From Allobosea vaviloviae (GTDB lineage Bacteria > Pseudomonadota > Alphaproteobacteria > Rhizobiales > Beijerinckiaceae), in NCBI RefSeq assembly GCF_001298265.1, contig NZ_LGSZ01000022.1:62001-126000 (forward strand): a stretch of 64,000 nt of DNA, given 5' to 3'. The translations under genes and the position numbers were made by a program. How positions within the stretch are numbered: the stretch's first letter is position 1; every line of letters starts with the position of its first letter. Under the pieces are notes generated by a model. It saw only the letters and a program-made list of their open reading frames with translations, was not told where the DNA came from and ran no database searches. Positions 1 through 64,000 of this stretch are shown here, one piece after another.

Positions 1-24
1 GCGTCGGGTCGAGAGCGTAGCGAA

Positions 25-1176
25 ATGTCGGGACAGGGTTTGAGGCGGCGCGCGCATGCGCATACCCGCTACCGGGTCGGCCATAATGTCTGTCTCCAGA
101 TCGCCGCCATCGTGGTGGCCTGCGGCGTCGGCTATGTCGCGCTCGATCCGGGGCCGGACGCGCAGATCCCCCTCCATGCGACGCCGCAGCGCGACGTCCT
201 GACGACCGGGTCCCTCGCTCCCTCATCAACGGCCTACCGAAATCTGCTGAATCCGGGATTCCTGCTGGGCACGACGCCGGGCTCCTTCGGTGGCGATCGG
301 CCGATGCAGGCCGGCCTCCAGCGCAACGCCTCACCGGAGCCGGTGACGGCTGTGCCCGTCCTGCCTGCGCCGCCGGTCCAGACGGCGTCCGTCCAGCCGA
401 CGCAGCCGACGGCTGCGACGCCTCTCGCGAGCGTGCTTGTCGATCCTCTAGCGTCTTCGCCGCAGGCGGTCTCCAAAATCGTCAAGGATGCGCCGCTGCC
501 GGCCCCGCGACCGGCCGAACTGAAACTCCCCGGGACGGCCGAGCCGCCGGCCATCGCCTTGCGCCAGCCGACGCGCCGCGAGAAGGTGGCCGCGGCTCCC
601 GCGCCGGCTGCCGAGGACAACCGCTCGTTCTTCGAAAAGCTCTTCGGCGGCGTGCGCCAGCCGAACGGCCCGGCGATGGCCTATGCCGCGCCCGAGGACG
701 ACGCCGTCGACCGCTCGCGCGGTCGCAGGCTCAGCCCGTCCTTCGGACCGCCTGTGACGACGGGGCAGGCCACCGCGATCTACGACATCAGCGCCAAGGT
801 CGTGCACATGCCCAATGGCGAGAAGCTGGAGGCGCATTCGGGCCTCGGCGACAAGATGGACGATCCGCGCTTCGCCCATGTCCGGATGAAGGGCGTGACA
901 CCGCCGCATACCTATACGCTCACCGAGCGAGAGGCGCTGTTCCACGGCCACCGCGCGTTGCGACTGAACCCGGTCGGCGGCAGCAGCGCGATCTATGGAC
1001 GCGCCGGCCTGCTGACCCATCCTTATCTTCTCGGCCCCGGCGGCGACTCGAACGGCTGCGTGTCCTTCAAGGACTATGAGCGCTTCCTGCAAGCCTATCT
1101 GCGCGGCGAGGTGAAGCGCCTCGTCGTCGTCGCCAGCATGCGGGACGCTCCGTCTTCGATGATCGCGTCGCGCTGA
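25..1176 (+). CDS. DUF2778 (Tlde1-like L,D-transpeptidase fold) membrane-anchored protein
   Basis: The protein has 383 residues. A hydrophobic segment at about residues 22-41 probably anchors it in the inner membrane. A long Pro/Ala-rich linker (about 45-245) follows, then a C-terminal domain (about 255-372) with the DUF2778 signature. That signature includes a His near 332 (THPYLLGPGG) and Cys345 in the motif GGDSNGCVSF, the His/Cys pair expected of L,D-transpeptidase-like enzymes. The family includes Tlde1 type VI effectors, but an anchor plus linker and no secretion genes nearby suggest a housekeeping periplasmic, peptidoglycan-related role; that is inference. It converges on topA across a strong hairpin. 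The start has a weak GAGAG upstream. Confidence 0.8.
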   Translation: MSGQGLRRRAHAHTRYRVGHNVCLQIAAIVVACGVGYVALDPGPDAQIPLHATPQRDVLTTGSLAPSSTAYRNLLNPGFLLGTTPGSFGGDRPMQAGLQRNASPEPVTAVPVLPAPPVQTASVQPTQPTAATPLASVLVDPLASSPQAVSKIVKDAPLPAPRPAELKLPGTAEPPAIALRQPTRREKVAAAPAPAAEDNRSFFEKLFGGVRQPNGPAMAYAAPEDDAVDRSRGRRLSPSFGPPVTTGQATAIYDISAKVVHMPNGEKLEAHSGLGDKMDDPRFAHVRMKGVTPPHTYTLTEREALFHGHRALRLNPVGGSSAIYGRAGLLTHPYLLGPGGDSNGCVSFKDYERFLQAYLRGEVKRLVVVASMRDAPSSMIASR

Positions 1177-1182
1177 CGCTGA

Positions 1183-1206
1183 CGGGCGCGTCGCAGGACG
1201 CGCCCG
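1183..1206. terminator. Hairpin between convergent genes, possible bidirectional terminator
   Basis: A perfect 10-bp stem (CGGGCGCGTC / GACGCGCCCG) with the loop GCAG lies in the 54-bp gap between the DUF2778 gene and topA, which converge. No T-tract follows on either strand, so intrinsic termination is plausible but not certain. Confidence 0.5.
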
Positions 1207-1230
1207 AGGCTCCGCGATCCAGCGCGCCGT

Positions 1231-3915
1231 TCAGCCTTTCGCGGCGGTCTTCGCCTTGGGCTTTGCCGCGGCCGTCTTGGGTTTCGCGACAGCTGCCTTG
1301 GGTTTCGCAGCAGCCTTGGCCTTTGCTGCGGCAGGCTTCTTCGCCGGCGCCTTGGCGGCTTTCGCCTTGCCCGGCCCCTTCACGCCGCTCGACTCCGCCT
1401 TGGCATTGACCAGCTCGACCGCCTGTTCGAGCGTGATCGCCTCCTGCGTCATCGCCTTGGGCAGGGTCGCGTTGACCTTGCCCCAGTTGACGTAAGGCCC
1501 GTATTTGCCGGCGCGCACCACGAGCTTGCCCCCACCGGGATGCTCTCCGAGATCACGGCCCGGCACGGCCGCGCCGCGTCCGAAGCGAGCGCCCGGACCG
1601 CCGCTCTCCTTGGCGACGATCAGGTCGATGGCGCGGTTGCCGCCGATCTGCAGGATGTCGTCGTCCTTGTCGATATTGGCGTAGGTCTTGCCGTGCTGGA
1701 CATAAGGCCCGTAGCGGCCGATGCCGGCGAGGATCGGCTCGCCGCTTTCGGGGTGCCTCGCGACCTCCTTGGGCAGCGACAGCAAGGCAAGCGCCGTTTC
1801 CAGATCGACGCTGCCCGGGCTCATGCCCTTGGGCAGGCTGGAGCGCTTGGGCTTCTCGCCCTCGCCGAGCTGGATATAGGGGCCGAAGCGCCCGTCGCGA
1901 ACCGTGACCTCGGCCTCCGTCACCGGATCCTTGCCGAGCACGCGAACGCCCGGCGCGCCGGTCCCGCCCTCAGTCGTGGCCTCGCCATCGGCAGCCTGGA
2001 CGGTGAGGGGGCGCGTGTAGCGGCATTCCGGATAATTCGAGCAGCCGACGAAAGCGCCGAACTTGCCGAGCTTCAGCGAGAGCTGGCCGGTGCCGCAGAC
2101 CTGGCAGGAGCGCGGATCGCTGCCATCCTCACGGGCCGGGAAGACATGGGCGCCGAGCACGCCGTTGAGCGCCTCCAGAACCTCGGTGACGCGCAGATCC
2201 TTGGTGTCGCCGATCGACTTGGTGAACTCCTCCCAGAATTCGCGCAGCAGCACCTTCCAGTCGATCTCGGCGTTCGAGACGCGGTCGAGCTTCTCTTCGA
2301 GGTTCGCCGTGAAGTCGAACTCGACATAGCGCTTGAAGAAGCTCTCCAGGAACGCCGTCACCAGCATGCCCTTGTCCTCGGGTACGAGGCGCTTCTTCTC
2401 GATGCGGACATATTCGCGGTCGCGCAGCGTCGAGAGCGTCGCGGCATAGGTCGAAGGCCGGCCGATGCCGAGCTCTTCCATGCGCTTGACGAGGCTCGCT
2501 TCCGAATAGCGCGGCGGCGGCTCGGTGAAGTGCTGGTCGGCGGCGATGGCACGCTTTTCGAGCGGCTCGCCATCCTTCATCGCCGGCAGCTTCTTGGAGT
2601 CCTCGTCCTCCTCGTCGTCGCGGCTCTCCTGGTACAGCGTCAGGAAGCCGTCGAAGAGCGTGACCTGGCCGGTGGCGCGCAGCTCGAGATCGCGGCCGGC
2701 GACCTTGGCGGCGATGTCGACCGTGGTGCGCTCCAGCGAGGCCGATTCCATCTGGCTGGCGATGGTGCGCTTCCAGATCAGCTCGTAGAGCTTGGCCTGC
2801 TCGGGTTCGAGATGGCGCATGACGGTCGCCGGCAGACGGCCGAGATCGGTCGGCCGGATCGCCTCATGGGCCTCCTGCGCGTTCTTGGCCTTGACGGTGT
2901 ATTTGCGCGGTACACCCGGCACATAGGCGTCGCCGAATTCCTTGCCGATGACGCTGCGCGCGGCGCTGATCGCCGAGGGGTCCATGTCGACGCCGTCGGT
3001 CCGCATATAGGTGATCAGGCCGACGGTCTCGCCGCCGATATCGACGCCCTCATAGAGCCGCTGCGCCAGCTGCATGGTTCGCGCAGGCGCCAGCCCGAGC
3101 TTGCGGGAGGCCTCCTGCTGCAGCGTCGAGGTCTGGAAGGGCGGCTGGGGGTGGCGCTTGACCGGCTTGGCCTCGACGCTGGCGACGCTGAAGGCCGCCG
3201 TATCGAGCGCCTCCTTGAAGGCCCTGGCCTCGTCGCCGCTGCCGATGTCGAGTCGTGTGATCTTCTTGCCGTCGGCGCCGACGAGGCGCGCATCGAAGAC
3301 GCCGCCTGCGGCCGTCGCCAGCGTCGCCACCAGAGACCAGTATTCGCGCGCCCGGAAGGCCTCGATCTCGCGCTCGCGGTCGCAGACGATGCGCAGCGCC
3401 ACCGATTGCACGCGGCCGGCCGAGCGGGCGCCGGGCAGCTTGCGCCAGAGCACCGGAGAGAGGGTGAAGCCGACGAGATAGTCCAGCGCCCGGCGTGCCA
3501 GATAGGCATCGACCAGCGCCTGGTCGACCTGGCGCGGATTGGCGAGCGCGGTCTGCACCGCGTCTTTGGTGACGGCGTTGAAGGTGACGCGCTCGACCGG
3601 GATGCCCTTCAGCGCCTTCTTGTTGTTGAGCGCCTCCAGCACATGCCAGGAGATCGCCTCGCCCTCGCGGTCGGGGTCGGTTGCGAGGATCAGCTTCTCG
3701 GCACCCTTCAGCGCCTTGACGATCTCGGCGACCTGCTTGGCGCCGCGCCCCTCGATCTCCCATTTCATCGCGAAGTCATGCTCGGGATCGACCGAGCCGT
3801 CCTTGGCCGGCAGGTCGCGGATATGCCCGAACGAGGCGATCACCTCGTAGTCGGATCCGAGATACTTGTTGATCGTCTTGGCCTTGGCCGGCGACTCGAC
3901 GACGAGGAGCTTCAT
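1231..3915 (-). CDS. topA: DNA topoisomerase I
   Basis: This type IA topoisomerase relaxes negative supercoils in the cytoplasm. The 894-residue protein starts with a Toprim domain (LLVVESPAKAKTI) that includes the DPDREGEA acidic motif near residue 80. The catalytic tyrosine is Tyr303 in TYMRTDG. A zinc-binding CQVCGTG...GCSNYPEC module lies near 600-630, followed by several topoisomerase C-terminal repeats (RFGPYIQ, RYGPYVQ, KYGPYVN). The last ~45 residues are an Ala/Lys/Pro tail, probably a nonspecific DNA-binding extension. In related genomes topA usually follows dprA; here pyrBC, plsY and dprA lie beyond it in the opposite orientation. Length fits alphaproteobacterial TopA. Confidence 0.97.
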   Translation of the reverse strand: MKLLVVESPAKAKTINKYLGSDYEVIASFGHIRDLPAKDGSVDPEHDFAMKWEIEGRGAKQVAEIVKALKGAEKLILATDPDREGEAISWHVLEALNNKKALKGIPVERVTFNAVTKDAVQTALANPRQVDQALVDAYLARRALDYLVGFTLSPVLWRKLPGARSAGRVQSVALRIVCDREREIEAFRAREYWSLVATLATAAGGVFDARLVGADGKKITRLDIGSGDEARAFKEALDTAAFSVASVEAKPVKRHPQPPFQTSTLQQEASRKLGLAPARTMQLAQRLYEGVDIGGETVGLITYMRTDGVDMDPSAISAARSVIGKEFGDAYVPGVPRKYTVKAKNAQEAHEAIRPTDLGRLPATVMRHLEPEQAKLYELIWKRTIASQMESASLERTTVDIAAKVAGRDLELRATGQVTLFDGFLTLYQESRDDEEDEDSKKLPAMKDGEPLEKRAIAADQHFTEPPPRYSEASLVKRMEELGIGRPSTYAATLSTLRDREYVRIEKKRLVPEDKGMLVTAFLESFFKRYVEFDFTANLEEKLDRVSNAEIDWKVLLREFWEEFTKSIGDTKDLRVTEVLEALNGVLGAHVFPAREDGSDPRSCQVCGTGQLSLKLGKFGAFVGCSNYPECRYTRPLTVQAADGEATTEGGTGAPGVRVLGKDPVTEAEVTVRDGRFGPYIQLGEGEKPKRSSLPKGMSPGSVDLETALALLSLPKEVARHPESGEPILAGIGRYGPYVQHGKTYANIDKDDDILQIGGNRAIDLIVAKESGGPGARFGRGAAVPGRDLGEHPGGGKLVVRAGKYGPYVNWGKVNATLPKAMTQEAITLEQAVELVNAKAESSGVKGPGKAKAAKAPAKKPAAAKAKAAAKPKAAVAKPKTAAAKPKAKTAAKG

Positions 3916-4165
3916 GGTGCGGTGTCTCGCTAATAGCCTCCTCGGAGCGCGAAATGCACCCTGAGGCGATCTCGCGACCGGCGAAAGACCCGGCGGTTCG
4001 GAATTGCGCGCGAAAGTGGTTCAGGGAATAGGCCGTGTCAAACGCCGATTGCATGTCGGCGGCCTGGGGCGGCCTTTTGGTCACAGTCCCCGCAGAGCGC
4101 CCTGACATGGCGCGTCGGCGGCCTCGGCACAAGGGTCACACGGCCGGCGCGATCCCAGCCGCCGC

Positions 4166-5296
4166 TCAGCCCAGCGCCTCATACAGCTTCGTCAGGAAGC
4201 CGTCGAAGGACGCGCCGTCGATCCAGCGCAGCACGGCGACGAGATCGGTCTTCGGATCGACCAGGATCACGTTGGTGCCGGCGCCCAGCGCCCAGAAGGC
4301 GCTCTCGGGCACGCCCGGCTTGGGCGAAGGCCCGCGGTTGAGCCACCAGAGATAGCCGTAGTTCGCCAGTGTCGGCGACGGCGAGACCATCTGCGCGATC
4401 CAGTCGAGCGCGATCAGGGAGCGTCCGCCCCAGTCTCCGCCACGCGCCATCAGCAGCCCGAAGCGGGCATGGTCGCGCGCCCCGATGAACAGCCCGCCGC
4501 CCCAATGCCCGCCGCCCGGCACCGACTGGATGCGCTGCCCGTCGATCTCGACGAAGGAAGTCTCGTAGCCCTGCCAGTCCCAATCGGTGGAGGCGCCGAT
4601 CGGGGCCATGATCCGCTCGCGCAGCACTTCCGGCAAAGGGCGGCGGAAGCGCTGCAGCAGGCAATAGCCGAGCAGGTTCACCCGCACATCGTTGTATTCG
4701 TAGAAGCTGCCGGGCTTGTGCATCTCGCGGCGCTGGCCCTTGCGGCTGTTGTCGGCACCGGGGCCGATCTGCCGGTTGTGATCGACCTGGTCGGATTTCC
4801 CGAAGATCTCGCCCCGCCATTCGCTGGATTGCTGCAGCAGGTGCCGCCAGGTGATCTGCGCGTTGTGATCGCCTTCGAAAAACGGACCGGCCACGCTCTT
4901 GGCCACCGGCTCGTCGAGATCGGCGATCAGACCATCCTGCACCGCAAGGCCAGCCAGCACGCAAAGATAGCTCTTGGCGATCGAGAAGGTCATGTCGGCG
5001 CGGTTGGTATCGCCCCATTCGGCGACGATCCTGCCGGCCTTGAGCACGAGCCCTGCTGGCCCGCCGCGTTCGCGCACAGACCCGACGATCTCGGTCCACG
5101 GCCCGCTCTCGTTCCATTCCCGATTCCCGACATAGCTGCCATCGGGGTAGAACAGGCTGCGCGGCCAGGGGCTGTCATGCGCCTCCGCGAAGGCCACGGC
5201 AGCGGCAAGCCGGGCCGGATCGAAGCCGGCTTCGACTGGGGCGATCGTGTTCCAGGTCGCTCCATGTGTGGCCGGGACAAAGGCGTCGGTGGACAA
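4166..5296 (-). CDS. Serine hydrolase, beta-lactamase/class C family
   Basis: This is a penicillin-binding/esterase-type serine hydrolase of 376 residues. The nucleophile motif is SIAK (Ser105-Lys108), the second motif YND lies in YEYNDVRVN near residue 207, and a GAGTN segment near the C-terminus replaces the KTG/HTG triad. No signal peptide is apparent, so it may be cytoplasmic; the substrate is unknown (6-aminohexanoate hydrolase-like esterases and EstB-type enzymes share the fold). I chose a TTG start because GAGGAG lies six bases upstream. An ATG 44 codons further out would add an Arg-rich stretch with no family support. It is divergent from pyrB. Confidence 0.82.
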   Translation of the reverse strand: MSTDAFVPATHGATWNTIAPVEAGFDPARLAAAVAFAEAHDSPWPRSLFYPDGSYVGNREWNESGPWTEIVGSVRERGGPAGLVLKAGRIVAEWGDTNRADMTFSIAKSYLCVLAGLAVQDGLIADLDEPVAKSVAGPFFEGDHNAQITWRHLLQQSSEWRGEIFGKSDQVDHNRQIGPGADNSRKGQRREMHKPGSFYEYNDVRVNLLGYCLLQRFRRPLPEVLRERIMAPIGASTDWDWQGYETSFVEIDGQRIQSVPGGGHWGGGLFIGARDHARFGLLMARGGDWGGRSLIALDWIAQMVSPSPTLANYGYLWWLNRGPSPKPGVPESAFWALGAGTNVILVDPKTDLVAVLRWIDGASFDGFLTKLYEALG

Positions 5297-5438
5297 GGCG
5301 TGCTCCTCGGCAGCGTTGCGTGAACGACTGCAGGCGTAGCGCCGTTTCACGCGCGCCGCCATCCGGCGAGCCGCATGGTGACAACGGAATCCGAACGCTT
5401 GCGCCGCGCCCGACTCGCGCCTAAACACCCCTCTTCAA

Positions 5439-6383
5439 ATGACATCGCCAGCTCCGCTCTATCCGCACCGGCATCTCCTCGGCATCGAGGGGCTCTCCCA
5501 TTTGGACATCGAGGCGCTGCTGGACAGGGCCGACGCCTATGTCGCGCTCTCCCGGCAGGTCGAGAAAAAGACGGCCACCTTGCGCGGCCGCACCCAGATC
5601 AACCTGTTTTTCGAGCCCTCGACGCGGACGCAGGCCTCCTTCGAGCTCGCCGGCAAGCGGCTCGGCGCCGACGTCATGAACATGTCGGTCGCCTCCTCCT
5701 CGGTGAAGAAGGGCGAGACGCTGATCGACACCGCGGCGACGCTGAACGCGATGCGGCCGGACATCATTGTGGTGCGTCACCATGCGGCCGGAGCGGTGAA
5801 CCTGCTCGCGCGCAAGGTCGGCTGCTCGGTGGTGAATGCCGGCGACGGCGCCCATGAGCACCCGACGCAGGCGCTGCTGGACGCCCTGACGATCCGCCGC
5901 AACAAGGGCCGCATCGCCGGGCTGACGGTGGCGATCTGCGGCGACATCCTGCATTCGCGCGTGGCCCGCTCCAACATCATCCTGCTGAACGCTCTCGGAG
6001 CGAAGGTGCGCCTGATCGCGCCCTCGACCCTGCTGCCGGCCGGCATCGAGCGCATGGGCGTCGAGATCTTCACCGACATGAACAAGGGGCTGGACGGCGC
6101 CGACATCGTGATGATGCTGCGCCTCCAGCTCGAGCGCATGCATGGCGCCTTCGTACCGTCCTCGAAGGAATACTTCCGCTATTATGGGCTCGACCGCGAC
6201 AAGCTTGAGCGCGCGCAGGCCGACGCGCTTGTGATGCATCCCGGCCCGATGAATCGCGGCGTCGAAATCTCCTCGGAGGTTGCCGATGGCGCCCAGTCGC
6301 TGATCCGCGAGCAGGTCGAGATGGGCGTCGCGGTCCGCATGGCGGTGCTCGACGCGCTGGCGCAGCACCTCCCCAATGTCTGA
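5439..6383 (+). CDS. pyrB: Aspartate carbamoyltransferase catalytic subunit
   Basis: This enzyme condenses carbamoyl phosphate and L-aspartate to N-carbamoyl-aspartate, the committed step of de novo pyrimidine synthesis. The 314-residue protein shows the carbamoyl-phosphate loop STRTQASFE (Ser61-Thr64), the mobile-loop region around SSVKKGET, and HPTQALLD at 141-148. It ends with the typical VLDALAQ helix. It lies directly before the dihydroorotase-like gene. No pyrI regulatory subunit is present, consistent with an ATCase that partners with a dihydroorotase homologue. Confidence 0.97.
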
Positions 6384-6408
6384 GCCGAGAGCGCGAACGG
6401 AACCGGGC

Positions 6409-7713
6409 ATGGCCGAGCTTCAGGACATCGCGATCGTCAATGCGCGTCTCGTCGACCCGGCCACGGGCCGCGACGAGCGGGGCTCATTGCTGCTGCGCGG
6501 CGGCACCATCGCCTCGGTTGGCTGGGGCGAGGCTGCTCCTGCGACGGGAGAGGGTGTCCGCCGCATCGACGCGAGCGGGCTCGTCGTGGCGCCTGGCCTT
6601 GTCGATCTGCGTGCCTTTCTCGGCGAGCCCGGGGCCGAGTTCCGCGAGACGCTGGGCTCCGGCTCGCAGGCGGCGGCTGCCGGCGGCGTCACCACCATCG
6701 TCTGCCGGCCCGACACCGATCCGCCGATCGACGATCCCGCGATCATCGACTTCATCAAGCGCCGCGCCCGCGACAAGGCGATCGTCAACGTGCTGCCCTG
6801 CGCCGCCCTGACAAAGGGCCTGCACGGCAAGGAGATCACCGAATTCGGCCTGCTGCTGGAGGCCGGCGCGGTCGCCTTCGGGGATGGCGCGAAGGCCCTG
6901 CGCAACCCGCAGATCATGCGTCGCGCCCTGATCTATGCCCGCGACTTCGACGCCCTGATCATGAATCATGTCGAGGATCCCGACCTGCGCGGCTCCGGCG
7001 TCATGAACGAAGGCGAGTTCGCCAGCCGCAAAGGCCTGCCCGGCATTCCGCGCGAGGCCGAGACGGTGATGCTGGAGCGCGACATCCGTCTCGCCCGGGC
7101 GACAGGCGGGCGCTACCACGCCGCCATGATCTCGTGTTCCGACTCGGTCGAGCTCGTGCGCCGGGCGAAGGCCGAGGGTCTACGCGTCACCTGCGGCGCC
7201 TCGATCAACAATCTGACGCTGAACGAGAACGACGTTGGCGACTACCGCACCTTCTGCAAGGTCTCGCCGCCGCTGCGCGACGAGCAGGAGCGGCTGGCGC
7301 TGGTCGCGGCGCTGGCGGAGGGGGTGATCGACGTCGTCGTCTCCGACCACGACCCGCAGGACGTCGAGACCAAGCGCCAGCCCTTCGCCGAGGCCGCCGA
7401 TGGCGCGCTGGGCATCGAAACCCTGCTGTCCGCCTCGCTGCGCATGGTCCAGGCCGGCCAGATCGCCTTGCCTGACCTGCTGGCGGCGCTCTCGACGCGG
7501 CCCGCCAAACTCCTCGGGCTCGGCTGCGGCCGGCTCGCCCCCGGCGCACCGGCCGACCTCATGCTGCTCGACCTCGACGCTCCCTACGTCGTCGACAAGC
7601 GCAAGCTGAAGTCGCGGGCCAAGAACTCGCCCTTCGACGAGGCGCGGCTGGAGGGCATCGTGCAGACCACCTTCGTCGGTGGCCGTGCGGTTTATGAGAT
7701 GCGCACCGGCTGA
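6409..7713 (+). CDS. pyrC: Dihydroorotase-like protein (PyrC'), probably non-catalytic partner of PyrB
   Basis: It belongs to the amidohydrolase/dihydroorotase family (434 residues) and has the family frame: VDLR after the first strands, GGVTT, and VSDHDPQ near the C-terminus. The metal-binding H-x-H expected after VDxR is replaced by RAFLGEPG, and the histidine expected in the 'H-x-S' strand is replaced by ISCSDS. Only IMNHVEDP and SDHD keep likely ligands. Known PyrC' proteins (for example in Pseudomonas) are inactive but needed for ATCase assembly, which fits the adjacency to pyrB. Many automatic annotations would call it active pyrC. An in-frame ATG 33 bases upstream overlaps the pyrB stop; I prefer the inner ATG, where the protein aligns with homologues (MAELQDIAIVNARL). 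Confidence 0.85.
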   Translation: MAELQDIAIVNARLVDPATGRDERGSLLLRGGTIASVGWGEAAPATGEGVRRIDASGLVVAPGLVDLRAFLGEPGAEFRETLGSGSQAAAAGGVTTIVCRPDTDPPIDDPAIIDFIKRRARDKAIVNVLPCAALTKGLHGKEITEFGLLLEAGAVAFGDGAKALRNPQIMRRALIYARDFDALIMNHVEDPDLRGSGVMNEGEFASRKGLPGIPREAETVMLERDIRLARATGGRYHAAMISCSDSVELVRRAKAEGLRVTCGASINNLTLNENDVGDYRTFCKVSPPLRDEQERLALVAALAEGVIDVVVSDHDPQDVETKRQPFAEAADGALGIETLLSASLRMVQAGQIALPDLLAALSTRPAKLLGLGCGRLAPGAPADLMLLDLDAPYVVDKRKLKSRAKNSPFDEARLEGIVQTTFVGGRAVYEMRTG

Positions 7714-7762
7714 GCTGGCAATCGCGCGCCGCGCCCAGCCGGTGCAAACTGCTTTCGAACCA

Positions 7763-8203
7763 TCAGACCTGAGAGGCGGAGGCCTTGTTGCGCGAGCGGC
7801 GCGGCTTGGCTGCGCGCTTAGGTGATTGGACGGGCGACATGGTCACGAAGACCGGGTTGGGCGAATGATCCAGGGTTGCGCCCGTGCTGGCATCGACGAC
7901 GATACCGACGACACCGCCCACCAGAATATTTCCGGCCATGCCTGCGGCACCGCCGCCGCTGACCTCGGTCTTCACCGCGACCTGCTGCGAGTGATGGCCT
8001 GGCAGCTCGAAGGTGGCGATAAATTCCTGCTTGCGGCTGATGGGGAATGTGCAAGGCGTCGCGTTGCAGACGAGCCCCGTGGAGGTCAGAACCTTTGCGC
8101 CGGGCGGCTCCGAGTTGAAGGTAACGTCCTCGTTGGACCCCCGCGTCACCGTCCCGCACGCGCTGACGCTGAGCGCGACAGCGATCGTCATCAAAATTCG
8201 CAT
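7763..8203 (-). CDS. Putative lipoprotein with PEGA-like repeat
   Basis: This is a 146-residue protein with a lipoprotein signal: a hydrophobic stretch, then the lipobox LSVSAC with Cys16. The next part (FNSEPPGAKVLTSTG...TPCTFPI) resembles PEGA-type surface domains, which have an 'S-x-PPGA-x-V' core. A Gly/Ala-rich hydrophobic stretch at about 85-108 and a basic C-terminal tail follow. Its function is unknown. It sits alone between the pyrimidine genes and plsY on the opposite strand, interrupting an otherwise co-directional cluster. Confidence 0.72.
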   Translation of the reverse strand: MRILMTIAVALSVSACGTVTRGSNEDVTFNSEPPGAKVLTSTGLVCNATPCTFPISRKQEFIATFELPGHHSQQVAVKTEVSGGGAAGMAGNILVGGVVGIVVDASTGATLDHSPNPVFVTMSPVQSPKRAAKPRRSRNKASASQV

Positions 8204-8422
8204 TGTTTCAAGCCCCTAGGTCAGTCCCCTCAAGCGCTGGTGGCATACGTGAGTTGGCAAGTCGAGCATCCGAACGGCGCTCGTGGAGGTTATCCCAAGG
8301 CGCCGCGATCAGGGTCTTGGCCTTGAAAGACAATCCGCATCACATGCCGGCGCGAAAACGCCGTTTCCACGTCCGGTTTCGTGCTCTAACTATGGCGAGG
8401 CGAAGCAGGGCAAGGAACCGGC

Positions 8423-9046
8423 ATGCAGGAGACGTTGAACTGGGGCCTGTCCTGGCCTGCCTTCGGCCTGGCGCTCGCTGTCGGCTACCTGCTGGGCTCG
8501 ATCCCCTTCGGCATCGTCCTGACGAAGCTGAGCGGCGGCACGGATCCGCGCAGCATCGGCTCGGGCAATATCGGCGCGACCAATGTCCTGCGCACCGGCA
8601 ACAAGAAGCTCGCCGCGCTGACGCTGCTCGGTGACATGCTCAAGGGCACGGTCGCCGTCCTGGTCGGATTCTACGTTCTGGGCGGTCCCAAGGCTGCGCT
8701 CGTCGCCGGGCTTGGCGCCTTCCTCGGCCATCTCTTCCCGGTCTGGATCGGCTTCAGGGGCGGCAAGGGCGTCGCCACCTATCTCGGCGTGTTGATCGGT
8801 CTCGCCTGGCCGGCCGCGCTCGCCTTTGCGGCGATCTGGCTCTCGGTCGCCAAGCTCTCGAAATACTCCTCTCTGGCGGCTCTGACGGCGAGCGTCGCGA
8901 CGCCGCTCATCATGTGGTTCGCCATGGGCCACCGACAGGCGGCCCTGCTCATGGCCCTGCTGGCGGCCCTTCTCTGGATCATGCATCGCGAGAACATCGC
9001 CCGACTGCTCTCGGGCGGTGAGGGCAAGATCGGCGGGAAGGGCTGA
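8423..9046 (+). CDS. plsY: Glycerol-3-phosphate acyltransferase PlsY
   Basis: PlsY transfers the acyl group from acyl-phosphate to glycerol-3-phosphate, the first acylation of phospholipid synthesis, in the inner membrane. The 207-residue protein has about five membrane helices and the family motifs [26 protein letters not shown] and a C-terminal IMHRENI...LL. Six bases separate it from dprA, so the two are probably co-transcribed, the usual arrangement in Hyphomicrobiales. Confidence 0.96.
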
Positions 9047-9052
9047 CGCGGC

Positions 9053-10273
9053 ATGGCTGGCATCGTCCTCACCGATCGCCAGCGCCTCGATTGGCTCCGC
9101 CTGATCCGCAGCGAGAGCGTCGGCCCTCGCACCTTCCGCTCGCTGATGAACCGCTTCGGCGGGGCGGCCGCCGCGCTCGACGCGCTTCCCGACCTGGCGA
9201 GGCAGGCCGGACGCACGCTGCGCATCGCCACCATGGCCGAGGCCGAGCGTGAGATGGAGGCGCTGCGCCGGCTTGGCGGCTGCCTGATCGCGTTGGGGGA
9301 AGCGCACTATCCCCGCCCGCTACAGGCGATCGACACCGCGCCGCCGCTCATCGCCGTGCTCGGCCAGGCCCAGGTTCTGCTGCGGCCCTGCGTGGCCCTG
9401 GTCGGCTCGCGCAACGCCTCGGCAGCGGGCCTGAAGTTCACCGCAAGGCTGGCGCGCGATCTCGGCGAGGCCGGCTTCATCGTCGTATCCGGCCTGGCAC
9501 GCGGCATCGACACCTCCGCCCACGAGGCCAGCACCACGACCGGCACCGTCGCGGTGCTGGCCGGCGGGCTCGACCAGGTCTATCCGCCGCAGAACCTGCC
9601 GCTGCTGCAGCGCCTGCTGGAGCAGGGCGCCGCGATCAGCGAGATGCAGCTCGGCCTTGCGCCGCGCGGCCGGGATTTTCCGCGTCGCAATCGGCTGGTC
9701 TCGGGCCTGTCGCTCGGCACGGTCGTGGTCGAGGCGGCGCGCAAATCCGGCTCGCTGATCACCGCGCGTTTCGCCAACGAGCAGGGCAGGCTCGTCTTCG
9801 CCGTGCCTGGCTCGCCGCTCGATCCGCGTGCCGAAGGCGGCAACCACCTGATCCGCGAGGGGGCGACGCTCTGCTCGGACGCGGCGCACATCATCGAGGC
9901 GCTGACGCCGCTGCTCGACAGCGATCTCGGCTTTCTGCCACCGCCGCCTGCTCTGCGGGACGGCATCGGCGAGAGCACGACCCAGGCGCTCTGGGACGAA
10001 CTCGACCTGCCGGGCATAGAGCCGGCCCCCGCGGCGGCAGTCCCCGAGCCGGACCGCGTCTTCGCTGCCGTCCCCGGCTCACCTGCGGACGACTCTGTCG
10101 ACATGCGCCGGATTGTCCTGCAACTTCTCGGCAGCGCGCCGATCTCGGTCGATGACCTCGTCCGCGCGAGCGGCCGGCCTGCCCGCGAGATCAGCAGGAC
10201 AGTGCTGGATCTCGAACTCGACGGCCTCATCCAGCAGCATCTCGGCGGCACCTTGACCCGCGTCGCGCGCTGA
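9053..10273 (+). CDS. dprA: DNA-processing protein DprA
   Basis: DprA loads RecA on incoming single-stranded DNA during transformation. The 406-residue protein has an N-terminal SAM-like helical region, then the Rossmann-fold core with [37 protein letters not shown] and [12 protein letters not shown], motifs of the DNA-binding pocket. A C-terminal winged-helix domain of about 70 residues ([28 protein letters not shown]) completes it. No other competence genes are in the window. Confidence 0.95.
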
Positions 10274-10341
10274 CGGGCTCGCTCCACGGGCACAACCTGT
10301 GGTTACGGCATCGGCGGCCAGCCAAGCCGCTTGGACGCCCG

Positions 10342-10530
10342 CTAGACGTCTTGCGGAAGGTCGCCTCTGCCGATGGACCGCCCGAGACGCTCGACCTGAA
10401 TCGAGGCTTCGAGCCGTGCCATCTCGAGAAAATAGGCCAGGCTGTCGAGATCAACGGATTGCGACATCAGCCGCAAATCTGCTGCAAGATGTTCGACATA
10501 GGCGGCCACATCACGCTGGGTCGCTCTCAT
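10342..10530 (-). CDS. Small conserved hypothetical protein
   Basis: A 62-residue acidic, helical protein starting MRATQRDVAAYVEHL, with a likely amphipathic helix pair (LRLMSQSVDLDSLAYFLEMARLEA is the middle part, given here by key residues only as an apolar heptad). No domain was recognised. A longer in-frame start 47 codons upstream would add a low-complexity Pro/Gly stretch and is not favoured. Similar small proteins are common in this order, but I cannot name a function. Confidence 0.45.
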   Translation of the reverse strand: MRATQRDVAAYVEHLAADLRLMSQSVDLDSLAYFLEMARLEASIQVERLGRSIGRGDLPQDV

Positions 10531-10806
10531 AGGGCTGATTCGCGCAGCATTATGTGGCCTTTTGCCAGCGCCCGCCGGAGGGGGGGCATCGCCGCTCTGT
10601 GATCCCTCTGCGTCCGGCGACACAAGCGGGTTTCGTCCATTTGACGGCATCGCCGACCGGCTCCCCTGCAAATGATGGGCAGATGTGAACGATCACGGCC
10701 CGATCAACGCGAGCGTGACCGAGTCGAGGCAATACAATCATAGCGTGCGTCGGTTCGCGATCTCAAGGGCCTTTATCTCGGCGAGGCGGCTTTGGCTTTG
10801 CGGCAG

Positions 10807-11721
10807 TCAGATGAGGAACAGGACCGCGACAGGCAGCGTCGCCAGCGCCAGCAGGGTCTGCAAGGTCGTGATCTCGGCCATCAGCGGTGCATCGCCGCCC
10901 AGATCGCGGGCGAGGAAATAGGCCGCTGTCGCGGTGGGCACCGATGCAGCGACGACGGTCATGGTCAGCGCCGGTCCAGACAGGCCGAGATGGCGGGCGA
11001 TTGTCCAGGCCAGAAGCGGCATCACGACGAGCTTGACGCCGATCGCGATGAAGTGGGCAAGCCGCGGCCGCGTCAGGCTGCGCAGATCGAGCCCCGCGCC
11101 CACCGCGAGCAGGCCGACGCCGAGCGCGGCGCGCCCCATCACGTCGAGATAGGTGGTGACCGCCGTCGGCAGCATCCACTGCAGCTGATTGAGCAGGAGG
11201 CCGACCGCTGACGACCAGATGAAGGGATTCAATACGATTGAACGCGCTGTCGCCGCTGCGGTCATGGGCCGGCCATTGGCGTAGCGTGCGAGCACCAGCA
11301 CGCAGAGCACGTTCAGCAGCGGAATCATCGCCGCGACCGCGATCGCCATCAAGGTGGTGCCGTCGCGTCCTTGCAGCCCTGCTGCGAGAGCCAGCGCAAT
11401 GAAGCTGTTCCAGCGGATCGAGCCCTGGAAGATCGAGGTGAAGGCCGGGCCGTCGATGCCGGCGCGCAGCAGAAGCGGCCGGAAGGCCAGCAGCATCCCG
11501 GCGACGATCAGGATCGCCAGCACCAGGCTCAGGCCCATCGCCAGTACCGGCAGACGGCCGAGGTCGGCCACGGCGAGCGTATGGATCACCACCGCTGGGA
11601 ACAGCACCAGATAGGTCAGGCGCTCGACACCGAGCCAGTGCGCCGGCGAAACAAAGCCACGTGCCTTGAGGACCCAGCCCGTCGCGATGACGAGGAAGAC
11701 GGCGATCAGGCTGGTGAGCAT
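10807..11721 (-). CDS. AEC family transporter (auxin efflux carrier-like permease)
   Basis: This is a 304-residue inner-membrane permease of the AEC/bile-arsenite-type superfamily with about ten hydrophobic segments in two five-helix halves. The first half begins MLTSLIAVFLVIATGWVLKA. Helix-breaking conserved spots include QGSIRWNSF near residue 112 and ASVPTATAAYFLA near 270, typical of this family. Substrates are usually small organic acids and cannot be predicted here. The chosen ATG gives an N-out first helix; upstream in-frame codons have no membrane character. It is divergent from the secreted Gly/Tyr-rich protein. Confidence 0.86.
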   Translation of the reverse strand: MLTSLIAVFLVIATGWVLKARGFVSPAHWLGVERLTYLVLFPAVVIHTLAVADLGRLPVLAMGLSLVLAILIVAGMLLAFRPLLLRAGIDGPAFTSIFQGSIRWNSFIALALAAGLQGRDGTTLMAIAVAAMIPLLNVLCVLVLARYANGRPMTAAATARSIVLNPFIWSSAVGLLLNQLQWMLPTAVTTYLDVMGRAALGVGLLAVGAGLDLRSLTRPRLAHFIAIGVKLVVMPLLAWTIARHLGLSGPALTMTVVAASVPTATAAYFLARDLGGDAPLMAEITTLQTLLALATLPVAVLFLI

Positions 11722-12036
11722 GGCTTCTGCGCAGGCAAGGAGGACACAAACGGACGAGGAGGCAGGGGAGTTGAAGGGAACGCGGCCGATCGCCCCCGCA
11801 GGGCGCCGAATGGAACAACGGACGTTTGCGGCCGTTGATCCTTCACGAGACGGCCATGGTTGGTTTGAGAGGCCGGAAAGCCACTCCTTCCACGGCGGTC
11901 GGCGTTGAGCAATGGCGGAAGGCTGGGGCGGCATTGCGCCTGCCGCAATCCAGCCGCGATTGGTTCACGCGCCATTCAATGGCTCGGGACGAAACTCCCG
12001 GCAGGTCGGCGACAAGCCGATAGAAGGAGACCGATC
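11722..12036. other. Intergenic region between divergent genes
   Basis: These 315 bases separate the AEC transporter from the secreted protein gene and must hold both promoters. Apart from the AGAAGGAGA ribosome binding site at 12022-12030 I see no convincing operator, hairpin or additional gene. Confidence 0.5.
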
Positions 12037-12426
12037 ATGACGTCTTTCAGGACAATCGCCATTGCCGCACTGGCCTCGGTAAGCGTCGTTTCCGCCGGGT
12101 TCGTGGCTCCGGCTCTTGCTGCGCCGCGCGCATTCGATTCCGCGCGCCTCGACAAGGCGCCGGCTGAATACACCCAGTATCGCGGCTATCGTGGCGGCTA
12201 TCACCGTGGCGGCAATCGCGGCGCGGCGATCGCGGCTGGCGTGGGCTTGGGCATTCTTGGCGCGGCGGCGATTGCGTCGAGCCGTCGCGCCTATGCCGCT
12301 CCGTATTATTACGACGATGGCTACGACGCTTACGAGCCGGTCTACGCGCCTGCGCCGGTCTATGCGGCGCCGCCTTACCGTCGCGGCTATTACCGGCCGA
12401 CCTACGACTTCCGCGATCACCGCTGA
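12037..12426 (+). CDS. Secreted Gly/Tyr/Arg-rich small protein
   Basis: This is a 129-residue protein with a clear Sec signal peptide (cleavage expected after APALAAP, about residue 28). The mature part is low complexity: YRGYRGGYHRGG repeats, a short Ala/Gly-rich hydrophobic stretch (about 66-88), then YYYDDGYDAYEPVYAP and a Tyr/Pro/Arg-rich end. Such proteins are common periplasmic or envelope components in Hyphomicrobiales, but their role is unknown. The start is fixed by AGAAGGAGA six bases upstream, and a terminator hairpin follows. Confidence 0.75.
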   Translation: MTSFRTIAIAALASVSVVSAGFVAPALAAPRAFDSARLDKAPAEYTQYRGYRGGYHRGGNRGAAIAAGVGLGILGAAAIASSRRAYAAPYYYDDGYDAYEPVYAPAPVYAAPPYRRGYYRPTYDFRDHR

Positions 12427-12465
12427 TCGCGCGGTCCTGGCACCATCAAAAAGCCGATAGCTCCG

Positions 12466-12495
12466 ACCCGCGCGTCCAAAAGATGCGCGGGTTTT
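12466..12495 (+). terminator. Rho-independent terminator of the secreted-protein gene
   Basis: An 8-bp stem ACCCGCGC / GCGCGGGT with an 11-base loop is followed directly by TTT, 40 bases after the stop codon of the preceding gene. Confidence 0.7.
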
Positions 12496-12565
12496 CTGTA
12501 GTAATCCGCTCACGCTGCTCTTTGCGAGCGTGACGCTGCAGGCTGAACCCTCCGGCGCTTTCGGG

Positions 12566-13057
12566 TCAACCCAGCGACGGCTCGTCTGGCTCCATCCGCA
12601 TCAAGCGGTCGAGCGCGCCCTGCAGAATGTAGGCGGCGGCCATCTTGTCGACGACGGCGGCGCGCTTGGCCCGCGACGCGTCGGCGTCGAGCAACGTCCG
12701 CGTCACCGCCAGCGTCGACATGCGTTCGTCCCAGAAGACGATCGGCAGGCTGGTGAGGGGAACGAGATTGCGCACGAAGGCGCGGGTCGACTGCACGCGC
12801 GGGCCTTCGGTTCCGTCCATGTTGAGCGGCAGCCCGATCACGAGGCCCGCGACCGCGTATTTATCCGCCACCTTCAGCAGCGCGACCGCATCGAGGCTGA
12901 ACTTGACGCGCTTGATCGTCTCGAGCGGCGTGGCGATCTGCCGCTCGAGATCGGAGAGGGCCAGGCCGATCGTCTTGGTGCCGAGGTCGAGCCCGAGCAG
13001 CCTTGCGTGATCGGGCAGGGCGACGAAGGCTTCGAGGTCAACGACATTGCTGGACAT
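12566..13057 (-). CDS. ruvX: Holliday junction resolvase-like RuvX/YqgF
   Basis: This is an RNase H-fold nuclease of 163 residues implicated in 16S rRNA 5' maturation and Holliday-junction processing. The first acidic strand is [15 protein letters not shown] (residues ~22-36), followed by [23 protein letters not shown] and [11 protein letters not shown], all family motifs. In many Hyphomicrobiales the gene neighbours gatCA; here those genes are 20 kb away. The start has the usual short extension before the core. Confidence 0.94.
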
Positions 13058-13116
13058 GGCCCGGCGGTAGCATGCGCCGTCGCGCGAGGCGAGCGGCGCA
13101 TGGTTCGAGGGGGAAA

Positions 13117-14109
13117 TCAGCCCTGCGGCTTGACGCCGGCTGCTGCCAGCGATGCGGCCCATTTGTCCACTTCGGCGGCAAATGCCTTGGCATGCGCTTC
13201 GCGGGTCCATTCGGCCTCCGGGAAGGTGCTGGTGCCGAAGGCCTTGAACTTCTCGACCACGGCCGGATCCTTGAGCGCGACCCGCAGTGCCGCGTTCAGC
13301 TTGTCGAGCACGGGCACAGGCGTGCCCTTCGGCGCGTAGAGGCCATGCCAGATCGTCATGTCGAGCTTGGCGCCGGCTTCCGCCATGGTTAGCGTGTCGG
13401 GCAGCACGTCGAGCCGCTGCGCCGAGGTCACCGCATAGGCGCGGATGCTCTTGCCCTGGATTTGCGGAATCGCCGAGGTCGACTGGTCGCAGAGGATGTC
13501 GATCTGCCCGCCGACGAGGTCGTTCATCGCCGGGCCGGTGCCGCGATAGGCGACCTGGTTGAACTTGGCCCCGAGCTGCTGCGACATCAGCACGGCACAG
13601 AGATGCGAGTTCGAGCCGACGCCGGCATGGGCGACCGTCAGCTTGTCGGCGTTCTCCTTGATATAGGGGAAGAAGGATTTCGCATCCTGCGCCGGCAAGC
13701 CGAGCTTGCCGGCGATGACCATCGGACCCGTATTGACCAGCCCGATCGGCGCGAAGGCCGTCTTGGTGTCGTAGCCGAGATTGGCGTAAAGCGCGGGGGC
13801 GGCCGCCAGCGCGAGATGATGGATCAGGATCGTATGCCCATCGGGGTCGGCTGCGGCGAGGCGCTTGGCGCCGGCCGTTCCGCCGGCCCCGGCGACGTTC
13901 TCGACCACGACTGGCTGGCCGAGCGTCTTGCTCATCTGCTCGCCCAGCAGGCGGGCGATCACGTCGCTCGGCCCGCCCGCGGCGAACGACACGATCACCG
14001 TGATCGGCTTGGTCGGAAAGGCCTGCGCCTGCGCTGGCGCCGTCAGGTTCGATGCGGACAGGCCTAGTGTCAGCAACCCGGCAAGGGCTGCCCTTTTGGT
14101 CATGCTCAT
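13117..14109 (-). CDS. Bug-family tripartite tricarboxylate transporter binding protein (SlcH-like)
   Basis: This is a periplasmic solute receptor of 330 residues. A Sec signal ends near APAQAQA (about residue 28), and the TctC/Bug signature [18 protein letters not shown] follows. Later strands include [14 protein letters not shown] and the 'G-x-ID-x-LCD' segment. The start is supported by AGGAGG seven bases upstream. It lies 76 bases downstream of the GntR regulator on the same strand, so the two may be co-transcribed, divergent from suyAB. I infer a role in capture of sulfolactate or a related organic acid. No TctA or TctB membrane subunit is in the window, so the receptor is an orphan. Confidence 0.9.
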
Positions 14110-14185
14110 GCGTATCCTCCTTGGGTCGTGGTGAACGGCCGCTCTGTGTCGGCTTTGGTGGGTAAGTTCTCAGACCTCGAACGTA

Positions 14186-14950
14186 TCAGCGCAAATCTGA
14201 CTGGTAGTGAGCCTCCTCGGTCAGACACAGGCTGAGACGTCGCTCGACGGCGGACCCGTCGAGCGATAGCGCGATGCGGTCGATCTCGAGCGCGGGCGTT
14301 CCCGCCGCGACACGCAAATGCTCGGCCTGATCGGGCGTGAGCGCAACGGCTTTCAGCCGCTCGCGGGCGTTGGCGATGGTGATGCCGTAGCGCGTGGCGA
14401 ACAGGCTGTAGAGATTGTTCGGAACCGGGCCGTTTTCCAGCCCCGGAAAGACATGGGCAGGCAGGCTGACGGTCTCGAGGACCAGCGGCTTGCCGCCGAG
14501 CGAACGGATGCGGCGGATGCGGATGACCGCCTCCTGCGCCTGCAGGTTCAGCGCCGTGCGCTCTGCTGCGTCGGCGGGGCCGCAGGTGCCGTCGAGAACC
14601 TTGCTGTCGGGAAAGCGCGCGATGCCGTCATCGGACATCAGCTTGAAGAACCGGAACAGGATGCGCTGCTCGTCATGCTCCGCGACGAAGGTGCCGCGCC
14701 CCTGGCGGCGCACCAGCAGGTTTTCCGCGGCGAGTTCGTCCAGCGCTTTCCTGACCGTGCCCTGGCTGACGCCGATCTCGCTGGCCAGCTGGCTTTCGCT
14801 CGGCAGTGCCATGCCGGGCGCCCAGCTGCCATCGACGAGTCGGCGCACGAAATTCGCCTTGACCTGCTGGTAGAGCGGCCGAAACCCAAGAATTTCGGCG
14901 CCGGCGGGCCCATCCGGCCGCATCGCAATTTCGACCTTGTGCTCAGTCAT
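14186..14950 (-). CDS. GntR/HutC-type transcriptional regulator of the sulfolactate cluster
   Basis: This is a 254-residue repressor-type protein. An N-terminal winged helix (about residues 22-90) carries the GntR signature PSESQLASEIGVSQGTVRKA and VRRQGRGTFVA. The C-terminal half is a UbiC-like ligand-binding domain of the HutC subfamily (PLVLETVSLP, with RIRSLGG before it). It is divergent from suyA, and a perfect palindrome lies three bases from its start codon, so it probably regulates itself and the suy operon with a sulfonated acid as ligand. This ligand is inferred from context only. Confidence 0.9.
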   Translation of the reverse strand: MTEHKVEIAMRPDGPAGAEILGFRPLYQQVKANFVRRLVDGSWAPGMALPSESQLASEIGVSQGTVRKALDELAAENLLVRRQGRGTFVAEHDEQRILFRFFKLMSDDGIARFPDSKVLDGTCGPADAAERTALNLQAQEAVIRIRRIRSLGGKPLVLETVSLPAHVFPGLENGPVPNNLYSLFATRYGITIANARERLKAVALTPDQAEHLRVAAGTPALEIDRIALSLDGSAVERRLSLCLTEEAHYQSDLR

Positions 14951-14952
14951 GT

Positions 14953-14966
14953 GTCTTATATAAGAC
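14953..14966. promoter_or_regulatory. Perfect 14-bp palindromic operator, probable GntR site
   Basis: GTCTTATATAAGAC is a perfect inverted repeat immediately before the start codon of the GntR regulator and 90 bases upstream of suyA. It is AT-rich against the surrounding DNA. Its size and symmetry suit a GntR dimer and its position would allow control of both divergent transcripts. Confidence 0.7.
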
Positions 14967-15055
14967 TTGTCCGAGAGCTGGTCGAGTCCTGAATCAGGGC
15001 GGCCTGCCCAGAACGGCAAGAACGCTGTGACAAGAAGCGCTGTGAGGAGACACCG

Positions 15056-15343
15056 ATGAGCAAGCCCCACCTCCTGGTTCACGAGAAGAAGGACACCGTC
15101 GGCGTCGTCGTCGTCGAGGGTTTGAAGGCCGGCACCGACATGCTGTGCGTGGTCACGCACGACAATTCCGATTTCCACCTGACCGCGAAGATGGACATCC
15201 CGATCGGCCACAAGGTCGCGCTCAAGGACATCGCCAAGGGCGAGACGATCTGGAAATACGGCCAGGACATCGGCCAGGCCAAGGCCGATGTGAAGCAGGG
15301 CGAGCACCTGCACGTCCACAACGCCAAGACCAAGCGCTGGTGA
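15056..15343 (+). CDS. suyA: (2R)-sulfolactate sulfo-lyase small subunit (UxaA N-terminal/SAF domain)
   Basis: This is a 95-residue protein made of a single SAF domain, the small subunit of the UxaA/GarD dehydratase superfamily. Segments FLVHEK-like [42 protein letters not shown] and the C-terminal [10 protein letters not shown] are seen. UxaA of Escherichia coli is a single long chain, whereas sulfolactate sulfo-lyase is split into SuyA and SuyB as here. Together with SuyB it is expected to cleave (R)-3-sulfolactate to pyruvate and sulfite in the cytoplasm. Alternative: altronate or another sugar-acid dehydratase small subunit. The neighbouring dehydrogenases and exporter favour sulfolactate. 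Confidence 0.82.
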
Positions 15344-15428
15344 GCGCGGCTCTGTCGATTCCCAACTGATCTCAACCAGAACGGGCTCCCGGCAAGGTCG
15401 AGCCCGCCAGGCACAAGAGGAAACACCC

Positions 15429-16709
15429 ATGTCCATCGTCGCGAATTTCGATCTCGTCAAAGGGACGCTCGAGGATTTCAAGGGCCGGCAGATCGAGGCC
15501 CCGGCGTTCAAGGCGCCCATGGTCAAGCGCCCGACCGGCCCCAGCCTCGACTCCTTCATGGGCTGGCGTCGTGAGAACGGCCGCGTCGGTGTGCGCAACC
15601 ATGTCCTGCTGCTGCCGCTCGACGATCTCTCCAACGCCGCCTGCGAGGCCGTCGCCAACAACGTCAAGGGCACGCTCGCGATCCCCCATGCCTATGGCCG
15701 CCTGCAGTTCGGCGAGGACCTGGAGATCCATTTCCGTACCCTGATCGGCACGGGCTCGAACCCCAACGTCGCCGCCGTCGTGGTCATCGGCATCGAGGAT
15801 GGCTGGACCAAGCGCGTCGTCGACGGCATCGCCAAGACCGGCAAGCCTGTCGTCGGCTTCGGGATCGAGGGCCATGGCGACATCGCCACCATCGCCAAGG
15901 CCTCCTATGTCGCCAAGGAGTTCGTGCAGTGGGCGACCGAGCTGCAGCGCGAGACCTGCGGCATCGAGGAGCTCTGGGTCTCCACGAAATGCGGCGAATC
16001 CGACACCACCACGGGCCTGTCCTCCTGCCCGACGGTCGGCAACATGTACGACAAGTGGATCCCGCGCGGCGTCTACGGCGTCTTCGGCGAGACCTCCGAG
16101 ATCACCGGCGCCGAGCATCTCTGCAAGGCCCGCGCGGCGACGCCCGAGGTCGGCGAGCGCTGGTACAAGATGTGGAAGGCCTATCAGGACGACGTCATCG
16201 AGGCCCACAAGACCGACGACCTCTCGGATTCGCAGCCGACCAAGGGCAACATCGCCGGCGGCCTGACCACGATCGAGGAAAAGGCGCTCGGCAATCTCGA
16301 GAAGATCGGCCGCGAGTGCAAATACATCGACATCCTCGAGCCGGCACAGGCACCGACCAAGGGCCCGGGCCTCTACTACATGGACACCTCCTCGGCTGCT
16401 GCCGAATGCGTCACCCTGATGGCGGCGGGCGGCTATGTCGTGCACACCTTCCCGACCGGGCAGGGCAACGTCATCGGCAACCCGATCGTCCCCGTGATCA
16501 AGATCACCGGCAACCCCAAGACGATGCGGACCATGCCGGAGCATATCGACGTCGACGTTTCCGGCATCCTGCGCCGCGACATGACGATCCCGCAGGCCGG
16601 CGACGCGCTGATCGAGAACATCGTGCGCACCGCCAATGGCCGGCTGACTGCGGCGGAAGCATTGGGGCACCGCGAATTCTCGATGACCAAGCTCTACCGC
16701 TCGGCCTGA
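15429..16709 (+). CDS. suyB: (2R)-sulfolactate sulfo-lyase large subunit (UxaA family)
   Basis: This is the 426-residue catalytic subunit of a UxaA-family lyase. It shows [70 protein letters not shown] (Cys ligands), and [18 protein letters not shown] near residue 350. The NVKGT[13 protein letters not shown] segment is what I recall from SuyB rather than UxaA or GarD; this is recollection, not a search. It follows suyA after 85 bases and starts an operon with the exporter, slcC and comC. The product would be pyruvate plus sulfite. No sulfite dehydrogenase is present in the window, so sulfite oxidation must be encoded elsewhere or sulfite is exported. Confidence 0.83.
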
Positions 16710-16795
16710 GCCGCTGCTAACAGCCGGGGCGGCGGCGTTTGCCGCTCCGGCCTTTTCAAATCCGCCCCGGCCAGAACCTCGGGAGCCTGCAAGCC

Positions 16796-17860
16796 TTGTC
16801 CATCGCGACGACCACCCGCCTCAGTGCCTGGCGTCCGCTCCTCGACGGGATCGCGCTGTCGGCAGCGGTCGCGGTCGCGGCCTACATCGCGGAACCGCTG
16901 GTAAAATCCGCCGCCGGCGGGCGTTTCGGCATTCCTGCCGTGGTCATCGCCCTGATCATCGGCATGCTGCTGCATCCCGTCGCCAACGCGCCCCGCTTCC
17001 AGGCGGGCATGACCTTCTGCGTCAAGAAGATGCTGCGCTGGGCAATCGCGCTGCTTGGCCTGCGCGTCGCGCTCGGTGACATCATCGCGCTCGGAGCGAC
17101 CACGGCGCTGCTCGTCATCGTTGCAATGGCGGCCACGATCCTCTCGGGCTTCCTGCTGGCGCGCTGGCTCGGCCGCGAGACCGGCATGGGCGCGCTCGGC
17201 GGCGTCGCGACCGCCGTCTGCGGCGCCTCCGCAGCACTCGCGACAGCCACGGTGGTGCCCGACTACAGGAGCAAGGCCGCCGACGTCGCCTTCACCGTCA
17301 TCGCCATGAACGCGCTCTCGACGCTGGCGATGCTGGCCTATCCGCTGATCTGCGTCTGGCTCGGCTTCACGCCCGCCCAGACCGGCATCATGCTCGGCGC
17401 CACCATCCATGACGTGGCGCAGGTCGTCGGCGCCGGCCAGTCGGTCTCAGTCGAGGCGGCGAATGCCGCGATCATCGTCAAGCTGTTCCGCGTCTTCCTG
17501 CTGCTGCCGGCCGTGCTGATCGTCGGCTGGTGGCTCGTCCACGACGATGCGAAGCGCGCCGGCCATGTCGCAGAGAAGGCCAAGGTGCCGGTCCCCGTCT
17601 TCGCGATCATGTTCCTGGTGCTGTGCCTTGTGAACAGCGTGCTCGCCATGCAGCCGGCCCTGGCCGACATCTATCCGCCGGTCCGTGCGCTGCTGCTGTC
17701 AATCTCGACATGGGGCCTTCTCATCGCCATCGCCGCGCTCGGGCTCGGCACCTCGCTTGGCGCCATGGCCCGGCTCGGCTGGCGCCATATGGTCCTTGTC
17801 ACGGGCACGAGCCTCGTCATTCTCGTCATCGTCGCGGGCGGCCTGATCGTTCTGGGCTGA
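16796..17860 (+). CDS. YeiH-type (UPF0324) putative sulfate/sulfite exporter
   Basis: This is an integral membrane protein of 354 residues with about ten hydrophobic helices. YeiH/UPF0324 signatures include VALVIGM-like PAVVIALIIGMLL, LRWAIALLGLRVALGD, GGVATAVCGASAALATA, and GATIHDVAQVVGAG. Members of this family occur as putative sulfate or sulfite exporters in organosulfonate degradation operons, and its position between suyB and slcC fits export of the sulfur released by SuyAB. No ATG is available before the first helix. I chose TTG with GGGAG upstream; another TTG lies 57 bases earlier. Confidence 0.85.
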   Translation: MSIATTTRLSAWRPLLDGIALSAAVAVAAYIAEPLVKSAAGGRFGIPAVVIALIIGMLLHPVANAPRFQAGMTFCVKKMLRWAIALLGLRVALGDIIALGATTALLVIVAMAATILSGFLLARWLGRETGMGALGGVATAVCGASAALATATVVPDYRSKAADVAFTVIAMNALSTLAMLAYPLICVWLGFTPAQTGIMLGATIHDVAQVVGAGQSVSVEAANAAIIVKLFRVFLLLPAVLIVGWWLVHDDAKRAGHVAEKAKVPVPVFAIMFLVLCLVNSVLAMQPALADIYPPVRALLLSISTWGLLIAIAALGLGTSLGAMARLGWRHMVLVTGTSLVILVIVAGGLIVLG

Positions 17861-17886
17861 CCGTCAAAATCTGGAAGGCGCAAGCC

Positions 17887-18816
17887 ATGACCGACATCGT
17901 CATCACCGAGTTCATGGACGAGGCGGCCGTTGCTGCGCTGAGCGCCCGCTACAAGGTCCATCACGACCCCGAGCTCTTCGGCAAGACCGATGAACTGGCC
18001 AGGCTCGTCGCTGATGTCCCGGCCCTGATCGTGCGCAATCAGACGCAGGTGAGGGGGGATGTGCTCGCCGCCGCGAAGACGCTGAAGGTGGTCGGCCGTC
18101 TCGGGGTCGGCCTCGACAACATCGACATGGATGTCTGCACTGCGCGCGGCATCAAGGTCTTCCCTGCGACGGGAGCCAACAGCCTCTCGGTCGTCGAATA
18201 CGTCATCGGCAGCGCCATGGTGCTGCTGCGCGGCGCCTATTTCGCCAATGCCGCGATGGTGGCGGGGGAATTTCCCAAGACGAAGCTGATCGGCCGTGAG
18301 ATCGCCGGCAAGCGGCTCGGCCTCATCGGCTTCGGTGCCATCGCCCGCGATGCCGCCGCCCATGGCCGCATGCTGGGCATGACCACCGTCGCTTACGATC
18401 CTTACGTCCCTGCCGCCGACAAGGCCTGGGCCGGGACGGAACGGCTCGACCTCGACACCGTGCTCTCGACCTCCGATGTCATCAGCATCCATCTGCCGCT
18501 GACGCCGGAGACCAAGGGCCTGATCGGCAAGGACGCCTTCGCCAAAATGAAGCCCGACGCGATCCTGATCAACGCGGCGCGCGGCGGCATCATGAACGAG
18601 GAGGCGCTGGTCGCGGCCCTGACATCAGGCAAGCTCGGTGGCGCGGCGATCGACGTCTTCGCGCAGGAGCCCTTGCGCGAGGCCGGCAAGCTGTTCGCCG
18701 ACGTCCCCAATCTGATCCTGACGCCCCACATCGCCGGCAACACGGTCGAGTCCAACGGCCGCGTCTCCGGCTTGGTCGCCGAGCGCGTCATGGCGGCGCT
18801 GGAGGGCAGGGCATGA
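17887..18816 (+). CDS. slcC: (S)-sulfolactate dehydrogenase, D-2-hydroxyacid dehydrogenase family
   Basis: This is a 309-residue NAD-dependent D-isomer-specific 2-hydroxyacid dehydrogenase. The dinucleotide-binding motif is GFGAIA (148-153), and the catalytic triad is Arg232 (NAARGG), Glu261 (AQEP) and His281 (TPHIAGNT). A phosphoglycerate dehydrogenase-like architecture without a C-terminal ACT domain is evident. In the known sulfolactate pathway SlcC oxidises (S)-3-sulfolactate to 3-sulfopyruvate. The comC start overlaps its stop by 4 bases (ATGA), so translation is probably coupled, and the pair together acts as a two-step 'racemase'. Substrate assignment is from context. Confidence 0.85.
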   Translation: MTDIVITEFMDEAAVAALSARYKVHHDPELFGKTDELARLVADVPALIVRNQTQVRGDVLAAAKTLKVVGRLGVGLDNIDMDVCTARGIKVFPATGANSLSVVEYVIGSAMVLLRGAYFANAAMVAGEFPKTKLIGREIAGKRLGLIGFGAIARDAAAHGRMLGMTTVAYDPYVPAADKAWAGTERLDLDTVLSTSDVISIHLPLTPETKGLIGKDAFAKMKPDAILINAARGGIMNEEALVAALTSGKLGGAAIDVFAQEPLREAGKLFADVPNLILTPHIAGNTVESNGRVSGLVAERVMAALEGRA

Positions 18817-19793
18817 CACGGCTGTCCATCGAGCAGGCTGAAGGTCGCCTGACCGAGATCTTCGCCGAAGCGGGCGCCTCGCCCGCCAACGCGGCCTCCG
18901 TCGCCTGGGCTTTGGTGATGGCGGAAGCGGACGGCTTGAAGGGCCACGGCCTGTCGCGGGTGCCGACCTATCTCGCCATGCTCAGATCCGGCAAGATCGA
19001 CGGTCAGGCGGTTCCGATCGAAAGCCGCCCGAAGCCCGGCGTTCTGGCGATCGACGCCTGCCACGGCTTCGCCTATCCCGCCATCGACCTTGCCGTGATC
19101 GAACTGCCGGATATGACCCGCGCGCAGGGCGTGGTCGCCTGCCCGATCCGCCGGTCGAGCCATTGCGGCGCCGCCGGCTTGCATGTCGAGCGGCTGGCGC
19201 AGCAAGGCCTCGTCGCCATGCTCTTCGCCAACACCCCTGGCGCCATCGCCCCCTGGGGCGGCTCGAAGCCTGTCTTCGGCACGAACCCGATCGCCTTTGC
19301 CGCCCCGCTCGCCGGCCGCGAGCCTGTCGTCATCGACATGGCGCTGTCGAAGGTCGCGCGCGGCCCGATCGTCGCGGCCAGGCAGAAGGGCGAAGCGATT
19401 CCCGAGGGCTGGGCGCTCGACGTCCACGGCAAGCCGACGACCGATGCGGCCGCCGCGCTCGCCGGCACCATGGTCCCGCTCGGCGACGCCAAGGGCGCGA
19501 CGCTGGCGATGATGGTCGAGATCCTTGCGGCGGCGCTGGTCGGCGCGCATTTCGGCTTCCAAGCCTCGTCCTTCATCGATGCCGTGGGCGGGCCGCCCGA
19601 CACGGGCCAGCTCATCCTCGCCATCGACCCGCACGCCATGGGCGGCAACTGGTTCGACGAGCGTATGCGCGTCCTCACTCACGCCATCGAGGCGCAGGAG
19701 GGAACCAGGTTGCCGGGCGTCAGGCGGCTGGCGTTGCGGGCGAAGGCGAGGGCGGAAGGGATCGAGGTGGGTGAGGAGCTATTGGCACTCTGA
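18813..19793 (+). CDS. comC: (R)-sulfolactate dehydrogenase, malate/L-lactate dehydrogenase family
   Basis: This is a 326-residue oxidoreductase of the LDH2/MDG2 (YlbC/ComC) family, which has its own NAD(P)-binding fold. It shows GHGLSRVPTYL (His45), the catalytic His117 in SSHCGAAG, ANTPGAIAPWGG, GTNPIAFAAP and a C-terminal GGNWFDERM. In methanogens ComC acts in coenzyme M synthesis and in bacteria it reduces 3-sulfopyruvate to (R)-3-sulfolactate, the SuyAB substrate. Last gene of the operon, it converges on parE with only five bases between. A generic malate/ureidoglycolate dehydrogenase is the alternative if context is ignored. Confidence 0.85.
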   Translation: MTRLSIEQAEGRLTEIFAEAGASPANAASVAWALVMAEADGLKGHGLSRVPTYLAMLRSGKIDGQAVPIESRPKPGVLAIDACHGFAYPAIDLAVIELPDMTRAQGVVACPIRRSSHCGAAGLHVERLAQQGLVAMLFANTPGAIAPWGGSKPVFGTNPIAFAAPLAGREPVVIDMALSKVARGPIVAARQKGEAIPEGWALDVHGKPTTDAAAALAGTMVPLGDAKGATLAMMVEILAAALVGAHFGFQASSFIDAVGGPPDTGQLILAIDPHAMGGNWFDERMRVLTHAIEAQEGTRLPGVRRLALRAKARAEGIEVGEELLAL

Positions 19794-19798
19794 GCGTG

Positions 19799-20116
19799 TC
19801 AGAAGGTGCCTTGATCGAAGGCTCCCTTCAGATCGCGGCCACCATAGAGGATACGCATGATCACGATTTGCTGCGCATCGATCCGAAACGCGATCGTCAC
19901 TCGGCGCTCAACTTCGAACGTTCGCAAGCCAGGGTAGAGATCATCACGTCGCGTGCCGCGCTCCGGAAAGAAGGCGAGCGACCGGTAGCTCCGTTGGATG
20001 CGCCGGATGTAGCCAATCGCAGTATGTGCGCTGCCTCTCTCCGCAATCCAGTCATAGATTTCGCGGAGATCCTCGCGCGCGGCAGGCCTCAGCGTGATCT
20101 CAAAGCCTGGCGGCAT
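19799..20116 (-). CDS. parE: ParE/RelE-family toxin
   Basis: A 105-residue protein with the ParE fold: ITLRPAAREDLREIYDWIAERG helix pair, then LAFFPERGTRRDDLYPGLR and a C-terminal strand pair (VERRVTIAFRI, IVIMRILYGGRD). ParE toxins inhibit DNA gyrase. Its first 17 bases overlap the end of the antitoxin gene, the usual arrangement of type II modules, so translation is coupled. Autoregulation by the ParD-ParE complex is expected. Confidence 0.9.
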   Translation of the reverse strand: MPPGFEITLRPAAREDLREIYDWIAERGSAHTAIGYIRRIQRSYRSLAFFPERGTRRDDLYPGLRTFEVERRVTIAFRIDAQQIVIMRILYGGRDLKGAFDQGTF

Positions 20117-20378
20117 CGCGAGCCATGCGCTGCCTGTGATGCTTCTCCAGTTCCTCGAAAACCTGTTCAGCGGGGATTGACGGCCGCGGGTCAGCCATAG
20201 CCTCCTCGACCTTCGCCTTCAATTCGGCGTCGAAAGCACGTTCCTCGCGTGCCAGTGCTTCCAGCCCGGCACGCACGACCTCGCTAGGCGAGTCATATTC
20301 GCCGGAGCGGACGCGCTCCTCGACCTTTTCGGCGAGATCGCCGAGCGTCACCGTCAGTGTCGTGTTCGGATCATCCAT
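20100..20378 (-). CDS. parD: ParD-family antitoxin (ribbon-helix-helix)
   Basis: This is a 92-residue antitoxin. Its N-terminal ribbon-helix-helix (TTLTVTLGDLAEKVEERVRSG-like, residues ~5-50) has the ParD/CopG pattern DSPSEVVRAGLEALARE. A charged helical C-terminus wraps the toxin. GGAGG lies eight bases before the ATG. Frame overlap with parE is 17 bases. The module sits between comC and ade with no mobile-element remnants. Confidence 0.9.
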   Translation of the reverse strand: MDDPNTTLTVTLGDLAEKVEERVRSGEYDSPSEVVRAGLEALAREERAFDAELKAKVEEAMADPRPSIPAEQVFEELEKHHRQRMARDAARL

Positions 20379-20434
20379 CGCGAACCTCCATAGGCGAGGC
20401 TCAAAATGTAACACGGGTCTCGCAGCCGGGACAG

Positions 20435-22135
20435 TCAGACGAAGTCGAACTTGTCGACATCGACCAACCCCTTGTCGGTGATCTTCAGATGCGGGATCAC
20501 CGGCAGCGTCAGGAAAGCGACCTGCAGGAAGGGCTCGGCCAGCACGACGCCGAGCGCCTTGGCGGCAGCGCGTAGATCCTCCAGCCCATGCCGCACCGTC
20601 TCGAAAGGCTGGTCGCTCATCAGCCCCGCCACCGGCAGCGCCAGTTCCGCCGTCACCACCCCGCGATCGGCGACCGCGAACCCACCACCGATCTCGATCA
20701 GCCGGTTGGCGGCGGCGGCCATCGAGGCCTCGTCGACGCCGACGACGCAGAGATTGTGGCTGTCATGCCCAACCGAGGAGGCGATCGCCCCATGCTTCAT
20801 CCCGAAGCCATGGACGAATCCGGTCGCGATGCCCCCCGACTTGCCGTGACGCTCGATCACCGTGACCTTGACGGCGTCCTGATCGAGATCGGGCAGGGCC
20901 TCGCCATCGCGCGAGGGCAGGGACATGCTCAGCCGCTCGGTGATGATCCGCCCCGGCACGACGCCGATCACCGGCGTCTCGCCACCTCGCGCCACTGCCT
21001 TGAAGTCGGCGGGCGTCAGTGCGCGGCACGTCACGCTGCCGAGCCCGACCGGCTTGATTGGGGTGCGGTCTGCAAACAGCGCTGGTTCGACCAGCCTGCC
21101 GCCCGCAAAGACCTGTTGCACCGAGCAGGCCGCGAGATCCTCGACCAGCACGATGTCGGCGCGCTTGCCCGGCCCGATGAAGCCGCGATCGAACAGGCCG
21201 AAATTGCGCGCTGCGGAAAGCGTCGCGATGCGATAGGTCGCCAGCACATCCGCGCCATGGGCGATGGCGGAGCGGATCATGTAGTCGAGATGGCCTTCCT
21301 CGGCGATATCGAGCGGGTTGCGGTCGTCGGTGCAGAAGGCCAGAAACGGCGAGGCGTCGCGCGAGATCAGCGGGATCAGCGCGTGCAGATCCTTCGAGAC
21401 GGAACCCTCGCGGATCAGGATCGCCATGCCCTTGGCGAGCTTCTCGCGGGCCTCGTCCGCCGTCGTCGTCTCGTGGTCGGTGCGGATGCCGGCGGCGAGA
21501 TAGGCGTTGAGGTCCATCCCTCGGACCAGCGGCGCGTGCCCGTCGATATGACGCTCGGAAAAGGCTTCGAGCTTGGCGAGGCATGCGGGATCGCGATGGA
21601 TCACGCCGGGGAAGTTCATGAACTCGGCCAGCCCGATCACCTTGGGATGGTCCATCATCGGCGTGAGGTCGCCGGCATCCAGCCGCGCCCCGGCCGTCTC
21701 GAGATGCGTCGCCGGAACGCAGCTCGACAGGTTGACGCGCAGGTCCATCCGCATCGCCTGCGCGCATTCCAGGAAGTAGGCGATGCCCTCGACGCCGAGC
21801 ACATTGGCGATCTCATGGGGATCGCAGATCGCGGTCGTGACGCCATGCGGCAGGACGCAGCGCTCGAACTCCAGCGGCGTCACCAGCGAGGATTCGACAT
21901 GGAGATGCGTGTCGATGAACCCCGGCACGGCGATCAGCCCGGCGGCGTCGAATTCGACCTTGCCCTCATAGCGGCCATACGTGCCGACGATGGTGTCGCC
22001 GCAAACGGCGATGTCGCTCTCGACGAGGGCGCCGGTGACGAGGTCGAACAGCCTCGCGCCTCTGATGACGAGATCGGCGGGCTCGTCGCCATGTCCCTGG
22101 GCGATCCGGCGGGCGAGTGTGGCGGCATCGGTCAT
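20435..22135 (-). CDS. ade: Adenine deaminase
   Basis: This amidohydrolase converts adenine to hypoxanthine and ammonia in purine salvage. The 566-residue protein has the metal motif DTHLHVES near residue 90, [27 protein letters not shown], and the C-terminal adenine deaminase domain with [13 protein letters not shown] and GGFAVADRG. Length matches the family. The start [16 protein letters not shown] is conserved; upstream codons run into the palindromic repeat at 22212-22347 and are not coding. Confidence 0.93.
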
Positions 22136-22211
22136 GTGGTCGTGTCCAATCGGGTGGCGTCGCTGCCAACCTGCATGGGGCAATTGGGATTGTCGATCCG
22201 TTCGCGCGCGC

Positions 22212-22347
22212 GTCATCCCGGGCAAGCGGCGAAGCCGCGCCGACCCGGGATCCATTCCGGAACGGCAACGCTTGAGTGCCAAGGCGTTCATCTGGCATCG
22301 TTCCGGAATGGGTCCCGGGTCTGCGCTACGCTTCGCCCGGGACGACG
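22212..22347. repeat. Imperfect palindromic repeat, CGTCATCCCGGG family
   Basis: Outer arms CGTCATCCCGGGC and GCCCGGGACGACG pair almost perfectly, and inner segments ACCCGGGATCCATTCCGGAAC and the matching GTTCCGGAATGGGTCCCGGGT pair as well. It is related in its arms to the elements at 28965, 41756, 46131 and 60035. Confidence 0.8.
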
Positions 22348-22365
22348 GCGCGCTAAGGGACGGGG

Positions 22366-22650
22366 ATGTGGGTCTATCTGCTTGCGAGCAAGAAAGGCGG
22401 CACGCTGTATGTCGGCGTCACCAACTCACTCTCGCGTCGCGTATCGGAGCATCGTGACGGCCGGGGCTCGGAATTCGCCGCCCGCCATGGCGCTCTGCGC
22501 CTTGTTTATGCCGAGCATTTCGATACGCCTGACGAAGCCATCGCCCAGGAAAAGCGGATCAAGCACTGGCGCCGATCCTGGAAGATTGCGCTGATCGAGC
22601 GCGCCAACCTGGACTGGAATGATCTATATCCGACGACGCATCTCGACTGA
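22366..22650 (+). CDS. GIY-YIG nuclease domain protein
   Basis: A 94-residue single-domain protein: [18 protein letters not shown] is the GIY-YIG strand-helix (YLL and YVG replacing the canonical triads), then Arg in [11 protein letters not shown], and Glu in [20 protein letters not shown]0213-like small GIY-YIG proteins are common; roles include DNA repair or cleavage but are unproven. The gene starts 19 bases after a palindromic repeat and is followed by the UPF0173 hydrolase 21 bases later. Confidence 0.88.
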
Positions 22651-22671
22651 GCGATTATTCTGGAGCCCTCG

Positions 22672-23370
22672 ATGAAACTCACCTGGTTCGGCCATTCCGC
22701 ATTCCGCATCGATCTCGCCGGGGCCTCCCTGCTGATCGACCCGTTCTTCACGGGCAATCCGGCCTTTGAGGGCGATGCCGCGGCTGTCACGAAGGGCGTC
22801 AGTCATATCGTCGTTACCCATGGCCATGGCGACCATATCGGCGATGCGCTCGCGATCGCCGAGGCCAATGACGCCACGGTGATCACGAATTATGACCTGT
22901 GCATGTATCTCGCCTCGAAGGAGCTGAAGCGGTTCGAGCCGATGAACACGGGCGGCACGGTCGATTGCGGGGCCTTCTCGGTGAGCCTGGTCCGGGCGGA
23001 TCATTCGGCCGGTCTGGTCGAGGCCGGCGTCGGTTTTCCGCTCGGCAATCCCAATGGCGCGATCATCAAGGCCAAGGGCGAGAAGACGCTCTGGCACATG
23101 GGCGACACCGACATCTTCGCCGACATGGCGCTGATCAGCGAGATCCACGGCGTCGAGATCTGCATCTGCCCGATCGGCGACCGCTTCACCATGGGCGGCA
23201 AGGTCGCGGCGCTCGCCATGACCCGCTTCGTCAAGCCGCAGACGGCGATCCCCTGCCATTACGGCTCGTTTCCGATGATCGACCAGAACGCCGATGCGTT
23301 CGCCGCGGGACTGAGCGGGTCTGACGTGAAGGCGCTGATTCCGGGAAAGGGCGAGACGGTCGAACTATGA
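22672..23370 (+). CDS. UPF0173 metal-dependent hydrolase (metallo-beta-lactamase fold)
   Basis: This is a 232-residue cytoplasmic hydrolase of the UlaG-like MBL superfamily. The metal motif is [10 protein letters not shown] (about residues 43-52), followed by ADHSAG, MGDTDIF (Asp ligand) and the late His in CHYGSF. The physiological substrate is unknown, although relatives act on phosphodiester or lactone bonds. Its start follows GGAGCC. Confidence 0.9.
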
Positions 23371-23403
23371 TCGCCGCGTGAGAGACCCGGGCGCGCGGTC
23401 TAT

Positions 23404-23433
23404 CCCCGGGCCGATCGCAGATCGGACCCGGGG
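23404..23433. terminator. GC-rich hairpin between convergent genes
   Basis: CCCCGGG and CCCGGGG flank an inner CGATC-GCA-GATCG stem, giving a long imperfect hairpin between the convergent UPF0173 and metY genes. It could terminate both or be a trimmed member of the dispersed palindromes. No T-run is present. Confidence 0.45.
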
Positions 23434-23459
23434 GCCTCGCCCGAGAATCAGGGCTCCGC

Positions 23460-24737
23460 TCAGGCCAGCGCCTGATCGAGATCGTCGGTCAGGTCCTGCA
23501 CATCCTCCAGCCCGATCGACAGGCGGATGACTTGCGGGCCGGCGCCGGACGCCGTCTTCTGCTCGTCGCTGAGCTGGCGATGCGTGGTCGAGGCCGGGTG
23601 GATCACCAGCGAGCGCGTGTCGCCGATATTGGCCAGATGCGAGAACAGCTTCAGCTCGGTGACCAGCTTGACGCCGGCCTCGTAGCCGCCCTTGAGCCCG
23701 AAGGTGAAGACCGCGCCGGCGCCCTTGGGCGAATAGCGCTTGGCGAGATCATGATACTTGTCGCCGGTCAGGCCGGGATAGCTGACCCATTCCACCGCCG
23801 GATGCTTCGAGAGATGCGTCGCGACCGCGAGCGCGCTCTCGCAATGGCGCTGCATGCGCAGCGGCAGCGTCTCGATGCCGGTCAGGATCATGAAGGCGTT
23901 GAAGGGGGAGAGCGCCGGCCCCATGTCGCGCAGGCCGAGCACGCGGGTCGCGATGGCGAAGGCGAAATTGCCGAAGGTCTCGCCCAGCACCATGCCGTTA
24001 TATTCCGGCCGCGGCTTGGAGAGCATCGGGTAGCGATCGTCGCCGACCCAGTTGAACGAGCCGCCATCGACGATGATGCCGCCGATCGAATTGCCGTGGC
24101 CGCCGAGGAACTTCGTCAGCGAATGCACGACGATGTCGGCGCCGTGTTCGAAGGGCCGGATCAGGTAGGGCGTCGCCATGGTGTTGTCGACGATCAGCGG
24201 GATGTTGTGCTTTTTGGCGATCGCCGAGATGCCGGCGATGTCGACGACGACGCCACCGGGATTGGCGATGGATTCGATGAAGATCGCCTTGGTCTTCGGC
24301 GTCACCGCCGCAGCGAAGGACTCCAGATCGTCGGAATCGGCCCAGATCACGTTCCAACCGAAATTCTTGTAGGAATGGTTGAACTGGTTGATCGAGCCGC
24401 CATAGAGCTTGCGCGCCGCGACGAACTCGTCGCCTGGCTGCATCAGCGCGTGGAAGCACAGGAATTCGGCCGCATGGCCGGACGCCACGGCGAGGGCCGC
24501 CGTGCCGCCCTCCAGCGCCGCGACGCGCTCCTCCAGCACGGCATTCGTCGGGTTGCCGATGCGGGTGTAGATGTTGCCGAAGGCCTGCAGCCCGAACAGC
24601 GAGGCGGCATGGTCGACATCGTCGAAGACGAAGGACGTGGTCTGGTAGATCGGCGTGGCGCGCGCGCCGGTGGCCGCATCGGGCGCGGCGCCGGCATGGA
24701 TGGCGAGCGTATGGAACCCGGGTGCCCGGTCGGTCAT
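23460..24737 (-). CDS. metY: O-acetylhomoserine sulfhydrylase (aminocarboxypropyltransferase)
   Basis: This PLP enzyme makes homocysteine from O-acetylhomoserine and sulfide in methionine synthesis. The 425-residue protein belongs to the Cys/Met metabolism family. YTRIGNPTN near residue 57, [19 protein letters not shown], and the PLP lysine Lys209 in HSLTKFLGG are seen, and the C-terminal [14 protein letters not shown] is typical of MetY. Two hairpins in the leader could regulate it. Confidence 0.93.
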
Positions 24738-24776
24738 GGCCTACTCCCTGCGATCTTCTGAAATGCGAGACGTTGC

Positions 24777-24829
24777 GTTCGTTTTAAAGAACGAACCAGG
24801 GGGCGTCAAACCCATTGCCGCCCTGACGC
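24777..24829 (-). promoter_or_regulatory. Structured leader/operator region upstream of metY
   Basis: Two inverted repeats lie 40-92 bases upstream of metY: GTTCGTT-TTAAAG-AACGAAC (24777-24796, perfect 7-bp arms) and GCGTCA...TGACGC (24803-24829, 15-base spacer). They could be an operator or RNA hairpins. The layout does not match the SAM-II consensus as I know it. Confidence 0.4.
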
Positions 24830-24867
24830 ACCGTGACGTGGCCGCAGGGTTGAGTTAGCAACGTTGG

Positions 24868-27800
24868 ATGACGACCATCAATCTGCTTCAGGCTTATGCG
24901 CGCCGCATCCGAGATCTGCGTCGCGCCAATGCGGATGTGCCTGAGACCGGGCTGGCTCCCGCATTCCAGACGCTGTTGCAAGCTCTGACCGCTGGGCCGC
25001 TCGCCGGCCAGGGGCTGACCGTCGTCCCGGAATTCAACAATCCCGGATTTGGGCGGCCCGATATCGCGCTCATGCGGGCGGGAAGCCCGGCGCGGGCTTT
25101 CGTCGAGCTGAAATCACTCTCCAAGCCTGCCGATCCGACGCGCTGGCGCGACAATGACAGGCGCCAGTTCGTCTTGGCCCAAGAGCTCGCCTCATGGGCG
25201 AGCTGTAATTTTCACGAGATCAGGCTGTTCGCCCGCGGCGAGGAGGTCGCGCTGGCGAGCGTCGTACCTGAGGCCGCGCTGCGTCCCGACCGTGACGACG
25301 CCCGGGCGGACCGGCTGATCGCGCAGCATGACAGCGCGCCACTGATCCGTCTGGTCGAGCGGCTGTGCCTCTCTGCCGGCCAGGAACCGACGGCTCGGGA
25401 CGCGCCGCATCTGGCGAAGTTGCTGGCGCATTCGGCGCGGCTGGTGCGCGGCATCGTGCAGGATCGCCTGAGCGAACTCAGGCGGCTGGGTGTGGACCAG
25501 CACGCGCTGCTCGATGTGCGGCGGGTCTTTCGCGACGAGCTCTACGCCCACCCGGAAGCTGGCGGATACCCCGAGGCCGATTTCGACGTGCTGTTCTCGG
25601 CGGCATTTGCGCAGACTCTGGCGTTCGGTCTCCTGCTTGTCAGGGAAGCGCGTAACGAGCCGGTCGGGGCCGATGCCTGGCGTCATATGCCCGGCGAGCA
25701 TCCGCTGATGCAGACCGCGCTGCGCCTGCTGAGCTTCGACGAGGTGGTGGCGGAGATCGGCGTTGGGTTCGACGCGATGCGTGACACCATCAACAGCTTC
25801 ACGCCCGACATCCTCGCAGTCGGCGCCGATGGACGCGACCCGATCCTGTATTTTTACGAGAATTTCCTCGAAACCTTCGATCCCGACGCGCGCGAACGCT
25901 TCGGCGTCTATTACACACCGATCGAGGTCGTGCGCTTCATGTGCGGCGCGCTGGACTGCGCGTTGAAGGAGCGGCTGGCGCCGCGTGGGCTCCGCGACGA
26001 GGCGGTCACCATCCTCGATCCGGCCACCGGCACTGGCACCTTTCTGCTCGGACTGGCCGAGCGGGTCTGGTCGCAGGCCGCGGCCAGCGACGGGCCTGGC
26101 ATGGCGGCCCTTGAGCTGCGCAATCTCGCCGGGCGGCTCTTCGGTTTCGAGCTTCTGGTCGGACCCTATGCTGTGGCGCATTATCGTCTGCATCATGCCT
26201 TGCAGCGTCCAGCCGGGCCGGGCGAAGCGCCCCGGCCGGCGCTGCAACTCCCGCGGCTGGGCGTCTACCTCGCCGATACGCTGTCGCGGCCGGGCGCGGA
26301 TGCTGCGGCCGGTCATCTTGGTTTCGTCGGCGAAGGCATCGCCGAGGAGCGGCGCGAGGCGAACCGCATCAAGGCGGCCCAGCCGATCATGGCGATCATC
26401 GGCAATCCGCCCTACCGACGGCTCGAGGAGGGAGAAAACCGGACCCTCGTCGGCGACTGGATGGACGGACTCTGGGATGACCTCAAGCGCCCGGTCAGGG
26501 ACGCCGGCCAGGGAGGCCAACTCAACACCTTTCCGGAATTCTCGGTCGCCTTCTGGCGCTGGGCCCTCTGGAAGCTGTTCGATTCCGACGATGCGCCGCA
26601 GCGCGGCGTCGTCGCCTTCATCACCAACCGCAAATTCCTGACCGGCTGGCCTTATGCGGGTCTGCGCCAGATGATGCGCCGGCGCTTCGACCGCATCGAG
26701 ATCATCGACCTTCGCGGAGATGTGCGGCGCGGTGAGCGCGCCGGCGTCGAAGACGACCAGGGCGTGTTCAACATCCAGGTCGGAACGGCGATCACCATCG
26801 CGATCGCCGACGGCAGCAAGGCAGAGGGGGCCTTGGCGGAGGTCCGTTACCTCGACTCCTGGGCGGAAGGGCGGTTTTCCCGGCGCGCAAAGCTCGAATG
26901 GCTGGAAAATGCGGCGGCGGTCGGACGGCTGGCGAACGACGTATCGGTTGAGCGGCCGGAACTTGATGACTTTCGCCCAGAGCCGTTCATGAACGGCGAG
27001 TGGGTCTCACTGTCTGAGCTCTTTGGCTTCCAGCGCAGCGGCGTCCAAACCAAACGCGACTCTTTCGCCTATGCAACGTCGCGCCAACTCTTGCGGGAGC
27101 GGATCGATACGCTCCGGCGCATTCCTGATGAGCAAGCTGCGAACCTCTTTCATCCCACAGCCGCGCGCACCTTGGCCAGCGCGAGGGCGCGCGATTTTGA
27201 AGATCGCCATGCAATACGATCAGCTTACAGGCCATTCGATGTTCGGTGGCTCTATAACGACTTCGCATTCATTGACCGCCCAAGACCTGAACTTCAAGCC
27301 GTGTGGGGGCAGCAGAATCTCGCACTTTATGCTCTGCCGGGCGGCGTAGGCTCAGGTCCTGCCGTCTGGTGTCATGGGCTGCTGCCCGACTATCACGCGT
27401 TTCGCGGCAGCTATGGCGGCTATGCCTTTCCGCTGCACGACCGCCGCCCCGAAAGCGCCGGGACCAATCTGTCGCCGGCTCTCTTGGCGGGCCTTGCCGC
27501 AGCCTATGGCGCAGCGGTGACGCCCGAGGCGACGTTCGACGCCATTCTCGGCCTGCTCTCGGCCACCTCCTACACGTTGCGCTTCGCCGAGGATCTGGAG
27601 GATGTCTTTCCCCATGTTCCTTTCCCGGCGGCACGCGCGACATTCGACGAGGCGGGCCGGATCGGTGCTGAGATACGAGCGCTAGAGACATTCGTGCGTG
27701 CGCCGGCTGCACGGCCGCCGGGCTTTACGCGCGTCGATAGTGAGCCGCGTGGCCCCGTCGCCCCCGTCGCCTATGTCGATGGCGCCATCACGCTTTGCGC

Positions 27801-28044
27801 CGATGGTTCCGGCCGCATCAGCGGCATCCCCTGGGAGGTCTGGGAGTTTTCCGTCAGCGGCTACCGCGTCTTGCCGCGCTGGATCGACGGGCGTCAGGGA
27901 CTGCCTGCCGATCTCGCTCTCGTTCGCGAGCTGCGCGATATCTGTGGGCGGATTGCCGAGCTGATTGAACTCTTCGCAGGGGCCGATACGGTTCTCGCCG
28001 ACGCCATCGCCAACCCGTTGAGTCGGGAGGCGCTGGGATTGTGA
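24868..28044 (+). CDS. Single-chain restriction-modification enzyme, type-ISP-like, without helicase
   Basis: This is a 1058-residue protein. The N-terminus has a PD-(D/E)XK-like nuclease pattern, PD (64-65) with ELK (80-82). A helical region follows, then an N6-adenine methyltransferase core: YYTPIEVVRFM, motif I DPATGTGTF near 384 and catalytic NPPY at about 513. The C-terminal half contains a type-ISP-like specificity region (SLSELFGFQRSGVQTKRD, then FDVRWLYNDFAFIDRPRPEL). Known type ISP enzymes such as LlaBIII are about 1.5 times longer because they carry a RecA-like helicase; none is present here. The layout therefore resembles type IIG. A 100-residue gene follows 19 bases later. It lies among housekeeping genes with no integrase or transposase remnants. 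Confidence 0.85.
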   Translation: MTTINLLQAYARRIRDLRRANADVPETGLAPAFQTLLQALTAGPLAGQGLTVVPEFNNPGFGRPDIALMRAGSPARAFVELKSLSKPADPTRWRDNDRRQFVLAQELASWASCNFHEIRLFARGEEVALASVVPEAALRPDRDDARADRLIAQHDSAPLIRLVERLCLSAGQEPTARDAPHLAKLLAHSARLVRGIVQDRLSELRRLGVDQHALLDVRRVFRDELYAHPEAGGYPEADFDVLFSAAFAQTLAFGLLLVREARNEPVGADAWRHMPGEHPLMQTALRLLSFDEVVAEIGVGFDAMRDTINSFTPDILAVGADGRDPILYFYENFLETFDPDARERFGVYYTPIEVVRFMCGALDCALKERLAPRGLRDEAVTILDPATGTGTFLLGLAERVWSQAAASDGPGMAALELRNLAGRLFGFELLVGPYAVAHYRLHHALQRPAGPGEAPRPALQLPRLGVYLADTLSRPGADAAAGHLGFVGEGIAEERREANRIKAAQPIMAIIGNPPYRRLEEGENRTLVGDWMDGLWDDLKRPVRDAGQGGQLNTFPEFSVAFWRWALWKLFDSDDAPQRGVVAFITNRKFLTGWPYAGLRQMMRRRFDRIEIIDLRGDVRRGERAGVEDDQGVFNIQVGTAITIAIADGSKAEGALAEVRYLDSWAEGRFSRRAKLEWLENAAAVGRLANDVSVERPELDDFRPEPFMNGEWVSLSELFGFQRSGVQTKRDSFAYATSRQLLRERIDTLRRIPDEQAANLFHPTAARTLASARARDFEDRHAIRSAYRPFDVRWLYNDFAFIDRPRPELQAVWGQQNLALYALPGGVGSGPAVWCHGLLPDYHAFRGSYGGYAFPLHDRRPESAGTNLSPALLAGLAAAYGAAVTPEATFDAILGLLSATSYTLRFAEDLEDVFPHVPFPAARATFDEAGRIGAEIRALETFVRAPAARPPGFTRVDSEPRGPVAPVAYVDGAITLCADGSGRISGIPWEVWEFSVSGYRVLPRWIDGRQGLPADLALVRELRDICGRIAELIELFAGADTVLADAIANPLSREALGL

Positions 28045-28063
28045 TGTGTGGTGAAGGCCCCGG

Positions 28064-28366
28064 ATGAGCGACGCAGCCGATCTCTTCGGCCATAGGCCGA
28101 TGCAGGGCAGCCTGTTTGGCGAGGAAGAAGGGCGGATGGCCGCGCCGCGGCGCGACGTTCTGCCCGATCCGCAGGACGTCCGCTCGCGGCTGCATGCCCT
28201 CCTGGCGCGCGCGCGCGCTGCCGAGGCCATGCCGTGGTCGGAGCGCGACGCGCGCATGTGGCAGACGGTGTTTCCCAACATGGCGAACTGGTTGCCGGCC
28301 GACGAGGCCGATCAGCTTCGTTTTGATTTCGCGCGCGAGATGGAGCGGTTGAGCCGCGCGGCTTAA
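28064..28366 (+). CDS. Small conserved protein partnered with the restriction-modification enzyme
   Basis: A 100-residue protein with no recognised catalytic motif. The N-terminus DLFGHRPMQGSLFGEEEGRM is followed by a predicted helical bundle: a basic helix (VRSRLHALLARARAAE), WSERDARMWQTVFPNMANWLP, and a C-terminal amphipathic helix FDFAREMERLSRA. I recall similar small proteins in other alphaproteobacteria, but their function is unknown. Nineteen bases separate it from the methylase-nuclease, so the two are probably co-transcribed. A role as subunit, inhibitor or regulator is speculation. Confidence 0.7.
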   Translation: MSDAADLFGHRPMQGSLFGEEEGRMAAPRRDVLPDPQDVRSRLHALLARARAAEAMPWSERDARMWQTVFPNMANWLPADEADQLRFDFAREMERLSRAA

Positions 28367-28372
28367 GCTCGC

Positions 28373-28903
28373 TCACGTTCCCGGCCGGTGGATCGTCAGC
28401 TTCTGGAAGCCCTTGCCGGCGAGGGTCGGCTTCTTCGAGGACAGCAGCCGCGAATTGATGCCCTGCCAGCCGATCTCGCCCGAAAACCGGCCGTATTCGA
28501 TCTTGGGGCAGCGGTTCATCACAACGGTGACGCCCTTCGCCTCGGCCTTCGCCGCCGCCTCGTCATTGCGCACGGACAGTTGCATCCAGATGACCTTCGG
28601 CAGCGGATCGAGCGTCAGCGCCTCATCGGTGATCGGCCCCGCAGCGTCCGAGTTGCGGAAGATCTCGACCATGTCGATCGCGCCGGGGACGTCCTTGAGC
28701 GTGCCGTAGACCGTCCGGCCCAGCAGCGTCTGGCCGGCAAGGCCCGGGTTGACGGGCACGACGTCATAGCCGCGATCGATCAGGTATTTCGTGACGATCC
28801 AGGATGGCCGGGCCTCGTTGGCGGAGGCGCCGACCAGCGCGATGCGCTTCACGCTCTTGAGGATGTCGCGGATCTGGCTGTCGGGGTAGGCGTCGTGGGT
28901 CAT
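28373..28903 (-). CDS. CoA-binding domain protein, YccU family
   Basis: A 176-residue cytoplasmic protein with a single CoA-binding Rossmann domain: IALVGASANEARPSW near residue 20, YDVVPVNPGLAGQTLLG, and VIWMQLSVRNDEAAAKAEAKG, typical of YccU-like proteins related to succinyl-CoA synthetase alpha subunits. Cys in MNRCPKIE is conserved in the family. Function is not established. It converges on the small partner gene with a 6-base gap. Confidence 0.9.
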   Translation of the reverse strand: MTHDAYPDSQIRDILKSVKRIALVGASANEARPSWIVTKYLIDRGYDVVPVNPGLAGQTLLGRTVYGTLKDVPGAIDMVEIFRNSDAAGPITDEALTLDPLPKVIWMQLSVRNDEAAAKAEAKGVTVVMNRCPKIEYGRFSGEIGWQGINSRLLSSKKPTLAGKGFQKLTIHRPGT

Positions 28904-28964
28904 CGGGTTGAACTTTGCGGAGAGATGGGAAGGGAGATGGCTATAGAGCGGATGGAAACGCGGC

Positions 28965-29070
28965 GTCATCCCGGACGTAGCGAAGCGGAGATCCGGGATC
29001 CATGCCTGAGCCTTACCGATCAGCGTTCGGGCATGGATCCCGGGTCTCCCGTCGGTCGCCCGGGATGACG
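28965..29070. repeat. Imperfect palindromic repeat, CGTCATCCCGG family
   Basis: Outer arms CGTCATCCCGG and CCGGGATGACG and inner arms GATCCATGCC / GGCATGGATC form a long hairpin. The first ~44 bases differ from those at 41756 by about two bases, so the two copies are recent. Confidence 0.85.
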
Positions 29071-29088
29071 AGCGGGTTGTGGGCGGCC

Positions 29089-29901
29089 CTACCCCTCCCA
29101 CACCGGCGCGCGCTTCTCGACAAACGCCCCAATGCCTTCTTCCGCATCGCGCGCCAACATGTTGTCCACCATCACGGCCGAGGCGTGATCATAGGCTGCG
29201 GCCAGCCCCATCTCGCGCTGCTCGTAGAAGGCGCGCTTGCCGATGCGGATCGTCGCCGGCGATTTCGAGGCAATGACGGCCGCCAACCGCCGCGCCTCCG
29301 CCAGCGCGTCACCGGCCGTCACCACCCGGTTGATCAGCCCCATCCGTGCGGCTTCTTCCGCCGGAACCATCTCGCCCAGCAGCAGCATCTCCATGGCGTG
29401 TTTGGCCGAGAGATTGCGCGTCAGCGCCACCATCGGCGTCGAGCAGAACAGGCCGATATGGACGCCGGGCGTGCAGAATTTCGCATTCGAGCCCGCGACC
29501 GCGAGATCGCAGCTTGCGACGAGCTGGCATCCGGCCGCCGTCGCCGTGCCCTCCACCGCCGCGATCACCGGCTGGGGCAGGGCGCTGATCTGCTGCATCA
29601 CCTTGGAACAGCGCCCGAGGATCTCGGTGAAGTAGGCGCGGCCCCGGTCGGAATCGGCGCGGTGCGCGCTCATTTCCTTGAGGTCGTGGCCTGCGGAGAA
29701 GACCGGCCCTTCCGCCGCCAGCACGACCGCCTTGATCGTGCGGTCAGTGGCGATCGCGGTGAAGGCGTCGCTGAGGGCAGCCAGCATCGCCTCGCTCAGC
29801 GGGTTGCGCGATTGCGGCCGGTCGAGTGTCAGCGTCGCGACGCTGTCGGCATCCTCGCGCCGCAGCGCAGGAGCGGCATCGTGCCTGTGATGGGCATTCA
29901 T
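29089..29901 (-). CDS. Enoyl-CoA hydratase/isomerase family protein, ECHDC3-like
   Basis: This is a 270-residue crotonase-fold protein. The oxyanion-hole segments are FSAGHDLKEM near residue 68 and EGTATAAGCQLVASCDLAV near 115. The GVHIGLFCSTP segment is typical of the ECHDC3-like subgroup. At the position of the first catalytic Glu of hydratases (rat Glu144, 'QPE') this protein has 'TPG', while the second (Glu164) is kept in HAMEMLLLG. It may therefore be an isomerase, hydrolase or weak hydratase rather than a beta-oxidation enzyme. It is divergent from the PaaI-like thioesterase. Confidence 0.85.
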   Translation of the reverse strand: MNAHHRHDAAPALRREDADSVATLTLDRPQSRNPLSEAMLAALSDAFTAIATDRTIKAVVLAAEGPVFSAGHDLKEMSAHRADSDRGRAYFTEILGRCSKVMQQISALPQPVIAAVEGTATAAGCQLVASCDLAVAGSNAKFCTPGVHIGLFCSTPMVALTRNLSAKHAMEMLLLGEMVPAEEAARMGLINRVVTAGDALAEARRLAAVIASKSPATIRIGKRAFYEQREMGLAAAYDHASAVMVDNMLARDAEEGIGAFVEKRAPVWEG

Positions 29902-30021
29902 GACGTCACCTTCAGCGTTTCCCTTTGCGTTTTGCCGTATTGTCGGATGCGCCGGCTCATGCTGCAAGGGGCATGGCCCCACCTCGGCCCGCGCCGGCCA
30001 AGACATGAGCATCTGCCAGAC

Positions 30022-30450
30022 ATGACCATCGCCATGACCGCATCCGCGCTCGAAGCCTATCTCGACGAGGTGTTCCCGCAGCTCCATCTCGGTGGGCGCA
30101 CCTATTTCGTCGAGGAGGTCGGGCCGATGACGGCCCGGATGCGCTGCGACTATCACGAGAAGCATCTGCGGCCGGGCGGCACGATCTCCGGCCCGACGAT
30201 GATGGCGCTCGCCGACCTCGCACTCTATGCCGCGATCCTCGGCCAGATCGGCCCGGTCGCGCTCGCCGTTACGACGAGCCTCAACTTCAATTTCCTGCGC
30301 AAGCCGGGCCCGACCGCGCTGATCGGGGAGGCGAAGCTGCTCAAGCTCGGCAAGCGGCTCGCGGTCGGCGAGGTCGCGCTGTACTCGCAGGGCGAGAGCG
30401 CGATGGTCGCCCATGCGACGGGAACCTATTCGATTCCCGCGGAACGCTGA
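30022..30450 (+). CDS. PaaI-family thioesterase (hotdog fold)
   Basis: A 142-residue hotdog-fold protein: HLRPGGTISGPTMMALADLAL contains the helix and active-site region, followed by TTSLNFNFLRKPGPTALIGEA, strands of the sheet. The canonical PaaI 'H-G-G' is RPGG here and the acid residue is in ADLA. It probably hydrolyses an acyl-CoA; substrate unknown. Two ATG codons four codons apart are possible and neither has a strong ribosome binding site. A hairpin terminator follows. Confidence 0.86.
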   Translation: MTIAMTASALEAYLDEVFPQLHLGGRTYFVEEVGPMTARMRCDYHEKHLRPGGTISGPTMMALADLALYAAILGQIGPVALAVTTSLNFNFLRKPGPTALIGEAKLLKLGKRLAVGEVALYSQGESAMVAHATGTYSIPAER

Positions 30451-30467
30451 CGGGGCAGAGGCGCGAT

Positions 30468-30488
30468 ACGGTATCCAAATACCGTTTT
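30468..30488 (+). terminator. Rho-independent terminator after the thioesterase
   Basis: ACGGTAT-CCAA-ATACCGT followed by TTT: a perfect 7-bp stem with a tetraloop, 18 bases after the thioesterase stop. Confidence 0.75.
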
Positions 30489-30542
30489 GTCCATTTCGCT
30501 GAAAACAATGCGTTTTTCGCGATATCGCCCCTGCGGACATGC

Positions 30543-30571
30543 TTGACATCCAGCCGCGCCGCCCCTATCCC
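30543..30571 (+). promoter_or_regulatory. Probable sigma-70 promoter of rplM-rpsI
   Basis: A perfect -35 TTGACA (30543-30548) is separated by 17 bases from TATCCC (30566-30571). The rplM start codon lies about 70 bases further on, giving a short leader that contains a hairpin. Confidence 0.55.
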
Positions 30572-30583
30572 CCGCCTCACATC

Positions 30584-30613
30584 GCCGCCGGTCTCCGGCG
30601 GCTTGTCATTTTT
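30584..30613 (+). promoter_or_regulatory. Leader hairpin upstream of rplM, possible attenuator
   Basis: GCCGCCGG-TCT-CCGGCGGC is a perfect 8-bp stem with a 3-base loop followed by TTGTCATTTTT, resembling an intrinsic terminator. Placed between promoter and rplM, it may attenuate the operon or be a binding site for a ribosomal protein. This is inference. Confidence 0.45.
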
Positions 30614-30639
30614 CTCCAGCCACCGAAGGGGTGCCCGCG

Positions 30640-31101
30640 ATGAAGACCATCTCGCTCAAGCCCGCCGATGTCGAAAAGAAATGGGTTGTGATCGACGCCT
30701 CCGGGCTCGTCGTCGGCCGTCTCGCCGCAGTTGTGGCGTTGCGTCTGCGTGGCAAGCACAAGGCTGCCTACACCCCCCATGTCGACTGCGGCGACAACAT
30801 CATCGTCATCAATGCCGACAAGGTCGTCCTGACTGGCCGCAAGCGCGACCAGAAGGTCTACTATCACCACACCGGCTATGCCGGCGGCATCAAGGAGCGC
30901 TCCGCCAAGTTCATTCTCGAGGGTCGCTTCCCGGAGCGGATCGTCGAGAAGGCTGTCGAGCGCATGCTCCCGCGCGGCCCGCTGTTCCGCCAGATCCTCG
31001 GCAACCTGCGTGTCTACAAGGGCGCTGAGCATCCCCACGCCGCCCAGTCGCCGGAGGCGCTCGACGTCGCCGCGCTCAACAGCAAGAATGCGAGGGTCTG
31101 A
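30640..31101 (+). CDS. rplM: 50S ribosomal protein L13
   Basis: The 153-residue L13 of the large ribosomal subunit: [53 protein letters not shown] and [13 protein letters not shown] are all conserved. GAAGGGG lies eight bases before the ATG. It is followed after two bases by rpsI, the universal bacterial pair. Confidence 0.98.
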
Positions 31102-31103
31102 CC

Positions 31104-31583
31104 ATGGCTGAAGTTCTCCAGTCTCTCGCTGATCTCGGCGGCGCCGCCAAGACCGCGCAGCCGGATGCTCCCGTCCACGTCAAGAAGGTCGACGCCCAGG
31201 GCCGCGCCTATGCCACCGGCAAGCGCAAGAACGCCATCGCCCGCGTCTGGATCAAGCCCGGCACCGGCAAGATCACGGTCAACACCCGTGATCAGGAGGT
31301 CTACTTCGCCCGTCCCGTGCTCCGCATGGTCCTGCAGCAGCCGCTGCAGCTCGTCGAGCGCATGACCCAGTACGACGTCGTCGTCACGGTCAAGGGCGGC
31401 GGTCTCTCCGGCCAGGCCGGTGCCGTCCGTCACGGCATCTCCAAGGCCCTGACCTTCTACGAGCCCGAGCTTCGCGGCCCGCTCAAGAAGGGCGGCTTCC
31501 TGACCCGCGACTCGCGCGTCGTCGAGCGCAAGAAGTTCGGCAAGGCCAAGGCCCGCCGCAGCTTCCAGTTCTCGAAGCGCTGA
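31104..31583 (+). CDS. rpsI: 30S ribosomal protein S9
   Basis: The 159-residue S9 has a short N-terminal alphaproteobacterial extension of about 30 residues, then [38 protein letters not shown] and the invariant C-terminal SKR tail that reaches the P-site tRNA. It is translated from the same message as L13 and ends at a strong terminator. Confidence 0.98.
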
Positions 31584-31610
31584 TCGTTTTCAGAACGTCC
31601 GATATGTGGA

Positions 31611-31638
31611 AAGGGCGGCTCGCAAGAGCCGCCCTTTT
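31611..31638 (+). terminator. Rho-independent terminator of rplM-rpsI
   Basis: AAGGGCGGCTC-GCAA-GAGCCGCCCTT followed by TT: a perfect 11-bp stem with a GCAA tetraloop, starting 27 bases after the rpsI stop. Confidence 0.9.
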
Positions 31639-31660
31639 CGTATTCACTGCTCTTCCTCAG

Positions 31661-31776
31661 CCCTCATCCTGAGGAGACCGCGAAGCGGTCGTCTCGAAGG
31701 ATGTTCCAGATGGTTCAAGAGCCTCCGGGAGCATCCTTCGAGACGCGTGCCTTCGGCCCGCTCCTCAGGATGAGGG
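31661..31776. repeat. Imperfect palindromic repeat, CCCTCATCCTGAGGAG family
   Basis: Arms CCCTCATCCTGAGGAG and CTCCTCAGGATGAGGG are perfect complements, with inner GTCTCGAAGGATG and CATCCTTCGAGAC also complementary. This is a different sequence family from the CGTCAT elements. It lies between the rpsI terminator and an SDR gene. Confidence 0.85.
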
Positions 31777-31811
31777 CTTGAGTGTCAAAGCGACCTTCAA
31801 GGAGCCGACCC

Positions 31812-32564
31812 ATGTCCCGACCCGTCCTCCTCGTCACCGGCGGCAGCCGGGGCATCGGTGCCGCCACCTGCATCATGGCGGCGCAGCGCGGCTATGACGT
31901 CGCGGTCAATTTTCAGGCCAATGCCGATGCGGCGGCGAAGGTCGTCGCGGCCTGCGAGGCCGCAGGCGCCAGGGCGGTCGCGATCCAGGGCGACATGGCT
32001 GGTGATGCCGACATCGTCCGCGTCTTCGCGCAAGCTCAGGCCGCGCTCGGCCCTCTGACCCATGTCGTCAACAATGCCGGCATCACCGGGCCGGCGAGCA
32101 AGCTGGCCGATGCCGATCCGCAGGTGATCCGCACCTGCATCGACGTCAACGTCACCGGCGCGATCCTCGTGGCACGCGAGGCGGCCCGTGCGCTGCTCGC
32201 CAACAGCGCCGCGAAGGAGAGGGTGATCGTCAATATCTCCTCGATCGCGGCCGGGCTCGGCGCGCCCGACGAGTTCGTCTGGTATGCGGCCTCGAAAGGC
32301 GCCATCGATTCCTTCACGCTCGGCCTCGCCCGGGAGCTGGCCTCCTCCGGCATTCGGGTCAACGCCGTCGCGCCGGGCATGACCGAGACCGACATCCATG
32401 CGATCTCGTCGGGCGAGCCCGGCCGCGTCGCCCGCATCGCGCCGTCGATCCCGTTGAAGCGCGCCGCGCAGCCGGAGGAAATCGCCGAGGTCGTGCTGTT
32501 CGCGCTCTCGGATGCGGCCTCTTATGTCGTTGGCTCGATCCTGCGCGTCGGCGGCGGGCGATGA
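31812..32564 (+). CDS. SDR-family NAD(P)-dependent oxidoreductase
   Basis: A 250-residue short-chain dehydrogenase/reductase of the FabG-like classical group. The cofactor motif is TGGSRGIG (residues 8-15), the core NNAG is present, and the catalytic triad includes Ser in VNISSIAAG, Tyr in WYAASKGA and Lys four residues later. C-terminal GSILRVGGGR is typical. Substrate unknown. AAGGAG supports the ATG. It stands alone between rpsI and gatC. Confidence 0.92.
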   Translation: MSRPVLLVTGGSRGIGAATCIMAAQRGYDVAVNFQANADAAAKVVAACEAAGARAVAIQGDMAGDADIVRVFAQAQAALGPLTHVVNNAGITGPASKLADADPQVIRTCIDVNVTGAILVAREAARALLANSAAKERVIVNISSIAAGLGAPDEFVWYAASKGAIDSFTLGLARELASSGIRVNAVAPGMTETDIHAISSGEPGRVARIAPSIPLKRAAQPEEIAEVVLFALSDAASYVVGSILRVGGGR

Positions 32565-32740
32565 TGGCCTGCAGTCTCCCCGATTGTGTTTGAAACGGAG
32601 AGACGGACGACGCGCGTCGGTTGAGTCAGCCGATGGCCGCGAGGCCGCCGGGCCGCCATCGTCTTGCGGGCCGGTGCTCGCCCGCTTATAGCCCTGACAC
32701 CATCCGGCGCTCTGCGCCGCCTTCCATTCAGGAGCCCACC

Positions 32741-33028
32741 ATGTCGGTCGATCTCGCCACCGTCAAACGCGTCGCGCATCTGGCGCGCATCGCCGTGCCG
32801 GAGGCCGATCTGCCGAGGCTGCAAGGCGAACTCAACGCCATCCTCGGTTTCGTGGAGCAGTTGAACGAGGTCGACGTCTCCGGCGTCGAGCCGATGACCT
32901 CGGTGACGCCGATGGCGATGACGCAGCGCGAGGACATCGTGACCGATGGCGAGATCGCCGACCTGATCGTCGCGAATGCGCCCGCCTCCGACGAAAATTA
33001 TTTCATGGTGCCCAAAGTCATCGAGTGA
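32741..33028 (+). CDS. gatC: Glutamyl-tRNA(Gln)/aspartyl-tRNA(Asn) amidotransferase subunit C
   Basis: The 95-residue GatC stabilises GatA within the GatCAB complex. [28 protein letters not shown] and the C-terminal DEIxDLI...[12 protein letters not shown] are standard. AGGAG lies shortly before the ATG. A palindromic repeat of about 85 bases separates it from gatA, although the two genes are usually adjacent. Confidence 0.95.
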
Positions 33029-33049
33029 GCGGCGCTGCCGCGTGCCTCC

Positions 33050-33136
33050 CGTCATTGCGAGCGAAGCGAAGCAATCCAGGAGGCGTCGAGCGCGGCGGCC
33101 CCTGGATTGCTTCGTCGCTGCGCTCCTCGCAATGAC
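33050..33136. repeat. Imperfect palindromic repeat inside the gatC-gatA operon
   Basis: Arms CGTCATTGCGAGCGAAGCGA... and ...GCTCCTCGCAATGACG with inner CAATCCAGG / CCTGGATTG. It fills most of the 141 bases between gatC and gatA and would form a stable hairpin in the mRNA. Confidence 0.85.
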
Positions 33137-33169
33137 GTTTTGCCGACAGACTTCATCTGGATATTGCCC

Positions 33170-34681
33170 GTGACCGATCTGACCCGCCTGACCCTGACCG
33201 AGGCCCGCGATGGGCTCAAGGCCAAGACCTTCTCCGCCACGGAGCTGACCACGGCCCATATCGCCGCGGTCGAAAAGGCGCGCGCGCTGAACGCCTATGT
33301 GCTGGAGACCCCCGAGCACGCGTTGACCCAGGCGGCCGCTTCCGACGCGAAGCTGGCAAAGGGCGAAGCCGGTCCACTCGAGGGCCTTCCGCTCGGCATC
33401 AAGGATCTCTTCGCCACCAAGGGTGTGCGCACCACCGCCTGCTCGAAGATCCTCGGCAATTTCATCCCGCCCTACGAGTCGACCGTGTCGGGCCAGCTCT
33501 GGCGCGACGGCGCCGTCATGCTCGGCAAGCTCAACAATGACGAATTCGCCATGGGCTCGTCGAACGAGACCTCGGCTTTCGGCAGTGTCGTCAATCCCTG
33601 GCGCCGCAAGGGCTCCAATGTCGGTGCAGGCTCCACCGGTGCCGTCGAGGGCGCCCATCTCGTGCCCGGCGGCTCGTCGGGCGGCTCGGCCTCCGCCGTC
33701 GCGGCCGATCTCTGCCTCGCTGCCACCGCCACCGACACCGGCGGCTCGATTCGCCAGCCCGCCGCCTTCACCGGCACGGTCGGCATCAAGCCGACCTATG
33801 GCCGCTGTTCGCGCTGGGGCATCGTCGCCTTCGCCTCCTCGCTCGATCAGGCCGGGCCGATCGGCAAGACGGTGCGCGACTGCGCGGTGATGCTGCGCTC
33901 CATGGCCGGCCACGACCCCAAGGATACGACCTCGGTCGACAGGGCTGTGCCCGATTACGAGAAGGCGGTGGGCCGCTCCGTCAAGGGCATGAAGATCGGC
34001 ATACCCCGGGAGTACCGGCTCGAAGGCCTGAATGCCGAGATCGAGGCGCTCTGGCAGCAGGGCATCGACTGGCTGAAGGCGGCCGGCGCCGAGATCGTCG
34101 AGATCTCGCTGCCGCATACGAAATACGCTCTGCCGGCCTATTACATCGTCGCTCCGGCCGAGGCCTCGTCCAACCTCGCCCGCTATGACGGCGTCCGCTA
34201 CGGCCTGCGCGAGCAGGGCCGCGACATCGCCGAGATGTATGAGAACACCCGCGCCGCCGGCTTCGGCACCGAGGTCAAGCGCCGCATCATGATCGGCACC
34301 TATGTGCTCTCGGCCGGCTATTACGACGCCTATTACGTCCGCGCCCAGAAGGTCCGCACCCTGATCAAGCGCGATTTCGACGAGGCCTATGCCGCCGGCA
34401 TCGACGCGGTGCTGACGCCGGCAACGCCCTCGGCCGCCTTCGGCATCGGCGAGAAGGGCTCGTCGGACCCGGTCGAGATGTATCTCAACGACATCTTCAC
34501 GGTGACGGTGAACATGGCCGGCCTGCCGGGCCTCGCCGTTCCCGCCGGCCTCGACCGCCAGGGCCTGCCGCTTGGCCTCCAGCTCATCGGCCGCCCCTTC
34601 GACGAGGAGACGCTGTTCTCGCTCGGGCAGGTCATCGAGGATGCGGCGGGTCGCTTCCCCGTCAGCGAGCGCTGGTGGTGA
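33170..34681 (+). CDS. gatA: Glutamyl-tRNA(Gln)/aspartyl-tRNA(Asn) amidotransferase subunit A
   Basis: GatA is the glutaminase of the transamidosome and feeds ammonia to GatB. The 503-residue protein has the amidase signature: Lys in [21 protein letters not shown] with the cis-Ser, and [13 protein letters not shown] holding the nucleophile. I chose GTG at 33170 because it matches the family N-terminus [18 protein letters not shown]-led upstream codons lie in the repeat. Confidence 0.96.
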
Positions 34682-34683
34682 AC

Positions 34684-34828
34684 CCTTCTCCCCTTGGGGG
34701 AGAAGGTGTCTGCGGAGCAGACGGATGAGGAAAGGGTCGCGCGAGCGGCCCTTTTTCTTTTCAGCTTGAGGCTCTGCCCTCATCCGTCAGCGCTGCGCGC
34801 TGCCACCTTCTCCCCCGAGGGGAGAAGG
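34684..34828. repeat. Imperfect palindromic repeat, CCTTCTCCCC family
   Basis: Outer arms CCTTCTCCCCTTGGGGGAGAAGG and CCTTCTCCCCCGAGGGGAGAAGG (each itself a hairpin) bracket CGGATGAGG and CCTCATCCG. It fills the gap between gatA and the GRDP-like gene. Confidence 0.85.
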
Positions 34829-34835
34829 AAGACGG

Positions 34836-35552
34836 TTAATCCCCGCCGCCTCCGCCGCAGCCGCCACCATCGCCGCCGCCATCCCCCGAGCCGCCATCCG
34901 AACTGCTGCCGTCGGACCGGCCGCCATCGCTCATTCCGTCCGTGCCGCCGTCATAGGACGAGCTCGAGAAGTCGCCGCCGCATTGGGAGCCGGCATCGCC
35001 GTTGCGGCGCAGCTGCGCGCAGTCGGGCTCGTAGCGATAGCCGCCGGGGATGTTCAGCTTGGTGTCGAGCGCAAACAGCAGGGGCAGCCGCGTCGGCTTG
35101 ACCGGGTTGATGCCGTCCAGCTTGCAGCACTGCAGCCAGACGCGGCGCAGGCCGGTATTGTCCTTCTTGCGGCCCTCCTTCAGCGCGACGGCCGGCGTGT
35201 GGTGCAGGAAGCCGCCGAAGGCCTTCTGGCAGAACTCCTGGTAGGCACGGGTGTAGAGGATGAAGGCGTGCCAGAGGTCGTCGGCGACCTGCGAGGGCAT
35301 CGCGACATAGGCCCGCCCGCTGTTGAGATAGGCCAGGAAGAACTGCCGCAGCCCCTGAGCGACCAGCGCGCTCTCCTTGCGCGTAAAGCCGCGATGGTGG
35401 CCCGCCAGCTTGTCGAGCAGCCCCGGCGGCCATTCATAGGTCCGGATGAACTCGGCCCGCTTCAGCCGGCGATAGGTCGGCACGAACAGAACGGCCGCGA
35501 TCGCCAGCGTCGCAAGGGGCAACGCGACGAGCCCGATCATCCATGTCGTCAT
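34836..35552 (-). CDS. Glycine-rich domain-containing protein (GRDP-like) with membrane anchor
   Basis: This is a 238-residue protein. It starts with an N-terminal membrane helix (about 4-26), then a helical domain with LWHAFILYTRAYQEFCQKAFG and FLHHTP, similar in pattern to the 'WH-x-H...Y' region of plant glycine-rich domain proteins. Conserved Cys residues follow (LQCCKLDG). The last ~55 residues are a Ser/Asp/Gly-rich tail ending in DGGGCGGGGGD. Function is unknown; related bacterial proteins occur sporadically. It is downstream of the RND pump on the same strand but 42 bases away with its own ATG. Confidence 0.7.
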   Translation of the reverse strand: MTTWMIGLVALPLATLAIAAVLFVPTYRRLKRAEFIRTYEWPPGLLDKLAGHHRGFTRKESALVAQGLRQFFLAYLNSGRAYVAMPSQVADDLWHAFILYTRAYQEFCQKAFGGFLHHTPAVALKEGRKKDNTGLRRVWLQCCKLDGINPVKPTRLPLLFALDTKLNIPGGYRYEPDCAQLRRNGDAGSQCGGDFSSSSYDGGTDGMSDGGRSDGSSSDGGSGDGGGDGGGCGGGGGD

Positions 35553-35594
35553 TGCCGCCCCCGCCTGGTCGAATCCGAGACGGGGGCGATCCAA

Positions 35595-38500
35595 TCACGA
35601 GTGGGCGGCGGATGCATCCCCATGCGGCGGCGAAGCCGGCGTCTTTGTCTTGCCGAGATCGGCCAGCCAGCGCACCACCACATAGAAGACCGGGGTGAAG
35701 ATCAGGCCGAAGAAGGTCACGCCGACCATGCCGGAGAACACCGCGATGCCCATCGCCTGGCGCATTTCCGCACCCGCTCCCGTCGAGATCGTCAGCGGCA
35801 GCACGCCCAGGATGAAGGCGAGCGAGGTCATCAGGATCGGCCGCAAGCGCGTGCGGGCGGCGGCGATGGCGGCATCGCGCCGGTGCATGCCTTCCTCCTC
35901 GGCCTGCTTGGCGAACTCGACGATCAGGATCGCGTTTTTCGCGGCGAGGCCGACCAGCACGACGAGGCCGATATCGACCAGGATGTTGCGGTCGAGCCCG
36001 GCATAGTTCACCCCGAACATCGCGGCGAGAATACACATCGGTACGATCAGGATGACCGCCAGCGGCAGCATCCAGCTCTCATAGAGCGCCGCCAGAAGCA
36101 GGAACACGAAGACGACGGCCAGCCCGAAGGCGATGATCGCGGTGTTGCCGGCGAGCTTCTCCTGCAGCGCGATCTCGGTCCACTCGAAGCCGAAGCCCGA
36201 GGGAAGACGCTCGGCGGCGATCTTCTCGATCGCGGCGATGCCCTGTCCGGTCGAGAAGCCACGCGCCATCGACAGCTGCACCTCGGCCGCCGGATAGAGG
36301 TTGTAGCGCGGCACGCGATAGGCGCCGGTCGTATCCGAGAAGGAGGCGACCGAGCCGATCGGCACCATCTCGCCATCGGCATTGCGGGTCTTGAGATTGG
36401 CGACGTCGCGCAGGTCGAGGCGGAACGGATTGTCGGCCTGCGCCGTCACGCGGTAGGTCCGCCCGAGCAGGTTGAAGTCGTTGATATAGGCCGAGCCCAT
36501 ATAGACCGAGAGCGTCTCGAAGACGCGCGTGATCGGCACGCCCAGCATCTCGGCCTTGGTGCGGTCGATATCGGCGAAGACCTGCGGGGTCTTGGTCGAG
36601 AACAGGGTGAAGGGCTGCTGGATGCCGGGCACCTGCGCCGCCGAGCCGGCAACCACCCAGGTCGCGCCCTCGAGCGCGGCGAGTCCGCGGCCGGACCGAT
36701 CCTGGACATAGCCCTTGAGACCGCCGCCCGTGCCGATGCCCGGCACCGCCGGAGGCGGGATCACCAGCGCGAAGGCCTCGCTGATGGCGAACATCTGCTG
36801 GCGCAGATCGGCGAGGATGCCGTCCGAGGTCAACTTCTGCTTCGTGCGGTCGACGAAGGGGGCGAGCGTCACGAAGATCACGCCCGTGTTCGGCGCGATG
36901 GTGAAGGTGGCGCCGTCGAGGCCCGCGAAGGCGACCGCATGGACGACGCCGGGGCGCGACAGCACCACATCGGTCGCCTTGCGGATCACCGCGTCGGTGC
37001 GCGTCAGCGACGAGCCCGGCGGCAGCTGGAAGGCGACGATGAAGTAGCCGCGGTCGAGCTGCGGAACCAGTCCGGTCGGCGTCGCCGTGAGTCGCTGCGC
37101 GGTCAGCGCGATCAGCCCGGCATAGGCGATCAGCAGGATCACCGAGAAGCGGATCAGGCGCGACGTGGCCGAGCCATAGCTGCGCGAGAGCCAGTCGAAC
37201 CCCTTGTTGAAGTAATGGAAGAAGCCGCGCACCGGCGCGCCCAGTGTGTGGAAGAAGCCCTTCTTCTGGCCGTCGTCATGGCCGTGCGGCTTGAGCAGCA
37301 ACGCCGCCAGCGCGGGCGAGAGCGTCAGCGAGACGAAGCAGGAGATCGCCGTCGAGGCTGCGATGGTGACGGCGAACTGCTGGTAGAACGTGCCCTGCAG
37401 CCCGCTGATGAAGGCGGTGGGGATGAACACGGCACAGAGCACGAGCGCGATCGCGAGCAAGGCGCCACCGACCTCGTCCATGGTCTTGTGCGCGGCATCC
37501 TTCGCCGACATGCCCTGCGCGAGATAGCGCTCGACGTTTTCGACGACGACGATCGCGTCGTCGACGACGATGCCGATGGCGAGCACCAGCGCCAGCAGCG
37601 AGATCGTGTTGAAGGAGATGCCGACCGCGCTCATCACCAGGAAGGTGCCGACGAGCGAGACGGGGATCGCGATGATCGGAATGATCGCCGCGCGCCAGGT
37701 CTGCAGGAACAGGATCACCACGACGACGACGAGCGCGATCGCCTCGATCAGCGTGTGGACCACGGCGCTGACCGATTCTCCGATGAACTCGGTCGGGTTG
37801 TAGATGATGCGGTGCTCGACCCCGGTGGGGAATTCGCGCGCCATGCCGTCCATGGTCTTGATCAGCGTCTCGGCGGTGGCGAGCGCGTTCGAGCCCGGCC
37901 GCTGGAAGATGCCGATGGCGACCGCGTTCTTGTTATCGAGGTAGGCGTTGGTGGTGTAGTCCTGCGAGCCGAGTTCGACGCGCGCGATGTCGCGGATGCG
38001 GATCGTGCCGCCATTGGCGTCGGAGCGCACGACGATGTTCTCGAACTCGGCGATGTCGGTCAGGCGGCCCAGCGTATTGACCGAGAGCTGGAAAGCGCCG
38101 TCCGACTTCGCAGGCGGCTGGTTGATCGCGCCCGCCGCGACCTGGATGTTCGCGGCGCGCAGCGCGGCGACCACATCGCCGGCCGTCAGGTTGCGCGACG
38201 AGATCTTGGCGGGATCGAGCCAGACGCGCATCGAGAAGTCGCGCGCGCCGAAGACCTGCACATTGCCGACGCCTTCGACGCGGGTCAGCACGTCCTTCAC
38301 ATAGAGGGTCGCGTAGTTCGAGACATATTGGGCGTCGCGCGAGCCGTCCGGCGAGATCATGTTGATGACCATCATCAGATCGGGCGACGCCTTGCGGGTC
38401 TGGAGCCCGAAGCTGCGCACCTCCTGGGGCAGGCGCGGCTCCGCCGCCGAGACGCGGTTTTGCACCAGCACCTGGGCCTGGTCGATGTCGACGCCGGCCT

Positions 38501-38792
38501 TGAACACGACGTTGATCGTCACGCGCCCGTCGCCGGTCGACTGTGACTGGATGTAGAGCATGTCGTCGACGCCGTTGACCTCTTGCTCGATCGGCGTCGC
38601 GACGGTCGCCGCGACGACTTCGGCCGAGGCGCCCGGATAGGTCGCGGTGATCGAGACGGTCGGCGGCGCGATCTCCGGATATTCGGCGATCGGCAGGCCG
38701 CGCTGGGCGATGGCGCCGGCGATCGTCAGCAGGACCGAGAGCACGGTCGCGAAGATCGGACGGTCGATGAAGAAATGAGCGAAGCGGAACAT
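35595..38792 (-). CDS. RND multidrug efflux permease, HAE-1 family (MexF-like)
   Basis: This is a 1065-residue proton-driven transporter with twelve membrane helices and two large periplasmic loops. It starts RFFIDRPIFATVLSVL-like MFRFAHFFIDRPIFA. The proton-relay Asp pair lies in AIGIVVDDAIVVVENVER, and GASAEVV and LDPAKI motifs belong to the porter domain. The sequence and its adaptor resemble MexEF/BpeEF-type pumps rather than AcrB. It follows the adaptor by 72 bases. No outer-membrane factor or TetR/LysR regulator is linked, so another locus supplies TolC/OprN function. Confidence 0.93.
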   Translation of the reverse strand: MFRFAHFFIDRPIFATVLSVLLTIAGAIAQRGLPIAEYPEIAPPTVSITATYPGASAEVVAATVATPIEQEVNGVDDMLYIQSQSTGDGRVTINVVFKAGVDIDQAQVLVQNRVSAAEPRLPQEVRSFGLQTRKASPDLMMVINMISPDGSRDAQYVSNYATLYVKDVLTRVEGVGNVQVFGARDFSMRVWLDPAKISSRNLTAGDVVAALRAANIQVAAGAINQPPAKSDGAFQLSVNTLGRLTDIAEFENIVVRSDANGGTIRIRDIARVELGSQDYTTNAYLDNKNAVAIGIFQRPGSNALATAETLIKTMDGMAREFPTGVEHRIIYNPTEFIGESVSAVVHTLIEAIALVVVVVILFLQTWRAAIIPIIAIPVSLVGTFLVMSAVGISFNTISLLALVLAIGIVVDDAIVVVENVERYLAQGMSAKDAAHKTMDEVGGALLAIALVLCAVFIPTAFISGLQGTFYQQFAVTIAASTAISCFVSLTLSPALAALLLKPHGHDDGQKKGFFHTLGAPVRGFFHYFNKGFDWLSRSYGSATSRLIRFSVILLIAYAGLIALTAQRLTATPTGLVPQLDRGYFIVAFQLPPGSSLTRTDAVIRKATDVVLSRPGVVHAVAFAGLDGATFTIAPNTGVIFVTLAPFVDRTKQKLTSDGILADLRQQMFAISEAFALVIPPPAVPGIGTGGGLKGYVQDRSGRGLAALEGATWVVAGSAAQVPGIQQPFTLFSTKTPQVFADIDRTKAEMLGVPITRVFETLSVYMGSAYINDFNLLGRTYRVTAQADNPFRLDLRDVANLKTRNADGEMVPIGSVASFSDTTGAYRVPRYNLYPAAEVQLSMARGFSTGQGIAAIEKIAAERLPSGFGFEWTEIALQEKLAGNTAIIAFGLAVVFVFLLLAALYESWMLPLAVILIVPMCILAAMFGVNYAGLDRNILVDIGLVVLVGLAAKNAILIVEFAKQAEEEGMHRRDAAIAAARTRLRPILMTSLAFILGVLPLTISTGAGAEMRQAMGIAVFSGMVGVTFFGLIFTPVFYVVVRWLADLGKTKTPASPPHGDASAAHS

Positions 38793-38864
38793 GAAATGGT
38801 GTCCTGGCCTGACGTCAGGGAGGACGGCCGTGGGCCGTCCGAAACGCGATCTCGAAGGCGGCCG

Positions 38865-40037
38865 TCAGTTCGTTGCGGGCGGCTTGATCTGGCCCGGCTG
38901 CGGCGTGACCGTCGCGCCGGGGCGAACCATCGGATTGGCGAAGCCGCCGATCACGACCTTGTCCTGGGGCGTCAGGCCGCTGCGGATGACGCGCAGACCC
39001 CCCGTGATCTGCCCCAGGACGACCGGCTTCGGCACGATCTTGTTTTCGGGCCCGACGGTGAGGACGATCTTGCTCGCCTGGTCCGAGACGACGACGCTGT
39101 CGGGCACCAGCAGCGCATCGGCCTCGCCGGCATAGACGCGCAGCCGGCCGAAAGTGCCCGGCGTCAGGAACTGGTCGGCATTGGCGAAGACGACGCGGCC
39201 GCGAATGGTGCCCGAGCGGGCATTCAGCGCGTTGTCGACGAAGTCGATCTTGCCGCGGCGCTTCCACTCCGCCTCGTCGGCGAGGCGGACCTCGGCCGGC
39301 GTGCCGTCCTGGCGTGAGGCGCTGGAGCGCAGATTGGTGGCCTGGCGCTGATAGCGCAGGTAATCGGCCTCGGAGGCGTCGAAGGTGAAGTAGATCGGGT
39401 CGACCGCGACGATCGTCGTCAGCAGCGTTGCGCCCGACTGGCCGCCGGCGATGAGATTGCCCGGATCGACGCGGCGGTTGGAGAGACGGCCTGCCAGCGG
39501 CGCCCGCACCTCGGTCCATTCGAGATTGAGCTCGGCTGTCTTCAGATTGGCCTCGGCGCCCTGCTGGCTGCCGATCGCGCTGTTCAGATTGGCCCGGCGC
39601 TGATCGACGTCGCGCGCCGTGATGGTGCGGTTCTGCGTCAGGCCCTCGGCGCGCTCGACCTCGTTCTGGGCGAGCTCGACCTGCGCCTTGGCGCGTGCGA
39701 CCTCGGCCCGGGCGGCATCGACCGAGAGCCGGTAGGGGCGGGGATCGATGGTGAAGAGCAGATCGCCCTTCTTGACGAGATCGCCATCCTTGAAGTGCAG
39801 CGAGTCGAGGAAGCCGGAGACGCGCGCGCGGACATCGACCTGTTCGCTCGCCTCGAAACGGCCGGTGAACTCGTCCCAATTGGTCACGCGCTGGGCCAGC
39901 GGCGCTGAAATCTGGACAGGCGGCGCCGGCGGGGCGCCCTGGGCGCGCGCGTCGCGGGGCGAAAGCATGGCGGCGGAGGTCGTCAGCGTCGCGGCCGACA
40001 AGGCGACAAGCATCAGACCCGAGCGACGGTTTGACAT
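38865..40037 (-). CDS. RND efflux periplasmic adaptor subunit (MexE-like)
   Basis: This is a 390-residue membrane fusion protein. An N-terminal signal (LMLVALSAATLTTSAAM) is followed by a lipoyl/barrel-sandwich segment DEFTGRFEASEQVDVRAR, the coiled-coil hairpin (about 100-165, KAQVELAQNEVERAEGL), WTEVRAPLAGRLSNRRVDPG, and the beta-barrel and proximal domains. No lipobox Cys is present, so it may be anchored by an uncleaved signal or free in the periplasm. It is the first gene of the pump operon and divergent from gatB. Confidence 0.92.
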   Translation of the reverse strand: MSNRRSGLMLVALSAATLTTSAAMLSPRDARAQGAPPAPPVQISAPLAQRVTNWDEFTGRFEASEQVDVRARVSGFLDSLHFKDGDLVKKGDLLFTIDPRPYRLSVDAARAEVARAKAQVELAQNEVERAEGLTQNRTITARDVDQRRANLNSAIGSQQGAEANLKTAELNLEWTEVRAPLAGRLSNRRVDPGNLIAGGQSGATLLTTIVAVDPIYFTFDASEADYLRYQRQATNLRSSASRQDGTPAEVRLADEAEWKRRGKIDFVDNALNARSGTIRGRVVFANADQFLTPGTFGRLRVYAGEADALLVPDSVVVSDQASKIVLTVGPENKIVPKPVVLGQITGGLRVIRSGLTPQDKVVIGGFANPMVRPGATVTPQPGQIKPPATN

Positions 40038-40263
40038 GTTAAAACTCCGGATGGCTGGGCCGGCGCAACCCTGACGGGTTTCCGGCCTGTGCCGCTACAA
40101 GAGGTGACGACTGACGATTGTCAAGTTCCATCACCCGTCACGGGAGTGGAATGGGCCATAATATGACACAATCCCGCCAAGAGGTGTCGGGAGCGCAACA
40201 GAAGCTTGCCGCACGCCCGCCGAAATCGTAACCGGGAGGCGACCCCTTCGAGCCGGAAGACCG

Positions 40264-41748
40264 ATGATGAACGCGCATGTCCGCCCCGCCGACCCCAAGA
40301 AGCTGATCAAGGGCGCGACCGGCGATTGGGAGGTTGTGGTGGGCATGGAGATCCATGCACAGGTCACTTCCAACGCCAAGCTGTTTTCCGGCGCCTCGAC
40401 CAGCTTCGGCGCCGAGCCCAACGCGCATGTCAGCCTCGTCGACGCCGCCATGCCCGGCATGCTGCCCGTCATCAATGCCGAATGCGTGCGCCAGGCCGTC
40501 CGCACCGGTCTCGGGCTGAATGCGCAGGTCAACAAGCGCTCGGTCTTCGACCGCAAGAACTACTTTTACCCCGATCTGCCGCAGGGTTACCAGATCAGCC
40601 AGTTCAAGAGCCCGATCATCGGCGAGGGCGAGATCGTCGTCGATCTCTCGCCGACCGAGCAGATCACCATCGGCATCGAGCGGCTGCATCTCGAGCAGGA
40701 TGCCGGCAAGTCGATCCATGACCAGCATCCGACGATGAGTTTCGTCGATCTCAACCGCTCGGGCGTGGCGCTGATGGAGATCGTCTCCAGGCCGGATCTG
40801 CGCTCGGCCGACGAGGCGCGCGCCTATGTCACCAAGCTGCGCACCATCCTGCGCTATCTCGGCACCTGCGACGGCGACATGGAGAAGGGCAATCTGCGCG
40901 CCGACGTCAACGTCTCCGTCCGCAAGCCCGGTGACGAACTCGGCACGCGCTGCGAGATCAAGAACGTCAATTCGATCCGCTTCATCGGCCAGGCCGTCGA
41001 TGTCGAGGCTCGCCGCCAGATCGGCATCATCGAGGATGGCGGCACCATCGACCAGGAGACGCGCCTCTACGATCCGGTCAAGGGCGAGACGCGTTCGATG
41101 CGCTCCAAGGAAGAGGCGCATGACTATCGCTACTTCCCCGACCCTGATCTGCTGCCGCTCGAATTCGACGATGCCTTCGTCGCCGAGCTGAAGGCGCATC
41201 TGCCGGAGCTGCCGGACGCCAAGAAGGCCCGCTTCATCGCGGACTATGGCCTCTCGCCCTATGACGCCTCGGTGCTCGTCGCCGAGCGCGAGCAGGCGGA
41301 CTATTTCGAGGCGGTTGCAAAGGGGCGCGACGGCAAGGCCGCCGCCAACTGGGTCATCAACGAGCTGTTCGGCCGCCTCAACAAGGAAGGCCAGGACGTC
41401 TCGACCTCGCCGGTTTCTGCCGCCCAGCTCGGCGGGCTCGTTGATCTGATCGGCGAAGGCGTGATCTCCGGCCGCATCGCCAAGGACCTCTTCGAGATCC
41501 TCTGGTCGGAAGGCGGCGATCCCCGCGTGATCGTCGAGACCCGCGGCATGAAGCAGGTCACCGACACCGGCGCCATCGAGAAGGCGGTCGACGAGCTGAT
41601 CGCCGCCAATCCCGACAAAGTCGAGCAGGTCAAGGCCAAGCCCACCATGCTCGGCTGGTTCGTCGGCCAGGCGATGAAGGCGTCGGGCGGCAAGGCCAAC
41701 CCGCAGGCGCTGAACGAAATCCTGAAAGCAAAGTTGGGTATCGAGTGA
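40264..41748 (+). CDS. gatB: Glutamyl-tRNA(Gln)/aspartyl-tRNA(Asn) amidotransferase subunit B
   Basis: GatB activates the misacylated glutamate with ATP and receives ammonia from GatA. The 494-residue protein shows [38 protein letters not shown] and DFNRSG-like [10 protein letters not shown], with the C-terminal YqeY-like tail ([24 protein letters not shown]). Two adjacent ATGs make the start uncertain by one codon. It lies apart from gatCA. Confidence 0.97.
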
Positions 41749-41755
41749 TCCCCCT

Positions 41756-41853
41756 CGTCATCCCGGACGCAGCGAAGCGGAGATCCGGGATCCATGCCTG
41801 AACCGTCCTCGGAAGCGCTCCGGCATGGATCCCGGGTCAAGCCCGGGATGACG
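41756..41853. repeat. Imperfect palindromic repeat, CGTCATCCCGG family
   Basis: A near copy of the element at 28965: CGTCATCCCGGACG, AGATCCGGGATCCATGCC, then GGCATGGATCCCGGGT and CCCGGGATGACG. It lies eight bases after the gatB stop and could also act as a transcript end. Confidence 0.88.
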
Positions 41854-41885
41854 GCGTTGTTTCCTGCGCGAACTGGACGATCGGA

Positions 41886-42392
41886 ATGACGCCCGACGGT
41901 CTCATCGTCCGCGATGCCGAGGCCGCCGATCTGCCGGCGGTGCGGGCGCTTCTGGTCGAGACCTGGCATGCGACCTATGACGGCATCTATGGCTGGCAGC
42001 GCGTCGCCGAGATCACCAATGCCTGGCACTCGCTGGAAAACCTCTCGTCCCAGCTCGGCCGCGAGAACGGCGCCTTCCTCGTCGCCCTGGTCGGGGACGA
42101 GATCATCGCGACCGCATCCGCCCGCATCGAGCGCGATCATGCCGCGCTGCTGACGAGGCTCTATGTCATTCCGACCTATCAGGGCGTCGGCGTCGGCCGC
42201 ACACTGCTGCAGGTGACGCTGGCCTGCTTTCCGCAGGCGCCGGTGGCGCGCCTCGAGGTCGAGAGCCAGAACGAGCCGGCGATCGCCTTCTACGAGCGGA
42301 TGGGCTTCTTCCTGCAGCGCCAGGCCCGCTTCGACGGCCGCGACGACACACCCAACACCCTGCTGATGGCCAAGCGGCTCTTTGCCGAGTGA
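41886..42392 (+). CDS. GNAT-family N-acetyltransferase
   Basis: A 168-residue GNAT fold: VRDAEAADLPAVRALL at the N-terminus, LTRLYVIPTYQGVGVGRTLLQ (motif A, acetyl-CoA pyrophosphate loop Q-G-V-G-V-G) and NEPAIAFYERMGF (motif B). The acceptor is unknown. It begins 32 bases after a palindromic repeat. Confidence 0.9.
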   Translation: MTPDGLIVRDAEAADLPAVRALLVETWHATYDGIYGWQRVAEITNAWHSLENLSSQLGRENGAFLVALVGDEIIATASARIERDHAALLTRLYVIPTYQGVGVGRTLLQVTLACFPQAPVARLEVESQNEPAIAFYERMGFFLQRQARFDGRDDTPNTLLMAKRLFAE

Positions 42393-42431
42393 GTGTGCGT
42401 CGCCGTAAGAGCTGATCGAGTGACACCGCTT

Positions 42432-42563
42432 TCTCCCTCCCCCCGCTTGCGGTGGGGAGGGCCGGGGTGGGGGGCAGTGCCGCTCGGTGAAACGGCGCAA
42501 GGCAATAGCTTTGGCTTTCCGGCCCCCCACCCTAACCCTCCCCACCGCAAGCGGGGGGAGGGA
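42432..42563. repeat. Imperfect palindromic repeat, TCCCTCCCCCCGCTTGCGG family
   Basis: Arms TCCCTCCCCCCGCTTGCGG and CCGCAAGCGGGGGGAGGGA are perfect complements, with inner GGGGAGGGCCGGGGTGGGG / CCCCACCCTAACCCTCCCC largely complementary. It lies between the two acetyltransferase genes. Confidence 0.88.
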
Positions 42564-42602
42564 ATGAGCTTCCCTTCAAGCGATTGTACTGTGAGACGTC
42601 TG

Positions 42603-43091
42603 ATGGACACAGCGAAGCCCGAGCCGACAGATGTCACCATCCGCCAAGCGCGCCGCGAGGATGTCGCCGGCATCGCTGCCCTCATCATGCAGGGCGCCGC
42701 GAAGCAGACGATGACGGACGCGGAGATCGCGGCGGAGGCCGCAGATCCCGCCTATGAGGAGGCCTTCGCCGCCGTCCTGGTGAGCCCCGACAACACGCTC
42801 TTCGTGGCGGAGCAGGCCGGCACGGTCGTCGGCACCTTCCAGATCACGCTGATCCCCGGCCTCGTCGCCCGTGGACGCAAACGCGCCAAGATCGAGAGCG
42901 TCCATGTCGCGCCCGAGCGGCGAGGGCAGGGCATCGGCGCCGTGATGATGCGCCATGCGGTCGATTTCGCCCGGCAGCACGGCGTCGGACTGGTCGAGCT
43001 GACCTCGAACAAGGACCGCGTCGACGCGCACCGCTTCTATCGCAATTTTGGCTTCGCGCAGAGCCATGAGGGCTTCAAGATGGAGCTGTGA
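42603..43091 (+). CDS. GNAT-family N-acetyltransferase
   Basis: A 162-residue GNAT protein. TIRQARREDVAGIAALI starts the fold; IESVHVAPERRGQGIGAVMM is motif A (R-R-G-Q-G-I-G) and RVDAHRFYRNFGF motif B. Substrate unknown. It is only distantly similar to the acetyltransferase upstream, so not a recent duplicate. The ATG lies 40 bases after the repeat. Confidence 0.9.
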   Translation: MDTAKPEPTDVTIRQARREDVAGIAALIMQGAAKQTMTDAEIAAEAADPAYEEAFAAVLVSPDNTLFVAEQAGTVVGTFQITLIPGLVARGRKRAKIESVHVAPERRGQGIGAVMMRHAVDFARQHGVGLVELTSNKDRVDAHRFYRNFGFAQSHEGFKMEL

Positions 43092-43268
43092 TCAGCCGCC
43101 ATTGGGTGTCGGTGCGAGCAGTCCGGCGAGAGCTCCCACGGCGGCCGAACCCAGCGCGGTCAACACATCCGGCATGTTTCCAACGCCATGCCAGGTCAGT
43201 GCGATCGTGCCCAGCGCGACCATCAGCACCGTCGAGCCCAGGAACCCCACCACCATCCGATAGACCAT
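43092..43268 (-). CDS. Small membrane protein, possible
   Basis: A 58-residue protein with two hydrophobic segments: VVGFLGSTVLMVALGTIALTW (shortened here at both ends in the real helix) and VLTALGSAAVGALAGLLAPTP. The C-terminal 'GSAAVGALAGLLAPTP' motif is common in small membrane proteins beside phage-like or stress loci. Its start overlaps the end of the upstream small gene by 46 bases, suggesting translational coupling. No function can be assigned. Confidence 0.5.
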   Translation of the reverse strand: MVYRMVVGFLGSTVLMVALGTIALTWHGVGNMPDVLTALGSAAVGALAGLLAPTPNGG

Positions 43269-43411
43269 GACATCGCCATCTCGTGGCAACTGGCGCTTTG
43301 CCTCGACCCCGCGCGCTTCAAGGTCGCCTCCGGCGCCGCCTGCAACGCCGCCCTCGTATCGTCGTCGGCGAGGATGTTGGACACCATCAAATCCGCAGAA
43401 CGCTCCGCCAT
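43223..43411 (-). CDS. Small hypothetical protein overlapping the membrane peptide
   Basis: A 62-residue protein beginning MAERSADLMVSNILADDDT, acidic in the first half, with ATLKRAGSRQSASCHEM later. GGGGGG precedes the chosen ATG; another ATG is seven codons upstream. Together with the overlapping membrane peptide it makes a compact two-gene unit. Not recognised. Confidence 0.4.
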   Translation of the reverse strand: MAERSADLMVSNILADDDTRAALQAAPEATLKRAGSRQSASCHEMAMSWSIGWWWGSWARRC

Positions 43412-43581
43412 CACATACCCCCCGTCGTCCATAAAATCTTAAATTGCAGAAGTTAGTAAATACAACCAAGGATTGCATCGAAGTCAAGCGGGCGGCCGAC
43501 GGCGGCGAGGAGGGCGGGGCGTGCCTTCCGTTATCGTCGGAGGCGACATAGGCTGGCGCTGTTCGCCGCAGGAAGACGTCC

Positions 43582-44289
<708 letters not shown>

Positions 44290-44315
44290 AGCGACGCGGT
44301 AACGATCACTCGCAC

Positions 44316-44418
44316 CGTCATGCTCGGGCTTGACCCGAGCATCTCGGGACCAGACGTCGCCGGTGCCTCATCCGGAATGAGATTCTCGGGTCTGCGCTGC
44401 GCTCCGCCCGAGAATGAC
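44316..44418. repeat. Imperfect palindromic repeat, CGTCATGCTCGGG family
   Basis: CGTCATGCTCGGGCTTGACCCGAGCATCTCGGG forms an internal hairpin, and its outer CGTCAT pairs with ATGACG at 44413-44418. It is related to the CGTCAT elements but with a GCTCGGG core, shared with 63887. Confidence 0.8.
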
Positions 44419-44428
44419 GCCCTTCACT

Positions 44429-44824
44429 TCAGTTCGCCCGCGTCCACTTCACCGAGCGGCAGATCAGCCCGCCCAGCACGCAGCCGGACGTCGTCAGCGC
44501 GTCGCCCGCCAGCGTCATCGTGCCGGAATAGGTCTTGCCGTCTTCCGGGTTGAAGGCGCTGCCGCTCCATTTGCCGTCTCCGGACGGCTTCATGTCGTAG
44601 AAGATGCGCTGGCCGACCTTGGCCGGCCCGGTGGTGTCCTTCAGCCAGGCCAGGGTGCCGCACATCGCCTCGCCGCATTTGGCGAAGCGCACGCGCGAGG
44701 CGCCGGTGTCGCGCAGCCAGGTTCCTGTGACGTCCTGCGCGAGTGCGTTGCCACCCGCTGAAAGCCCGATGAAGAGGCCGATTCCGGCCATGGACGCGCG
44801 ACAGGCGCCCGATCCGCTCAGCAT
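44429..44824 (-). CDS. DUF2147 secreted protein
   Basis: A 131-residue protein with a signal peptide (cleavage near GNALAQD, about residue 31). The mature DUF2147 domain is seen in GTWLRDTGASRVRFAKCGEAMCGTLAWL with its Cys pair, KPSGDGKWSGSAFNPEDGKTYSGTM, and the final CVLGGLICRSVKWTR. DUF2147 proteins are periplasmic beta-barrels of unknown function that often bind small ligands. Confidence 0.9.
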   Translation of the reverse strand: MLSGSGACRASMAGIGLFIGLSAGGNALAQDVTGTWLRDTGASRVRFAKCGEAMCGTLAWLKDTTGPAKVGQRIFYDMKPSGDGKWSGSAFNPEDGKTYSGTMTLAGDALTTSGCVLGGLICRSVKWTRAN

Positions 44825-45244
44825 GATATCCTCCCTGTCAGACCACGCTATGCTGCATGGTTCAGATATGAACTATATCCCAGAAGCTAACGGCTTCCAA
44901 GCTGCCGCAGCGGCAGCCAAAAGGTGCGCCTCCGCGAGAGAGAGTGAATCCTCCGTCAACGCGCTTCCCCGAATTCTCCCTAAGAGCCGTTGAAAAGGTT
45001 GGGCTTTTCGGGATTCAAGCATGAATCAGGCGTTGATTTAACCGCTCGCTCATCTCTCGTTGAGCTTCGATTCATCGCGAATTTTAGCGCTGCCTTTAAG
45101 GCTGAAGGCCAAATCTCATCCTCACGAAGCCGGGGCCTTGGACGGGTGGCCGGCGACGGGAGCAAGGTCGTCGAGGGTCATTTGATCTGAAGCGTGAACC
45201 GAACTCCCGGATGCAACGACAAAGATAAAACGAGGGTGGTTGTC
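44825..45244. other. 420-base intergenic region, content unclear
   Basis: This is the longest gap in the window and more AT-rich than average. It separates DUF2147 from the Sel1-like gene. I find no convincing ORF with a ribosome binding site, no long hairpin and no tRNA. It should hold two promoters; a small RNA cannot be excluded. Confidence 0.4.
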
Positions 45245-45514
45245 ATGGCACGCATGGAAATGAACGCGATCCCCGCCGCGCTGGTGGTCCCCAGCGAGGC
45301 ATCCGCCGAGGCCTATTACGAGCTCGGCCTGATGTATGCCGCTGGCCGCGGCATCCCGGTCGATCTGGTCACGGCGCAGAAATGGTTCAACGTCGCCCAG
45401 GCCCGCGGCTGCGGCCGGGCCGCCGCACACCGCCAGGAACTGGCGCTGGAGATGACCCGCGATCAGGTCGCACAGGCGCTGCGCGAGGCCAGGACCTTCC
45501 TCACCCGCCACTGA
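45245..45514 (+). CDS. Short Sel1-like repeat protein
   Basis: An 89-residue protein containing one complete Sel1-like repeat: [29 protein letters not shown] is the core (helix-turn-helix with GLMYAxGxG and D-x-x-x-A-x-K-W), followed by a helical tail. Isolated single-repeat proteins are presumably interaction adaptors. GAGGGTGG lies eight bases before the ATG. It precedes ndk but they are 106 bases apart. Confidence 0.8.
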
Positions 45515-45620
45515 AACGCCCTGCCGGAGCGCAAAGCTCCCATCGACGAGCCTTGTGGGGCGGGGAGGGCGCAGCTATAAGCGCGCCGCATTCCCCCAAG
45601 ATTTCCCCGAGGATTCATCG

Positions 45621-46043
45621 ATGGCTGTTCAGCGTACCTTTTCCATTCTCAAGCCCGATGCGACGCGGCGCAATCTCACCGGCGCGGTCAACGCGGTCAT
45701 CGAGAAGGCTGGCCTGCGCATCGTCGCCCAGAAGCGCATCCACCTGACCAAGGCTCAGGCCGAGACCTTCTATGCGGTCCACTCCGCGCGCCCCTTCTTC
45801 GGCGAGCTCGTCGAATTCATGACCTCCGGCCCCGTGGTCGTGCAGGTGCTCGAGGGCGAGGACGCGATCGCCAAGTACCGCGACGTGATGGGCGCCACCA
45901 ACCCGGCCAACGCGGCCGAGGGCACCATCCGCAAGCTCTTCGCTGAATCGGTCGGCGAGAACACCGCCCACGGTTCGGACGCGCCCGAGGCCGCCGCCGT
46001 CGAGATCGCGCAGTTCTTCTCCGGCAACGAGATCGTCGGCTGA
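45621..46043 (+). CDS. ndk: Nucleoside diphosphate kinase
   Basis: Ndk transfers the gamma-phosphate from ATP to NDPs through a phosphohistidine. The 140-residue protein shows [17 protein letters not shown], the phosphorylated His117 in [13 protein letters not shown], and ALQKRIHLT-like QKRIHLT. Length is standard. A strong terminator follows. Confidence 0.98.
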
Positions 46044-46068
46044 TCGACGGCTCTTGTTTAGTTGAATG

Positions 46069-46104
46069 AAAAGGGGGCGGGTCGTGATCGACCTGCCCCC
46101 TTTT
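46069..46104 (+). terminator. Rho-independent terminator of ndk
   Basis: AAAAGGGGGCGGGTCG / CGACCTGCCCCCTTTT with a TGAT loop, one G-T wobble in a 16-bp stem; begins 26 bases after the ndk stop and ends in a T-run. Confidence 0.88.
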
Positions 46105-46130
46105 CTATGTCGGTTCATTGCCACTGCGCT

Positions 46131-46233
46131 GTCATTCCGGGCGCAGCGCAGCGGAGACCCGCAAATCCATGCCGGACCGGTTCAGGCATGGATTCCCGAT
46201 CGGCGCCGCTTTCGCGGCTTGTCCGGAATGACG
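46131..46233. repeat. Imperfect palindromic repeat, GTCATTCCGG family
   Basis: Outer arms GTCATTCCGG and CCGGAATGAC with inner AATCCATGCC and GGCATGGATT. Sister of the element at 60035; differs from the CATCCCGG elements mainly by TTCCGG in the arm. Confidence 0.85.
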
Positions 46234-46271
46234 GCGCGGCTTTCGTCGATCCGTAGCGGCGGCTCTAGGTC

Positions 46272-47096
46272 TCAGAAGCCCAGATCGAAGGCGTAGCTCG
46301 CGGAGACGCCGACGGTGATCGAATCCCGTTGGCCGAAGGTCCTCACGATCGGCGACTTCGCCGCGTCGCCGACCAGATGCTTGTACTCGACATAAGCTGT
46401 CGTCTGGAACCGTTCGGTCCAGTTGTAGGTCGCCTGCGCGATGGCGCCGTAGGACAGGACGCCGCTGTTGAAGCGCTGCAGCAGCCCGCCGGTGCCGGCC
46501 GCTCCGGGAAGCGAGCCGAAATAGGTCCGCACATAGTCAGAGCTGGTGACGACCACGCGCGGCCCGATGCCGAGCTTCCAGGTGTCGTTGATGCGGGCGA
46601 AGGCGTCGAGCTTCAACTCGGCCACCAGGCCGTCATGGGCGACGATGCCGCGGCGCAGATCGACGCGGGCACGCAGCCAGGACGCGGGGTAGAATTCGGC
46701 GAAGGCGCCGGCCTCCGCTCCGAACTTGACGTCCGGTACGCCGATCAGGGCGCGGTTGGTGCTGGATTTGCGTTCCCACAGCAGATTGCCGGAGAAGCCG
46801 ACGCGCCAGGCCGTGCCGGAGAAGAAGCCGATCGAGATCGCGTCGTCCTCCGCCGACCACCATGTGCTCTTCAGTCCGCGGCTCAACGAGATGATCGGCT
46901 TCGGCCGGAAGATGTAGTCGTTGGAGCCGAGATAATCGGGCTGGCGGTGCAGGCCGGCACCCAGCGTCAGCGTCCAGTTCTGGGCCGACTGGGGTGAGGT
47001 GAGGGTGGTGTAGTCGGGGGACTGGGCCTGCGCCCGCTCGGGCGAGGACATCAGGACGCAGGCGACGAGGCCCGCCAGGAACGCAACGCTACGCAT
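46272..47096 (-). CDS. MipA/OmpV-family outer membrane protein
   Basis: A 274-residue outer-membrane beta-barrel: a signal peptide ends near ERAQAQ (about residue 25), then LTLGAGLHRQPDYLGSNDYIFRPKP, the MipA signature region, alternating strands such as WRVGFSGNLLWERKSS, LKLGIGPRV-like TWKLGIGPRVVV, and the terminal aromatic YAFDLGF for BAM recognition. MipA relatives scaffold murein enzymes or export antibiotics; role here unknown. Divergent from the molybdopterin oxidoreductase. Confidence 0.9.
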   Translation of the reverse strand: MRSVAFLAGLVACVLMSSPERAQAQSPDYTTLTSPQSAQNWTLTLGAGLHRQPDYLGSNDYIFRPKPIISLSRGLKSTWWSAEDDAISIGFFSGTAWRVGFSGNLLWERKSSTNRALIGVPDVKFGAEAGAFAEFYPASWLRARVDLRRGIVAHDGLVAELKLDAFARINDTWKLGIGPRVVVTSSDYVRTYFGSLPGAAGTGGLLQRFNSGVLSYGAIAQATYNWTERFQTTAYVEYKHLVGDAAKSPIVRTFGQRDSITVGVSASYAFDLGF

Positions 47097-47280
47097 GGTA
47101 CTCAACTCCGGCGCGACGGCGCCACTCATGACCAGAGACCGGCAGAATGAAGCATTAGGATTAACCCCGGGTTGATGCCGCGCCTCGCGCGGCGATATGC
47201 GGCGAGGATGCACGGGGCGGGTGTGAGAGGCCACCGTCCAGGCCGGTTTCCTTTTTTTCGCCATGCGTTACGAAGGGGCT

Positions 47281-49368
47281 ATGACGGAATTGCCACGCAT
47301 CACCCATCACCCCTCGGTGTGCCCGCATGACTGCCCCTCCGCCTGTTCGCTGGAGGTCGAGGTCATCGACGGGCGCTCGATCGGCCGCGTGCGCGGCAGC
47401 AAGCGCCAGAGCTACACCGATGGCGTGATCTGCGCGAAGGTCGCCCGCTACGCCGAGCGCATCCATCATCCCGATCGGCTGCTCCATCCGATGCGCCGCG
47501 CCGGGCCCAGGGGCTCGGGCCAGTTCGAACGCATCTCCTGGGACGAGGCGCTCGACGAGATCGCCAAGCGTTTCCTGGCGATCGAGGCGCAGCATGGCGC
47601 GGATGCCGTCTGGCCCTATTACTATGCGGGCACGATGGGGCTGGTCATGCGTGACGGCATCAACCGCCTGCGCCATGCCAAGCGCTATTCCGACCAGTAT
47701 TCGACGATCTGCACGACCATGGCCTGGACCGGCTTCATCGCCGGGACCGGCCGCCTCGCCGGACCCGATCCGCGCGAGATGGCGAAGTCCGACTGCGTGG
47801 TGATCTGGGGCACCAACGCCGTGCACACCCAGGTCAACGTGATGCACCACGCCATCAAGGCCCGGAAGACGCGCGGCGCCAAGATCGTCGCCATCGATAT
47901 CTACCACAATGCGACGCTGGCCCAGGCGGATCTCGCGCTGGTGCTGCGGCCGGGCACCGATGCGGCGCTCGCCTGCGCCGTCATGCATGTCCTCTTCCGT
48001 GACGGCCATGCCGACCGCGCCTATCTCGCAGCCCATACCGATGCGCCCGACGAGCTCGAGGCGCATCTGCAGAGCCGTAACCCCGAATGGGCGGCCGCCA
48101 TCACTGGGCTTTCGGTCGCGCAGATCGAGGAATTCGCTGCGCTCGTCGGCACGCGCAAGAAGAGCTTCTTCCGGCTCGGCTACGGCTTCGCCCGCCAGCG
48201 CAATGGCGCGGTCTCGATGCATGCGGCGCTCTCCGTGCCAACCGTGACGGGAGCCTGGCAACATGAGGGCGGCGGCGCCTTCCACAGCAACAGCGGCATC
48301 TACAAATGGCGCAAGGGCCTGATCGAGGGTCTCGACCTGCGCGATCCCAAGGTGCGCGAACTCGACCAGTCGCAGATCGGCCGTGTCCTGACCGGCGATG
48401 CGCAGGCCCTGCGGCAGGGCGGGCCGGTCAAGGCCCTCTTCATCCAGAACACCAACCCGGTCTCGGTCGCGCCCGAACAGGAATTGGTCAAGCAGGGCTT
48501 CGCCCGCGAGGACCTGTTCACCGTCGTCCACGAGCAGTTCATGACTGAGACGGCTCAGATGGCCGACATCGTGCTGCCCGCGACCCAGTTCATGGAACAT
48601 GACGACCTCTACCAGGGCGGCGGCCACCAGCACATCATGTGGGGCGGCAAGCTGGTCGAGCCGCCCGGCGAATGCCGCTCGAACCACGAGGTCGTCAGCG
48701 CGCTGGCGCTGCGTCTCGGCGCGCAGCATCGCGGCTTCACGATGACGCCGCGCGAGATCGTCGACTGGACCCTGCGCGAGAGCAAGCGCGGCACGCTCGA
48801 CGAACTCGTCGCCAATGATTTCCTCGACGTGCAGCCGGATTTTCGCACGGCGCATTACCTTGACGGCTTCGGCTACCCCGATCGGAAGTTCCGCTTCAAG
48901 CCGGACTGGCCGAAGGTGCCGAACGCCAATGCGGGACCGATGGGCCCGTGGCAGCAGATGCCGGCGCTGCCCGACCAGTGGGACGTGCTGGAGAACGCCG
49001 ACGCCGAGCACCCGTTCCGGCTGGCAACGAGCCCGGCCCGCAGCTTCCTGAACTCGACCTTCACCGAGACGCCGAGCTCGCTGAAGAAGGAGGGCGGGCC
49101 GACGCTGATGCTGCATCCCGGCGACGCCGCCCGGCTCGGCATCGAAGCCGGCGAGGAGATCGTCGTCGGCAATGGCCGTGGCAGCGTCTATCTGACGGCG
49201 GTGCTGTTCGAGGGCGTCGTGCCGGGCGTCGTCATCGCCGAATCGATCTGGCCGAACGCTGCGCACAGGCATGGCCGTGGCATCAACACGATCACCGGCG
49301 CCGATGCGCCCGCACCCTTCGGCGGCGCGGCCTTCCACGACAATAAGGTCTGGATCAGGAAAGCGTGA
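47281..49368 (+). CDS. Molybdopterin oxidoreductase with one [4Fe-4S] site, stand-alone
   Basis: A 695-residue member of the DMSO reductase superfamily. Cys14-PHD-Cys18-PSA-Cys22 with Cys51 binds an N-terminal [4Fe-4S] cluster. The MGD-binding regions are VIWGTNAVHTQVNVMHHA, NPVSVAPEQ and LATSPARSFLNSTFTE. No twin-arginine signal is seen, so it should be cytoplasmic. The Mo ligand cannot be fixed by eye; the equivalent region is TTMAWTGFIAGTG. GAAGGGG supports the chosen ATG over one 18 bases upstream. No iron-sulfur or anchor subunit is linked. Substrate unknown. Confidence 0.88.
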   Translation: MTELPRITHHPSVCPHDCPSACSLEVEVIDGRSIGRVRGSKRQSYTDGVICAKVARYAERIHHPDRLLHPMRRAGPRGSGQFERISWDEALDEIAKRFLAIEAQHGADAVWPYYYAGTMGLVMRDGINRLRHAKRYSDQYSTICTTMAWTGFIAGTGRLAGPDPREMAKSDCVVIWGTNAVHTQVNVMHHAIKARKTRGAKIVAIDIYHNATLAQADLALVLRPGTDAALACAVMHVLFRDGHADRAYLAAHTDAPDELEAHLQSRNPEWAAAITGLSVAQIEEFAALVGTRKKSFFRLGYGFARQRNGAVSMHAALSVPTVTGAWQHEGGGAFHSNSGIYKWRKGLIEGLDLRDPKVRELDQSQIGRVLTGDAQALRQGGPVKALFIQNTNPVSVAPEQELVKQGFAREDLFTVVHEQFMTETAQMADIVLPATQFMEHDDLYQGGGHQHIMWGGKLVEPPGECRSNHEVVSALALRLGAQHRGFTMTPREIVDWTLRESKRGTLDELVANDFLDVQPDFRTAHYLDGFGYPDRKFRFKPDWPKVPNANAGPMGPWQQMPALPDQWDVLENADAEHPFRLATSPARSFLNSTFTETPSSLKKEGGPTLMLHPGDAARLGIEAGEEIVVGNGRGSVYLTAVLFEGVVPGVVIAESIWPNAAHRHGRGINTITGADAPAPFGGAAFHDNKVWIRKA

Positions 49369-49471
49369 CAGCGCGGACCCTTGACGTCCCGGTGGCGATA
49401 TGAACCATCGCCCCCGCAGGCGGGGCATGACGCGGACCTGATGCGCCTGCTTTCGAAGGACGAACGAAATC

Positions 49472-49834
49472 ATGATGATGCGGCGGATGGGTGCGGTCTT
49501 CCTGGCCGGTGGATTGACTGTGCTGGCGGGCTTTTCGGCCTATGCGGCGAGCGGCACGAGCGCCTTGCCGCCGCCCGACCCGACCGCCAAGAACCTGACG
49601 CCCTATATGATCCAGCTTCGCGCCTTCGACGCCTGCCTTCATACGCAGTCTCAGCTTTTGAAGACGACGCGCGAGGCGGTGCACACGCCGTGTAGCTGCT
49701 ACGCCAAGGGCACGGTGACCGCGATGACCAAGGACGAGATTCAGGCCTTCCGCGACACCGGCTATTTCAACGATTCGGCGCGCGAGAAGGGTCTGGGCTT
49801 CATCGACCAGTGCAAGCTCAAGCGGCCGATCTGA
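49472..49834 (+). CDS. Small secreted Cys-containing protein
   Basis: A 120-residue protein with a Sec signal (cleavage after SAYAAS, about residue 26). The mature part has four Cys: FDACLHTQ, PCSCYAKG, and QCKLKRP at the C-terminus, likely two disulfides. No family recognised. Its 3' end overlaps the convergent GST gene by 17 bases. Co-direction with the molybdopterin oxidoreductase is probably coincidental; 103 bases separate them. Confidence 0.65.
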   Translation: MMMRRMGAVFLAGGLTVLAGFSAYAASGTSALPPPDPTAKNLTPYMIQLRAFDACLHTQSQLLKTTREAVHTPCSCYAKGTVTAMTKDEIQAFRDTGYFNDSAREKGLGFIDQCKLKRPI

Positions 49835-50537
49835 CCGCCGCCGCGGGAAAGAAGCGCTCACCGATGCGCGCCGCATAGGCGGTGAGGCTCGGGCGCGCTT
49901 CCACCAGTTCCCGAAAGCGGGAATCGAACAGCGGACACAAGCCCGCGATCAGGAAGGCGCCGAGCGCGGCGTCGGCCCCGGCCGGCGTCTCTCCGCCGAG
50001 ATAGTCGCGTTCGCCGAGGATGCCGACGATCGCGTCGAGGGCGCGCCCAGCCAGCACCATCTTCTCGGCCTGGCTGTGCCGGCCGATGCCGTGCCCGTCG
50101 AGATTGCGCCGAACCTTGCGCCGGATCATCGCGCAGATAAGCGGCCGCAGCGGCGCCGGCACCGCCTTGAAGAACTGCGCCGGGCCTCGCGCGAAATTGC
50201 CGTCGTCCAGCCAGCGCTCGTCGACCACGATCCAGTAGACCTGCTCTTCCAGCATCTTCTCGAGCGCCCAGAGCGTGCCCCGCCGCTCGGCGCTCAGGCC
50301 CTTGTCGAAATCGATGCCGTGCCGGCTTTCGAGGTGAAAGCGGATGAAGCTGGAATCGGCGACGGTGACGCCGTCATCGACGATGACAGGCAGCTTGCGC
50401 TTCGGCGCGCGTTGCAGATTGCCGGTCACGCGCTGATAGGGCAGGCCCGACAGCTTCAGCAGAAGCTCTGCCTTGATGCAGAACGGGCTCGGATCGGGCA
50501 GCCCGAAAGCCGGCCCGAAACTGTGCAACGTGATCAT
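49818..50537 (-). CDS. Glutathione S-transferase, metaxin/FAXC-like subgroup
   Basis: A 239-residue GST fold. The N-domain starts ITLHSFGPAFGLPDPSPFCIKAELLLKL (Cys in SPFC), then KRKLPVIVDDG and ADSSFIRFHLE. The C-domain ends with ARIGERFFP. The 'GPAFGLPDPSPFC' start marks the metaxin/FAXC-like GST clade. It is divergent from a YafY-type regulator across 119 bases that hold repeated CTACTGACA elements, so it is the probable target of that regulator. Confidence 0.87.
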   Translation of the reverse strand: MITLHSFGPAFGLPDPSPFCIKAELLLKLSGLPYQRVTGNLQRAPKRKLPVIVDDGVTVADSSFIRFHLESRHGIDFDKGLSAERRGTLWALEKMLEEQVYWIVVDERWLDDGNFARGPAQFFKAVPAPLRPLICAMIRRKVRRNLDGHGIGRHSQAEKMVLAGRALDAIVGILGERDYLGGETPAGADAALGAFLIAGLCPLFDSRFRELVEARPSLTAYAARIGERFFPAAAVRSAA

Positions 50538-50574
50538 CGTCCCCTCCGAAGTTCCACGTCATCGTGATCGCGAC

Positions 50575-50606
50575 GCTACTGACACGCTACTGACAAAACC
50601 TGTCAG
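50575..50606. promoter_or_regulatory. Repeated operator between the GST and YafY genes
   Basis: GCTACTGACA occurs twice with an 11-base period (50575, 50586), and the second copy forms an inverted repeat CTGACA-AAACC-TGTCAG (50590-50606). This layout, one helical turn apart plus palindrome, suits a YafY/WYL regulator. Confidence 0.6.
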
Positions 50607-50656
50607 CAGCGCTAGGGCATTCTACGATTGCTCAAGCCCAAGCGGGAACCGTCGAC

Positions 50657-51445
50657 ATGCAGCGCGCCGAACGATTGCTCGACATGATCCAGAGCCTGCG
50701 CCGCCGCCGGCGGCCAGTGACGGCCGAGACCCTGTCGGCCGAACTCGATGTCTCGGTCCGCACGGTCTATCGCGACATCGCCGCGCTCGTGCGGCAGGGC
50801 GTGCCCGTGCGCGGCGAGGCCGGCATCGGCTATGTGCTGGACGCCGGTTTCGACTTGCCGCCGCTCATGCTGTCGCCCGACGAGATCGAGGCCGTGCTGG
50901 TCGGCATGCGCTGGCTCGGCGAGCGCGCCGATCCCGTGCTGGCGCGCGCGGCGGAGGACGTCGTCAGCAAGATCGCGGCGGTTCTGCCGACCCATCTGCG
51001 GCCGATCCTGCTCGACGGCGCCCTGTTCGCGCCCGCCCATGGCCGCGACGCTCCTGTCGATCAGGTCGATGTCGCCGCCGTGCGCGCCGCGATCCGCCAG
51101 GGGCGCAAGATCGAGATGCGCTATCGCGATGAGGGCGGGCAGGACACGCAGCGCATGATCTGGCCGATCAGCATGACCTTCTATGATCGCGTGCGCATCG
51201 TTATCGCCTGGTGCGAACTGCGCCAGGCCTTCCGCCATTTCCGTACCGACCGCATCACTGACCTCGTCGCGCGCGAGGAGCGCTATCCGGCCCGCCGCGC
51301 CGATCTCTTCCGGCGCTGGCAGAAAGAGGAAGAGGCGCGCTGCAAGGAGGACAGTGACCGGCGCGAGGAGGCTCAGCGCCTGACGATGGTCCCATCGACG
51401 AGCGCGGCGCGCCCGGAGGCGACGTCGGCGAGCGCAAGCGGGTAG
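50657..51445 (+). CDS. YafY-type HTH regulator with WYL domain
   Basis: A 262-residue DeoR-like regulator. The N-terminal HTH ([26 protein letters not shown] start, LDVSVRTVYRDIAALV recognition helix) is followed by RGEAGIGYVLD and a WYL ligand-sensing domain (WPISMTFYDRVRIVIAWCELR). The last ~45 residues (RREEAQRLT...ASASG) are low complexity and overlap the convergent purN stop by 73 bases, so the natural stop may have been lost. It is divergent from a GST. Confidence 0.88.
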   Translation: MQRAERLLDMIQSLRRRRRPVTAETLSAELDVSVRTVYRDIAALVRQGVPVRGEAGIGYVLDAGFDLPPLMLSPDEIEAVLVGMRWLGERADPVLARAAEDVVSKIAAVLPTHLRPILLDGALFAPAHGRDAPVDQVDVAAVRAAIRQGRKIEMRYRDEGGQDTQRMIWPISMTFYDRVRIVIAWCELRQAFRHFRTDRITDLVAREERYPARRADLFRRWQKEEEARCKEDSDRREEAQRLTMVPSTSAARPEATSASASG

Positions 51446-51996
51446 AGCAGATGCTCCTGCACGAGCACGCGCGCGGCCAGCGTGTCCTCGTCGTCGCCGG
51501 GCAGAACCGGGACCTTCGCCTGCTTGATCACCGGGCCGGCGTCGAGTTCCGGCACGACGTAGTGCACGCTGCAGCCATGCTCCGTAACGCCGGCCTCGAG
51601 CGCCTGGCGGTGCGTATGGGTGCCCTTGAACAAGGGCAGCAGCGAGGGATGGATATTGATCATGCGGCCTTCCCAGCGCCGCACGAACCAGGGCGTCATG
51701 ATCCGCATGAAGCCCGCCAGCACGACGAGGTCGATCTGGTTGAGACGCAGCACCTCGTCCATGGCGCGCTCGAAGGCCTCGCGATCGCCCTTGAAGGCGC
51801 GGTGATCGACCGTCGCAGTGGCGATGCCCAACGCCTCCGCGCGGTCGAGCCCGCCGGCGCCGGGCACGTTCGAGAGCACCAGCGCGACCTCAGCGGGAAA
51901 GCCGTCGGCGCGGGCGGCCTCGGCCAGCGAGACCATGTTCGAGCCGCGCCCGGAGATCAGGATCCCGACGCGCGGGCGAGGCGCCGCTGCGCTCAC
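51373..51996 (-). CDS. purN: Phosphoribosylglycinamide formyltransferase
   Basis: PurN formylates GAR using 10-formyltetrahydrofolate in purine synthesis. The 207-residue protein shows [37 protein letters not shown] and [16 protein letters not shown] with the catalytic His/Asp pair. I chose GTG at 51996, whose GTGA overlaps the purM stop, the usual coupled arrangement. An upstream frame inside purM is not coding. Confidence 0.95.
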
Positions 51997-53066
51997 AGCG
52001 AAAGCTTGCCGCGATAGGCGACCTGCTCCTCGCCATCGCCGACGCGCACGATCTCGCCCAGCCTGACGGGGGCCTCGCCGGTCGCCGTCAACGCCGCTGC
52101 AACCTCGTCGGCCTTGGCGGCCTCGGCCGCGACGATCATGCCGATGCCGCAGTTGAAGGTCCGCAGCATCTCGCGCTCGGCGACGCCGCCGACCTTCGCC
52201 AGCCAGCCGAAGACGGGCGGGACCGGAATGGCCGTGAGATCGAGCGACACGCCGAGCCCATCGGGCAGCACGCGCGGGATATTGTCGGGAAAGCCGCCGC
52301 CGGTGATATGCGCCAGCGCCTTGATGCCGTCGGTGGCCTTGATCGCCTGGAGCAGCGGCTTGACGTAGATCCGCGTCGGCACGAGCAGCGCTTCGGCCAG
52401 GCTGGTCTCCGGGGCGAAGGGGGCAGGGGCGTCCCAGCCGAGCCCGCTCAGCGCGACGATGCGCCGGACCAGCGAATAGCCGTTGGAATGGACGCCTGAC
52501 GAGGGCAGACCGAAGACGACGTCGCCGGGCTGAAGATCGGCACGCGGCAGCAGCGCGCCGCGCTCGGCCGCTCCGACGGCAAAGCCCGCGAGGTCGTAAT
52601 CCTTCTCGGCATACATCCCGGGCATCTCGGCGGTCTCGCCGCCGATCAGCGCGCAGCCGGCCTGGCGGCAGCCATCGGCGATGCCGCGGACGATCTCGAC
52701 GCCGACCTTGGGATCGAGCTTGCCGGTTGCGTAATAGTCGAGGAACAGCAGCGGCTCCGCGCCCTGCACGATCAGGTCGTTGACGCACATCGCCACGAGG
52801 TCGATGCCGATCGTCGCATGCAACCCGCTCTCGATGGCGATCTTGACCTTGGTGCCGACGCCGTCATTGGCCGCGACCAGGATCGGGTCGCTGAATCCGG
52901 CAGCCTTCAAGTCGAACAGGCCGCCGAAGCCGCCGATCTCGGCATCGGCGCCGGGCCGGCGCGTCGCGCGCACCAGCGGCTTGATCTGGTCGACCATCGC
53001 ATTGCCGGCGTCGATGTCGACACCCGCCTGCGCATAGGTCAGTCCGTTCGCGCCGGGCTTGCTCAT
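51993..53066 (-). CDS. purM: Phosphoribosylformylglycinamidine cyclo-ligase
   Basis: PurM closes FGAM to AIR using ATP. The 357-residue protein has [23 protein letters not shown] at its start, [28 protein letters not shown] and [11 protein letters not shown], with the C-terminal TFNCGIGM-like [11 protein letters not shown]. It is the first gene of a purMN operon. Confidence 0.97.
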
Positions 53067-53181
53067 GTCGTTACGCCTTCAATCCGCTCGGTTGCCCATT
53101 GCGGCGAGCGATAGGCAAGCAGGCGGCGGCTTGCAAGGCGTCTTGGCGTTTTCCCGGGGGAATCGGGCCTGGAGCGATGGC

Positions 53182-54489
53182 TCAGCTGGCAGCAGCGAGC
53201 TTGCCGCCAGCGCGCAGGAAGCGGGTCGGGTCGACAGGCTCGTCATTGATGCGGGTCTCGTAGTGCAGATGCGGGCCGGTCGAGCGCCCGGTGCTGCCGA
53301 CGCGGCCGACGACCGTGCCGGTCGTCACGCTTTGGCCGACCGAAGCCAGGATCGCCGACATATGCGCATAGCGGGTGGTGATGCCGTTGGCATGCTCGAT
53401 CTCGACCATGTTGCCGTAGCCGCCGGAATACTCGGCCGTGACGACCTTGCCCGGCGCTGTGGCGCGGATCGGCGACCCGCTCTCGGCACGGAAATCGACG
53501 CCGGTATGCATCGCCGGGCTGCGCGTGAACGGGTCGACGCGATAGCCGTAGTTCGAGGTGAAATCGACATCGCCGGTCATCGGCTTGGCCAGCGGCAGTT
53601 GCTCGACCAGTCCGCGAAGCCGCATCACCGAGGCGATTCGCGGTTGCAGCGCGCTCAGCGTCGCCTCGAAGGGGCCGGTGGACGCATCGATCTTGAACGG
53701 CACGAACGGGCCTCCGACACCCTTGGCGATGCCGCTCTGGGCGGCGAGGCGGTCGGTGTCGAGCCCGGTCTCGGACAGCGCGCCGCGCAGACGCTTCAGC
53801 GAACCGGCCAGCGCCTCGTCCATCTCCTTCAGCGCGGCGATCTGGGCGCCCGAGCTGTGGGCGATGGCGCGGTCGAGGCGGGTCAGTGCCGCATCGACAC
53901 GCTGCGCTGGCGGCTGGGCCACGGCCTCGCCCGAGCGCCAGGGCGCATTCTGGTTGACGTCCGCACCGCGCAGCACCGGCGAATCGGGCGCAGGTGTCGG
54001 CTTCGTCGGCATGATCGGCGCGAAGCTGGTCACCCCCGAGGCCCGAACCGGTTCGTCGGGCTTGATCATGCGCGGCCGCAACGGCGCCTTGGGAGCGCTC
54101 ACGATGCCGCCGGCCTGCAGCGTGTCGGCCAGCGCCGTGACGAGCGACTGCCGCGATTCCAGCTCGGCCTGGCGTGTCGCCAGTTCATCGACGCGGGCCT
54201 CGACGCCGTCCTGATCGAGCAAGGCGCGGCTGGCGAGGCGATCGACATCGGCGCGCAGGGAGGCGATCCGGTCTTCATAGGCGTATTGGCGGCTGGTCTC
54301 CCGTGCGATCAGCCGCGCCGCGAGGTCGTCCTTGCTCAGGACGTACCAGCCGGCGGCGCCGCTGCCGGCGGTCGTCAGCGCGAGCCAGGCGAGGCCCGCC
54401 AGCACCGTCGAGCGTCTGATCGTATAGGTCTTGTGTGTGACAAGGCCGGAGACCGGAAGGGCGGGACCTGTCGAGGCAAGATGAGTCAT
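53182..54489 (-). CDS. M23 (LytM) peptidase with coiled coil
   Basis: A 435-residue cell-wall endopeptidase-like protein. An N-terminal membrane helix (about 30-52) and a coiled coil (about 60-120, DRIASLRADVDRLASRALL pattern) precede a linker. The C-terminal LytM domain has HTGVDFRAESGSPI (first zinc His/Asp), YAHMSAI and GPHLHYE, so the Zn site is complete. It may be an active DD-endopeptidase or an EnvC/NlpD-type activator; intact ligands favour activity. It is 85 bases downstream of bcp. Confidence 0.92.
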   Translation of the reverse strand: MTHLASTGPALPVSGLVTHKTYTIRRSTVLAGLAWLALTTAGSGAAGWYVLSKDDLAARLIARETSRQYAYEDRIASLRADVDRLASRALLDQDGVEARVDELATRQAELESRQSLVTALADTLQAGGIVSAPKAPLRPRMIKPDEPVRASGVTSFAPIMPTKPTPAPDSPVLRGADVNQNAPWRSGEAVAQPPAQRVDAALTRLDRAIAHSSGAQIAALKEMDEALAGSLKRLRGALSETGLDTDRLAAQSGIAKGVGGPFVPFKIDASTGPFEATLSALQPRIASVMRLRGLVEQLPLAKPMTGDVDFTSNYGYRVDPFTRSPAMHTGVDFRAESGSPIRATAPGKVVTAEYSGGYGNMVEIEHANGITTRYAHMSAILASVGQSVTTGTVVGRVGSTGRSTGPHLHYETRINDEPVDPTRFLRAGGKLAAAS

Positions 54490-54574
54490 GTACGCGGGAC
54501 CGGGAATTACGCTGCCGATCCTGCTATCAGAGGCCGTTAAGGTTAATCTTTCGCAAATCGCGCGCCGAAAACGG

Positions 54575-55039
54575 TCAAAGCGCCTTCGCGGCCGCCAGAA
54601 CCTCCTCGGCATGACCAGCGACTTTCACCTTGGGCCAGATCCGCGCGATGCGCCCGTCGCGATCGATCAGGAAGGTGGTTCGCTCGACGCCCATATAGGT
54701 TCGGCCATACATGCTCTTCTCGACCCAGATGCCATAGGCCTGCAGCGTGGCCTGCGTCTCGTCGGCGACGAGCGGGAAGTCGAGGCCGTGCTTGCTCTTG
54801 AACTTGTCGTGTTTTTTCACAGGATCAGGCGAAATACCGACGATATCCGTGTCCGCGGCGGCAAAATCGCGGCGCAACCCATTGAAGGCGATGGCCTCCT
54901 GCGTGCAGCCTGGCGTATCGTCCTTGGGATAGGCGTAGAGCACCAGCTTGCGCCCCTTGAAATCCGCCAGCGACACGGTGCCGCCGCCATCGCGTGCGAG
55001 ACGAAAATCCGGGGCCTGGTCGCCATCCTGCAAAGCCAT
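54575..55039 (-). CDS. bcp: Thioredoxin-dependent thiol peroxidase (Bcp/PrxQ)
   Basis: A 154-residue peroxiredoxin of the PrxQ/Bcp group that reduces hydroperoxides. The peroxidatic cysteine is Cys45 in DDTPGCTQEAIAF. At the +5 position, where E. coli Bcp has the resolving Cys, Ile is found, so this is a 1-Cys-type Bcp that may use an external thiol. Other motifs are GISPDPVKKHDKFKSKHGLDFPLVAD. It is divergent from the AsmA-like gene. Confidence 0.95.
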   Translation of the reverse strand: MALQDGDQAPDFRLARDGGGTVSLADFKGRKLVLYAYPKDDTPGCTQEAIAFNGLRRDFAAADTDIVGISPDPVKKHDKFKSKHGLDFPLVADETQATLQAYGIWVEKSMYGRTYMGVERTTFLIDRDGRIARIWPKVKVAGHAEEVLAAAKAL

Positions 55040-55226
55040 TGATCTGCCTTCCTTTCGTCGCCTTCGCCCTGCATGTGCCGGCTAGGCATCTTGGGCTGTG
55101 ATAGAGTGTGGCCAGGCAGCGGGAAACCCCCGCTTCTTGCCGAATCGCTTTGTGCCGCGGCATCGACAGGACATCCGGGCACCAACTCGGATGACGATGG
55201 GGATCGCAACGCGACGCCATCCCGCA

Positions 55227-58200
55227 ATGGATCATTCGCTCGAGAGGATCGAGAAGGCTTTGCTGGACCAGGACGCGAACAGGCAGGACGCCGCCACGGC
55301 ATCGCTCGCGACGCCGGCGGAAGCGACCTGCGATGTCGCGGAGGTCAAGCGGCGCGCAAAGGCGGGTCTCGTCACGATTGTCGTCGCGGTCGTCGTCGCC
55401 ATCGTGACGCTGGCGGGCGCGGCTGCAACGCTGCTGATCACCGGCCTCGTCCCGCTCTCGGGACTGGAGGGGCGGATCGCAGGAGCGATCGAGGAGCGTC
55501 TTGGGCCGGATTGGACGGTCGAGGCCGCAGCCGCCGAACTCGGCCGGATCGATGGGCATTCGCAATTGCGCGTCCGGCAGGTCTCGTTTCGCCACAAGAG
55601 CGGTGCCGCCATCCGGGCGCCGGAAGCGATTCTCGGCTATGAGCCGATGGCGCTGCTGCGCGGCAGCATCCGGCTGACCTCGGTCGATCTGCGCGGCGTC
55701 AATGTCCGCCTTGGCGTGAACAAGGACGGCGCCTTGATCGTCAACGCCGATTCGGCCCCGGCGGAACGATCGCCGCCAGCGACGCTGCCCGACGTGGAGC
55801 AGTGGGATGCTTTCACCGGCATCATGGCGGCGGTCTCGACGCTGGCGAAAGGGGACGGACTGCTCGGCGCGCTGGAGACCGCCGGCATGAACGGCGCCCG
55901 TCTTTCGCTGGTCGATCCGTCCGGCCGGCAGAGGGCGGGTTTCGAGGATGTCGAGATCCGGCTGACGCGCACCGGCGAACGCGGCACCCGGTTGACCCTC
56001 AAGGGTCGCAGCGGCCAGCGCTGGAAAGAGCTCGCCATCGACCTGTCGGCCGAGGCCGACGGCACCCAGCGCGCCGACATCGATATCGTTCGTTTCGAGC
56101 CGGCGGAGGTCGTGGCGCTCGCCCTCGGCTCCGGAGGCCTCTCCATCGATGGCCTGCCGGTGCACGGCAAGGCCAGTCTCAGGCAGGCGCCCGACGGCAG
56201 CAGGTCGTTCTCGGCCCGGATCGACGTGCTTCCGGGAACCATTCGTTTCCCGGAAGGCCCGATCCCCCCGCTGGTCGTGGACGGAGCCCATCTCGAGATC
56301 GCCAGCAGCGGCGACCTCTCGACCATCGACGTAAAATCGCTGGAGTTCAATGCCGCAGCGACGCAGCTGAAGGCAGCCGGCACACTGCGCGCAGATGGCG
56401 GCGCCTGGCGCACCAGCCTCGAGGCGAGGGGCCAGATCTCGGGCGTCGATGCCGATCCTCCGGTCGCGATCGATGCGGCCAAGCTCGACCTGCGCTTCGA
56501 CCCACGCATCAACGAGGCGCTGATCGAGTCGATGTCCGTGCAGGGGCCGGCGATCCGGGCACAGGGCAGCGGGCTGGTCCAGCAGGTCGGCACCTCGCCA
56601 TTGCAGCGCTTCTCGATCACGGCGACGGATTCCGACCCGCGCGCCGCGCTGGCGCTCTGGCCCCGATGGACCTCGCCGGACGTACACCGGACGCTCTCGC
56701 GCCAGTTCCTCAGCGGCCGGCTGTCCTCCTTGCGCGTAGATATGGATCTGCCGGCGGAAGATCATGCCCGGCTGCTGCAGGGGGCGGGCATTCCCGACGC
56801 AGCCCTTTCCGTCGTGGTCGATGCCTCGCAGATCCGCTTCCTTCCGGCGCCTGGACTGCCGCCCCTGGTCGACGCCAGCGTCTCCGGAAAGGCGAGCGGG
56901 CGCACGGTTCAGCTCGCCATCACGAAGGCCACGGCCGATCTCGGCGGCGGACGCCAGCTCCAGCTCAGCGAGGGCATGTTCGAGATCCCCGAGACCTGGA
57001 TGCCGCGCGCCCAGGCCCGCACGAGCTTCCGCACCACCGGTTCGATGGAGGCGCTGGCGGCCCTGTTCGCTTTCCCGGCGCTGAAGGAATTCTCGCCCGG
57101 CGCGATCGATCCGGCGAGCCTGCGCGGCACCAGCGACCTCAAGAGCGTGGTGACGCTGGCACTGGTCGACGATCCGCGCCCCGGCGAGATCGTCGTCACC
57201 AGCGCCGGCACCTTGTCCGGCGTCGCCTCCGACACGCTTCTGGGTACCGAGAAGCTCGATGGCGGCAATCTCACGGTCAATGTCGATCGCACCGGCCTTG
57301 CGCTGCGCGGCGAGGCCCGCGTCGGTGGCGACCGCGCCCAGGTCGAGATCAAGCAGGATCCGCGCGGCAAGGGCGAGGCGACCCTGTCGCTGACGCTCGA
57401 CAACGCGGCGCGGCAGAAACGTGGCCTCGGCCCTGAGGCCGGTATCAACGGCCCGGTCCAGGTCAAGGTCGCCAAGGCGCTTGGCAAAGGCATCGACTCG
57501 CCGCCGCGGGTCGAGGTCGATTTGGCCAAGGCGTCGCTCGACGGGGCGATCCCCGGGTTGAGCAAGCCGGTGGGGCGGGCAGCCAAAGCGACGTTCAACT
57601 ACATCGCCGATTCCGACGGGCCCGATCTCGCCGATTTCACGTTCGATTCCAACCCGGTCCTGATCCGCGGCAAGATTGAGCTCAACCGCCAGAACGCCTT
57701 CGAAAGCGCCAGCCTGTCGCAGCTCAGACTCTCTGCCGGCGATAATCTCAAGGTCGAGGCCAAGCGCGACGGCAATCTGACGAAGCTCACCATCCGCGGC
57801 GCTGTCGCCGATGTGCGGCCCTTCATTCGCGATCTCCAGACCGCATCGGGACCGACCGCCGCACGCGGCGACAAGGCTGCACGCGGCAGTGACCTCGACG
57901 TCGATCTCGATGTGCCGATCCTGACGGGCTTCAACAACGAGGCGATCACCAATGCCACGCTCAAGCTCTCGAAGCGTGGCGGAGATTTGCGAGCCATCGC
58001 CTTCCAGGGCCGCATCGGACGTTCTGACGTCACCGTGAAGCAGACCTCGCGACAGGGCGAGGCCGCGGGCGGCATGCTGGTCCAGTCGGAGAATGGCGGC
58101 GCGCTGCTGCGCTTCGTCGATCTCTACCGCAGGGCCCATGGCGGCGATCTGGTCTTGACCATCGGCCCGGGCGATACCCGCCAGAGTGGCGAATTGCTGT

Positions 58201-58721
58201 TCCGCAACTTCGTGGTGCGCGACGAACCGGCACTGCGGCGCGTCGTCGGCGAGCAATCGGTCCAGGCGCTCTCGGGGGACCGGGCCGGAAGCGCGCCGCC
58301 TGTGCAGATCGACGTCAATGAAGTGACCTTCATCAAGCTCCGGGCGGAATTCACGCGCTCGGCCAGCCGCCTCGACGTCTCCGACATGGTGATCTGGGGC
58401 CAGCAGGTCGGATTCACCCTTCAGGGCAACGTCGATTACGGCCGCGACCGCGTCGATATCGGCGGCACCTTCGTGCCGGGCTATGCCTTCAACAACGCCT
58501 TCGCCCAGGTGCCGGTCGTGGGGGCGCTCCTGGGCGGCGGCAGCCAGTATGGCGGGCTGTTTGCCGTCAATTTCCGGATTTCCGGCGCGGCCAGCGCGCC
58601 GACGATGTCGATCAACCCGCTGTCGGCGATCGCGCCCGGCATCCTGCGCCGGTTCGTCGATCCCCTGGGGGGCGCCCCGGCGCAGAAGCCGGTGCAGCCC
58701 GGGCAGGTGTTGCCGCGCTGA
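55227..58721 (+). CDS. AsmA/YhdP-like giant membrane-anchored protein (DUF3971)
   Basis: A protein of about 1164 residues with one N-terminal membrane helix (LVTIVVAVVVAIVTLAGAAA region), then long beta-rich AsmA-like repeats ending in the C-terminal region GNVDYGRDRVDIGGTFVPGYAFNNAFAQVPVVGALL and ISGAASAPTMSINPLSAIAPG typical of DUF3971/AsmA_2. YhdP, TamB and AsmA are bridge-like lipid-transfer proteins between membranes. Start is uncertain: ATG 55191, 55197, 55227 or as far as 55098 are in frame; none has a good RBS. It converges on tyrS. Confidence 0.85.
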   Translation: MDHSLERIEKALLDQDANRQDAATASLATPAEATCDVAEVKRRAKAGLVTIVVAVVVAIVTLAGAAATLLITGLVPLSGLEGRIAGAIEERLGPDWTVEAAAAELGRIDGHSQLRVRQVSFRHKSGAAIRAPEAILGYEPMALLRGSIRLTSVDLRGVNVRLGVNKDGALIVNADSAPAERSPPATLPDVEQWDAFTGIMAAVSTLAKGDGLLGALETAGMNGARLSLVDPSGRQRAGFEDVEIRLTRTGERGTRLTLKGRSGQRWKELAIDLSAEADGTQRADIDIVRFEPAEVVALALGSGGLSIDGLPVHGKASLRQAPDGSRSFSARIDVLPGTIRFPEGPIPPLVVDGAHLEIASSGDLSTIDVKSLEFNAAATQLKAAGTLRADGGAWRTSLEARGQISGVDADPPVAIDAAKLDLRFDPRINEALIESMSVQGPAIRAQGSGLVQQVGTSPLQRFSITATDSDPRAALALWPRWTSPDVHRTLSRQFLSGRLSSLRVDMDLPAEDHARLLQGAGIPDAALSVVVDASQIRFLPAPGLPPLVDASVSGKASGRTVQLAITKATADLGGGRQLQLSEGMFEIPETWMPRAQARTSFRTTGSMEALAALFAFPALKEFSPGAIDPASLRGTSDLKSVVTLALVDDPRPGEIVVTSAGTLSGVASDTLLGTEKLDGGNLTVNVDRTGLALRGEARVGGDRAQVEIKQDPRGKGEATLSLTLDNAARQKRGLGPEAGINGPVQVKVAKALGKGIDSPPRVEVDLAKASLDGAIPGLSKPVGRAAKATFNYIADSDGPDLADFTFDSNPVLIRGKIELNRQNAFESASLSQLRLSAGDNLKVEAKRDGNLTKLTIRGAVADVRPFIRDLQTASGPTAARGDKAARGSDLDVDLDVPILTGFNNEAITNATLKLSKRGGDLRAIAFQGRIGRSDVTVKQTSRQGEAAGGMLVQSENGGALLRFVDLYRRAHGGDLVLTIGPGDTRQSGELLFRNFVVRDEPALRRVVGEQSVQALSGDRAGSAPPVQIDVNEVTFIKLRAEFTRSASRLDVSDMVIWGQQVGFTLQGNVDYGRDRVDIGGTFVPGYAFNNAFAQVPVVGALLGGGSQYGGLFAVNFRISGAASAPTMSINPLSAIAPGILRRFVDPLGGAPAQKPVQPGQVLPR

Positions 58722-58743
58722 CAGGCCCGCCCGGCTGAGCCGA

Positions 58744-59997
58744 CTATTCCGGCCGCAGCAGGACGTGCTTCTTCTTGCCGAAGGAGAGCTTGATCACGCC
58801 ATCGGCGCTCAGCTCCGCCAGGCCGAGCGTTGCGCGCTCGTCGGCGACCACCGCGTCGTTCACGCGCAGGCCGCCGGCCTTCACCTGCCGGCGGGCCTCG
58901 CCGGTCGAGGGCACGAGCCCGGCCTTCACGAAGGCGTTCAGCACGCCCATGCCCGGGTCCAGCTCGCCGCGCGGGATCGTCACGCTCGGCAGATCGCTCG
59001 CCGTCTCGCCCTGCTCGAAGGTCTTGCGGGCGGTCTCGGCCGCTGCCTCGGCCGCCTCGCGGCCATGGACGATGGCGGTGATCTCGGTCGCCAGGATCTT
59101 CTTGGCCTCGTTGATCTCCGAGCCGCCGAGTGCGGCCAGCTTCGCGATCTCGTCCAGCGGCAGGCGCGTGAACACCTTGAGGAAGCGGCCGACATCGGCA
59201 TCCTCGGTGTTGCGGAAATACTGCCAGAAATCATAGGGGCTGAAGACGTCGGCGTTCAGCCAGACCGCGCCATTGGCGGTCTTGCCCATCTTGGCGCCCG
59301 AAGCTGTCGTCAAAAGCGGTGTCGTCACGCAATAGAGCTGCGGCCCGCCCATCCGGTGCGAGAGATCGACGCCGTTGATGATGTTGCCCCACTGGTCGGA
59401 GCCGCCCATCTGCAGCCGGCAGCCATGGCGCCGGTTGAGCTCGACGAAGTCGTAGCCTTGCATGATCATGTAGTTGAATTCGAGGAAGGACAACGACTGC
59501 TCGCGGTCGAGCCTGAGCTTCACCGAGTCGAAGGACAGCATCCGGTTGACCGAGAAATGCCGGCCGACCTCGCGCAGGAACTCGACATAGTTCAGCTTCA
59601 AAAGCCAGTCGGCATTGTTGGCCATCATCGCGTCGGTCGGCCCGTCGCCATAGCGCAGGATGCGGCCGAAGACGCGCTTGATGCTCTCGATATTGGTCGC
59701 GATCTCCTCGACCGTCAGCAGCTTGCGCTGGTCGTCGCGGAAGGAGGGGTCGCCCACCATCGAGGTGCCGCCGCCCATCAGCGTGATCGGCCGGTGCCCG
59801 GTCTCCTGGAACCAGTAGAGCATCGTCAACGAGATCAGGTTGCCGATATGGATCGATGTCGCCGTGGCGTCGTAGCCGACATAGGCCGTCTGGGTGCCCT
59901 GCAGGCACAGCGCATCGAGGCCCGCTGGGTCTGAGACCTGATGGATGAGGCCGCGCTCGTCGAGAACGCGCAGGAAATCGGACTTGTAGGTGGTCAT
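58744..59997 (-). CDS. tyrS: Tyrosyl-tRNA synthetase
   Basis: The 417-residue class I enzyme charges tRNA-Tyr. The HIGH equivalent is HIGN (in [13 protein letters not shown], about residue 46) and the KMSKS equivalent is KMGKT (in [11 protein letters not shown]). A C-terminal S4 domain ([23 protein letters not shown]) is present. It is followed by a palindromic repeat upstream at 60035. Confidence 0.97.
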
Positions 59998-60034
59998 GGC
60001 AATGCTCGGGTCATTCTGGGCTGGTCGGCCGTGC

Positions 60035-60140
60035 CGTCATTCCGGCCGTAGCGAAGCGGAGCGCCGGAATCCATCATAGAGAGCCGTGCCCTCCGATGGA
60101 TCCCGGATCAGCGCCGCTTCGCGGCTCGTCCGGAATGACG
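60035..60140. repeat. Imperfect palindromic repeat, CGTCATTCCGG family
   Basis: CGTCATTCCGGCCG...CCGGAATCCAT and ATGGATCCCGG...GTCCGGAATGACG form a long hairpin between tyrS and the alpha/beta hydrolase. Sister of 46131. Confidence 0.85.
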
Positions 60141-60156
60141 CGGTCGCGTCAGGGGG

Positions 60157-60828
60157 TCAGACCTGCTCCTGCTCGGATTTCAGGATCTCCGGACCGACCA
60201 TGCGGTCGAGATAGGCGCCGACCTGTTCCATCAGGACATCGACCTTGCCGTCGAAGAAGTGGTTGGCACCTTCCACGACCGTATGCTCGATCTGGATGCC
60301 CTTCTGCGTCTTCACCTTCTCGATGACGGCCATCACCTCCTTGACGGGGGCGACGCGATCCTCCGAGCCGTGCACGAACAGGCCCGAGGAGGGGCAGGGG
60401 GCCAGGAAGGAGAAATCGTAGCGGTTGGCCATCGCCGCGATCGACATGAAGCCCTCTATCTCGGGACGGCGCATCAGCAGCTGCATGCCGATCCAGGCGC
60501 CGAAGGAGACGCCGGTGATCCAGCAGCTCTTGGCCTCGGGGTTGAGCGCCTGCATCCAGTCGAGCGCGGCGGCGGCATCCGAAAGCTCGCCGGCGCCATG
60601 GTCGAAATGGCCCTGGCTGCGGCCGACGCCGCGGAAATTGAAGCGCAGCGCCGAGAAGCCCCGGTTCACGAAGGTGTAGAACAGGTTGTAGACGATCTGG
60701 TTGTTCATCGTCCCGCCGAACTGCGGGTGCGGGTGCAGGATGATCGCCAGCGGCGCGCCGCGCTTCTTGGCGGGCTGGTAGCGCCCCTCGATCCGACCGG
60801 CGGGTCCGTTGAAAATCACCTCTGGCAT
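60157..60828 (-). CDS. Alpha/beta hydrolase (COG2945-like)
   Basis: A 223-residue single-domain serine hydrolase. The oxyanion strand is LAIILHPHPQFGGTM, the nucleophile elbow GVSFGAW (Ser in the middle), then VHGSEDRVAP (acid) and GANHFFDG (His). Relatives are carboxylesterases of unknown substrate. It is commonly found divergent from the suf operon in this order, and is divergent from the cysteine desulfurase here. Confidence 0.9.
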   Translation of the reverse strand: MPEVIFNGPAGRIEGRYQPAKKRGAPLAIILHPHPQFGGTMNNQIVYNLFYTFVNRGFSALRFNFRGVGRSQGHFDHGAGELSDAAAALDWMQALNPEAKSCWITGVSFGAWIGMQLLMRRPEIEGFMSIAAMANRYDFSFLAPCPSSGLFVHGSEDRVAPVKEVMAVIEKVKTQKGIQIEHTVVEGANHFFDGKVDVLMEQVGAYLDRMVGPEILKSEQEQV

Positions 60829-60947
60829 CGTCTTGTCGCCTTTTTGTTGGGTCGAGGCCATCGGCGACTGCCAAAAGACGGCAGGATTGCCGCCCAATAG
60901 CCCAGTCGCCCTTGACGGCCCCGCCGCTCGCGCCCTACATCAAGCGC

Positions 60948-60962
60948 TTAGAATGGTTCTAA
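60948..60962. promoter_or_regulatory. Irr-box-like iron control element upstream of suf
   Basis: TTAGAA-TGG-TTCTAA is a perfect inverted repeat with a 3-base spacer and matches the core of the Irr (Fur-family) box of Hyphomicrobiales. It lies 173 bases before the cysteine desulfurase within the 307-base gap between it and the divergent hydrolase. suf operons are known targets of Irr/RirA in related bacteria. Otherwise no gene or hairpin was seen in this gap. Confidence 0.75.
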
Positions 60963-61135
60963 CGGCCGTGAACAAGTCGGGAACAGACGCGCAGATCGCC
61001 ATTTCGGCATTGCCGTCGCCCCCGGCCAGACCGGTTCGGACGGGCGGCTATAGCACGGTGCGGGGGTGCGAATTCAAGCATTTCGTGCCGGCCGCCCCGC
61101 ATGAGGCAAGAAGCCGTATTGGAGCATCCGCGATC

Positions 61136-62341
61136 GTGACCGCGCAGGCCCGTGCCTATCTCGACCACAACGCCACCACGCCGGTTCGTGCCGAGGTGGC
61201 GCAGGCGATGGCGCGCGCACTGATGATGCCCGGCAATCCCTCATCGGTGCATGCCGAGGGCAGGGCGGCTCGCGCCGCAGTCGAGCGGGCGCGCGAGCAG
61301 GTCGCAGGCCTGGTCGGCGCGAAGCCCTCCAACGTCGTCTTCACCAGCGGCGGCACCGAGGCCAACGCCACCGTGCTCTCGCCCGGCCTGATGAATTGCG
61401 ATGGCGGGCGCGACTGCGTGCGCGTGCCGGCCACGCTGCTGCTGCATGGCGCGACCGAGCACGCTTGCGTGAGCGACGGCCATCGCTTCCCCGCCGGCGC
61501 TGCCGAGACGATTCCCGTCGATTCGAACGGCCTTGCCGATCTCGCCTGGCTCGGCGCCCGGCTGGAGCGGCTCTCCGTCGAGCATCCGGGCGCTCGCGCG
61601 CTCGTCTCGCTGCATCTCGCCAACAACGAGACCGGCGTGATCCAGCCGATCGCCAAGGTCGCTGCGCTGGCGAGGCGCTTCGGCGCGCTCGTCCACAGCG
61701 ATGCCGTCCAGGCTGCCGGCAAGATCGCGATCGACTTTGGCGCGCTGGGCGCGGACGTCATCACTTTGTCCGCCCACAAGATCGGCGGCCCCAAGGGCAT
61801 CGGCGCGATCGTCTTCCGCACGGGAGCGTTGGAACTGGCCGACAAGCCGATGCGCGGCGGCGGGCAGGAGCGCGGCTGGCGCGCCGGCACGGAGAACCTT
61901 CCGGGCATCGTCGGCTTCGGCGCGGCCGCCGCGATCGCGCAGGCGGCGCTGGCGACCGAAGCGGAGCGGCTCGCCACCCTGCGCGACCGGCTCGAAGCGG
62001 GACTTCTCGCTTTGGCGCCGGACACGGCGATCTTCGGCCGTGGCGCGCCGCGCCTGCCCAATACCAGCAACTTCGCGACGCCGGGCCTCACGGCCGAGAC
62101 GACGCTGATCAAGCTCGATCTCGCCGGGGTTGCGCTGTCATCGGGGTCGGCCTGCTCCTCGGGCAAGGTCAAGCGCTCGCATGTGTTGGCCGCCATGGCT
62201 ATAGACCCTGCCATGAGCGCGGGGGCCTTGCGGGCCTCGCTCGGATGGACCACCTGCGAGGCCGACATCGACCTCTTTCTCGCCGCCTATGCGAAAGCGC
62301 TGGCTGCGACCTCTGATCGGAACGCCCGGGCTGCCGCCTGA
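61136..62341 (+). CDS. Cysteine desulfurase, NifS/IscS-like, first gene of suf operon
   Basis: A 401-residue PLP enzyme that strips sulfur from cysteine for Fe-S assembly. It has YLDHNATTP, FTSGGTEANATV (PLP phosphate), His in LLLHGATEHAC, the PLP lysine Lys215 in SAHKIGGPKG, and the catalytic Cys340 in SSGSACSSGK, the group I (IscS/NifS) loop. GTG at 61136 starts the conserved N-terminus with GGAG upstream. The usual second, SufS-type copy of suf operons would lie beyond the window. Confidence 0.93.
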   Translation: MTAQARAYLDHNATTPVRAEVAQAMARALMMPGNPSSVHAEGRAARAAVERAREQVAGLVGAKPSNVVFTSGGTEANATVLSPGLMNCDGGRDCVRVPATLLLHGATEHACVSDGHRFPAGAAETIPVDSNGLADLAWLGARLERLSVEHPGARALVSLHLANNETGVIQPIAKVAALARRFGALVHSDAVQAAGKIAIDFGALGADVITLSAHKIGGPKGIGAIVFRTGALELADKPMRGGGQERGWRAGTENLPGIVGFGAAAAIAQAALATEAERLATLRDRLEAGLLALAPDTAIFGRGAPRLPNTSNFATPGLTAETTLIKLDLAGVALSSGSACSSGKVKRSHVLAAMAIDPAMSAGALRASLGWTTCEADIDLFLAAYAKALAATSDRNARAAA

Positions 62342-62401
62342 CGCGTTGCGCACGACGAAGACCAAACCGGCGGGCCTTGAACCCGCGACAGGAGAATAGA
62401 C

Positions 62402-63871
<1,470 letters not shown>

Positions 63872-63886
63872 CGCCCGATCGTTTCC

Positions 63887-63960
63887 GAGATGCCCGGGTC
63901 AAGCCCGGGCATGACGCCGGGACCCAGTGCGTCATGGTCGGGCCTGACCCGACCATCTCC
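63887..63960. repeat. Palindromic repeat between sufB and sufC
   Basis: GAGATGCCCGGG-TCAAG-CCCGGGCATGACGC followed by GCGTCATGGTCGGG-CCT-GACCCGACCATCTC. Two nested hairpins inside the suf operon, related to 44316. Confidence 0.82.
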
Positions 63961-63981
63961 TGCAGAATGGAACTCTGACCA

Positions 63982-64000
63982 ATGCTCGAAATTCGCAACC
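63982..64000 (+). CDS. sufC: SufC ATPase, 5' end only
   Basis: ATG at 63982 begins MLEIRN, the usual start of SufC, the ABC-type ATPase of the SufBCD complex. The rest lies beyond the window. Confidence 0.8.

Follow-up and report, generated by a model that had tools for sequence, protein, structure and literature searches.

Sulfolactate is a product of the breakdown of sulfoquinovose, DHPS and cysteate. The roles of the lyase SuyAB and of the dehydrogenases SlcC and ComC are described in the available portions of PMC12421959, PMC11382572 and PMC6278857, the last of which reports, for the Desulfovibrio DF1 enzyme, an Fe2+-dependent cleavage of sulfolactate that yields sulfite and pyruvate. Clusters combining a split SuyAB with SlcC and ComC under a racemase logic are known from Chromohalobacter salexigens and Paracoccus wurundjeri (PMC12421959, PMC11382572, same portions), and the C. 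salexigens SlcC has been placed as SERA-like (PMC6303947, available in part). The role of SuyZ is treated in the accessible part of PMC11582611, and the available part of PMC10413263 names sulfolactate only for exporters of the TauE/SafE type. The locus of Allobosea vaviloviae described here belongs to this already known type and is ordinary among the relatives of its host.

Organization and conservation of the locus

The window, that is, the whole stretch of DNA analysed, comprises 64,000 nucleotides of contig NZ_LGSZ01000022.1. Positions 13117-19793 hold seven genes, whose content and order were read directly from open reading frame calls and Pfam profiles: the genes of a GntR regulator and a Bug receptor on the minus strand and, divergently on the plus strand, suyA, suyB, an exporter gene, slcC and comC. 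Order, sizes and strands agree with the earlier note, and each gene falls into the Pfam family named there. The frames of slcC and comC overlap by 4 bases, and a promoter and terminator scan gave no signal above chance.

From 442 related loci, the 80 best were taken for a comparison of gene neighborhoods. SuyA stands immediately 5' of SuyB in all 80, 71 have a dehydrogenase of the SlcC type as well as one of the ComC type close by, and all seven genes share the same layout in 34 of these 80 best loci, so the layout is not a product of chance. The GntR regulator gene lies divergently upstream in 49/80 and within 6 kb in 73/80, and a receptor with at least 45% identity lies divergently upstream in 41/80 of the same best loci.

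The two subunits of the predicted lyase

The predicted small SAF-domain subunit of sulfolactate sulfo-lyase, SuyA (15056-15343, plus strand, 95 aa), scored 23 bits against PF08666 (cut-off 21) and is 67% identical to its counterpart in Paracoccus versutus. A separate SAF subunit 5' of the large one was also found for some non-Suy UxaA proteins, so this split arrangement is not diagnostic alone. The predicted large catalytic subunit, SuyB (15429-16709, plus strand, 426 aa; PF04295 and PF20629), was matched by galactarate/altronate dehydratase family models only, and among solved structures sequence comparison found a single relative, GarD (6u7l, 4e-36). Against the galactarate dehydratase model TIGR03248, SuyB reached 130 bits, below the cut-off of 730.85, compared with 941 for E. 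coli GarD.

A tree of 29 SuyB-like and 21 other proteins, from which 3 of 53 rows had been left out owing to a stop in the matched stretch, placed the protein of the window inside a SuyB clade of 29 rows with 100/100 support. This clade includes the hpsNOP-suyAB locus of Cupriavidus pinatubonensis and Sinorhizobium mexicanum; E. coli UxaA, GarD and a fused paralogue encoded by the host genome itself fall outside it. The large subunit was thus separated from UxaA and GarD, a grouping with which had been named beforehand as the result that would speak against the SuyAB reading, and that reading is supported. The only aligned row tied to a characterised pathway was that of C. pinatubonensis strain HN-2, and the SlcC and ComC rows compared below were chosen by their linkage to suyAB.

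In the alignment, E190 and Q345 of SuyB occurred in none of the 21 non-Suy rows and R91 in one; UxaA and GarD both carry Cys at 91, Gly at 190 and Arg at 345. The identity values also showed a gap: across the phylum, 16/398 genomes, own included, encode a protein at least 67% identical (one partial), and the next reach at most 37% among the matches listed. Within the family, 28/99 genomes, own included, lie at 82% or above (one partial) and the others at 38% or below.

Dehydrogenases and exporter

The product of slcC (17887-18816, plus strand; PF00389 and PF02826) is a PGDH-like D-2-hydroxyacid dehydrogenase and a predicted (S)-sulfolactate dehydrogenase. It scored 294 bits against TIGR01327, below the cut-off of 454, while the host's own SerA, encoded elsewhere in the genome, scored 671. 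With 2 of 25 rows lacking a usable SlcC, 22 of the remaining 23 cluster-linked rows formed one clade (95/88), apart from the SerA proteins of the host and of E. coli. In the best tree R. jostii SlcC falls outside this clade, which is why all 23 rows jointly form one clade in 6% of bootstrap trees.

The product of comC (18813-19793, plus strand; PF02615, 323 bits) belongs to the Ldh_2 family and is a candidate (R)-sulfolactate dehydrogenase. All 20 ComC rows, after omission of 5 truncated ones out of 25, form one clade with modest support (85/76). Its best NCBIfam match was the L-sulfolactate dehydrogenase model NF040650, at 187 bits and below the cut-off of 500, which two ComC-type proteins encoded at other suyAB loci failed to reach as well (200 and 164 bits). 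The first dehydrogenase is of the proposed SlcC type and the second probably of the ComC type, and in most of the relatives compared both occur together with suyAB.

Next to suyAB, the exporter gene (16739-17860, plus strand, TTG start) encodes a predicted sulfite or sulfate exporter with a score of 224 bits against PF03601 (cut-off 24.5), the sole match to this profile in the host genome. Against the narrower TIGR00698 it reached 124 of the 232.6 bits required. The PF03601 score and the literature on SuyZ agree with the assignment to the SuyZ/YeiH family made at the outset. One further protein of the host genome matches the sulfite oxidase encoded near P. versutus suyAB, with 54% identity over 235 residues. 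A YeiH-type exporter bears the name SuyZ in P. pantotrophus.

Uptake

The Bug/TctC-type periplasmic receptor (13117-14109, minus strand; PF03401, 192 bits) is an orphan, and its gene is probably transcribed together with that of the regulator. No TctA match was found on the contig of the window. The genome holds six, each with another TctC within ~2 kb; a TctAB pair serving this receptor alone was rejected, as no TctA was found without its own TctC. Judged by TctA, a SlcHFG-type TTT transporter, which combines a receptor with TctA and TctB, was not found. The cluster had been called complete: the genes listed in the earlier note are all present, but the word overstates the case because the receptor is not accompanied by the membrane subunits of a transporter. 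For the same reason uptake, in which the orphan receptor is a candidate component, is the weakest step of the proposal. We consider it fairly likely that sulfolactate itself is imported from outside.

Regulator and conserved palindrome

The GntR-family regulator of the HutC/UTRA type (14186-14950, minus strand; PF00392 and PF07702) is a candidate repressor of the operon; the open reading frame listed as running to 15673 is over-long. At 14953-14966 lies a perfect palindrome, GTCTTATATAAGAC, a candidate operator and the sole match with up to two mismatches in the window (expected number 0.00). Allowing the same number of mismatches, 78 of the 80 best loci (out of 442) carry it no more than 400 bp upstream of suyA. 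In a further set of 20 SuyB loci, most of them more distant, 9 had the site and 11 lacked it. The same sequence forms the core of the published SdhR motif (PMC4494728). Among the papers listed in the literature searches, which covered few subscription papers, none dealt with this operator together with suyAB, nor with the cluster in Bosea.

In a broader proposal, GTCTTATATAAGAC would serve a HutC-type sulfolactate repressor as operator in Hyphomicrobiales suyAB regulons, with a reach into some Paracoccus and Sinorhizobium, and R91, E190 and Q345 would be the residues by which a C-S lyase arose from a sugar-acid dehydratase. We regard this proposal as evenly balanced between true and false; it is weakened because only 9 of the 20 further SuyB loci carry the site. 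If the operator reading is true, the regulon of sulfolactate use would be readable straight from genomes.

Proposed pathway and alternative substrates

Judged from its sequence, the locus very likely encodes the SuyAB/SlcC/ComC enzyme chain of 3-sulfolactate breakdown. The reactions, the direction in which the dehydrogenases work, and also export and induction are extrapolated from characterised relatives. The genes would form an inducible operon in which SlcC oxidizes (S)-sulfolactate to sulfopyruvate and ComC reduces sulfopyruvate to (R)-sulfolactate, the two jointly acting as a racemase, and SuyAB, as an Fe2+-dependent lyase, would cleave (R)-sulfolactate to give pyruvate and sulfite. Sulfite, or sulfate after oxidation, would leave the cell through the YeiH-type protein, and the Bug protein may capture the substrate in the periplasm. 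The GntR/HutC regulator is predicted to bind the palindromic operator that lies between the two divergent units and to repress both as long as it has not been released by an effector, which is probably sulfolactate. With this cluster the bacterium can probably convert sulfolactate to pyruvate and sulfite, and we infer that the host grows on sulfolactate and releases sulfite.

The same enzymes would also fit a role of sulfolactate as an internal intermediate only, with growth on another sulfonate, for example cysteate, DHPS or a sulfosugar; the ligand of the Bug protein would then be this substrate or a different compound. There are precedents in the available parts of two papers: suyAB of C. 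pinatubonensis stands after hpsNOP for DHPS (PMC11382572), and that of P. wurundjeri completes sulfofucose breakdown (PMC12421959). The SlcC/ComC pair would also suit a source of (S)-sulfolactate. From a survey that covered the cysteate and sulfosugar routes in part, we nevertheless hold this possibility to be rather unlikely: the operon holds no other sulfonate gene, the combination of SlcC/ComC and a TTT receptor resembles the C. salexigens sulfolactate clusters cited in PMC5812351 (available in part), and HpsN is absent. The best genome match to HpsN is 39% identical and is taken as a putative histidinol dehydrogenase, and the DHPS route via HpsN was rejected. An Xsc route was also rejected, with a best genome match of 276 bits against a cut-off of 676. 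For cysteate sulfo-lyase, the ACC-deaminase-related model TIGR01275 was matched in the genome at 235 bits, below its cut-off of 289.

That the SuyAB-like lyase takes some other 2-hydroxyacid as its substrate, as the enzyme of a Variovorax cluster may do, appears very improbable. That locus groups a GntR regulator, a hydroxyacid dehydrogenase, a split UxaA, a Bug receptor and an Ldh protein, and its large subunit, 39% identical, is the nearest outgroup (98/93) and has R91 in common with SuyB. Yet it lacks both E190 and Q345, which the protein of the window carries within the SuyB clade, and the 9 kb of the Variovorax locus that were examined carry no annotated exporter. Because Variovorax pairs two dehydrogenases, GntR and Bug with a non-SuyB large subunit, layout alone does not fix the substrate.

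An altronate- or galactarate-type dehydratase in an operon degrading hexuronate-derived acids, the reading favored by the matched family models and the solved GarD relative, is extremely unlikely and was rejected on the tree, the model scores and the three residues, while the host has a separate fused paralogue and an exporter with two 2-hydroxyacid dehydrogenases would fit a hexuronate path badly.

Distribution and database labels

The lyase is present in 4/4 genus members examined and in the family genomes counted above, own genome included. B. lupini and B. thiooxidans are among the Bosea species whose loci carry the cluster. From Microcystis bloom aggregates, MAGs of Bosea, Phreatobacter and Methylobacterium have been recovered; in the available part of that study, nearly all suyAB transcripts stemmed from phototrophic bacteria, and suyAB was not tied to Bosea by name (PMC11089705).

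Databases name the key enzyme of the cluster only vaguely. Thirteen SuyB-like plasmid records (match of at least 60%) were labeled 'UxaA family hydrolase' in nine cases and 'D-galactarate dehydratase' in one, with no label there in three. The expected 'altronate dehydratase' appeared in none of the 13, and since the window carries no annotation, the 'mis-labelled' of the earlier note's title is not an observation. The residue signature and the operator motif would help to separate SuyB from the many 'UxaA family hydrolases' of the databases.

Comparison with known systems

UxaA and GarD share Pfam domains with SuyB, E. coli UxaA being 30% identical, but they lie outside the SuyB clade and form one fused chain in E. 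coli. The hpsRNOUP-suyAB locus of C. pinatubonensis is closer, with SuyA 52% and SuyB 69% identical; it differs in feeding on DHPS via HpsNOP (PMC11382572, in its available part) and in having no SlcC or ComC match within the 19 kb examined. On P. versutus pTAV3, a divergent GntR gene is followed by suyA, suyB and a YeiH-type exporter gene, as here, and an operator-like site with 2 mismatches is present; unlike here, no SlcC/ComC was found within the 19 kb examined, and genes for pyruvate carboxylase, a transhydrogenase and sulfite oxidase lie downstream. The suyAB-slcC-comC clusters of C. salexigens and P. wurundjeri share the enzyme set of the present locus. C. salexigens has a full SlcHFG transporter, as cited in the accessible part of PMC5812351, in contrast to the single orphan Bug receptor found here, and in P. 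wurundjeri a TauE homologue is encoded in a different cluster (PMC12421959, available portion), whereas in A. vaviloviae the YeiH-type exporter is encoded within the operon itself.

Organization of the probable sulfolactate cluster

The window comes from contig 25 in a genome of 5.6 Mb, and positions 13117–19793 hold seven genes in two divergent units. The leftward unit comprises a GntR/UTRA regulator (14950–14186) and a Bug/TctC receptor (14109–13117); the rightward unit reads suyA, suyB, a YeiH-type exporter gene, slcC and comC. The start of slcC is most likely the ATG at 17887, and slcC and comC overlap by four bases. Convergent to comC lie genes for a ParE-type toxin (PF05016), ending six bases past the comC end, and a PaaA2/ParD-like antitoxin (19799–20414, minus strand).

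Identity of the lyase

The 426-aa SuyB matched only galactarate/altronate dehydratase family models, and its GarD score was 130 bits against a cut-off of 731 (E. coli GarD scored 941). A sequence search of the PDB likewise turned up GarD as the one relative, and scanning the window proteins against the NCBIfam release gave no hit to a SuyA or SuyB model. Of 53 rows collected, 50 entered the tree; the loci L101, L114 and L118 were removed because a stop interrupted their matched stretch. In this tree the protein grouped with 28 SuyB-like rows with 100/100 support, while UxaA and GarD of E. coli and the fused paralogue from the same genome fell outside. The clade takes in the protein of C. pinatubonensis HN-2, whose gene order agrees with the hpsRNOUPsuyAB cluster known from strain JMP134, as given in the accessible part of PMC11382572, and that of Sinorhizobium mexicanum, for which the available text of PMC12421959 reports SlcC, ComC, SuyA and SuyB homologues. 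Long branches meet in this tree, with Variovorax and the UxaA group at the junction with the SuyB side, which bears on the outgroup order more than on the SuyB clade. The earlier note's reading of the operon as a sulfolactate degradation cluster is right in substance.

The window SuyB shares 99% identity with its counterparts in Bosea sp. AAP35 and a Hyphomicrobiales MAG, which points to a Bosea-like host. Matches of at least 67% occurred in 16 of 398 genomes of the phylum sample (one partial), the next among the matches listed reaching at most 37%; 13 of 316 matching plasmid records reached at least 60%, the next 39%. The accompanying expectation that annotation would say altronate dehydratase is partly right: among the 13 plasmid records, the label "UxaA family hydrolase" appears on nine, "D-galactarate dehydratase" on one and "altronate dehydratase" on none.

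Thirty-nine positions have a single residue throughout the 29 SuyB rows and show it in no more than two of the 21 other rows. R91, E190 and Q345 are the most striking of them, since the motifs around them are otherwise conserved. R91 is replaced by Cys in 20 of the 21 non-SuyB rows (Arg in Variovorax), E190 (motif CGESD) by Gly in 20 and Ser in one, and Q345 (motif TGQG) by Arg in 18, Ala in two and Val in one. These residues may bind the sulfonate or change the leaving group.

A look-alike cluster on Variovorax sp. PBL-E5 plasmid 3 (1732–7286 of that locus) encodes a GntR regulator, a hydroxyacid dehydrogenase, a split UxaA pair, a Bug receptor and an Ldh_2 dehydrogenase; no exporter was annotated within the 9 kb seen. 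Its large subunit is the nearest outgroup of the SuyB clade, but is just 39% identical to SuyB and shares R91 without E190 and Q345. A Haladaptatus salinisoli plasmid carries a haloarchaeal cluster (4061–6683 of that locus) that encodes three UxaA-family proteins consecutively, two of them large and one small, with a mandelate-racemase-family gene nearby.

Dehydrogenases and neighbourhood conservation

SlcC is PGDH-like and distinct from SerA (294 bits versus a cut-off of 454; the genome's own SerA scores 671), in line with the part of PMC6303947 consulted, where the SlcC of C. salexigens is placed as SERA-like. In a tree leaving out L093 (without an SlcC match) and L116 (piece too short), 22 of 23 cluster-linked SlcC rows formed one clade (95/88) with the Rhodococcus row outside; all 23 grouped together in just 6% of bootstrap trees. 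ComC joined 19 other cluster-linked rows with support of only 85/76, five short rows having been dropped; the genome holds one further Ldh_2 protein.

Neighbourhoods were counted in the best 80 of 442 confirmed SuyB loci, which are therefore the closest relatives; their titles are mainly Hyphomicrobiales. SuyA lay immediately upstream of SuyB in all 80, SlcC was present in 72, ComC in 74 and both in 71. Within 6 kb, a GntR gene was found in 73 and a YeiH gene of 50% identity or more in 47; there was a divergent upstream Bug receptor in 41 and the complete seven-gene layout in 34. Some neighbours are missing because loci end at contig edges: among the 59 loci with ample flanks, 56 had both dehydrogenases and 31 the full layout.

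Candidate operator

A perfect palindrome, GTCTTATATAAGAC, lies at 14953–14966, directly before the regulator start and about 90 bases before suyA, and is the window's only match at up to two mismatches (0.00 expected). Such a site occurs within 400 bp upstream of suyA in 78 of these best 80 loci (absent from L044 and L068). Searching 1.50 Mb at up to one mismatch gave 86 sites, 78 of them within 400 bp upstream of suyA; two of the other eight (L048, L070) precede a GntR match. One-mismatch copies several kb from suyA, at L047:2637 and L071:1732, possibly mark other regulon members. Conservation in close Bosea partly reflects recent ancestry.

Outside the 80 loci the palindrome is rarer. At up to two mismatches it was present at nine of 20 further SuyB loci (P. 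versutus, S. mexicanum, M. oryzae, L103, L104, L105, L108, L109 and L115) and not found at 11, including C. pinatubonensis, SC52 and Rhodococcus, nor at the non-SuyB Variovorax locus checked beside them.

Uptake and sulfite handling

No TctA was found beside the Bug receptor. The genome has six TctA matches, each with its own TctC within about 2 kb, and 21 TctC-type receptor matches, 15 of them without TctA within 5 kb; this one Bosea-like genome therefore has 15 orphan Bug receptors.

Judging from sequence matches, sulfite oxidation probably takes place elsewhere in the genome: there are five PF00174 matches, and one of them shares 54% identity over 235 residues with the available stretch of the P. 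versutus sulfite oxidase, which that organism encodes some 8 kb downstream of its suyB. Neither an Xsc above cut-off nor a close HpsN was found in the genome.

Comparison with known systems

The literature searched on suyAB and sulfolactate yielded no connection to an SdhR-type motif; the part of PMC4494728 seen prints an SdhR motif whose core has the same 14 bases as the palindrome, so the motif type is already known. For uptake, the accessible portion of PMC5812351 cites C. salexigens and R. nubinhibens as users of the complete SlcHFG transporter. The Methylobacterium oryzae layout differs, with a TauE-type exporter and a dicarboxylate symporter beside suyAB, slcC and comC. The sulfolactate system itself is already known and is common in Bosea and its kin: the lyase is present in all four genus members examined and in 28 of 99 family genomes (own genome counted), and suyAB transcripts are reported, in the text available from PMC11089705, from bloom communities holding such bacteria.
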